This document shows positions 1 to 30,681 of a DNA stretch of 30,681 nt, in pieces (the stretch's first letter is position 1; each line of letters starts with the position of its first letter). The translations under genes and the position numbers were made by a program. The DNA is taken from positions 1 through 30,681 of the IMG/VR virus record IMGVR_UViG_3300008120_007117, one strand, 5' to 3'. The notes under the pieces were generated by a model. The model was not told the origin of the DNA, searched no databases, and was given only the letters and a program-made list of their open reading frames with translations. Origin of the DNA: a virus.

Positions 1-72
1 TCACAAGCAGAAATATTAAGAAAATATGTAAAAGATTTGAAAGTTTGGATACATAAAGAAGAGGGAAGATAA
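1..72 (+). CDS. C-terminal end of a truncated hypothetical protein
   Basis: The window opens inside a reading frame whose last 23 codons end at the TAA at 70-72. The visible tail is lysine- and glutamate-rich and ends in KEEGR. The stop overlaps the ATG of the next gene by one base (TAATG), the tight coupling seen throughout this phage. Too little is visible to assign a function. Confidence 0.6.
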   Translation, partial: SQAEILRKYVKDLKVWIHKEEGR

Positions 73-224
73 TGGAACAGTTTCCTTATGGGGTTGTAAT
101 AATCTTGTCTTGTGGACTTACTTTTACTGCATACATCATTTACTACATATTAAAGTTAGCATCTGAGGAGATGAAAGATGAAACATCTGAGTCTAATTCT
201 ATCAATCACAAGTCTAGGCATTAG
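72..224 (+). CDS. Small single-pass membrane protein, hypothetical
   Basis: A 50-residue frame starts at the ATG overlapping the previous stop and is preceded by the purine-rich GAGGGAAG. Residues about 5-28 are strongly hydrophobic (starting FPYGVVIILSCGL), giving one likely membrane helix with a short charged tail. Its last 47 bases overlap the start of the next gene in another frame. It resembles the tiny membrane proteins common in cyanomyoviruses, but I recognise no family. Confidence 0.6.
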   Translation: MEQFPYGVVIILSCGLTFTAYIIYYILKLASEEMKDETSESNSINHKSRH

Positions 225-390
225 TGCTGCTATTGGCGTGGGTGCTTATATCACTTACCAGAAAGCACAAAAGATTCTAGATAATCCAGAAGCATTTGTT
301 GGTGCTGTTGTAGAGAAGCAAGTCACCAAAGCATTTGAGAAACTACCTATCCCCAAACTAAATACTGGGAGTATTAAGTTTCCTTTCTAA
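178..390 (+). CDS. Small membrane protein, hypothetical (70 aa)
   Basis: The start is supported by GAGGAG seven bases upstream. The first about 28 residues form one hydrophobic N-terminal helix or uncleaved signal anchor (MKHLSLILSITSLG onward, rich in A, G and I). An amphipathic stretch follows (KAQKILDNPEAFVGAVVEKQV) and a short proline-rich tail. The stop overlaps the nuclease-like gene by one base (TAATG), which suggests co-translation. Function is unknown. Confidence 0.75.
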   Translation: MKHLSLILSITSLGISAAIGVGAYITYQKAQKILDNPEAFVGAVVEKQVTKAFEKLPIPKLNTGSIKFPF

Positions 391-803
391 TGGACAATAA
401 AGATCCCTATATTTATAGAATACGTCAAATTCACAAGGTTGTAGATGGCGACACTATTGACGCTGATATTGATTTGGGTTTTGATATCTCCCTTACTAAG
501 AGAATTCGTCTTGCTGGTGTCGATACCCCAGAAAGTCGCACAGCAGATGCGAACGAAAAAAAATACGGACTTGAATCAAAAGAATGGTTGAAGCATCGTT
601 GCGAAGGTGCCAAAAATATTCTAATCAAGACTGAACTTCCAGACTCCACAGAAAAGTATGGAAGAATCATCGGACATCTGTTTATTAATGATGAACCAAC
701 TTCACTCAATGATCAGATGATTTCCGAAGGATATGCCTGGAATTATGATGGTGGAACCAAAGTGAAAAACTTTGCTGAACTTGATGCAAAGCGTAAGAAG
801 TGA
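390..803 (+). CDS. Thermonuclease (SNase-like) family protein
   Basis: The 137-residue protein matches the staphylococcal nuclease fold. VVDGDTID (17-24) holds the calcium-binding Asp21. RLAGVDTPE (40-48) supplies Arg40, Asp45 and Glu48. EKYGRIIGHLF (88-98) supplies the second catalytic Arg92. All the usual catalytic positions are present, so it is probably an active phosphodiesterase cutting DNA or RNA at 5'-phosphoryl positions. There is no signal peptide, so action in the infected cytoplasm is likely, perhaps in nucleotide scavenging (inference). The gene overlaps both neighbours by one to four bases. Confidence 0.9.
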   Translation: MDNKDPYIYRIRQIHKVVDGDTIDADIDLGFDISLTKRIRLAGVDTPESRTADANEKKYGLESKEWLKHRCEGAKNILIKTELPDSTEKYGRIIGHLFINDEPTSLNDQMISEGYAWNYDGGTKVKNFAELDAKRKK

Positions 804-997
804 TTTACTTTAATATCGTAAGACTATTCTTAATTATTTGGAGTGCCCTAATGATTTCTGCTGTGGAATCTGTTGCGATTCGTACAGAAGGGCAAGTGGA
901 ACTTGAAAGTACAAGTAGAGATGCATATGCAAAAGTACTTGTCCTTGCTGTTGGTTCTTTTCTTGGCGATGCCGCTTTTAAGTTAAAGAAAAAATGA
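800..997 (+). CDS. Small membrane protein, hypothetical
   Basis: The 65-residue frame begins at a GTG overlapping the nuclease stop (GTGA). An internal ATG at 851 (MISAVESV) is the alternative start, preceded by GGAG. The longer form gives an N-terminal helix (VRLFLIIWSALMISAV), and there is a second hydrophobic stretch near the C-terminus (YAKVLVLAVGSFLGDAAF) followed by a lysine tail. Two membrane segments are likely with the GTG start, one with the ATG start. No family is recognised. Confidence 0.6.
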   Translation: MIYFNIVRLFLIIWSALMISAVESVAIRTEGQVELESTSRDAYAKVLVLAVGSFLGDAAFKLKKK

Positions 998-1227
998 AAA
1001 GAATAGTTTTACATTTTTTAATTTTAGCAAGACTCCTAACTCACGATGGAATAATGCTTGAAAACAGAAGACCTATTCCTAAAAAACAACCGCCAGAAGT
1101 CATTCGTTTTGTTAGGAGACCAGCACGAAGAGGGCGAAAAAAATCTTTACAATTTGATACTAGTTTGTTAAATAGTAAAGATTTGTTTAAGGTGTTACAA
1201 AATGACCACGGCACCAGCAAAGGATAA
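994..1227 (+). CDS. Small basic hypothetical protein
   Basis: A 77-residue frame with its ATG overlapping the previous stop (ATGA). It has a short hydrophobic N-terminus (IVLHFLILARLL), then a very basic proline/arginine segment with RRPARRGRKKS at about residues 41-51. The positive patch suggests nucleic-acid or membrane-surface binding (inference). The C-terminal codons overlap the next small gene. Confidence 0.55.
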   Translation: MKRIVLHFLILARLLTHDGIMLENRRPIPKKQPPEVIRFVRRPARRGRKKSLQFDTSLLNSKDLFKVLQNDHGTSKG

Positions 1228-1339
1228 ACGTAAAGAAGAGAAGAATAATATCTTTCTAGAAATTCTTTATAACGTTTTAGTTCAGTTACCAGTTTTAGTG
1301 ATTGGATGGATTATCACACAATTTACATCAGAAAGATAA
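1202..1339 (+). CDS. Small C-terminal-anchored membrane protein
   Basis: A 45-residue frame starts at the ATG at 1202, inside the end of the preceding gene in another frame. A charged N-terminus (KDKRKEEKNN) is followed by one hydrophobic helix (LVQLPVLVIGWIITQF), suggesting a single-pass protein. It ends head-on against the minus-strand cassette, overlapping the last 12 bases of that gene. No recognised family. Confidence 0.55.
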   Translation: MTTAPAKDKRKEEKNNIFLEILYNVLVQLPVLVIGWIITQFTSER

Positions 1340-2158
1340 TCTGGCAGATAATTTTTTAGCAATTTTTTTAGCAGGGGCAAAGAGAGGTTTAAATCTTTCT
1401 TTGCCTTCTTTTGTGAACTTATCTTTGATTACATCGTCAATAATGATTTTATTATCAATCTCATAGAGAGCATTGATTTCAACTTGGTCACGAATATATT
1501 GCTCTACATTAGTTACTTGTTCTATTAAACGAGTTCCTTCGGCAGAGTATTCAAAAACATCTACATGTCCACCTTCTGCTAGGACATAATGTAGTACTGG
1601 CTTTACTTGTTTAATTTTAATCTTAAACTTATTCTTTGTTGCTTCTTTGATGATTGGTTCTGCTGCATTTTTTAATGCATTCAAAACTGTTGTTGATGCT
1701 ATCGTAGCAGCAGTTGTGACTACTGCGACAGCACCAGCCGTAGCAACAAGAGAAGGGTCAGGTAAATTAATATCGACTCCATAAACACTAAAAGTTGTTG
1801 GTGTTGTTGTTGGTTTATCTGCTGGTATTTCAGCAATCGGTGTTTGAGTGGGAGGGGTTTGAGCAATCTGTGGAAGTTCGGGAGGGGGAGTAGGGTCTGG
1901 AAGACCTCTACTTTTTTCTTGTTGTTCTTGTTCTTGTTTTTGTTTTTCTGCTTTTACTGCAGCATCAAATTCTTCTTGTGTTGGAACATTGATGACTGGA
2001 TAATTGATTGATGGATTTGTAATATTAATAACTGGTACTTCCAATCCACGAATAAGTGGTTGTTGTGTAGTTTGAGTGACAGGAGGATCTATTGTAGGTA
2101 TGATTCTTGGAGAATCAATTTTTACTGATTTGATTGGTTGTATTTCCATTGACGACAT
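1328..2158 (-). CDS. Proline-rich membrane-anchored protein, third gene of minus-strand cassette
   Basis: The 276-residue protein has three parts: a proline/threonine/isoleucine-rich extended N-terminus, a glutamine/glutamate-rich charged segment (about 66-86) plus a second proline tract, and one hydrophobic alanine/valine-rich helix (LVATAGAVAVVTTAATIAS, about 137-155). A charged lysine-rich C-terminal domain follows. The start overlaps the upstream gene by 44 bases; a second ATG at 2149 has AGGA about eight bases upstream and may be the true start. The stretched region with a membrane segment suggests an envelope or virion-surface role, but no family is recognised. Confidence 0.75.
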   Translation of the reverse strand: MSSMEIQPIKSVKIDSPRIIPTIDPPVTQTTQQPLIRGLEVPVINITNPSINYPVINVPTQEEFDAAVKAEKQKQEQEQQEKSRGLPDPTPPPELPQIAQTPPTQTPIAEIPADKPTTTPTTFSVYGVDINLPDPSLVATAGAVAVVTTAATIASTTVLNALKNAAEPIIKEATKNKFKIKIKQVKPVLHYVLAEGGHVDVFEYSAEGTRLIEQVTNVEQYIRDQVEINALYEIDNKIIIDDVIKDKFTKEGKERFKPLFAPAKKIAKKLSARLSF

Positions 2159-2951
2159 CCTGTACTCGTGGATACTTCACAACAACATCAGCACAAATTT
2201 TAAAATAGGGACTTTCTGGATGGAAACTAATTCCATTTTTAATCGCTTCACCACACTTTAATAATCTTACAAGTTCAAAATCAAGTCTTGCTTTATCTGC
2301 CTCTGCTTGTTGTCTAGATATCTCTACCTTTGCTCTTGCTTTACAAATTTCAGTAAGACTTCCATCGAGAGGAAAGTTGAATCCCATTGAGAATCCAGCA
2401 TTTCCGCTGTGAGATTGATATTGTGCTGGATCTGCTCCCCCATTTAGACTTCCTAAAATAAAAGGAGAGAGACTCATTGTTGGACCTTGGCAACTAACTC
2501 CACTACCGAAAGTATTCATGGCATAAGGACCTTGTAACACCTGAACTGCCTGGTTTGTGACATTACCAGTGGCAGATGCCGAAGGTCCTGCTATATTTGT
2601 ATTAGATGGAGCTTGTTGTGCTTTACTTCTACTCGAACCTGCAAGAGTTAATAATAGTATAGTTGCTATTGCGTAAAGACCGATACTGAGTTTGTTGTTG
2701 AATCTTGTGTAGTGGTTCTTTCTATCCATGCCAGGCGTAGGAGTACCAGGAATATTGATATTCGTGCCTGTGACTGTATAAGATGTCCCAGTGGTATATT
2801 CTATTTGTTTAATCGTCTCAACGATTTCTGTGCGTGTCTTAGTTTCTGCTGTGATTGTTCCTCTGGTAAAATTAGGTACAACACTTTCAGCATATGCAGG
2901 AGTACAAATGACTCCCGCTGCTAAAAGCAGAACGGGAGTTATGTATCTCAT
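2115..2951 (-). CDS. Exported membrane protein with SYTVTGTNI motif, second gene of minus-strand cassette
   Basis: The 278-residue protein has a clear signal peptide (MRYITPVLLLAAGVICTPAYA, cleavage after AYA), then a motif SYTVTGTNINIPG (about 57-69) that closely matches the upstream neighbour. A hydrophobic helix lies at about 90-104 (LSIGLYAIATILLLTLAG). The C-terminal half is glycine/serine-rich, then a charged helical segment (CKARAKVEISRQQAEADKARLDFELVRLLKCGEAI) and a terminal region with paired cysteines. Its ATG overlaps the upstream stop. It is probably an envelope-targeted phage protein; its function is unknown. Confidence 0.8.
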   Translation of the reverse strand: MRYITPVLLLAAGVICTPAYAESVVPNFTRGTITAETKTRTEIVETIKQIEYTTGTSYTVTGTNINIPGTPTPGMDRKNHYTRFNNKLSIGLYAIATILLLTLAGSSRSKAQQAPSNTNIAGPSASATGNVTNQAVQVLQGPYAMNTFGSGVSCQGPTMSLSPFILGSLNGGADPAQYQSHSGNAGFSMGFNFPLDGSLTEICKARAKVEISRQQAEADKARLDFELVRLLKCGEAIKNGISFHPESPYFKICADVVVKYPRVQDVVNGNTTNQISKN

Positions 2952-3412
2952 TTGAATACACTTAATTCGATTGTTCTTTGTGCTGTTGCAGTTGTACCAG
3001 GACCACCAGCAGTTACGCTAGGAACGCCAGTTCCACTTAGAGAACCTGCAAGAGAACCTTTATCTCCTGCTAACTGAGTAGTAGAATTCCCATAAAGGTT
3101 GGGAGAAGCAATAACTCCACCAGAGACCGACTGAGTGGTGACTGCTGTATCAGCAGCACGTTGAGTTTCTGAGAAAGTAAATGCTTGACCGTTTGTATCA
3201 ATGCCATATGAACCTGCGCCACCAACTCCACCAAGAGTAGTAACGTCAATATTTGTACCTGAAACAGAATAGGAAGCACCTACTCTTTCAGTTTGAATCG
3301 CTGCACCCTGAACACCAAGTTGAACGGAATCAGTAATTTTTGATGTAATTTCAGCAGCACCAGCAGGATTAACTAAGAATAATGTAGAAAGGACTAAAAG
3401 AACTTTCTTCAT
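2948..3412 (-). CDS. Exported glycine/threonine-rich protein with SYSVSGTNI motif, first gene of minus-strand cassette
   Basis: The frame is open upstream to 3478, but I start it at 3412, where MKKVLLVLSTLFLVNPAGAA forms a textbook signal peptide. The longer form would bury that peptide behind 22 residues. The mature protein is low in charge and rich in G, S, T and A, with SYSVSGTNIDV near residues 47-57 that parallels SYTVTGTNINI in the next gene. A late-promoter-like CTAAATAC lies about 25 bases upstream on the minus strand. Function unknown; a secreted or envelope-associated protein is likely. Confidence 0.8.
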   Translation of the reverse strand: MKKVLLVLSTLFLVNPAGAAEITSKITDSVQLGVQGAAIQTERVGASYSVSGTNIDVTTLGGVGGAGSYGIDTNGQAFTFSETQRAADTAVTTQSVSGGVIASPNLYGNSTTQLAGDKGSLAGSLSGTGVPSVTAGGPGTTATAQRTIELSVFK

Positions 3413-3437
3413 TTTTCTTGAGTAATAAACACTACAA

Positions 3438-3445
3438 GTATTTAG
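3438..3445 (-). promoter_or_regulatory. Candidate T4-type late promoter for the minus-strand cassette
   Basis: On the minus strand this reads CTAAATAC, close to the cyanophage late consensus NATAAATA. It lies about 25 bases upstream of the chosen start at 3412. A near-identical CTAAATAA faces the other way at 3482. The first bases differ from consensus, so this is only a candidate. Confidence 0.35.
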
Positions 3446-3481
3446 CGTAACCATTTTTAGAAGTGGAATACTTGACAAATC

Positions 3482-3489
3482 CTAAATAA
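3482..3489 (+). promoter_or_regulatory. Candidate T4-type late promoter facing the lysozyme-like gene
   Basis: CTAAATAA on the plus strand resembles NATAAATA. Transcription from here would give a leader of about 125 bases before the lysozyme-like gene, containing the hairpins at 3503-3524 and 3553-3601. The match is imperfect. Confidence 0.3.
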
Positions 3490-3502
3490 AAACTTAATAT
3501 GG

Positions 3503-3524
3503 AAAATCCCATATCAGGGATTTT
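3503..3524. repeat. Inverted repeat AAAATCCC/GGGATTTT in the divergent intergenic region
   Basis: AAAATCCC (3503-3510), a six-base loop and GGGATTTT (3517-3524) form a perfect 8-bp stem followed by further T and A bases. It looks like a terminator on either strand, but it sits between two divergent genes, where a simple terminator is not expected. An attenuator or an operator-like palindrome is possible. Confidence 0.6.
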
Positions 3525-3552
3525 ATTATGAGTCTGTGATGTGACATTAGAG

Positions 3553-3601
3553 CCGTGGAAGGTGCCCTTCGAGAGAGGTGGTGTACCCCCCTTCTATACG
3601 G
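3553..3601 (+). ncRNA. Structured leader or small RNA candidate
   Basis: CCGT (3553-3556) can pair with ACGG (3598-3601) and encloses a perfect hairpin GAAGG-TGC-CCTTC (3558-3570) plus a second imperfect GC-rich hairpin around 3576-3592. This is a small three-way-junction shape. It lies in the leader of the lysozyme-like gene, in the stretch where the long open frame could otherwise be read as coding. Evidence is base pairing only. Confidence 0.35.
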
Positions 3602-3623
3602 ATGTAGAGTTCAATTAATTTTA

Positions 3624-4256
3624 ATGCAAAACATCTTTACTGTAGCCCTGCCCCTTCTGGCATCGGTTACAACCAATATGGCAACACTGCCTGTATTTCC
3701 TCCTTTGACGGCACCACCAACGCCATTTTCTGTTGTTAAGGAGTTTGAAACTACGACAGCGATCCGAGAGGTTGCTCCCGAAAAGCCAAAAGAGAAAAGG
3801 CTAATTTGTAAAGGGTGTTCAGAACATGAACAACTTGCTGTGGATTATTTCCAAGAGCAAGGAATTAAAGACAGAAACGCCCTTGCTACTATCCTGGGCA
3901 ATATTAAGCAGGAATCTATGTTCGTGCCTAATATTTGTGAAGGTGGTAGTAGGACCAGTTATCATAACTGCGGACGTGGTTATGGTCTGATCCAATGGAC
4001 ATCTGCCGATCGTTATTATGGATTGGGTGAATTTGCTAAGAAGTTTGGTGGTTCTCCATCAGCACTTCCAACGCAACTTCGTTATCTGACGAATGAAGTT
4101 CAATGGAAACGAATCGAAGACCGAATGAAAACTCCTGGTAAGTCTATCGATCGCTACATGAACTATGCGTACAGTTGGATTGGTTGGGGCATTCATGGTG
4201 CTCGTACATCTTATGCTCATGAATATGCTAACCGACTGATCACGGTAGAAGTTTGA
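3624..4256 (+). CDS. Phage tail lysozyme-like protein
   Basis: From the ATG at 3624 the product is 210 residues. A hydrophobic N-terminus (IFTVALPLLASV) and a proline/threonine linker lead to a lysozyme-fold domain of the phage tail lysozyme type. Visible hallmarks are LATILGNIKQES, with the probable catalytic Glu, CGRGYGLIQWT, and a later YAYSWIGWGIHGA segment. It should cut peptidoglycan glycan strands during entry or lysis. The frame is open upstream to 3555, but that part crosses a structured RNA region and lacks protein-like composition, so I exclude it. Which virion part carries the protein is not visible. Confidence 0.85.
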   Translation: MQNIFTVALPLLASVTTNMATLPVFPPLTAPPTPFSVVKEFETTTAIREVAPEKPKEKRLICKGCSEHEQLAVDYFQEQGIKDRNALATILGNIKQESMFVPNICEGGSRTSYHNCGRGYGLIQWTSADRYYGLGEFAKKFGGSPSALPTQLRYLTNEVQWKRIEDRMKTPGKSIDRYMNYAYSWIGWGIHGARTSYAHEYANRLITVEV

Positions 4257-4270
4257 CAAACTGAATAGGT

Positions 4271-4297
4271 GAGGGGGGCTTGACAGATGCCCCCCTC
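4271..4297 (+). terminator. GC-rich hairpin containing the -35 box of the tRNA promoter
   Basis: GAGGGGGGC (4271-4279) pairs perfectly with GCCCCCCTC (4289-4297). The loop is the -35 box TTGACA plus a few bases. No T tract follows, so intrinsic termination is less certain than at the three sister sites. It would end transcripts from the lysozyme-like gene. Confidence 0.6.
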
Positions 4298-4308
4298 CCA
4301 TCTATAAT
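4280..4308 (+). promoter_or_regulatory. Sigma70-type promoter for tRNA-Arg
   Basis: TTGACA (4280-4285), a 17-bp spacer and TATAAT (4303-4308) form a consensus host-type promoter. The tRNA-Arg gene begins 16 bases after the -10 box, leaving almost no leader. The -35 box forms the loop of the hairpin at 4271-4297. Confidence 0.9.
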
Positions 4309-4324
4309 AAACAAGTGATCAATT

Positions 4325-4398
4325 GGACCAGTAACTCAGTGGACAAGAGTATCCGCCTTCTAAGCGGTTAGCCGTAGGTTCGAATCCTACCTGGTCCG
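4325..4398 (+). tRNA. tRNA-Arg (UCU)
   Basis: Acceptor arms GGACCAG and CTGGTCC pair over seven base pairs with discriminator G. The anticodon loop CTTCTAA gives UCU, and the T arm holds GTTCGAATC. CCA is not encoded. It reads AGA codons, favoured by an AT-rich phage. Confidence 0.97.
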
Positions 4399-4424
4399 TT
4401 GGAGATTTATTCTCCATATATAAA

Positions 4425-4567
4425 AGTGATAGAGGGTAAGTCCCTGTTATATCCTTATGAGGTATATCACACTTACTCCATCAAATGTAGGAAGTGCAAC
4501 ACCTCTCGCTGGTTTAGACTGGATGATGTGGAAGGTGATTCTGTTCGCACATAGAAATCCCTCCTAC
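4425..4567 (+). ncRNA. Structured spacer between tRNA-Arg and tRNA-Asn
   Basis: The 175-base spacer is rich in nested complementarity. GTGATA near 4427 pairs with TATCAC near 4473 around an inner AGGG/CCCT hairpin. GTAGGA (4487-4492) pairs with TCCTAC (4562-4567) around an 80-base segment close to tRNA size, but without a proper T arm. It could be processed spacer RNA or a decayed tRNA-like element. I see no credible protein gene: the open frame here reads through tRNA-Asn. Confidence 0.3.
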
Positions 4568-4573
4568 CACCAT

Positions 4574-4646
4574 TCCCTTATAGCTCAATTGGCAGAGCAC
4601 GGAGCTGTTAACTCTGGGGTTCCTGGTTCGAGTCCAGGTGGGGGAG
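4574..4646 (+). tRNA. tRNA-Asn (GUU)
   Basis: TCCCTTA pairs with TGGGGGA (two G-U pairs), with discriminator G. The anticodon loop CTGTTAA gives GUU, and the T arm GGTTCGAGTCC is canonical. CCA is not encoded. Confidence 0.97.
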
Positions 4647-4694
4647 TTGGAAGTGATCCTGCGATAACCTCAAGAGCACTCCTTCCATCTAAAA

Positions 4695-4732
4695 CCTAGA
4701 ATATTTCTAGGTCAGGGGGATGGCCTCCCCTG
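4695..4732 (+). terminator. Tandem hairpins upstream of tRNA-Thr
   Basis: CCTAGAA-tat-TTCTAGG (4695-4711) is followed at once by CAGGGG...CCCCTG (4713-4732) and a short TTT. Either could stop transcripts coming from the tRNA-Asn side or act as a processing site before tRNA-Thr, which starts five bases later. Confidence 0.45.
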
Positions 4733-4736
4733 TTTC

Positions 4737-4809
4737 GCCCTTGTAGCTCAGATGGTAGAGCACCGCTTTTGTAAAGCGGTTGTCGCAAGTTCAAGTCTTG
4801 TCGGGGGCT
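4737..4809 (+). tRNA. tRNA-Thr (UGU)
   Basis: GCCCTTG pairs with CGGGGGC, and the anticodon stem CCGCT/AGCGG frames TTTGTAA, giving UGU. The T loop TTCAAGT is canonical. CCA is not encoded. The next coding region starts two bases after the tRNA end, so the tRNA 3' end forms the whole leader of that gene. Confidence 0.97.
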
Positions 4810-4810
4810 T

Positions 4811-5311
4811 ATGGAAATTATAGAAATTGAAAATATTTTTTCCTTTGATGACTATTTAGAAATCAGAGAATATCTTAATAAACCCAATTGGTCATATGGA
4901 CATAAAAGTTTTCCACAATCTATTAAATGTTTTTGGAAAATGGAATTGGAAAATAACGAATTCTTTACGAACCACTTATTTCAAATAATTAAAAAAAATA
5001 TTGGTGAGTATAAGTTAGAAACTGTGTATGCAAATGGACAAACTTATGGTTTAGATGGGGATTTTCATTATGATTGTTCGCCATCAGATAATAGTAGATA
5101 TACTTTTTTATATTATTGTAATGAAGAATGGGACAATAAGTTTCTTGGATGCACGGTGTTTAAAGACTCTGATAACAATATGAAATATTTTCACCCAAAA
5201 CCAAATTCTGCAATATTATTTCCAGGAAATATATTACATTGTGGACAAGCACCTTCTAGGGAATATTATGGTTTAAGAATGACAATAGCGTATAAATTAA
5301 GAAAAATATGA
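4811..5311 (+). CDS. 2OG-Fe(II) oxygenase superfamily protein
   Basis: The 166-residue protein carries the iron-binding HxD (His86, Asp88 in FHYDCSP), the distal His143 (GNILHCG) and the 2-oxoglutarate-binding Arg156 (YGLRMTIAY). It should hydroxylate a substrate with Fe(II), oxygen and 2-oxoglutarate; the substrate cannot be read from sequence. Such enzymes are frequent in cyanomyoviruses. The gene is visibly AT-rich, begins two bases after tRNA-Thr, and its stop overlaps the next oxygenase gene by four bases, so both probably come from one transcript. Confidence 0.85.
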   Translation: MEIIEIENIFSFDDYLEIREYLNKPNWSYGHKSFPQSIKCFWKMELENNEFFTNHLFQIIKKNIGEYKLETVYANGQTYGLDGDFHYDCSPSDNSRYTFLYYCNEEWDNKFLGCTVFKDSDNNMKYFHPKPNSAILFPGNILHCGQAPSREYYGLRMTIAYKLRKI

Positions 5312-5955
5312 ATATATTTCATAACGATAAACATTCATTTCCATTTACAATAGTTGATGATTTGTACACTGATACTGAACTGTATTTGATATGGGAAGAA
5401 TTAAAATATATTAGCTATCCCCATAAATGGGACACACCAGAATCTCATCCAAAAGATGGTGCAGTAAAAAATGGTGAACAACTTAAAAAAAATAAGTTTC
5501 GTTGGTTGGATAGTTATTATACGAATAGATTAGATTCGAATATTCTCACTATTAATAGAAAAATATTTCAAGATGATATGTGGGATAAAATATTTTTAAA
5601 ACATCCAAATTGGTTTTTTAATACATTCGAATCTCATAGAGATCAAACATTGATTTCTTATTATGATTTAACAGATGATTGTTACAAACCACACAGAGAT
5701 TCTACTTATGTTACTTGTTTAACCTGGTTTTATTTGGAACCTAAAAAATTTAATGGTGGTGATTTGATTCTTTACAATGGTGAGGATAAAATAAAAATAT
5801 CTTGTCTTAATAATAGAATGCTTGTTATACCATCTAGAATACTTCATGAGGTTATGCCAATTATAGTTGATGGTGAAATAGAACGTTATGGTGGTAGATA
5901 TTGTATGGCGCAATTTCTTACATATTCTTACAGATGTATACTTCCGGAAGATTAA
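5308..5955 (+). CDS. 2OG-Fe(II) oxygenase superfamily protein
   Basis: The 215-residue protein has the prolyl-4-hydroxylase-like core: YKPHRDST with His129 and Asp131, GGDLILY on the next strand, RILHEV with His180, and GGRYCMAQF with Arg197. All iron and 2-oxoglutarate ligands are therefore present. It is only distantly similar to its neighbour, so a recent tandem duplication is unlikely. The ATG overlaps the upstream stop (ATGA). The target is unknown; protein, nucleotide or glycan hydroxylation are all possible. Confidence 0.85.
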   Translation: MNIFHNDKHSFPFTIVDDLYTDTELYLIWEELKYISYPHKWDTPESHPKDGAVKNGEQLKKNKFRWLDSYYTNRLDSNILTINRKIFQDDMWDKIFLKHPNWFFNTFESHRDQTLISYYDLTDDCYKPHRDSTYVTCLTWFYLEPKKFNGGDLILYNGEDKIKISCLNNRMLVIPSRILHEVMPIIVDGEIERYGGRYCMAQFLTYSYRCILPED

Positions 5956-5965
5956 AATTTTAATC
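5941..5965. repeat. Two abutting palindromes at the end of the oxygenase pair
   Basis: CTTCCGGAAG (5941-5950) is followed, sharing one base, by the perfect 16-bp palindrome GATTAAAATTTTAATC (5950-5965), which contains the stop codon. The second could be a weak terminator or a protein-binding site. It lies only six bases before the -35 box of the next promoter. Confidence 0.6.
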
Positions 5966-5970
5966 AGGTA

Positions 5971-5999
5971 TTGACATATTTCTGTTTATGCTTTATAAT
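5971..5999 (+). promoter_or_regulatory. Sigma70-type promoter upstream of tRNA-Gly
   Basis: TTGACA (5971-5976), 17-bp spacer, TATAAT (5994-5999). Transcription would start near 6007 and run through the structured RNA at 6026-6077 into tRNA-Gly. Confidence 0.9.
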
Positions 6000-6025
6000 T
6001 TATTAGTCCGTGTGAAGTGAAGTGC

Positions 6026-6077
6026 GTGGGGTTCCGTGCCTGTGAAGAGGAAACTCTGAGGCTGGGTAAATCCCCAC
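6026..6077 (+). ncRNA. Structured RNA candidate between promoter and tRNA-Gly
   Basis: Three nested helices line up: GTGGGG (6026-6031) with CCCCAC (6072-6077), GCCT (6038-6041) with AGGC (6059-6062), and AGAG-GAAA-CTCT (6046-6057) capped by a GAAA tetraloop. The element lies between a consensus promoter and tRNA-Gly and codes for nothing credible. It could be a stable small RNA released when the tRNA 5' end is cut. The call rests on pairing only. Confidence 0.5.
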
Positions 6078-6082
6078 CATTT

Positions 6083-6154
6083 GCGGAAGTAACTCAACGG
6101 TAGAGTCCCTGCCTTCCAAGCAGGTTGTTGCGAGTTCGAATCTCGTCTTCCGCT
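6083..6154 (+). tRNA. tRNA-Gly (UCC)
   Basis: GCGGAAG pairs with CTTCCGC, and the anticodon stem CCTGC/GCAGG frames CTTCCAA, giving UCC. The T arm GTTCGAATC is canonical. CCA is not encoded. Confidence 0.97.
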
Positions 6155-6170
6155 TATAAAACCAAAAAGC

Positions 6171-6199
6171 TTGACTGATCCCAAAGAAAATGTTAAGAT
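6171..6199 (+). promoter_or_regulatory. Sigma70-type promoter for the porin gene
   Basis: TTGACT (6171-6176), 17-bp spacer, TAAGAT (6194-6199) lie about 77 bases upstream of the porin start. The -10 box overlaps the late octamer at 6197. Confidence 0.65.
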
Positions 6200-6204
6200 A
6201 AATA
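6197..6204 (+). promoter_or_regulatory. Candidate late promoter for the porin gene
   Basis: GATAAATA fits the cyanophage late consensus NATAAATA exactly and overlaps the -10 box of the sigma70-type promoter. Early and late transcription of the porin gene could therefore start from nearly the same place. Confidence 0.5.
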
Positions 6205-6275
6205 CCGTGATCAATCGTGCCGCAACTACTTGCACGATTTTCACTATGTCGTTTAGTACTAAAAACAAATTTTTT

Positions 6276-7769
6276 ATGAAACTCAAACAACTGATGCTTG
6301 CACCTGTTGCTCTGGGAATGGTTGCTCCTGTTGCTGCGAATGCCGCAGATCTGAATATGGCAGCAGTCAACCAATACTCTTCTGAGCAGGTTACAAGTGT
6401 CTCACAACTGTCTGATGTTCAACCTTCGGATTGGGCATATCAGGCACTCAGCAACCTTGTAGAGCGTTATGGTTGCGTTGCTGGTTATCCCAATGGCACC
6501 TATGGTGGTGGTAAGGCAATGACTCGTTATGAGGCAGCAGCACTTCTCAATGCTTGCCTTGATCGTGTAACTGAGGTTACCGATGAACTTCAACGTCTTG
6601 CAAAAGAGTTTGCTGATGAACTCGCTGTGATTCGTGGTCGTGTTGATAAACTGGAAGCCAAAGTGGGTGCGCTGGAAGCAACTCAATTCTCCACTACTAC
6701 TAAACTGAAAGGTGAAGCATCTTTCATTCTTGGTGGTGTTGATAATGCTTGGACGCCTGGTAAACCTTCTAGCACCAATGTAGGCAATACTGCTTTCAAT
6801 TACGATCTTCGTATCAATCTTGATACTTCTTTCACTGGAAAAGATCTTCTTCGCACTCGTCTGCGTTCGGGTAATTTCTCTTCTCAACCCTTTGGTTCCA
6901 GTTCTTCACTGTTCAAACTGGACAAGGCAGAGAGCACTTCTGATGTAGTTAAACTGGATCGTCTGTACTACAGTTTCCCTGCACTTGCCAAGGGTGTGAC
7001 CCTGACTGCTGGTGCTCTGGTTCGTAACACTGAAATGACCTGGATTCCTTCCGCTTATAAGTCGGATGTTCTGGACTTCTTCCAACTTGCTGGTGCTCCT
7101 GGCGTCTATAACAAGGCAACTGGTTCTGGTTTTGGTGCTCAATGGGTGCAAGGTAAGAAAGGTTTCGTTGCTGGTCTGAACTATGTTGCCCAAGGTGGTT
7201 CTGATTCTACCAAAGGTGAGTTCAATGAAAAGGGTTCTCTGAACACTTTGGCTCAGATTGGTTACCGTACTCCTAATTATGGTGTTGCATTCGGTTATCG
7301 TTATGGTACTGAAGGAACACGTGTTCGCACCTTCAATGGTGTTCTGGGTTCTTCTGGTGCTCTTTCTCCTGGTCAAACCTCCAATGGTTATGCTCTGAGT
7401 GCTTACTGGCAACCTTCTAAGTCTGGTATCATTCCTTCTGTGAGTGGTGGTTATGGGTGGAATACTGTAAGTCTGAATGCCGAAGGTCAAGCAACTCCTA
7501 ATGGTGCTACCGATTCGCAAACGTGGTACGCTGGTCTCCAGTGGTCCGATGTGTTTGCTAAGGGTAACTCTGCTGGATTTGCTATCGGTCAACCTGGTAA
7601 TGCAGAAGGACTTACTAAGGAAGCAACGATGTGGGAATTGTTCTACAAGTATCGTGTGAGTGATAACATTACCGTTACTCCTGCGGTGTTCTATGTGTCG
7701 AACAATCAAGCACTTGCTGATACCTCCTCTAACTATGGTGGTGTAATTCAGACGACTTTCCGTTTCTGA
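6276..7769 (+). CDS. Cyanobacterial-type porin (SLH domain plus outer-membrane barrel)
   Basis: The chosen ATG gives 497 residues starting with a signal peptide (MKLKQLMLAPVALGMVAPVAANAA). An SLH domain follows (about 40-105, with SDWAYQALSNLVERYGCVAG and MTRYEAAALLNACLDRV), then a short coiled coil (about 107-130), then an OprB-like beta barrel ending in aromatic TTFRF. This is the SomA-type layout of marine Synechococcus, so the gene was probably taken from a host. An in-frame ATG at 6246 or the TTG at 6171 would place residues before the signal peptide and are less likely. It may change nutrient uptake of the infected cell; a virion role cannot be excluded. Confidence 0.92.
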   Translation: MKLKQLMLAPVALGMVAPVAANAADLNMAAVNQYSSEQVTSVSQLSDVQPSDWAYQALSNLVERYGCVAGYPNGTYGGGKAMTRYEAAALLNACLDRVTEVTDELQRLAKEFADELAVIRGRVDKLEAKVGALEATQFSTTTKLKGEASFILGGVDNAWTPGKPSSTNVGNTAFNYDLRINLDTSFTGKDLLRTRLRSGNFSSQPFGSSSSLFKLDKAESTSDVVKLDRLYYSFPALAKGVTLTAGALVRNTEMTWIPSAYKSDVLDFFQLAGAPGVYNKATGSGFGAQWVQGKKGFVAGLNYVAQGGSDSTKGEFNEKGSLNTLAQIGYRTPNYGVAFGYRYGTEGTRVRTFNGVLGSSGALSPGQTSNGYALSAYWQPSKSGIIPSVSGGYGWNTVSLNAEGQATPNGATDSQTWYAGLQWSDVFAKGNSAGFAIGQPGNAEGLTKEATMWELFYKYRVSDNITVTPAVFYVSNNQALADTSSNYGGVIQTTFRF

Positions 7770-7774
7770 TAACT

Positions 7775-7791
7775 CACTCATAACCTGAGTG
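7775..7791 (+). repeat. Small hairpin before the porin terminator
   Basis: CACTCA-taacc-TGAGTG folds into a perfect 6-bp hairpin just after the porin stop, two bases ahead of the main terminator. It may protect the transcript 3' end. Confidence 0.5.
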
Positions 7792-7792
7792 G

Positions 7793-7820
7793 AACCACCC
7801 TTTCTAGGGTGGGTTTTTTA
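7793..7820 (+). terminator. Rho-independent terminator after the porin gene
   Basis: CCACCCT-ttct-AGGGTGG followed by GTTTTTTA is a canonical intrinsic terminator, separating porin from pstS transcription. Confidence 0.93.
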
Positions 7821-7835
7821 TTCTGCAATCAAAAC

Positions 7836-7854
7836 CTTAACCAATTCTTAGTGG
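7836..7854 (+). promoter_or_regulatory. Probable Pho box upstream of pstS
   Basis: CTTAACCA (7836-7843), three bases, then CTTAGTGG (7847-7854) give two 8-bp repeats with 11-bp spacing, the layout of cyanobacterial Pho boxes (CTTAACCT-type). The first repeat fits well, the second in four of its first five bases. Host phosphate-starvation control of phage pstS through PhoB is known for other cyanophages, which supports the call. The start codon lies 51 bases downstream. Confidence 0.7.
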
Positions 7855-7904
7855 ACTTTAAGGTTCTGTTTCAGTATTATTACTTACGAAGTTATTCACT
7901 TTTT

Positions 7905-8867
7905 ATGAAACTCAAAAACTTTATTGCTATTGGTCTAGTTGCTGCACCTGTCGCTGCTCTTGCTGGATCTACTTTGAATGGTGCTGGTGCCACCTTCCCC
8001 GCACCAATTTATCAACGCTGGTTCCAAGATTATGCACGAACTTCTGGGAGTAGGGTTAATTATCAGTCCGTTGGTTCTGGCGCTGGTGTTCGTCAATTTA
8101 TTGCGGGTACAGTTGACTTCGGAGCAAGTGACGAACCAATCAAACCAGCAGAAGCAGCAAAGGTGAAGCGTGGTGTCGTTCAAATCCCTATGGTGGGTGG
8201 AACGATTGCTGTTGCTTATAACAAGCCTGGTTGCAAACTGAAACTGACTCAGAAGCAAACTGTTGATATTTTTGCTGGACGTATCAAGAATTGGAACCAA
8301 GTTGGTTGTGCTGCTGGTCCTATGACTGTGGTTCATCGTTCTGATGGTTCTGGAACTACCTTTGCATTCACCAACTCTCTGGATGCATTTGGTGGTTGGA
8401 CTGCTGGTGTTGGTAAGTCAATTAACTGGCCTACTGGTGTTGGTTCAAAAGGTAACGAAGGTGTTGCTGGAACCATCAAGAACACTGCTGGTGGTATTGG
8501 TTATGTGAATACTGGATTTGTTCGTGCTAACAAACTCCAAGCAGCAGTTCTTCAAAACAAGGCAGGTAAGTTCGTTGGACCTTCTGCTGTGACTGGTTCC
8601 GCTGCTTTGAATAGTATTACTTTGGATGCAAACCTTGCTGGTGAAAATCCAAATCCTGCTGGTGTAAATGCATATCCCATTTCTACTCTGACTTGGATTC
8701 TTGCTTATAAGAAAGGTAATGGTGCAAAGACTGATGATATTCGTGCTGCTATCAACTATGCCCTGAGTACTAAGGCACAATCGATTGCTGATGATCTTGG
8801 ATATGTTCCTCTTTCAGGAAGTGTTCTGAACAAAGCACGTCTTGCTGTTGGTCGCATCGGCAACTGA
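7905..8867 (+). CDS. pstS: Phosphate ABC transporter substrate-binding protein
   Basis: From the ATG at 7905 the product is 320 residues with a signal peptide (MKLKNFIAIGLVAAPVAALA) and the PstS phosphate site: GAGATFPAPIYQRW near the mature N-terminus, SVGSGAGVRQF, VDFGASDEP and HRSDGSGTTF. It captures phosphate in the periplasm and hands it to the host PstCAB permease, so the phage can sustain phosphate supply in a starved host. The upstream extension to 7809 crosses the terminator and Pho box and is not coding. A hairpin with T tract ends the gene. Confidence 0.97.
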   Translation: MKLKNFIAIGLVAAPVAALAGSTLNGAGATFPAPIYQRWFQDYARTSGSRVNYQSVGSGAGVRQFIAGTVDFGASDEPIKPAEAAKVKRGVVQIPMVGGTIAVAYNKPGCKLKLTQKQTVDIFAGRIKNWNQVGCAAGPMTVVHRSDGSGTTFAFTNSLDAFGGWTAGVGKSINWPTGVGSKGNEGVAGTIKNTAGGIGYVNTGFVRANKLQAAVLQNKAGKFVGPSAVTGSAALNSITLDANLAGENPNPAGVNAYPISTLTWILAYKKGNGAKTDDIRAAINYALSTKAQSIADDLGYVPLSGSVLNKARLAVGRIGN

Positions 8868-8875
8868 CATACATA

Positions 8876-8901
8876 GGGGGGGTTGACAAAACCCCCTTTT
8901 T
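8876..8901 (+). terminator. pstS terminator with embedded -35 box
   Basis: GGGGGTT (8878-8884) pairs with AACCCCC (8890-8896), followed by TTTTT. It is a good intrinsic terminator. The T bases at the end of the 5' arm begin the TTGACA of the next promoter. Confidence 0.9.
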
Positions 8902-8911
8902 AATGTATTAT
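8883..8911 (+). promoter_or_regulatory. Sigma70-type promoter nested in the pstS terminator
   Basis: TTGACA (8883-8888), a 17-bp spacer and TATTAT (8906-8911). The spacer is exactly the 3' arm and T tract of the pstS terminator. It drives the small gene starting at 8933. Confidence 0.88.
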
Positions 8912-8932
8912 AGATAACGAGTTAGGAGGTTT

Positions 8933-9085
8933 ATGTCTCTTATTTCCCAAACAGACCGTCAAATGGTCATTGAGGCACTTGAATTTTATAATATGCAAAA
9001 GAATAATTGCAATGAAGCGGCAATCTATTCTTATAATACGCTTCTTCGCTGGATAGAACTAGAATATTTCAAGAATGAAAATTAA
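8933..9085 (+). CDS. Small hypothetical protein (50 aa)
   Basis: This frame has one of the best ribosome sites in the window, AGGAGG seven bases before ATG, and sits 21 bases behind a consensus promoter. The product is helical-looking and soluble (QTDRQMVIEALEFYN; LLRWIELEYF). The promoter and ribosome site argue for strong early expression. No family is recognised. Confidence 0.8.
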   Translation: MSLISQTDRQMVIEALEFYNMQKNNCNEAAIYSYNTLLRWIELEYFKNEN

Positions 9086-9239
9086 TTTGTGGTATTGTAA
9101 TGATATGAAGCAGTGGCGTTGGACTCTGACTGATGATCATCGTCCCATTATTAAACAGGAATCTGGTCAAAGGGAAAATCTCCGTGATGCTATGAATGAT
9201 GTAGCAAATACAGTTGAATATCTTATGAGTCAATCTTGA
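9075..9239 (+). CDS. Small hypothetical protein (54 aa)
   Basis: The frame starts inside the end of the previous gene (ATG at 9075) and ends nine bases before tRNA-Val. The sequence is soluble and tryptophan-rich at first (WRWTLTDDHRPIIKQES), then helical (NLRDAMNDVANTVEYL). A shorter start at 9105 (MKQWRW) is possible. Probably co-translated with its neighbour; function unknown. Confidence 0.6.
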   Translation: MKINLWYCNDMKQWRWTLTDDHRPIIKQESGQRENLRDAMNDVANTVEYLMSQS

Positions 9240-9247
9240 CTTTTTAT

Positions 9248-9319
9248 GGGCGATTGGCGCAGCGGTAGCGCAGCTGCTTTACACGCAGACGGTCATTGGT
9301 TCGAATCCGATATTGCCCA
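9248..9319 (+). tRNA. tRNA-Val (UAC)
   Basis: GGGCGAT pairs with ATTGCCC, the anticodon loop TTTACAC gives UAC, and the T arm GGTTCGAATCC is canonical. CCA is not encoded. A late promoter begins two bases after the tRNA. Confidence 0.97.
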
Positions 9320-9320
9320 T

Positions 9321-9328
9321 TATAAATA
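9321..9328 (+). promoter_or_regulatory. Late promoter TATAAATA
   Basis: An exact copy of the T4-type late octamer recognised by the phage late sigma factor (gp55 class). It is 37 bases upstream of the ATG at 9365, a normal distance, so the zinc-ribbon-like gene is probably expressed late. Confidence 0.75.
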
Positions 9329-9364
9329 TTTAAAAAAATTGAAGAAGTATAACTGATTATACAA

Positions 9365-9622
9365 ATGGAAAATTTAAGAATCAGATGCCGCTCCTGTAAT
9401 AGGGAGTTAGAAGGGCATCCTACGAAAACTGTGTCTTGTGGTTGCTCTAATATGGCATCCATTCGTGGTGATAAGATTTCAGCAGTTGACTTATCTGCTG
9501 TTATTATGTTAAACTCTTATGGTCATAAATCAAAACCTGGCGTTCTGACTAATGAAGATCTTGCCTTTCAGGAGGCAAGAAGACAACGTAAAGTAAGACG
9601 TTTAGATTTTGAAGTCCGCTGA
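9365..9622 (+). CDS. Small zinc-ribbon-like hypothetical protein
   Basis: The 85-residue protein begins with CRSCNREL (Cys8, Cys11) and then VSCGCSN (Cys25, Cys27), a spacing compatible with a zinc-binding knuckle. The rest is basic and charged, ending QEARRQRKVRRLDFEVR. I recall similar small proteins in cyanomyoviruses, but no function is known to me. It follows a late promoter and ends inside a terminator loop, so it forms its own transcription unit. Confidence 0.8.
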   Translation: MENLRIRCRSCNRELEGHPTKTVSCGCSNMASIRGDKISAVDLSAVIMLNSYGHKSKPGVLTNEDLAFQEARRQRKVRRLDFEVR

Positions 9623-9632
9623 GGACTTTTAT
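9612..9632 (+). terminator. Intrinsic terminator overlapping a stop codon
   Basis: AAGTCC (9612-9617) pairs with GGACTT (9623-9628), then TTATT. The TGA of the preceding gene lies in the loop. tRNA-Ser begins two bases later. Confidence 0.75.
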
Positions 9633-9633
9633 T

Positions 9634-9717
9634 GGAAGCGTGTCCGAGTGGTTTAAGGAACTTGTCTTGAAAACAAGCGTGTTAATAGCACCGTTGGTTC
9701 GAATCCAACCGCTTCCG
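9634..9717 (+). tRNA. tRNA-Ser (UGA)
   Basis: GGAAGCG pairs with CGCTTCC, the anticodon stem CTTGT/ACAAG frames CTTGAAA, giving UGA, and a long variable arm (GTGTTAATAGCAC) marks a class II tRNA. CCA is not encoded. Confidence 0.97.
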
Positions 9718-9775
9718 TTACAAATATTACAAAATTTTAGATTTTCTTAATCTATATTTTTGTATCAACACAAAC

Positions 9776-9803
9776 TTGACATAGTAAAAGTACTTACTAG
9801 AAT
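9776..9803 (+). promoter_or_regulatory. Sigma70-type promoter with palindrome over the -10 box
   Basis: TTGACA (9776-9781), 16-bp spacer, TAGAAT (9798-9803). An inverted repeat TACTAG-N5-CTAGTA (9795-9811) covers the -10 box and start region, and could be an operator or a 5' hairpin of the transcript. It drives the cluster from 9831 toward gnd. Confidence 0.7.
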
Positions 9804-9830
9804 AACTAGTAGTATTCAACCTAAAACCCT

Positions 9831-9980
9831 ATGGATCAGCACACCTATGACAATTGGGTGAAGATCAAGGAGACTTTTGAATCTTCTGGGAACACCGATA
9901 ATATGTTCTATAAGAGAGCAGTAGAAATCGTTAAAACCAGAAGAGATCCTCTGGCAAAGTTTCTTGGAGATGAGAAATGA
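9831..9980 (+). CDS. Small hypothetical protein (49 aa)
   Basis: A soluble 49-residue protein from the ATG at 9831, about 27 bases after the -10 box. It is charged and helical (DNWVKIKETFESSG; YKRAVEIVKTRRDPLAKFLGD). Its stop overlaps the next start (ATGATGG). First gene of the gnd transcription unit; no family recognised. Confidence 0.7.
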   Translation: MDQHTYDNWVKIKETFESSGNTDNMFYKRAVEIVKTRRDPLAKFLGDEK

Positions 9981-10183
9981 TGGAACCATTTGACGATGAT
10001 TATGTAACTCGCACAGAAGTGCAGGAGATGATCGATGCTGCAATACGACGACACAACCGTAATGCTTCTATCATTAGTATGTGCGTCGGTTGGGTGGTTC
10101 TTGCTTTATTTGCTGAGGGACTCCTCCGATTAGTAGGTGTTATTCCGCCATTACTTCCATGGCTCAAAATCACTCTGAACTAA
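9977..10183 (+). CDS. Small membrane protein, hypothetical
   Basis: 68 residues: a charged N-terminus (DDDYVTRTEVQEMIDAAIRRH) followed by one or two hydrophobic segments (ISMCVGWVVLALFAEGLLRLVGVIPPLLPWL). The start overlaps the previous stop and the end overlaps the next gene by 25 bases. It probably anchors in a membrane with the charged part in the cytoplasm. Function unknown. Confidence 0.75.
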   Translation: MMEPFDDDYVTRTEVQEMIDAAIRRHNRNASIISMCVGWVVLALFAEGLLRLVGVIPPLLPWLKITLN

Positions 10184-10449
10184 TCTTTTTAGTTCCTTGG
10201 TTTGTGATGGTAGGTATTGCTGTATCAATGGTCATACAAGGTTGGATGGTAATGAATGCTCATCACGGATACTCAAAAAGTCCGAAGGTGAAGCATCCAG
10301 AAATGAACGACGTTAAGGCAGGAGATCCATTACTTGTGCTTAGAATTACAGAAGAGGATTTAGAAGAACTCCAAAAAAGAGTTCTACAACAAAAAATAGA
10401 CGAACTATTTGAAGAACCTTCAACTTATGAGGATGAGGACGATGAGTAA
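10159..10449 (+). CDS. Membrane-anchored acidic protein, hypothetical
   Basis: 96 residues with one N-terminal helix (LIFLVPWFVMVGIAVSMVIQGWMV), then a soluble part ending in a very acidic tail (EEDLEELQKRV; FEEPSTYEDEDDE). The start lies inside the preceding gene and the end overlaps the next by eight bases. The acidic tail might bind a basic partner (inference). No family recognised. Confidence 0.75.
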   Translation: MAQNHSELIFLVPWFVMVGIAVSMVIQGWMVMNAHHGYSKSPKVKHPEMNDVKAGDPLLVLRITEEDLEELQKRVLQQKIDELFEEPSTYEDEDDE

Positions 10450-10537
10450 TCTTTTTATATCTTCATTTTTACTTTTTGGTTCTATTATACTATTCATTTA
10501 TTGGGGACTTACACACGCATATCCAGGAGTTGTATGA
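10442..10537 (+). CDS. Very small membrane peptide (31 aa)
   Basis: A 31-residue frame between two genes, overlapping both (ATG at 10442 within the previous gene, stop overlapping the gnd ATG). Residues 3-22 form one hydrophobic helix (NLFISSFLLFGSIILFIYWG). The perfect fit of both junctions supports a real gene despite its size. Confidence 0.6.
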   Translation: MSNLFISSFLLFGSIILFIYWGLTHAYPGVV

Positions 10538-11577
10538 AAGTAGGATTAATTGGTTTGGGAAGAATGGGTGAGGGCATGTCTCGCCGTATGATGAAAGCAG
10601 GAATAGAAGTTTGGGGTTATAGGAGAAATTATGAAAAAGCAAACGAAGCATACGAAAACGGATATGTTAATGGTATTACAACTTCTATACAAAGCCTTGC
10701 TCAAGTAGTAAAACATACTCAGAGTGGAGTATCAGACAAATATGGACCAGGCATCTTTATGATGGTTGTACCAGCAGAAACAGTAGAGGAGACGATCAAT
10801 GAGTTACTACGATATTGTGACGAAGGAGATATTATTATTGATCATGGCAATAGCAATTTTAAAGACAGTCGGAAAAGGGCAGAACGTCTGGCAAAACTTG
10901 GTATCCAATATATTGATTGTGGCACTAGCGGTGGTGTTTATGGCTTGGATCGTGGATACTGTCTTATGGTTGGAGGTGGAAATACTGCAGTCGCCACTTG
11001 TTCGCGCATTTTTGATGCACTCGCCCCAGGAATCAGTGCTGCCCCCAGGACTCAATTTAACTCAGACGTAACCTCTGCCGAGTTTGGTTGGTTGCATTGT
11101 GGTGGTCCTGGTGCAGGACATTTTGTAAAAATGGTTCATAATGGTATTGAGTATGGCATTATGCAGGCATATGCCGAAGGATTCAATATTCTCAAGAATG
11201 CTAATGCAGGTGCTCAGTATGTCAGAGAAGGAGATGCAGAGGTCGCCCCAATGGCGGATCCAGAATCCTATTGTTATGATATTGATGTTGCTGAGGTTGC
11301 TGAGTTGTGGCGTCGTGGTAGCGTGGTTGGGTCTTGGTTACTCGATCTTACTGCTGATGTGCTACGCAGGGATGGTGAGCTTAAACAGTTCTCTGGCGGC
11401 GTATCCGACAGTGGTGAGGGTCGTTGGACTGTTTCTGCCGCTGTGGATTTGGGGGTTCCCGCTCCTGTCATTACTACTGCACTATTTGAAAGATTTAACT
11501 CACGCAATCTCGGATCATTCGGGGCAAAGATTCTAAACGGAATGCGTTATATGTTTGGTGGGCATCATGTTAGGTAA
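10534..11577 (+). CDS. gnd: 6-phosphogluconate dehydrogenase, decarboxylating
   Basis: From the ATG at 10534 (overlapping the upstream stop) the enzyme is 347 residues, the short class. It shows the dinucleotide site GLIGLGRMG (4-12), DHGNSNFKDS, the substrate loop CGTSGGVYGLDRGYCLMVGG, and the active-site segment CGGPGAGHFVKMVHNGIEYG with catalytic Lys and His-Asn. It oxidises 6-phosphogluconate to ribulose-5-phosphate and CO2, making NAD(P)H. Phage gnd is known in cyanophages and is thought to supply reducing power and pentoses for DNA synthesis. Here it may also feed sedoheptulose-7-phosphate to the heptose module at 24061-26221. Confidence 0.95.
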   Translation: MKVGLIGLGRMGEGMSRRMMKAGIEVWGYRRNYEKANEAYENGYVNGITTSIQSLAQVVKHTQSGVSDKYGPGIFMMVVPAETVEETINELLRYCDEGDIIIDHGNSNFKDSRKRAERLAKLGIQYIDCGTSGGVYGLDRGYCLMVGGGNTAVATCSRIFDALAPGISAAPRTQFNSDVTSAEFGWLHCGGPGAGHFVKMVHNGIEYGIMQAYAEGFNILKNANAGAQYVREGDAEVAPMADPESYCYDIDVAEVAELWRRGSVVGSWLLDLTADVLRRDGELKQFSGGVSDSGEGRWTVSAAVDLGVPAPVITTALFERFNSRNLGSFGAKILNGMRYMFGGHHVR

Positions 11578-11686
11578 AGCACTTTTATTTGTTTCAATTC
11601 CTTTCGTATTAACAACTCTTTATTTCGGAACAAAAGGAGGGTATTATGATACCGAAAAGTATAAAGGAAATGGAACCGCACATTAG
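11567..11686 (+). CDS. Small membrane protein (39 aa)
   Basis: The ATG lies 11 bases inside the end of gnd. A hydrophobic helix (LGKALLFVSIPFVLTTLYFG) leads to a polar tail (GGYYDTEKYKGNGTAH). The last 41 bases overlap the next gene in another frame. Single-pass membrane peptide of unknown role. Confidence 0.6.
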   Translation: MLGKALLFVSIPFVLTTLYFGTKGGYYDTEKYKGNGTAH

Positions 11687-11867
11687 ACAGCGGTATCACT
11701 TTGCAACATCAGCATTTGTGAGAATGTGGGGACATAAATCATTAAATGATCGTCGTATTGTGGAATTTTGTCAGGTATGGGCTCATAGAACTGAAAATGC
11801 CCCATTGGATGATAAAGTTCTTGATCAATATTTTTATTACGAATTTAAAACTTGGAGAGGATACTGA
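11646..11867 (+). CDS. Small soluble hypothetical protein (73 aa)
   Basis: A strong ribosome site (GGAGG five bases before ATG) supports this start even though it lies inside the preceding small gene. The protein is basic, aromatic and soluble (MEPHIRQRYHFATSAFVRMW; FYYEFKTWRGY). The stop overlaps the next ATG by one base. I recognise no family. Confidence 0.75.
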   Translation: MIPKSIKEMEPHIRQRYHFATSAFVRMWGHKSLNDRRIVEFCQVWAHRTENAPLDDKVLDQYFYYEFKTWRGY

Positions 11868-11980
11868 TGTTTCATTTAGTGGAAGTACTGGCAGCAAGTC
11901 CAGTTTGGTTGGGTCTTTGTGGAGCAGGCTTGACAATCGCTCCTATTATGGGTATAATGCTCATACACCGAAATAAATAA
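11867..11980 (+). CDS. Small membrane peptide (37 aa) overlapping a promoter
   Basis: The ATG overlaps the previous stop (TGATG). Residues 10-33 are hydrophobic (ASPVWLGLCGAGLTIAPIMG onward), giving one membrane helix. The same DNA contains a consensus promoter (11930-11958), and the gene ends inside a hairpin loop, so regulatory and coding information are superimposed. Confidence 0.55.
   Translation: MFHLVEVLAASPVWLGLCGAGLTIAPIMGIMLIHRNK
11930..11958 (+). promoter_or_regulatory. Sigma70-type promoter for tRNA-Pro inside a coding region
   Basis: TTGACA (11930-11935), 17-bp spacer, TATAAT (11953-11958), both consensus, lie inside the 37-residue gene. tRNA-Pro starts 31 bases after the -10 box. 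Between them is the hairpin TACACCG/CGGTGTA (11964-11987), whose loop holds AATAAATA, a late-promoter match. Confidence 0.85.
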
Positions 11981-11988
11981 CGGTGTAA

Positions 11989-12060
11989 CGGGGTGTAGCG
12001 CAGAGGTAGCGCGTCTGTTTTGGGAACAGAAAGTCGGGAGTTCGATCCTCTCCACCCCGA
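11989..12060 (+). tRNA. tRNA-Pro (UGG)
   Basis: CGGGGTG pairs with CACCCCG, anticodon stem TCTGT/ACAGA frames TTTGGGA, giving UGG, and the T loop TTCGATC is canonical. The initial C fits proline tRNA. CCA is not encoded. Confidence 0.97.
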
Positions 12061-12062
12061 TC

Positions 12063-12080
12063 GCCAGTTTCTTCACTGGC
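12063..12080 (+). terminator. Hairpin after tRNA-Pro
   Basis: GCCAGT-ttcttc-ACTGGC is a perfect 6-bp stem directly behind tRNA-Pro. There is no T tract, so it may be a processing or weak termination signal. The next promoter starts four bases later. Confidence 0.5.
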
Positions 12081-12084
12081 ACAC

Positions 12085-12113
12085 TTGACACAAAAACCCA
12101 AACACTTTATAAT
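12085..12113 (+). promoter_or_regulatory. Sigma70-type promoter for 12137-12582
   Basis: TTGACA (12085-12090), 17-bp spacer, TATAAT (12108-12113). The first ATG is 24 bases downstream. Confidence 0.9.
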
Positions 12114-12136
12114 AGTAGAGCAAACAAAACAAAACA

Positions 12137-12352
12137 ATGTCTCTGATCCAAAAATTCAAGAAAGATGTTAGCACTCTTCGTCTTGCTGCTAACGGGGAAA
12201 TCTACCTTGATGTAAAGAATCCGAAACTTTATAAAAAGGTTCGCCGCTTTTATGAAAACGAAGGCGTCGTATTTTCTGGTGACCCCCTTGATGATTACGA
12301 AATGCTTATGGAGTACATCGATCAAGATCTTGAATCTATTGAGGTTGCATGA
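12137..12352 (+). CDS. Small hypothetical protein (71 aa)
   Basis: Soluble, mixed-charge protein with an N-terminal basic helix (SLIQKFKKDVSTLRLA) and an acidic C-terminus (DDYEMLMEYIDQDLESIEVA). It is the first gene behind a consensus promoter and overlaps the next by four bases (ATGA), so the two are probably co-translated early genes. No family recognised. Confidence 0.8.
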   Translation: MSLIQKFKKDVSTLRLAANGEIYLDVKNPKLYKKVRRFYENEGVVFSGDPLDDYEMLMEYIDQDLESIEVA

Positions 12353-12582
12353 CAAAAGTTCTTCTGGAACGTGAAGGATATCGCTTTGTTGAAGCAGGTA
12401 TTCTTGAAATAAACGGTAAACCCGATTATCGCTTGCAAAAGCAAAACTATTATACCAAACGCTGGAATGACATTTATCTTTTTGATAATGGTCTACAATG
12501 TACTACTGCAATGGAAGACATTGAATATGCGAAGTGGTTAGATCCAGATAGAGTTCCTTGTTATGTGAGAGACGATGATTAA
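12349..12582 (+). CDS. Small hypothetical protein (77 aa)
   Basis: Soluble protein rich in charged and aromatic residues (GYRFVEAGILEINGKPDYRLQ; YYTKRWNDIYLFDNGL), suggesting a small beta-strand domain. Its stop is directly followed by the hairpin ATAGTC/GACTAT (12583-12601), which may help end the unit. Function unknown. Confidence 0.8.
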   Translation: MTKVLLEREGYRFVEAGILEINGKPDYRLQKQNYYTKRWNDIYLFDNGLQCTTAMEDIEYAKWLDPDRVPCYVRDDD

Positions 12583-12601
12583 ATAGTCTCGGGATGACTA
12601 T
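12583..12601 (+). terminator. Hairpin after the small gene pair
   Basis: ATAGTC (12583-12588) pairs with GACTAT (12596-12601) with a seven-base loop, followed by AAAAG instead of a T tract. It could be a processing site or weak terminator. Confidence 0.35.
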
Positions 12602-12631
12602 AAAAGCGCACTGGTCGGGAGCAAACCCCTT

Positions 12632-12859
12632 ATGTCTAAAACAAGTATCCTAAGGTATCTTGGGAACTTTCTTCTCATAATTGGTTATCAAACTATGTTG
12701 TGGGGAAATTTTAAATATGGTTTGCTGGTCAAAGTTATTGGAGGATTTCTAACAGTACCTTTTGCCATTAAACTTAAACTTTGGGATGTACTATTCTTAT
12801 GTGCATTCTTTGGTATTACCGAGATATCAAAGTTAACCCAACTTTTCTTAGTTTCTTAA
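12632..12859 (+). CDS. Small multi-pass membrane protein
   Basis: 75 residues, mostly hydrophobic, with two to three likely membrane segments (YLGNFLLIIGYQTMLWG; YGLLVKVIGGFLTVPFAI; DVLFLCAFFGI). The stop codon lies in the palindromic hairpin at 12847-12866. The gene is isolated between a hairpin and a long structured spacer. No recognised family. Confidence 0.75.
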   Translation: MSKTSILRYLGNFLLIIGYQTMLWGNFKYGLLVKVIGGFLTVPFAIKLKLWDVLFLCAFFGITEISKLTQLFLVS

Positions 12860-12866
12860 AACTAAG
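12847..12866. repeat. Palindromic hairpin over a stop codon
   Basis: CTTAGTTT (12847-12854) pairs perfectly with AAACTAAG (12859-12866). It overlaps the TAA of the membrane protein gene and could stabilise or end that transcript. Confidence 0.55.
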
Positions 12867-12994
12867 TGGTGGAGTCAATCTGACCCCTTCTGGTTTCTTG
12901 CTTTTCCATAAAAGAGCAAGTGGTGCGGATGGGACTCTCTCCCGCCTGGTTTCCAATTTCCAGTCAAAGAATTGGTGGCGAGCCTGAGTTACAG
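12867..12994 (+). other. Structured non-coding spacer before the glycan cluster
   Basis: This stretch has no convincing gene. It folds into CTTGCTTTT-ccat-AAAA-ga-GCAAG (12897-12920) and an extended hairpin CGCC...CCAATT...AATTGG.GGCG (12943-12980). The bases around 12921-12946 recall the 3' half of a tRNA on the minus strand, but no matching acceptor 5' half or T loop exists. It may be a small RNA or a decayed RNA gene. Confidence 0.35.
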
Positions 12995-13022
12995 AGGTGG
13001 GTTGCATAAACCCACCTTTTTT
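12995..13022 (+). terminator. Terminator with embedded -35 box upstream of gmd
   Basis: AGGTGGGTT (12995-13003) pairs with AACCCACCT (13009-13017) and is followed by a T tract, a clear intrinsic terminator. Its arm and loop contain the TTGCAT -35 box of the glycan cluster promoter. Confidence 0.9.
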
Positions 13023-13030
13023 AGTATAAT
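13002..13030 (+). promoter_or_regulatory. Sigma70-type promoter of the glycan cluster, nested in a terminator
   Basis: TTGCAT (13002-13007), a 17-bp spacer made of terminator arm plus T tract, and TATAAT (13025-13030). It is the only obvious promoter I found for the 16.6-kb cluster that begins at 13051. Confidence 0.8.
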
Positions 13031-13050
13031 AATTAAAAGTATTTTTGTCT

Positions 13051-14052
13051 ATGAAGGTTGCATTAATTACAGGTATTACAGGACAGGATGGATCTTATCT
13101 TGCTGAACTTCTTTTAGAAAAAGGTTATGAAGTTCATGGTATCGTAAGACGTGCATCTTTGATCAATACTCATCGTATTGATCATTTGTATCAAAATGTT
13201 AAGTTACATTACGGAGACTTAACAGACTCTACTAATATAGTAAGAGTTATACAAAAAGTCCAACCTGATGAAATTTACAATCTTGGTGCTCAGAGTCATG
13301 TCAAAGTATCCTTTGAGATGCCTGAATACACTGCTGATGTGGATGGTATGGGAACTCTTCGGGTTCTTGAAGCAGTGCGTCTTTTGGGTATGGAAGACCG
13401 TGTACGCATCTATCAAGCCTCTACAAGTGAACTTTACGGACTGGTTCAAGAAACTCCTCAAAAAGAAACAACTCCATTCTATCCTCGTTCCCCTTATGGT
13501 TGTGCCAAACTTTATGGATATTGGATAACCAAAAATTATCGTGAAGCATATGGAATGTATGCTTGCACTGGAATTCTGTTTAATCATGAATCGCCAAGAC
13601 GTGGAGAAACGTTTGTAACACGTAAGATTACTCGTGGTCTTTCAAAGATTTCTTGTGGACTTCAAGATGTTCTTGAACTTGGTAATCTAAATGCAAAACG
13701 TGACTGGGGACATGCTAAGGATTTTGTTGAGGCAATGTGGTTGATGCTTCAACAAGATCAACCAGAAGACTATGTGATTGCTACTGGTAAACAGTATTCT
13801 GTGCGTGAGTTTGTGGAAGAAGCGGCACCTTATTTTGGTATGAATATTGTTTGGGAAGGTGAAGGACTTGGTGAAGTAGGTATTGATAAGACTACTGGTA
13901 GAACGGTCATTAAGGTCAATCCTAAATATTTTCGACCTGCTGAAGTAGAGACTTTATTAGGTGATGCCACTAAGGCAAAGGCAAATCTAGGTTGGGAACC
14001 TAAGATTTCTTTTAAACAACTTGTTGAGGATATGTGCATTTATGGACAGTGA
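13051..14052 (+). CDS. gmd: GDP-mannose 4,6-dehydratase
   Basis: The 333-residue enzyme has the SDR signature [13 protein letters not shown] (8-20), the conserved STSELYG (124-130), and the catalytic pair Tyr149/Lys153 in [28 protein letters not shown] is typical of the family. It converts GDP-D-mannose to GDP-4-keto-6-deoxymannose using bound NADP, the first step to GDP-L-fucose or other deoxyhexoses. ATG at 13051 is preferred over the TTG two codons upstream. The next gene, the expected pathway partner, overlaps by 11 bases. Confidence 0.97.
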
Positions 14053-14977
14053 AAGTCGTGTTTATGTTGCTGGAAATACAGGATTAGTCGGTTCTGCAAT
14101 TGTTCGTATGCTTCATATGAAGGGGTATACGAATATTATTTCAACGCCATCTTCTCATTGGGATTTGAGGCGGCAGGAAGATGTTGAAAGATTTTTTAGG
14201 GTAAATGAACCAGAATATGTCTATCTTGCAGCGGCAAAAGTAGGTGGTATTGGTGCAAATAATAATTATCCTGCACATTTCATCTATGATAATTTGATGA
14301 TCCAAACAAATATCATTGATGCTGCTAGGAAATTTGGTGTAAAGAAACTTTTGTTTTTGGGTTCATCTTGCATCTATCCTAAGTTTGCAACACAACCAAT
14401 CACCGAAGATCAGTTGATGACTGGTGCTCTTGAACCAACAAATGATGCTTATGCGATTGCTAAAATTGCTGGTATTAAAATGTGCCAGGCATATCGTAAA
14501 CAGTATGGGTTCAATGCAATTTCTTTGATGCCTACAAATCTTTATGGTCCTAATGACAATTTCGATCTAGAATCATCTCATGTTCTTCCTGCAATGATTG
14601 CTAAATTTCACGCTGCTCTTAGTCATAGTAAGCATTGGGAAGTCAAACTTTGGGGTGATGGGTCTGCTATGAGAGAGTTTCTGCATGTTGATGATCTTGC
14701 GGAAGCGTGTTTTGTTTGTATGAAAGATTATAATGAATTTGAACATATTAATGTTGGCACTGGTGAAGATGTAACGATTAAGGAACTTGCTCAGACTGTT
14801 GCTGATGTTGTTGGATATAATCGTGACATTAACTGGGATTCTACAAAACCAAATGGAACTCCACGCAAAGTTTTGAATGTAGATAAAATCAAAGCACTTG
14901 GGTGGGAACCAAAAATTTCCTTAAAGGAAGGTATTAAGACAACTTACGAATGGTATAAAGATTATGTTGTCATTTAA
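14042..14977 (+). CDS. fcl: GDP-L-fucose synthase (epimerase/reductase)
   Basis: 311 residues with dinucleotide site [11 protein letters not shown] (9-19), GSSCIYPK (107-114) carrying Ser108 and Cys110, and the Tyr137/Lys141 pair in [20 protein letters not shown] is family-typical. It epimerises and reduces GDP-4-keto-6-deoxymannose to GDP-L-fucose with NADPH. I start at the ATG at 14042, which gives the normal family length; the open frame extends seven codons further up. With gmd before it and a fucosyltransferase-type gene after it, a GDP-fucose supply route is complete. Confidence 0.96.
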
Positions 14978-15761
14978 TAATCTTGGTAATCTTGGTAGAC
15001 TTGCAAATCAAATGTTTCAATATGCCTCATTGAAGGGTATAGCAAGAAAGAATGGATATGAGTTTTGTATTCCTTCGAAGGATCTTTTTGGCATTAGTGA
15101 TTTGAATGTAAGATCTTCGGATTGTACCATACATGATTGTTTTGATCTTTCTAATATTCACCAAGAAATTATTAAACAACCATTACTTCAAGAAAAGGGG
15201 TTTGGTTTTGATGAGCAATTTTTATCCAATTGTCCTGATAATGTAGATTTATTTGGATATTATCAAAGTGAAAAATATTTTAAACATATTGAAGATGAGA
15301 TAAGAAAAGATTTTACTTTTAAACAAGAAGTTTTAGACCTATCTTTGGATTTTTTTAAAAACTTTGAAAATACCAAAGTTATTTCACTTCATATTCGTAG
15401 AGGTGATTATGTAGTTAATTCAAATCATCCTGTACAAACCATAGAGTATTATGAAAAAGCATTAGAATATTTTGATGATACTCTTCCTGTTTTAGTATTT
15501 TCTGACGATTCTGAATGGTGTAAGCAGCAAGAACTTTTTATTCCAGACCGTTTTATGATATCTGAAGAAAATTCAACAGATGCTGATTTATGTCTAATGT
15601 CTTTATGTAAGTATCATATTATAGCGAATAGTTCTTATAGTTGGTGGGGTTCTTGGTTGGCAAAAAGTCAACGAACTATTGCACCTAAAAAATGGTTTGA
15701 TGGTGACTGTATAAATCACAGTACACAAGACTTATATTGTTCCGATTGGATTATCATCTGA
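14964..15761 (+). CDS. GT11-type alpha-1,2-fucosyltransferase
   Basis: The 265-residue protein shows GT11 hallmarks: GRLANQMFQYASLKGIA (11-27), FGYYQSEKYF (97-106), the donor-binding HIRRGDY (143-149), and late IIANSSYSWWGSWLA. Members transfer L-fucose from GDP-fucose to a sugar hydroxyl; both supply genes lie directly upstream. The start overlaps fcl by 14 bases and the stop overlaps the next gene by one base. There is no signal or membrane segment, so it is cytoplasmic. The acceptor is unknown. Confidence 0.92.
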   Translation: MLSFNNLGNLGRLANQMFQYASLKGIARKNGYEFCIPSKDLFGISDLNVRSSDCTIHDCFDLSNIHQEIIKQPLLQEKGFGFDEQFLSNCPDNVDLFGYYQSEKYFKHIEDEIRKDFTFKQEVLDLSLDFFKNFENTKVISLHIRRGDYVVNSNHPVQTIEYYEKALEYFDDTLPVLVFSDDSEWCKQQELFIPDRFMISEENSTDADLCLMSLCKYHIIANSSYSWWGSWLAKSQRTIAPKKWFDGDCINHSTQDLYCSDWIII

Positions 15762-16456
15762 TGAAAATTTGTATTTTAACTATTGCAACAAACAAGTATA
15801 TTCAGTTTGTTGAACGACTTCTCGATAATATTGAAGAAAATTTTTTAAATGGGCATGAAATTGAATGCCTACTTTTTACAGACCATGAAGTAGAAGCATC
15901 TGATAACGTAAGAGTTTGTCAGATTGACCATGAACCTTGGCCAATGCCAACTCTGAAGAGGTACAACTACTTTGTAAAAGAGAAAGAGTTTATCTCTCAG
16001 TTTGACTATTGCTTCTACTTTGATGTGGATATGGGTCTAGTGGATAAGGTTGGTGATGAGGTTCTGAGCGATCTGGTTGCCACCCAGCACCCTTACCAGT
16101 CCTTCTATCCTAAGGAGCAGAGGTCATATGATAGGAACCCACAGTCCCTTGCATACGTGCCTGTGGGTGAGGAAGGTGAGCATTATTATGCTGGTGGATT
16201 TAATGGTGGTTCGACTAAAAGATTTCTTGAAATGGCAGAAGTTCTTGCAGACCGTGTGACAAAAGATCTTGAAAATGGTGTGATTGCTTTATGGCATGAT
16301 GAGTCACAGATGAATCGATATCTGATCGATAATCCACCAACTTTAAGTCTTACTCCTTCATATTGCTTTGCCGAGGAAATGATGGGTAGTTCTGAGTATC
16401 CCTACGAACCTAAAATTATTGCATTGAAAAAGAACCATACTGAATTGAGGAATTGA
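15761..16456 (+). CDS. GT6-family (ABO-like) glycosyltransferase
   Basis: From the ATG at 15761 the protein is 231 residues. It has the GT6 core: FYFDVDMGLVD with a DxD motif (88-90), HYYAGGFNGGSTKRFLEMAE (141-160) and LWHDESQMNRYL (177-188). GT6 includes the histo-blood-group A/B transferases, which add alpha-1,3 Gal or GalNAc; fucosylated acceptors are used by the ABO enzymes, which fits the neighbouring fucosyltransferase. A GT6 gene is known from cyanophage P-SSM2. The middle third is less AT-rich than its neighbours. A second GT6 gene occurs at 22576. Confidence 0.88.
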   Translation: MKICILTIATNKYIQFVERLLDNIEENFLNGHEIECLLFTDHEVEASDNVRVCQIDHEPWPMPTLKRYNYFVKEKEFISQFDYCFYFDVDMGLVDKVGDEVLSDLVATQHPYQSFYPKEQRSYDRNPQSLAYVPVGEEGEHYYAGGFNGGSTKRFLEMAEVLADRVTKDLENGVIALWHDESQMNRYLIDNPPTLSLTPSYCFAEEMMGSSEYPYEPKIIALKKNHTELRN

Positions 16457-16459
16457 TAA

Positions 16460-17224
16460 ATGAGTAACATTTGTGCATATTTTCAAACTTATAGAAATAG
16501 AAAAGCAACAGAATTTGTACTTGAAAATTTTAGAAAACATCATCCAGATTCTCCATTGATGATGTTTTCGGATGCTGGATGTGATTTTAGTGATTTAGCA
16601 TCCAAGTATAATTGCAATTATCAACATCGTTTTATCAATCTTGGGAGACAAGGTCATCAAAAAATTAAAACCGAATCCGAGTATCCTGTAAATCCAAGTT
16701 ATGCTTTCAATAAAGAAGAAACTCTTGTATGGTTGCAAAGATTCTATGAGTCTTGTGTATATGGAGTATCAAATAACTGTAAGTATATTATAATGTTAGA
16801 GGATGATGTATTAGTCAAGAATAGAATAACTTTTGTTCCGGAAAATAATGGATTTTGTTGTGGTCCAGAAAATATGGAAAATTCTATTAGTCATTCACTT
16901 ACAAATTATCTTGCACAAAAGTACAATATAGTTTGCAATACAAATTTTTATGCTTGTTGTGGTGGTGCAATTTTTGATGCAAAACTTTTTGTAGAAAACT
17001 ATTATCAAGTTTTGTACTTTATTAATACAGAGTTTGATATTTTATTCCATCTTGATAATAAGATGGGGTGGTTAGATTTTTTTATGCATATCATTTATTT
17101 TTATCTTGGATGCAAGTATGTTCCCAATCCTCAATTTGCAGAAACTTGGATGAAGCAGAAGTGGGGAATTGATTGGGAACTTCCAGAATATTCTATTATT
17201 CATCAATATAAGGAGCATTATTAA
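16460..17224 (+). CDS. Putative GT-A glycosyltransferase
   Basis: 254 residues. MMFSDAGCDFSDLASKY (34-50) and IIMLEDDVLVK (110-120) suggest a GT-A fold with an acidic metal site, and a cysteine pair CCGGAIF follows. The end IIHQYKEHY parallels IVHQFREYY of the gene at 17932, so the two are distant paralogues flanking the methyltransferase gene. Family and sugar are not recognised. It overlaps the next gene by one base. Confidence 0.7.
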   Translation: MSNICAYFQTYRNRKATEFVLENFRKHHPDSPLMMFSDAGCDFSDLASKYNCNYQHRFINLGRQGHQKIKTESEYPVNPSYAFNKEETLVWLQRFYESCVYGVSNNCKYIIMLEDDVLVKNRITFVPENNGFCCGPENMENSISHSLTNYLAQKYNIVCNTNFYACCGGAIFDAKLFVENYYQVLYFINTEFDILFHLDNKMGWLDFFMHIIYFYLGCKYVPNPQFAETWMKQKWGIDWELPEYSIIHQYKEHY

Positions 17225-17928
17225 TGGCTAGACGTAAAATTTTAATTGACTGTGGCACTCATTTAGGGATGGGATGTTCCCAAATGATAAAACACTTTGA
17301 AATGGATCAAGAATGGGAAATATTTGGATTTGAGGCAAATCCATATGTTTTTGATGCTTATGTTAAAAACATTAAGTCTGAAAAGTATTCAGTTTTAACG
17401 GACAAAAATATTAAAATAGAAAACAAAGCTGTATGGATTTCTGACGAAGGAGTTGAGTTTTCTTTAAGAGGTATTACTCAATATCATTATGATAATTATT
17501 ATGGTGATGATTGGAAAAATGATCTAGCAACTATGGTTGGTGAGCATAACGGATTAGAGGTTGGTGAAGCACTAAAAGTTCCTTGGGATGGTGGTTCTTG
17601 TGTATCTCAACTAAAAAATAAAATAAACGATACCTCTGAAAGAGATAAACTTTATGAATGGCACGAAGATGTTAAAGTTGAGTCATTTAATCTATCTCAA
17701 TGGATAATTGATAATTTTTCCTCAGATGACTTCATTGTACTGAAAATGGATATTGAGGGATCAGAGTATGAGGTCTTGCCTAAAATGATTAAAGATGGTA
17801 GTATAAACTATATCGATCACGCATTTATTGAATGGCACGATTGGGTTATGCCCGAATATCGGTCTAGAACTTCTGAACTAATGAATGGACTACAAAATGC
17901 AAATGTACAACTTGGAGGATGGGGTTAA
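17224..17928 (+). CDS. FkbM-family methyltransferase
   Basis: 234 residues with SAM-binding motif ILIDCGTHLGMG (6-17), FGFEANPYVFD (35-44, glycine loop and acidic residue) and FIVLKMDIEGSEYEVL (170-185), the FkbM signature. Such enzymes O-methylate sugar hydroxyls and are common in glycan clusters. The stop is three bases before the next ATG. It probably caps or decorates a residue added by the flanking transferases. Confidence 0.9.
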   Translation: MARRKILIDCGTHLGMGCSQMIKHFEMDQEWEIFGFEANPYVFDAYVKNIKSEKYSVLTDKNIKIENKAVWISDEGVEFSLRGITQYHYDNYYGDDWKNDLATMVGEHNGLEVGEALKVPWDGGSCVSQLKNKINDTSERDKLYEWHEDVKVESFNLSQWIIDNFSSDDFIVLKMDIEGSEYEVLPKMIKDGSINYIDHAFIEWHDWVMPEYRSRTSELMNGLQNANVQLGGWG

Positions 17929-17931
17929 TTT

Positions 17932-18828
17932 ATGAAAGTTTCTATAGGAGAGTATGAAATTGAAGTTCCTCATAAAGATGAAAGTTTCAAACCACTTGAG
18001 CAAAATAACGCCAGTCTAGATAAAACGGTAATTGATGGTGAAGACATTACTGTCGGATTTGTTTATAATGCTGTCTATAAGCAAAAGAGGGCACTTGAAT
18101 ATGGACTGGAGCAGATTCGAAAGTTTTATCCAAATTCAAAGATATACATTGTTTCTGATGGTGGATATGACTATTCGTATCTTCAAGATCAATATGATAA
18201 CTTAAAATTTGAAATGGGCGAAGATACTATTGGTGCCTACACTCAAATGGATTTTTATAACTATCGTGAGGAAGAAAACCAGAAAGCAATTAAGAAAAAT
18301 ATTAAAGTTAATATTGAAAGAATCGTAGCAGGTATTGAGTATTGTGAACATCCGGACTGGATTTTTATGACTGAACCTGATGTTCTTCTTAGAGGTAAGG
18401 TATCTTATCCATCCAATGCAAAACTATTAGGAACTCGTCTAAATTATGCTTGGGATATTCCAGGAAGACTTGATCAGTATATTGCAATGAATCAGATTTC
18501 ATCACAAGTTGATACTTCTATTCCAATGTTTAGATGGGGTGCTGTTCCAGCAATATTTGATACTAAAACTTATCTGAAATCTGTTAAAGCGTATAAAGAA
18601 AACTTTGAACTTTTGGATGATATTACTACGACTGTTTTTGGAGTAAATTGCTTTGATGTAATTGTTCCATTTTTGTTCTCACTAGTTGGGGAGGAAGAAG
18701 TTTATAATTCCGAAATTACTGAGTGTCTTAGAGATCCATCTTGGAAAAATTCAAGTCATCCTATTGTCCATCAGTTTAGGGAATATTATTCTGATGAGTC
18801 TCATTACCCATACATTGAAATTCAATAA
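17932..18828 (+). CDS. Putative GT-A glycosyltransferase, paralogue of 16460-17224
   Basis: 298 residues. A short extra N-terminal part (1-38) precedes a GT-A-like core: YIVSDGGYDYSYLQDQY (72-88) and WIFMTEPDVLL (143-153), aligned in order with MMFSDAGCDFSDLASKY and IIMLEDDVLV of the upstream paralogue, where EDDV is replaced by EPDV. It ends with IVHQFREYY. The donor and acceptor are unknown. Being within six bases of its neighbours places it in the same transcript. Confidence 0.7.
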   Translation: MKVSIGEYEIEVPHKDESFKPLEQNNASLDKTVIDGEDITVGFVYNAVYKQKRALEYGLEQIRKFYPNSKIYIVSDGGYDYSYLQDQYDNLKFEMGEDTIGAYTQMDFYNYREEENQKAIKKNIKVNIERIVAGIEYCEHPDWIFMTEPDVLLRGKVSYPSNAKLLGTRLNYAWDIPGRLDQYIAMNQISSQVDTSIPMFRWGAVPAIFDTKTYLKSVKAYKENFELLDDITTTVFGVNCFDVIVPFLFSLVGEEEVYNSEITECLRDPSWKNSSHPIVHQFREYYSDESHYPYIEIQ

Positions 18829-18833
18829 GTAAA

Positions 18834-19628
18834 ATGAACCGAGTTACAGATTATAAAAAACTAAAATTAGATATTGTTAACTGGATAAGTCAATATCTTT
18901 TTCAAAATCCATCTATTAAATCCCTTGTAGTTGGTGTTTCGGGTGGAATTGACTCTGCTGTGGTATCTACTCTATGTGCAGAGACTGGTATGCCAACTTA
19001 TGTTTTGTCAATGCCTCTACATTCTTCTTCCGATAATAATCGTCTTTCTGATGATCATGCAAAAGCATTAGAATTAAAATATCCAAATGTTACTAGAATT
19101 CATATAGAACTTTCTGATGTCTATGATAAGTTTATGTATGGATTGAATTCTTGGACAAATAGTGATAATTATACAAGCAATGAACTTGCTAATGCAAATA
19201 CAAAATCACGTCTTCGTATGGTAACTTTGTATCAAATAGCAGGATCAGTAAGTGGTATTGTTGTTGGTACTGGTAATAAAGTTGAAGATTATGGAGTAGG
19301 ATTTTATACTAAATATGGTGACGGTGGAGTTGACATTGCTCCTATCGCAGACTTGTATAAAACTGAAGTATGGGAACTTGGGAAAGAACTTGGTGTAGAT
19401 CAACGTATTATTGATGCCCCTCCAACAGATGGTCTTTGGACCGATGGTAGATCTGATGAAGATCAGATCGGGACCTCCTATGAGATGTTGGAGTGGGTAA
19501 TGGAAAAAGGTCTATCAGAAGATCCAATGTTTATGACTGAGCAAGAAACATTAGCGATTAATGTCTATCAAAAATTTAATACACAAAACAAACATAAAAT
19601 GCTGCCCATTCCTACATTTAAACTATGA
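18834..19628 (+). CDS. nadE: NH3-dependent NAD+ synthetase
   Basis: 264 residues, near the family length. Visible are the PP-loop VGVSGGIDSA (33-42), NTKSRLRM (122-129), VGTGNKVED (144-152) and YTKYGDGGVDIAPIADLYKTEV (158-179). There is no glutaminase domain, so ammonia is the expected nitrogen donor. It converts deamido-NAD, ATP and ammonia to NAD. Its place among sugar dehydrogenases suggests cofactor supply; amidation of a sugar or another acid by a repurposed NadE fold is an alternative. It overlaps the next gene by four bases. Confidence 0.92.
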   Translation: MNRVTDYKKLKLDIVNWISQYLFQNPSIKSLVVGVSGGIDSAVVSTLCAETGMPTYVLSMPLHSSSDNNRLSDDHAKALELKYPNVTRIHIELSDVYDKFMYGLNSWTNSDNYTSNELANANTKSRLRMVTLYQIAGSVSGIVVGTGNKVEDYGVGFYTKYGDGGVDIAPIADLYKTEVWELGKELGVDQRIIDAPPTDGLWTDGRSDEDQIGTSYEMLEWVMEKGLSEDPMFMTEQETLAINVYQKFNTQNKHKMLPIPTFKL

Positions 19629-20404
19629 CTGCAACTATTGAAGACGTTAAAACATTCTGGAATACCAGACCTTGTAATGTTCGTCATTCTCAAAAAGAAG
19701 TCGGAACCAAAGAATACTTTGATGAAGTAGAAAGAAAACGATATACTGCAGAACCACACATTCTAAACTTTGCTGATTTTAAAACTTGGAACGGAAAAAA
19801 AGTTTTAGAAATTGGATGTGGTCTTGCTACAGATGGAATTAACTTTGCTCGTGCTGGAGCAGAATATACTGCTACAGACTTGTCTGTTGAGTCTCTCAAT
19901 CTTGCTAAAAAACGGTTTGAGGTGTATAATGAGAGGGGTAATTTTTATGTCGGTAATTCTGAAGAACTCTCTTCTTTTTTGCCACAAGAGACATATGATT
20001 TGATCTATTCATTTGGTGTTATTCATCATAGTCCAAGTCCAGAAAAGATAATTTCTGAGATTAAAAACTATATGAATAGCAATAGTGTTCTCAAAATTAT
20101 GTTATACGCTACTAAGTCTTGGAAAAACTATATGATTGAGGCGGGACTTGATCAACCCGAAGCACAGTATGGTTGTCCTATAGCAAACACATATGCAGAG
20201 AACGAAGTGAGAGAACTACTAGATGGTTTCGATGTAATTTCAATAGAACAAAATCATATCTTTCCATATCAAATTGAACCATATAAGCAAGGTAAGTTTC
20301 AAAAAGAGCCCTGGTTTGAAGCAATGCCTTCAGAAGTATTTGATGTTCTGAAAAAAAATCTTGGGTGGCATCTACTTATTACAGCAAAATTAAAGGAAAA
20401 CTGA
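19625..20404 (+). CDS. Class I SAM-dependent methyltransferase
   Basis: 259 residues. Motif I KVLEIGCGLATDG (59-71), the acidic ribose-binding step TATDLSVESL (82-91) and YDLIYSFGVIHHSP after it define a class I methyltransferase. The N-terminal VKTFWNTRPCNVRHS is typical of small-molecule or sugar methyltransferases in polysaccharide clusters. The ATG overlaps the nadE stop. The target is unknown; an O- or C-methylated sugar is likely from context. Confidence 0.88.
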   Translation: MTATIEDVKTFWNTRPCNVRHSQKEVGTKEYFDEVERKRYTAEPHILNFADFKTWNGKKVLEIGCGLATDGINFARAGAEYTATDLSVESLNLAKKRFEVYNERGNFYVGNSEELSSFLPQETYDLIYSFGVIHHSPSPEKIISEIKNYMNSNSVLKIMLYATKSWKNYMIEAGLDQPEAQYGCPIANTYAENEVRELLDGFDVISIEQNHIFPYQIEPYKQGKFQKEPWFEAMPSEVFDVLKKNLGWHLLITAKLKEN

Positions 20405-20405
20405 T

Positions 20406-21644
20406 ATGACTACAAAGTTGTCGAAAAAAGTAGCAATGATTGGAGTTGGAAAACTCGGTCAAGCTTGTGCTGAAGTTATGGCAGAATCGTATCCTGTTGT
20501 TGGATATGATGTTTCTCCTAGAACTCCAAGAAACTTTAAAATGGTTGATACTGTGAAAGAAGCAGTAGAGTTTGGTGACATTGTTTTTATCGCTGCCCCC
20601 ACTCCACACGATCCAGCATATGATGGTCGTAGACCAACTCATCACCTACCTAATAAAGATTTTGATTACTCAATTGTGAAGGGTATCCTTGCAGATGTAA
20701 ATCAATATGTAGATAAGTCAAAACTTGTTGTTCTCATTTCAACCGTTCTTCCTGGCACCACACGCAGAGAATTGGAACCTCTTATTACAAATGCTAGATT
20801 TGTTTATAACCCTTATCTGATTGCTATGGGTACAGTGGGTTGGGATTTTTCTAATCCAGAAATGGTTATGATTGGAACTGAAGATGGTTCTGAAACTGGT
20901 GATGCAAAAGAACTCATCCAGTTCTATCGTCCAATGATGAATAACGATCCTCGTTATGTTGTTGGAACTTGGGATGAGTGTGAATGTATTAAGATCTTTT
21001 ATAATACTTTCATTTCAGCAAAAATTAGTCTTGTTAATATGATCCAAGATGTTGCTGAAAGACAGGGTAATATTAACGTTGATGTTGTAACTGATGCACT
21101 CAAAAATTCTAATCAAAGAATTATGGGTCCTCGTTATATGAAAGCAGGTATGGGTGATGGTGGTGCTTGTCATCCCAGAGACAACATTGCTTTGCGTTGG
21201 ATGTCTGATAACCTAGGTCTTGGATATGACCTTTTTGATGCCATTATGGAAGCAAGAGAGATTCAAGCAAAGAATCTTGCCGAAAAACTTGTTGAACCAG
21301 GTCTTCCTGTGGTAATTATTGGTAAGGCATATAAACCACACGTTCATTATGAGGACGGTTCTTATAGTATTCTCGTCGGTCATTATGTGGAAGAACTTGG
21401 TGGAACAGTTTATTATGATGATGACTACACTGGCGATAAACCACCAGAAGACCTTGGACCAGCATCTTATCTCTTAGGTCATGATCCAGAAACAACATTT
21501 TTGGGATGTTTGGATCCGGATCCAAATAAGCAAGATACTTCTATTTTCCCTGAAGGTTCTGTTATTGTGGATCCATGGAGAAAGTGTCCTGAAATTTCTG
21601 GATGCACTGTCATTCACTATGGTAATACTAGGATTAAAAAGTGA
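20406..21644 (+). CDS. UDP-glucose/GDP-mannose dehydrogenase family protein
   Basis: 412 residues, the usual family length. It has dinucleotide site MIGVGKLGQA (11-20), the middle-domain Lys196 and Asn200 (CIKIFYNTFISA), and the nucleophilic Cys255 in GDGGACHPRDN, all needed for two-step NAD-dependent oxidation of a sugar nucleotide to a uronic acid. The loop differs from the usual GFGGxCFPKD (Asp for Phe, His for Phe), so the substrate may be unusual. The C-terminal domain starts near VVIIGKAYKP. The ATG of the next gene overlaps the stop. Confidence 0.88.
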   Translation: MTTKLSKKVAMIGVGKLGQACAEVMAESYPVVGYDVSPRTPRNFKMVDTVKEAVEFGDIVFIAAPTPHDPAYDGRRPTHHLPNKDFDYSIVKGILADVNQYVDKSKLVVLISTVLPGTTRRELEPLITNARFVYNPYLIAMGTVGWDFSNPEMVMIGTEDGSETGDAKELIQFYRPMMNNDPRYVVGTWDECECIKIFYNTFISAKISLVNMIQDVAERQGNINVDVVTDALKNSNQRIMGPRYMKAGMGDGGACHPRDNIALRWMSDNLGLGYDLFDAIMEAREIQAKNLAEKLVEPGLPVVIIGKAYKPHVHYEDGSYSILVGHYVEELGGTVYYDDDYTGDKPPEDLGPASYLLGHDPETTFLGCLDPDPNKQDTSIFPEGSVIVDPWRKCPEISGCTVIHYGNTRIKK

Positions 21645-22579
21645 TGAAGATAGCATTAGTTGCTGGGGGACACTTACCCATTCCTCCAGCAGGTTGGGGT
21701 GGAGTTGAACATTTGATCTGGAACTTTACTAAACAACTTGAAAAGGGTGGTGATGAAGTAACCATTATCAATACGCAAGATTTAAATGAAGTAGTTGAAA
21801 CAGTAAATTCTCAACATTTTGATGCAGTTCATCTTCACTATGATGGATATGCTGATATTATGCCTCAACTAAAATGTGATAAGAAACTAATTACCAGTCA
21901 CTATCCATATCTAACAAACCCCGAGAGAGAATATCTCTGGATTTTTGATAAGATGAGAAACTGTGGCAGCCATATTGTTTGCCTATCTGAAGAAATACAA
22001 AATGTTTTCATTCAGCGTGGATCAGCAAAAACAGATGTAAGCGTTCTTCCTTGTGGTATTGAGGTTGAATCTTATTCATTTGAGAATGAAGCATCTTTTC
22101 CAGATAGGTCTATTGTGATTGGAAAAGTGGAACCAAGAAAACGTCAAGCATTTCTCCAAAATAAAAACTTGAATATTGATTTTATTGGAAATTGTGTTGA
22201 TCCATCTTTTAATACTTCTGATCCTTGTTATTTTGGTGAACAGAGTAAAGAAGATATTATGGAAAACCTGACGGGTTATGCCAATATGGTTCTACTTAGT
22301 TTTGGTGAAGCACATCCCTTTGTTTGCCTAGAAGCAATGTCTGCTGGTCTTGGATTGGTTCTATCGGAGCAAAGCACTGCAAACCTTGATCTATCCCAAC
22401 CTTTTATTACTGTCATTCCTGAAGATAAATCATTTGATGTTGATTATATCAGAGAAAAGATTCAAGAGAACCGAAGCATCTCATTGACTATGAGAAAAAA
22501 GATACGTGAGTATTGCTTTAACAATTTTGATTGGTCTGTTATAATAGGTAAATACAAGAACATCATTAAAGGTATATGA
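21644..22579 (+). CDS. GT4-type glycosyltransferase
   Basis: 311 residues starting at the ATG overlapping the upstream stop. The N-terminal Rossmann half opens with PIPPAGWGGVEHLIW (12-26); the C-terminal half has FGEAHPFVCLEAMSAGLGLVL, the GT4 E-x7-E retaining site. It is shorter than most GT4 enzymes. It closely parallels the first 325 residues of the gene at 27893, including at DNA level near the start, so the two arose by duplication. Donor unknown. Confidence 0.88.
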   Translation: MKIALVAGGHLPIPPAGWGGVEHLIWNFTKQLEKGGDEVTIINTQDLNEVVETVNSQHFDAVHLHYDGYADIMPQLKCDKKLITSHYPYLTNPEREYLWIFDKMRNCGSHIVCLSEEIQNVFIQRGSAKTDVSVLPCGIEVESYSFENEASFPDRSIVIGKVEPRKRQAFLQNKNLNIDFIGNCVDPSFNTSDPCYFGEQSKEDIMENLTGYANMVLLSFGEAHPFVCLEAMSAGLGLVLSEQSTANLDLSQPFITVIPEDKSFDVDYIREKIQENRSISLTMRKKIREYCFNNFDWSVIIGKYKNIIKGI

Positions 22580-23307
22580 AAAGAGTTGCAGTAATTTTTA
22601 TAGGAACAGGTGCTTACATAAACTTTTTTCATAATTATTATGAAAAATGTGAAGAGTATTTTTTACCAAATACTGAAAAAACTTACTTCTGTTTTACAGA
22701 TGCTGAGTTTGGTGGAGATATTCCATCGAATATTAAAATAGTTCCTATTGAGCATAAGTCTTGGCCAAGTGTTACCTTAGAGAGATTTCATACGGTTCTT
22801 TTGGAAAAAGATAATCTTTCTGAGTATGACTATGTAATTTACTTGGATGCTGATATGCTTGTAAATGAAAAAGTCTTAGAGGATGAAATTCTAACTGATA
22901 AAGATTTTATAGGAGTAACACATCCAGGTTTTTATATGAAGAAACAACCAATGCCTTATGAAAGAAGAAAGATTTCTGAGGCTTATGTTGACATTAATGG
23001 TGATATGTATTGGCAAGGATGCTTGTGGGGCGGACAAGGTAAACAAGTGATGCAACTTTGCGAAACCCTTGCCGCAAGAGTAGATAGCGATTTAGAAAAG
23101 AATGTCATTGCAGAATGGCATGATGAAAGTCATTTAAATAAGTTTTTTATTGAAAACCAAGAGAGAGTTTATAGTCTGGGTCCAGAGTATGCATTCCCAG
23201 AAGCATACTATAATGATCCTGATAGAATGTCTAACTACCCACACATTGATCCAGACAAGAAAAAAATAATTCATTTATTGAAAAATAATTCTATAATGCA
23301 CTCCTGA
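22576..23307 (+). CDS. GT6-family (ABO-like) glycosyltransferase, second copy
   Basis: 243 residues with YVIYLDADMLV (DxD at 91-93), WQGCLWGGQGKQVMQLCETL and AEWHDESHLNKFF, each matching in order the GT6 gene at 15761. The two are clearly diverged, so they probably use different acceptors or donors. An ABO-like retaining transferase using UDP-sugar and metal is expected. It overlaps both neighbours by one to four bases. Confidence 0.87.
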   Translation: MKRVAVIFIGTGAYINFFHNYYEKCEEYFLPNTEKTYFCFTDAEFGGDIPSNIKIVPIEHKSWPSVTLERFHTVLLEKDNLSEYDYVIYLDADMLVNEKVLEDEILTDKDFIGVTHPGFYMKKQPMPYERRKISEAYVDINGDMYWQGCLWGGQGKQVMQLCETLAARVDSDLEKNVIAEWHDESHLNKFFIENQERVYSLGPEYAFPEAYYNDPDRMSNYPHIDPDKKKIIHLLKNNSIMHS

Positions 23308-24059
23308 TGAAGTTAAACTTATTAGATCTACCAGTTTATTATATTAATCTGGATGAGGAAAAGGAAAAAAAGAAAAGAACAGAAACCCTTTTAAGTGAGT
23401 TGGGTTTTAAAGATGTAACTCGTTTATCTGCGATTCGTCATGAAGCAGGTAGAATTATTGGGTGTGCTCGTTCTCATTATGAAATTTTAAAAACAGCAAA
23501 GGCACCTTTTATTATCCTGGAAGATGACTGCTCTTTAAATCGTGAATTTAATTCCGAAGTTGAACTTCCAGATGATGTTGATAGTTTATATCTGGGAATA
23601 TCTCACTGGGGTCGGTATTTGAATCATTCTGGTCCTTATGTTCATTATACTCAATATAGTGATGAAGTTGTGAGAGTTTATAATATGTTGGCAACTCATG
23701 CTATTGCATATCTAAGTGACTATTATGTTGATGTTTGTAAAAGAATTGCATACCATAGTGGATATGAAGTCGAAAACCATTTAGACATTGGTTTTGCCGA
23801 AGTTCATAAACTTTATAATGTCTATTCTTTTGATGAACCAATTTTCAGGCAATATGAATGGAGTGCTGTTACAACAGGAAAACTGAGTTCCGTTTCTTAC
23901 AATAAGAATATGGCAGATCGTTTGTTTGATGAAATTAAAAAGTCTGATGATAACTATTATAAGTTAAATGAAGAGTTTAAATCTCCTCTTCTACCTTTAA
24001 TACAAAAAAGAGATGTAAATGGTATTCCTGGTTATTTTATCCCAACAAGAATAGTTTAA
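23307..24059 (+). CDS. GT25-like glycosyltransferase
   Basis: 250 residues. VYYINLDEEKEKKKR (11-25), IGCARSHYEILK and FIILEDDCSL are the ordered GT25 (LPS beta-glycosyltransferase) motifs, also found in the C-terminal half of the protein at 27893. The C-terminal third is less conserved. It should transfer a hexose to a surface glycan, or to hydroxylysine-like sites as some GT25 relatives do. It starts one base before the preceding stop ends. Confidence 0.82.
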   Translation: MKLNLLDLPVYYINLDEEKEKKKRTETLLSELGFKDVTRLSAIRHEAGRIIGCARSHYEILKTAKAPFIILEDDCSLNREFNSEVELPDDVDSLYLGISHWGRYLNHSGPYVHYTQYSDEVVRVYNMLATHAIAYLSDYYVDVCKRIAYHSGYEVENHLDIGFAEVHKLYNVYSFDEPIFRQYEWSAVTTGKLSSVSYNKNMADRLFDEIKKSDDNYYKLNEEFKSPLLPLIQKRDVNGIPGYFIPTRIV

Positions 24060-24060
24060 T

Positions 24061-25008
24061 ATGTACATTGCTTCTTGCCCTCTTCGAGTTTCTTTATTCG
24101 GAGGTTCAACAGATAACCCTTACTTTGTTGAAAAGTATGGATTTGGTTCGGTCATTAGTTTTAGTTGTAACCTCAAAACTTATATCAGTCTTCATGAAGA
24201 TAAGTTAGGATATAATATGCAAGGTCGTAAGTATATTGTAAACTATTCTAAGAGAGAGGAAACTGAGTATATTGGTGATATTAAGAATGAGTTGGTTCGA
24301 ATTGTTTTGAACTACTTTGGGTGTTTTCCATTAACTGTGAGTATGACTAGTGATGCATACTCACAAGGTAGTGGTCTTGCATCATCTTCTTCTTATATTA
24401 TTGCATTGATTAAGTGCATCTCAATGTTTCAAGATTTGCATTTGACAGATATTGAAATCTGCGAACTTGCTCTTAAATTAGAGCAAGAAATGAATCCTTA
24501 TTGTGGATATCAGGATCCTTATGGATGTGGTATTGGTGGATTTAAAAAGATTGATTTTGAAAAAGGTGGTATTATTAAGTATGACTTTTTGTCTACTGAC
24601 TTGTTTAAACATTATGATGCACATCTAGTATTCACTGGCGTTACGAGAAATTCTAAGAATGTTCTTCAAGATGTCACTGCAAATATTGATAAGTCATTAC
24701 CACTTTTAAAAACTGTAGATGATGCATATGATGCTTTGAAGAATAAAGACTACCCTAAGTTTCTTGAATTGTTGAATCATAGTTGGGAACAAAAGAAGCA
24801 AACAAGTTCATTAATCACCGAGAATAAAGAAATACAAACCATAGACAAAGTTCTCACAGAGAGCGGGGATGTTATTGCACACAAACTCTGTGGCGCTGGT
24901 AATGGTGGTTTCTTTCTTGTATTTTCTGAAACAAACACCTTGAAAATTCCTTATGAATCGATTAGAATAGATGTTGAATCAAATGGTGTAGTTGGACATA
25001 AATTATGA
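24061..25008 (+). CDS. GHMP kinase, D-glycero-D-manno-heptose-7-phosphate kinase-like
   Basis: 315 residues. N-terminal CPLRVSLFGGSTDNPYF (6-22) matches the HddA/fucokinase-type opening; SQGSGLASSSSY is the ATP-binding GHMP motif 2 and LCGAGNGGFFLV motif 3. The next two genes encode a phosphoheptose-isomerase-like protein and a phosphatase-nucleotidyltransferase fusion, which points to heptose-7-phosphate 1-kinase activity. Fucokinase or another sugar kinase is the alternative. It overlaps the next gene by four bases. Confidence 0.85.
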   Translation: MYIASCPLRVSLFGGSTDNPYFVEKYGFGSVISFSCNLKTYISLHEDKLGYNMQGRKYIVNYSKREETEYIGDIKNELVRIVLNYFGCFPLTVSMTSDAYSQGSGLASSSSYIIALIKCISMFQDLHLTDIEICELALKLEQEMNPYCGYQDPYGCGIGGFKKIDFEKGGIIKYDFLSTDLFKHYDAHLVFTGVTRNSKNVLQDVTANIDKSLPLLKTVDDAYDALKNKDYPKFLELLNHSWEQKKQTSSLITENKEIQTIDKVLTESGDVIAHKLCGAGNGGFFLVFSETNTLKIPYESIRIDVESNGVVGHKL

Positions 25009-25508
25009 ATCCATTTTCAGAATACGTTGATGCACTGCAGTGTGCTCAAATGGGCAATGAGTTTGAAAAGTATCAAGAGGCATTTAGGAGTCATCCTAGA
25101 ATTATCATCTTAGGAAATGGTGGTAGTAACTCTGTTGCTTCTCATATTTCTCAAGACTATATGAAATTTCATGGTAAGAAGGTTTCTATTCTTTCTGATC
25201 CTTCAATGTTGACAATGCTTACAAATGACTTTGGGTATGAAAATGCATATCAAAAGTTTTTAGAGTATTATGTTGAGGATGATACTCTTGTGGTTATTAT
25301 GAGCTCTGGCGGTGAATCAAAAAATATGCTAAACTGTCTAGAATGGTGTGAAGTCAATCAAGTGGACTATGGTGTTTTGACAGGATTTAATCCAGAAAAC
25401 AGTATTCGAACTAGAGCGACTAATGCTTTATGGAATTATTACATCAATAGTGATGATTATGGTGTAGTTGAATGTATCCATCAAATCTTTCTTCATGGAG
25501 TAGTATGA
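25005..25508 (+). CDS. gmhA: SIS-domain phosphoheptose isomerase-like protein
   Basis: 167 residues, slightly shorter than typical GmhA. IIILGNGGSNSVASH (33-47) and VVIMSSGGESKNML (95-108) are the SIS sugar-phosphate loops, and a late VECIHQIF supplies a histidine where GmhA has its helix His. GmhA turns sedoheptulose-7-phosphate into heptose-7-phosphate. The neighbouring kinase and fusion gene make this the likely role. The symbol is by analogy; active-site glutamate placement could not be confirmed by eye. Confidence 0.8.
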   Translation: MNPFSEYVDALQCAQMGNEFEKYQEAFRSHPRIIILGNGGSNSVASHISQDYMKFHGKKVSILSDPSMLTMLTNDFGYENAYQKFLEYYVEDDTLVVIMSSGGESKNMLNCLEWCEVNQVDYGVLTGFNPENSIRTRATNALWNYYINSDDYGVVECIHQIFLHGVV

Positions 25509-26221
25509 AGTATTGTTTTGATATTGACGGGACTCTTTGTTATACCCCTAATAATGAAAAAGGAAAACCTGACTATCTGAGTGCTCATCCATATCCTTTT
25601 ATGGTTGAACAAGTTAATCGTTTGTATGATGAAGGTAATTATATCATTATGCAAACTGCTCGTGGTAAAGGTTCTGGTATTGATCATACTGAATTAACCA
25701 AGAAGCAACTTGATGAGTGGGGATACAAATACCATGAATTGTTTCCTATGTTTTGTAAACCAACAGCAGACATCTTTATCGATGATAAGGGTATAAATGT
25801 TGAAGAATGGAAGAAACAACAACCACAAGTTAAAGGTATTGTTGCTGGTGCTTTTGATTTAATTCATCCTGGATATATTAAATTATTTGAGGAGTGTAAG
25901 CATCATTGTAATCACCTTACTATTGCTCTTCATGAAAATCCTTCTTGGGCAAGACCAAATAAACTTCCACCAGTTCAAACTTTGGAAGAAAGGAAGGAAA
26001 TTCTTAGAGCGATAAAATATATTGATGATATTGTTGTTTATCAAGCAGAAGATACATTTTTGTCATACCTAAAAGATTATGATATTAGATTTTTAGGTGA
26101 AGACTATAAAGATGGATCTTATACTGGTAAAGACATTGACATTAAAATAGTTTTTATTGATCGAAGTCACGATTATTCTACTACAGAATTAAAAAGAAAA
26201 ATTTCTAAATCTTGGAGGTAA
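25505..26221 (+). CDS. HAD phosphatase-nucleotidyltransferase fusion, probable NDP-heptose synthesis
   Basis: From the ATG at 25505 the protein has 238 residues in two domains. Residues 1-100 are HAD-like: FDIDGT (5-10), TARG (51-54), DIFIDDKG (89-96). Residues 110-238 are a cytidylyl/adenylyltransferase-type domain with GAFDLIHPGY (115-124), RFLGEDYKDG and RSHDYSTTELKRKI (220-233). The usual HxGH reads HPGY, so the second histidine is Tyr124. It could remove the 7-phosphate from heptose-1,7-bisphosphate and couple heptose-1-phosphate to a nucleotide. The nucleotide used is unknown. Confidence 0.83.
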   Translation: MKYCFDIDGTLCYTPNNEKGKPDYLSAHPYPFMVEQVNRLYDEGNYIIMQTARGKGSGIDHTELTKKQLDEWGYKYHELFPMFCKPTADIFIDDKGINVEEWKKQQPQVKGIVAGAFDLIHPGYIKLFEECKHHCNHLTIALHENPSWARPNKLPPVQTLEERKEILRAIKYIDDIVVYQAEDTFLSYLKDYDIRFLGEDYKDGSYTGKDIDIKIVFIDRSHDYSTTELKRKISKSWR

Positions 26222-26222
26222 C

Positions 26223-27119
26223 ATGAAATCATTAGTAACAGGCGGCGCAGGATTTATCGGATCAAATCTTGTCGATAAATTAATTGAATTGGGGCATGAT
26301 GTTATAGTCATCGACAATGAAAGTGCAGAATCCAATGAACAATTTTATTGGAATGATAAAGCACAAAATTATAAGTATGATATTCGTGATTATGAAAATA
26401 CAAGACCACTTTATGATGGGGTGGATTATGTTTTTCATCTTGCGGCAGAGTCTAGAATTCAACCAGCCATTGAAAACCCAATTAATGCTATTAGTTTAAA
26501 CTCTGTTGGGACCTGTACAATTCTTCAGTGTGCAAGAGAAGCGGAAGTTAAAAGAGTCATTTATTCATCTACTTCTTCTGGTTATGGTATGAATCCATAT
26601 CCTAATGTGGAAACTCAACCAGACGATTGTTTAAATCCTTATTCAGTTTCAAAAGTGAATGGAGAAAAACTGTGTAAGATGTATACGGATTTATTTGGAG
26701 TTAAAACAATTTCATTTAGATACTTTAACATTTATGGTGAGCGCCAACCTCTTCGTGGGCAATATGCTCCTGTAATTGGTATTTTTCTTCGCCAACGTTC
26801 TGCTGGAGAACCACTAACTATTGTTGGTGATGGTGAACAACGTAGAGATTTTACGTATGTTGGTGATGTTGTAACTGCTAATGTTTTGGCTGCAACTGCC
26901 GAAGTTGAAGATAGTGCATTTGGACAGGTTTATAATATTGGAACTGGATCAAATTACTCTGTAAACCAAGTTGCATCTATGATTTCTGATAATACTGTTA
27001 ATATTCCACCAAGAATTGGAGAAGCTAGAACTAGTCTTGCTGATAATAATAAAATGAGAAATACTTTTGGTTGGGAACCAAAAATGAAACTTGAAGATTG
27101 GATTTCTGGACATCTATGA
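26223..27119 (+). CDS. NAD-dependent sugar-nucleotide epimerase/dehydratase
   Basis: 298 residues, extended SDR. VTGGAGFIGSN (5-15), IYSSTSSGYG (113-122) with the catalytic Ser/Thr, and NPYSVSKVNGE with Tyr140/Lys144. RYFNIYGERQ and GDGEQRRDFTYVGDVV resemble UDP-glucose or UDP-GlcNAc 4-epimerases. The substrate cannot be fixed: it may make UDP-Gal(NAc), a donor suited to the two GT6 enzymes, or modify the NDP-heptose made by the preceding genes. A ribosome site (TTGGAGG) lies before the ATG. Confidence 0.9.
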   Translation: MKSLVTGGAGFIGSNLVDKLIELGHDVIVIDNESAESNEQFYWNDKAQNYKYDIRDYENTRPLYDGVDYVFHLAAESRIQPAIENPINAISLNSVGTCTILQCAREAEVKRVIYSSTSSGYGMNPYPNVETQPDDCLNPYSVSKVNGEKLCKMYTDLFGVKTISFRYFNIYGERQPLRGQYAPVIGIFLRQRSAGEPLTIVGDGEQRRDFTYVGDVVTANVLAATAEVEDSAFGQVYNIGTGSNYSVNQVASMISDNTVNIPPRIGEARTSLADNNKMRNTFGWEPKMKLEDWISGHL

Positions 27120-27892
27120 CTGTTCAAATATTTACTTCGGTAGTCAATAGACCAGATTTTGTAGAAATACAAAAAAAGTTATTTGATAAATTTCTCGCAG
27201 AAGAATATCAATTTAACGTAGTTGATGATTCATTAGATGATAATATATCAGCAGAGTTTAAACAAATCTGTGAAAAGTATAAGATCATTTATTATAGAAA
27301 AGATCAGGGTAATCGTAGTGTAAATGAAAGTCGCTGGGCAGGAGCAAGACATGCTACTGAAACAATTCAGTGGACATTTGATGAGATTATCAAGAAAAAA
27401 CATTCAAAAGACATAATTCTGTTTTTGGATTCTGATATGTTCTTGCTTGATGAATTTAATATAACTGAATATATGAAAGATACTGCTATTTCTGGATTAC
27501 CTCAAACAAGAGGGCATGTATATTACATGTGGAATGGGATAATGTTTTTTGATATGGAAAAAGTATTTGAAATTGATCCTGATCTTAATTTTTCAGATGG
27601 TATGGTGGATGGAGAACTGACGGATATTGGTGGTCATTTCTATTATTATTTTAAGAAAAATAATGTTATAATGAAAGAGACTGATGTAACTTATCCTACT
27701 CATTTTCATGATATTGAGATTCAAAGTGATGAAATCACAAATGGTTTCAATTTTGAATTGCACTTAAATGGTAAGTTTTTACACTATCGTGCAGGAACTA
27801 ATTGGCATACCCAAACTAATTGGAAAGGAAAAGTAGATCCATTGCAAGAAAAGGCAAAAATTTTTGAAAAAATAATTTCTAATTTTATTTAA
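27116..27892 (+). CDS. Putative GT-A glycosyltransferase
   Basis: 258 residues from the ATG that overlaps the epimerase stop (ATGA). QIFTSVVNRPDF at the N-terminus and IILFLDSDMFLLD (100-112, DxD at 105-107) suggest a metal-dependent GT-A enzyme. A later GKFLHYRAGTNWHTQTNWKG segment could form the acceptor side. No named family is recognised. Its stop overlaps nothing; the next ATG follows directly. Confidence 0.72.
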   Translation: MTVQIFTSVVNRPDFVEIQKKLFDKFLAEEYQFNVVDDSLDDNISAEFKQICEKYKIIYYRKDQGNRSVNESRWAGARHATETIQWTFDEIIKKKHSKDIILFLDSDMFLLDEFNITEYMKDTAISGLPQTRGHVYYMWNGIMFFDMEKVFEIDPDLNFSDGMVDGELTDIGGHFYYYFKKNNVIMKETDVTYPTHFHDIEIQSDEITNGFNFELHLNGKFLHYRAGTNWHTQTNWKGKVDPLQEKAKIFEKIISNFI

Positions 27893-29668
27893 ATGAAGAT
27901 ATCTTTGATAGGTCCTGGAGTAATGCCCATTCCCCCCACAGGTTGGGGTGGTGTTGAGCATCTAATTTGGGATATGTACCAATCTCTCACTAAACTAGGA
28001 CATGAGATTCAAATAATCAATGAACCTGATCCTAATAAAATTCTGTTTTTACTGAATGAATTCAAACCAGAATTTGTTCACATTCAGTATGATGAGTGGG
28101 TTGGTCTTTATCCACATATAAAGTACCCTTGTGCTATCTCTACTCATTTCGCTTATATTGAAAGGCCAGAAAAAATGGCAACATATAAGGAAAGGTTCTT
28201 TGATCAGTTTGCCCATATTAAACCAACTATTCTAGGTCTATCCGAAGGTATTAATAAAGTTTATCGTGAACAATCGCAAATACCTAACGATAAAATTTTT
28301 CTTTTGCCAAATGGTTTAGATATCAATCTTTATAATTTTACGGAAACTCCAAAATACCCAGATAGATCAATATGCATTGGTAAGATTGAAGAGCGTAAAA
28401 AGCAGTATTTGTTACAACAAATTGATTCAATTTGGTATGCTGGAAACGTTGCTGATGATAGATTTGATAGTTCTAAAAATTACTTGGGAGAACTTCCTAA
28501 AACTCAGATCTTTGAAGAGTTAACTAACTATGGTAACTTGGTATTGATATCTGATGGTGAAGCACATCCAAGAGTTTGTACAGAAGCACTTGCTGCTGGT
28601 CTTGGCGTTGTAGTATCTCAATGGGGAATAGCGAATTTAGATTTGAGTAAAAATTTTATCACAGTTATTCCTGATGATAAAATAACAGACATTGAATATG
28701 TTGAGGAACAAATTACAAAGAATAGGGAGTATTCTATTCAACATCGTGAAGAAATACGTGAGTATTCTAAGAACTTTGAGTGGCAAAAAATATATGAAGA
28801 TTTTTATTTTCCTAGCATAGATAAAATTATTCAAACTTATAATGAAAAAAATAAAAAGGTTGAAATAAATTTTATGGATAAAAATAAATCTACACATAAA
28901 CTCAAAGGTCTTCCTCCCATTTACTATATCAATCTGGATGAGAAACCAGAGAGAGCAAAGTTTATGGAAGACCAGTTTAAATACTGGGAGGTTGAAAACT
29001 ATGAACGTATCTCTGCCTATGATGGGAGAGGAGATAGAGATCTTGGTGATATCTTAAAGGGACGTTATCCTGATATGATGTCTTCTGGTGAAGTTGGATG
29101 TGTAACTTCACATCTCAAAGCATTAAAGCATTGGTTGGAAACATCCGATTCTCCTTGTGCAATAATTATGGAAGATGATTGTGACATAAGCACTGTCACT
29201 CATTGGGGATTTTCTTGGAAAGATTTTTATGCAAAGGTTCCATATGATTATGATGTGATACAACTTGCCATCATTAATCCTGCACAGGTTCACGTCCAAT
29301 TGCATCGTCGTTTTGTAAATGACTTTTCAACTGCCTGCTATATGATCACAAGGCATCACGCACAGAAACTTATTAATCTTCATTGTCGTGGAGATAAGTA
29401 TAAACTTGATCAGGGTGTGAAACCACGTGCAGTTGCTGATGATTTAATCTATAATTCTGGAAATACTTTTGCTATCCCATTATTCTTGTATAAGATTGAC
29501 TTGGGTTCTGATATTCATGATATTCATGTTGATGTATTTCATCGCAGTAGTCATGATGGATTATGGCAGTTTTGGAGAAATCAATCTGCCGATGTATCTG
29601 ATTGGAATTCATTTTTTGATTATGATCCATATCTTGGAAGACTACCTCCTGGATGGGAAGGAAAATAG
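27893..29668 (+). CDS. GT4-GT25 two-domain glycosyltransferase
   Basis: 591 residues. Residues 1-325 are GT4-type (PIPPTGWGGVEHLIW at 11-25; DGEAHPRVCTEALAAGLG), closely related to the gene at 21644. Residues about 337-560 are GT25-type (LPPIYYINLDEKPER, GEVGCVTSHLKALKHW, AIIMEDDCD). A lysine-rich linker (NEKNKKVEINFMDKNKS) joins them, with an internal Met328 that could start the second domain alone. One protein may therefore add two consecutive sugars. In the GT4 and GT25 copies at 21644-24059 the same activities are separate genes. Last gene of the cluster. Confidence 0.88.
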   Translation: MKISLIGPGVMPIPPTGWGGVEHLIWDMYQSLTKLGHEIQIINEPDPNKILFLLNEFKPEFVHIQYDEWVGLYPHIKYPCAISTHFAYIERPEKMATYKERFFDQFAHIKPTILGLSEGINKVYREQSQIPNDKIFLLPNGLDINLYNFTETPKYPDRSICIGKIEERKKQYLLQQIDSIWYAGNVADDRFDSSKNYLGELPKTQIFEELTNYGNLVLISDGEAHPRVCTEALAAGLGVVVSQWGIANLDLSKNFITVIPDDKITDIEYVEEQITKNREYSIQHREEIREYSKNFEWQKIYEDFYFPSIDKIIQTYNEKNKKVEINFMDKNKSTHKLKGLPPIYYINLDEKPERAKFMEDQFKYWEVENYERISAYDGRGDRDLGDILKGRYPDMMSSGEVGCVTSHLKALKHWLETSDSPCAIIMEDDCDISTVTHWGFSWKDFYAKVPYDYDVIQLAIINPAQVHVQLHRRFVNDFSTACYMITRHHAQKLINLHCRGDKYKLDQGVKPRAVADDLIYNSGNTFAIPLFLYKIDLGSDIHDIHVDVFHRSSHDGLWQFWRNQSADVSDWNSFFDYDPYLGRLPPGWEGK

Positions 29669-29706
29669 TAAGCATTTATACTTATATTATGTGAAAACCG
29701 TAACAT

Positions 29707-29733
29707 GGGGTGCTTGACACCCCTTTATTTTTG
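29707..29733 (+). terminator. Glycan-cluster terminator with embedded -35 box
   Basis: GGGGTG (29707-29712) pairs with CACCCC (29718-29723), loop cttga, followed by TTTATTTTT. It ends the glycan transcript 39 bases after the last stop, and its loop and 3' arm hold the next -35 box. Confidence 0.85.
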
Positions 29734-29742
29734 CTATATAAT
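29714..29742 (+). promoter_or_regulatory. Sigma70-type promoter for hli, nested in a terminator
   Basis: TTGACA (29714-29719), 17-bp spacer, TATAAT (29737-29742), both consensus. The hli ATG lies 28 bases downstream. Confidence 0.92.
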
Positions 29743-29769
29743 TGTGTAACAATTCTTAACGAATGTACA

Positions 29770-29979
29770 ATGACCGTAACAACTAATGATCGCGGACAAA
29801 TGAATATGTGGGCAATTGAGCCACCTGTTTATATTTCCGACGAAGACGCTATCAAATATGGGATGAAGACTTATGCGGAACGTGCTGAATCTGCTAATGG
29901 ACGCTGGGCTATGGTCGGCATTGTTGCTGGGTTCATTTCTTATGCTATCACTGGCAACCTCTACTTCGGACTCTTCTGA
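29770..29979 (+). CDS. hli: High-light-inducible protein
   Basis: From the ATG at 29770 the protein is 69 residues with one membrane helix carrying the Hli chlorophyll-binding motif ERAESANGRWAMVG (37-50; Glu40, Asn43, Arg45) and the family-like end TGNLYFGLF. Hli proteins sit in thylakoid membranes and protect photosystem assembly and repair by quenching absorbed light. Phage copies are thought to keep photosynthesis running during infection. The open frame extends up to 29710, but that part covers the promoter. No cofactor residue is missing. Confidence 0.95.
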   Translation: MTVTTNDRGQMNMWAIEPPVYISDEDAIKYGMKTYAERAESANGRWAMVGIVAGFISYAITGNLYFGLF

Positions 29980-29982
29980 GAC

Positions 29983-30011
29983 TTGACAATGACTTCATTC
30001 TTGTTTACAAT
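29983..30011 (+). promoter_or_regulatory. Sigma70-type promoter for petF
   Basis: TTGACA (29983-29988), 17-bp spacer, TACAAT (30006-30011). It begins four bases after the hli stop and overlaps the 28-residue frame that starts at 29989. petF starts 68 bases downstream. Confidence 0.75.
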
Positions 30012-30075
30012 AACATCAGTTGCCTTCTTTGTTTTGTTGGCACACTCTGTAAATCAACTTTCAGAAACTTATTAA
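29989..30075 (+). CDS. Possible 28-residue membrane peptide
   Basis: ATG at 29989 opens a 28-codon frame, mostly one hydrophobic helix (FLFTITSVAFFVLLAHSV) with a polar tail, ending three bases before petF. Spacing between hli and petF suits a real tiny photosynthesis-type gene, but a promoter overlaps its start and there is no ribosome site. A transcript from that promoter would lack its start codon. Confidence 0.4.
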   Translation: MTSFLFTITSVAFFVLLAHSVNQLSETY

Positions 30076-30640
<565 letters not shown>

Positions 30641-30644
<4 letters not shown>

Positions 30645-30681
30645 ACGAAAGAGCAGAACGTATTAATGGTTGGGCAGCGAT
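30641..30681 (+). CDS. hli: High-light-inducible protein, 5' part only
   Basis: The ATG at 30641 overlaps the preceding stop and has GGAG about 11 bases upstream. The visible 13 codons begin MNERAERINGWAA, a match to the first half of the Hli chlorophyll-binding motif (ExxN with Trp). The gene runs off the window, so length and the rest of the helix are unseen. It would be the second hli copy here. Confidence 0.75.

Follow-up and report, generated by a model that had tools for sequence, protein, structure and literature searches.

The closest described counterparts of the elements considered here are the promoter-early stem-loops (PeSLs) of T4-type phages, composite promoter-terminator cassettes (Arbiol et al., 2010, PMC2839356; Comeau et al.; both as cited in PMC4503421). 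That cyanophage paper judged PeSLs too sparse to account for the rearrangements of S-PM2. A second relevant system is the recycling of RNA polymerase: in vitro, the Escherichia coli enzyme is often retained on its template once it has released RNA at an intrinsic terminator, and it can then initiate again close by (Kang et al., 2020, PMC6978380; Harden et al., 2020, PMC6978322). A third is the wcaG RNA (RF01761), which is annotated as cis-regulatory, has been described in potential 5' UTRs and has been given a possible riboswitch role (Weinberg et al., 2010, PMC2864571). For promoter-terminator overlap itself, literature phrase searches returned nothing relevant.

The window analyzed here, the whole 30,681-base stretch of an IMG/VR virus record, is a fragment of a T4-like freshwater cyanophage, and among annotated phages it is closest to the freshwater cyanophages S-SRM01, DSL-LC02 and DSL-LC03. 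We propose that four sites in it are composite boundary elements, in which the intrinsic terminator of an upstream, co-directional unit would carry, nested within it, a host-type sigma-70 promoter for the next unit, that such elements also act as joints between gene modules, and that they are a nested variant of PeSLs. We consider this reading likely, and we suggest that viruses of freshwater and marine cyanobacteria have repeatedly fused stop and start signals in a single 36-base element. The four sites, with their predicted boxes and their neighbors, are as follows.

Site 1: 4271-4308, plus strand; hairpin GAGGGGGGC/GCCCCCCTC surrounding the -35 box, arm at 4271-4279
Site 1 boxes: plus strand; -35 TTGACA at 4280-4285, -10 TATAAT at 4303-4308, spacer 17
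Site 1 neighbors: plus strand; tail-lysozyme gene 3555-4256 upstream, tRNA-Arg 4324-4399 downstream
Site 2: 8876-8911, plus strand; G7/C5 hairpin with the -35 box in the stem end and loop, and a T tract
Site 2 boxes: plus strand; -35 TTGACA at 8883-8888, -10 TATTAT at 8906-8911, spacer 17
Site 2 neighbors: plus strand; pstS 7809-8867 upstream, small ORF at 8933 downstream
Site 3: 12995-13030, plus strand; AGGTGGG/CCCACCT hairpin with TTGCAT in the stem end and loop, and a T6 tract
Site 3 boxes: plus strand; -35 TTGCAT at 13002-13007, -10 TATAAT at 13025-13030, spacer 17
Site 3 neighbors: plus strand; small-ORF operon and wcaG RNA upstream, GDP-mannose 4,6-dehydratase gene (ATG at 13051) downstream
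wcaG RNA (RF01761): 12889-12989, plus strand; full length, 98.9 bits against a gathering score of 42
Consensus promoter without hairpin: 12085-12113, plus strand; probable start of the operon 12137-12859, which runs through wcaG to site 3
Site 4: 29707-29742, plus strand; GGGGTG/CACCCC hairpin with loop CTTGA and a T-rich spacer
Site 4 boxes: plus strand; -35 TTGACA at 29714-29719, -10 TATAAT at 29737-29742, spacer 17
Site 4 neighbors: plus strand; glycosyltransferase gene 27893-29668 upstream, hli (ATG at 29770) downstream

Direct reading of the sequence bears out the initial annotation in its main points: a G-rich arm, a -35 box, a C-rich arm and a -10 box are present at all four positions, the spacer is exactly 17 in every case, and each site lies between two transcription units, all of them on the plus strand. 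The T tract that it described as usual is found at sites 2, 3 and 4, which thereby have the form of intrinsic terminators, and is missing from site 1, whose spacer is GATGCCCCCCTCCCATC; because site 1 and its tRNA-linked relatives lack the tract, termination there is doubtful. As predicted promoters, sites 1 and 4 match the sigma-70 consensus at 12/12 bases, site 2 at 11/12 and site 3 at 9/12, the last having a poor -35 box in TTGCAT (3/6 consensus bases). The T4-style late promoter was rejected as a candidate, no TATAAATA form being present at the four sites. A further terminator hairpin with a T tract (CCACCCTTTCTAGGGTGGGTTTTTT) lies at 7795-7812, between the porin gene and pstS; since it overlaps the listed GTG start of pstS, the true start of that gene is probably further in.

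In the mechanism that we envisage, the -35 TTG would occupy the loop or the upper end of the stem; the 17-bp spacer would consist of the descending arm plus the T tract and lead into the -10 box. RNA arriving from upstream would fold into the hairpin and come free at the T tract, immediately before the -10 box; separately, holoenzyme would bind the same DNA as a promoter and start RNA about 7 nt past the -10 box, so that the hairpin would be excluded from the new RNA. Judging by known footprints, polymerase engaged in either step would cover the other element, and the two functions would then have to interfere with or feed each other, possibly through co-directional interference or polymerase recycling. 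The initial annotation had offered opposing polymerase traffic, which we reject, as the units on either side are co-directional at all four sites, and mutual exclusion through hairpin folding, which is unlikely since only RNA from upstream would form the hairpin, and the hairpin precedes the predicted new start. Cyanobacteria are generally held to lack Rho, in which case intrinsic terminators would be the main borders between units.

With a promoter-like site defined as a TTG, a 17 bp spacer and a -10 box matching at 5 or more of 6 bases, a hairpin surrounds the -35 box at 4 of the 17 such sites in the window, against 2.7% with shuffled flanks (P ~0.001), and at 19 of 263 in seven pooled cyanophage isolates, against 4.3 expected (P ~1.5e-7). 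The comparison of related phages with shuffled sequence that had been proposed earlier thus finds the element enriched over chance, although by the criteria used Syn9 and S-CRM01 contain no nested copy. Nested elements are present in S-SM2, S-PM2, SynMITS9220M01 and S-SRM01. Seen from the terminator side, 164 distinct terminator-like hairpins in the seven isolates have 17 promoters within 60 nt; in 11 of these the TTG is in the loop, at -4 to 0 relative to the loop center, and no promoter falls at +1 to +60 from it. One might object that terminators and promoters will overlap by chance in the crowded intergenic regions of compact genomes, and the window alone gives only P ~0.001; this is contradicted by the sharp positional peak, as well as by the bacterial-genome control, the covariation and the orthologous conservation described below, and we find it scarcely credible.

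At IMG/VR sites of the form GGGG-N0-4-TTGACA-N17-TATAAT, the spacer holds CCCC in 38/134 cases and GGGG in 4/134, whereas at GGGG-TTGACA-17-TATAAT sites in bacterial genomes the counts are 5/119 and 16/119 (Fisher P=1.7e-7), which rejects a generic trait of bacterial promoters. Fourteen of the 16 contigs with both hairpin and T tract encode cyanophage-like proteins. Reversed arms (CCCC...GGGG) also exist (10/127, against 38/134 for the G-first order), and this rules out an effect of the G arm alone; pairing rather than G-richness would be what matters, with the G-first order still preferred.

Another alternative is that these are terminators only, with UUGA or UUGC as a favored loop, the downstream TATAAT an accident of AT-rich sequence, and no working promoter. 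The 28 loop-TTG hairpins without a -10 box in the cyanophage set are as this would have it, and TTGCAT is weak as a -35 box. However, a -10 box stands at the matching place in 23/51 hairpins with a loop TTG and in 41/213 others (P=2e-4), with a spacing of exactly 17 bp in 19 of the 23, so that a loop-preference artefact is rejected as a full account; the non-TTG loops of the same set, moreover, are usually TTCG and GAAA.

The position downstream of the tail-lysozyme gene also speaks against terminators only, which we regard as very unlikely. There, nearly all relatives have a hairpin after the gene, but whether promoter boxes accompany it depends on context: they are present in 11/12 cases when a tRNA comes next and in 2/35 otherwise (11/2/1/33, P=5e-8). 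Two of the 13 promoters in this slot (loci L400 and L414) adjoin the hairpin rather than lie inside it, and other relatives have a late-like TATATAAACATA instead. The lysozyme slot is in this sense, as far as sequence can tell, a natural experiment that separates the hairpin from the promoter boxes.

Conservation was compared at this and three other slots, upstream of the GDP-mannose dehydratase gene, downstream of pstS and upstream of hli, and in the relatives at all four the boxes are kept while the arms vary in concert; the locus sets were collected by similarity and are not independent samples. When all TTG-N-AA promoters were taken without context, covariation was diluted by unrelated promoters, and the wcaG-linked set was used instead: in its 46 elements, 305/322 arm pairs form, against 260 +/- 4.4 under arm permutation, with compensatory exchanges among A-T, G-C, T-A and C-G, and the spacing is 17 in 54/58. 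The hli and pstS slots show many different arm pairs around constant boxes, and in the hli elements the sixth -35 base shifts so as to maintain pairing (TTGACA, TTGACC, TTGACG); the permutation test at the hli slot is weak (39 observed, permuted mean 32.8, maximum 38) because most arms there are G-rich and C-rich. Some relatives without a hairpin still retain TTG-17-TATAAT, a further point against terminators only, and in another hli-slot group a separate terminator supplies, through its descending arm and T tract, a TTGTTT at the same 17-bp distance. Together, the enrichment, the fixed 17-bp spacing and the covarying arms argue for the earlier suggestion that one compact element may end one unit and start the next.

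The same comparison bears on the possibility that the inverted repeat is a DNA-level operator, that is, a dyad at which a phage or host protein would block the -35 box, and not an RNA hairpin. The absence of a T tract from site 1 fits an operator, as do repeated dyads with the -35 box in the arms in two virus contigs that are not from cyanophages. On the other hand, an operator would conserve its sequence, whereas these arms vary freely among relatives with pairing kept, and in the hli, pstS and dehydratase classes a T tract follows just one side of the repeat; we hold an operator to be most improbable at the window's sites. The non-cyanophage dyads (six copies in L067, three in L083), of the form GGGG-TTGACA...GTC(G/A)ACCCC...TATAAT without a T tract, seem closer to operators or to a different nested class. 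In S-SRM01, three related promoters with hairpins (AAGGGYAC-TTGAAA-ACAGGTGCCCTT...TATAAT/TATGAT; L571 near 12020 and 16772, L572 near 1558) would form a second family of nested elements, one that has no long T tract.

Site 3 has a neighbor that the other sites lack, a wcaG RNA that ends five bases before the hairpin. By a hand count of fetched loci, a nested element directly follows wcaG in about 54 of 66 distinct 3' flanks, a sample skewed toward dehydratase loci; in the wcaG-linked set the distance from the wcaG anchor to the TTG is 12-28 nt. A promoter just upstream of wcaG is absent in 62/63 cases. Among the named isolates checked, the element follows wcaG in S-SRM01, DSL-LC03, SynMITS9220M01, S-SM2, Bellamy and S-CREM1 (the last with an 18 bp spacer by inspection) and is absent after it in S-CAM1, Sf-CH1b, S-H9-2, S-H38, Syn1 and Sf-FR1. 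Since the predicted promoter follows wcaG, a transcript that starts from it would contain the downstream gene but not wcaG, and we suggest that in these phages wcaG would often lie at the 3' end of the upstream unit and outside the next gene's main mRNA. Small hairpins repeated in tandem (like AGTCACGGAGAGACTTTAAAAGTACTGGTGGAGTCAATATGACCC or ...CTGGTCGGGAACCCCC) are often present 5' of the RNA, in the window at 12600-12631 and 12846-12884, in L158 at about 3880-4015 and in L403 at 11640-11740; they matched no Rfam family in the loci scanned, apart from a weak wcaG-like match (19.7 bits) of one unit in the window.

The site 3 hairpin might be the expression platform of a wcaG riboswitch, in which wcaG would decide whether transcription stops or continues into the sugar genes, with the TATAAT secondary. 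In the window, as in the majority of copies sampled, wcaG stands directly before the hairpin, which favors such a platform, as does its annotation as a cis-regulatory RNA with a possible riboswitch role (PMC2864571). Yet no conserved competing pairing is evident between the 3' end of wcaG and the arms, since the arms change while that end stays constant, with no matching change; a conserved promoter separates wcaG from the gene; and sites 1, 2 and 4 have the same element without wcaG. We consider a riboswitch platform unlikely, though it is compatible with the composite boundary reading and both could act at site 3. Somewhat more doubtful still is a stronger version of the boundary reading, in which the nested geometry would be a functional coupling: polymerase would be handed from the hairpin to the inner promoter, the next unit would be transcribed in proportion to the preceding one, and at site 3 the relay would be set by wcaG, acting as a 3'-end element rather than as a 5' UTR riboswitch candidate.

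The proposal that the composite elements are module joints draws on two other loci, L164 and L185, rather than on the window's own four copies. Each has sugar-nucleotide genes enclosed by two copies of the element that lie about 1 kb from each other. Identity to L165, a relative without the insertion, is 78% and 94% for the flank upstream of copy 1 and 96% in both loci for the flank downstream of copy 2, and the inner flanks have no match to L165; at copy 2, similarity starts at the arm or the -35 box. Different genes are also found after the same element. We infer that recombination at the elements may exchange modules on either side of them and place cassettes between copies.

If the composite reading holds, cyanophage genomes, for which few transcripts have been mapped, could be searched with a simple signature for the borders of transcription units and for the joints at which auxiliary metabolic and sugar-nucleotide genes are acquired. 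It would make post-termination recycling of polymerase testable in a natural setting, and it questions the 5' UTR reading of phage wcaG RNA, which is often separated by a promoter from its supposed target gene. It would also bring cyanophages within the PeSL concept, with a more compact version of the cassette, the role of PeSLs having been doubted for S-PM2 (PMC4503421).

Set against the three known systems, the likenesses and the differences are as follows. The RNA upstream of site 3 is a full-length member of the wcaG family; that family was described in potential 5' UTRs, whereas here it usually ends just before a terminator-promoter, without a close promoter of its own. A promoter at the point of RNA release would be an ideal target for retained polymerase, although the recycling studies used E. 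coli polymerase in vitro on templates with separate elements, and the elements here are nested and known from sequence. With PeSLs, the elements share a predicted sigma-70-type promoter combined with a stem-loop between small genes, of intrinsic-terminator form at sites 2-4 of the window, and, in L164 and L185, copies that flank exchangeable modules. In RB49 and T4, however, the promoter lies downstream of the hairpin, mostly at about +27 to +43 from the loop center, and this side-by-side order of terminator then promoter differs from that of the nested elements here, with the -35 box in the loop: loop and downstream promoters stand at 24:11 in eleven cyanophage genomes and at 5:26 in T4, RB49, KVP40 and Aeh1 (P=2e-5). 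KVP40, a T4-type Vibrio phage, has eight related elements (loci L807-L813) with the -35 box within the hairpin and a TATTAT-like -10 box, but there a long stem (AAAAGGGTTGAC/GTCAGCCCTTT) holds the -35 box in its 5' arm and the spacer is usually 18 bp, whereas in the cyanophage elements the box is in the loop, the arms vary and the spacer is 17 bp. We presume these repeated KVP40 elements to be the PeSLs of Comeau et al. from 2014. Because the geometry in cyanophages is nested and not side by side, the elements would best be filed as a nested variant of the PeSL, a class known here through the citing paper and through the geometry measured in RB49 and T4.
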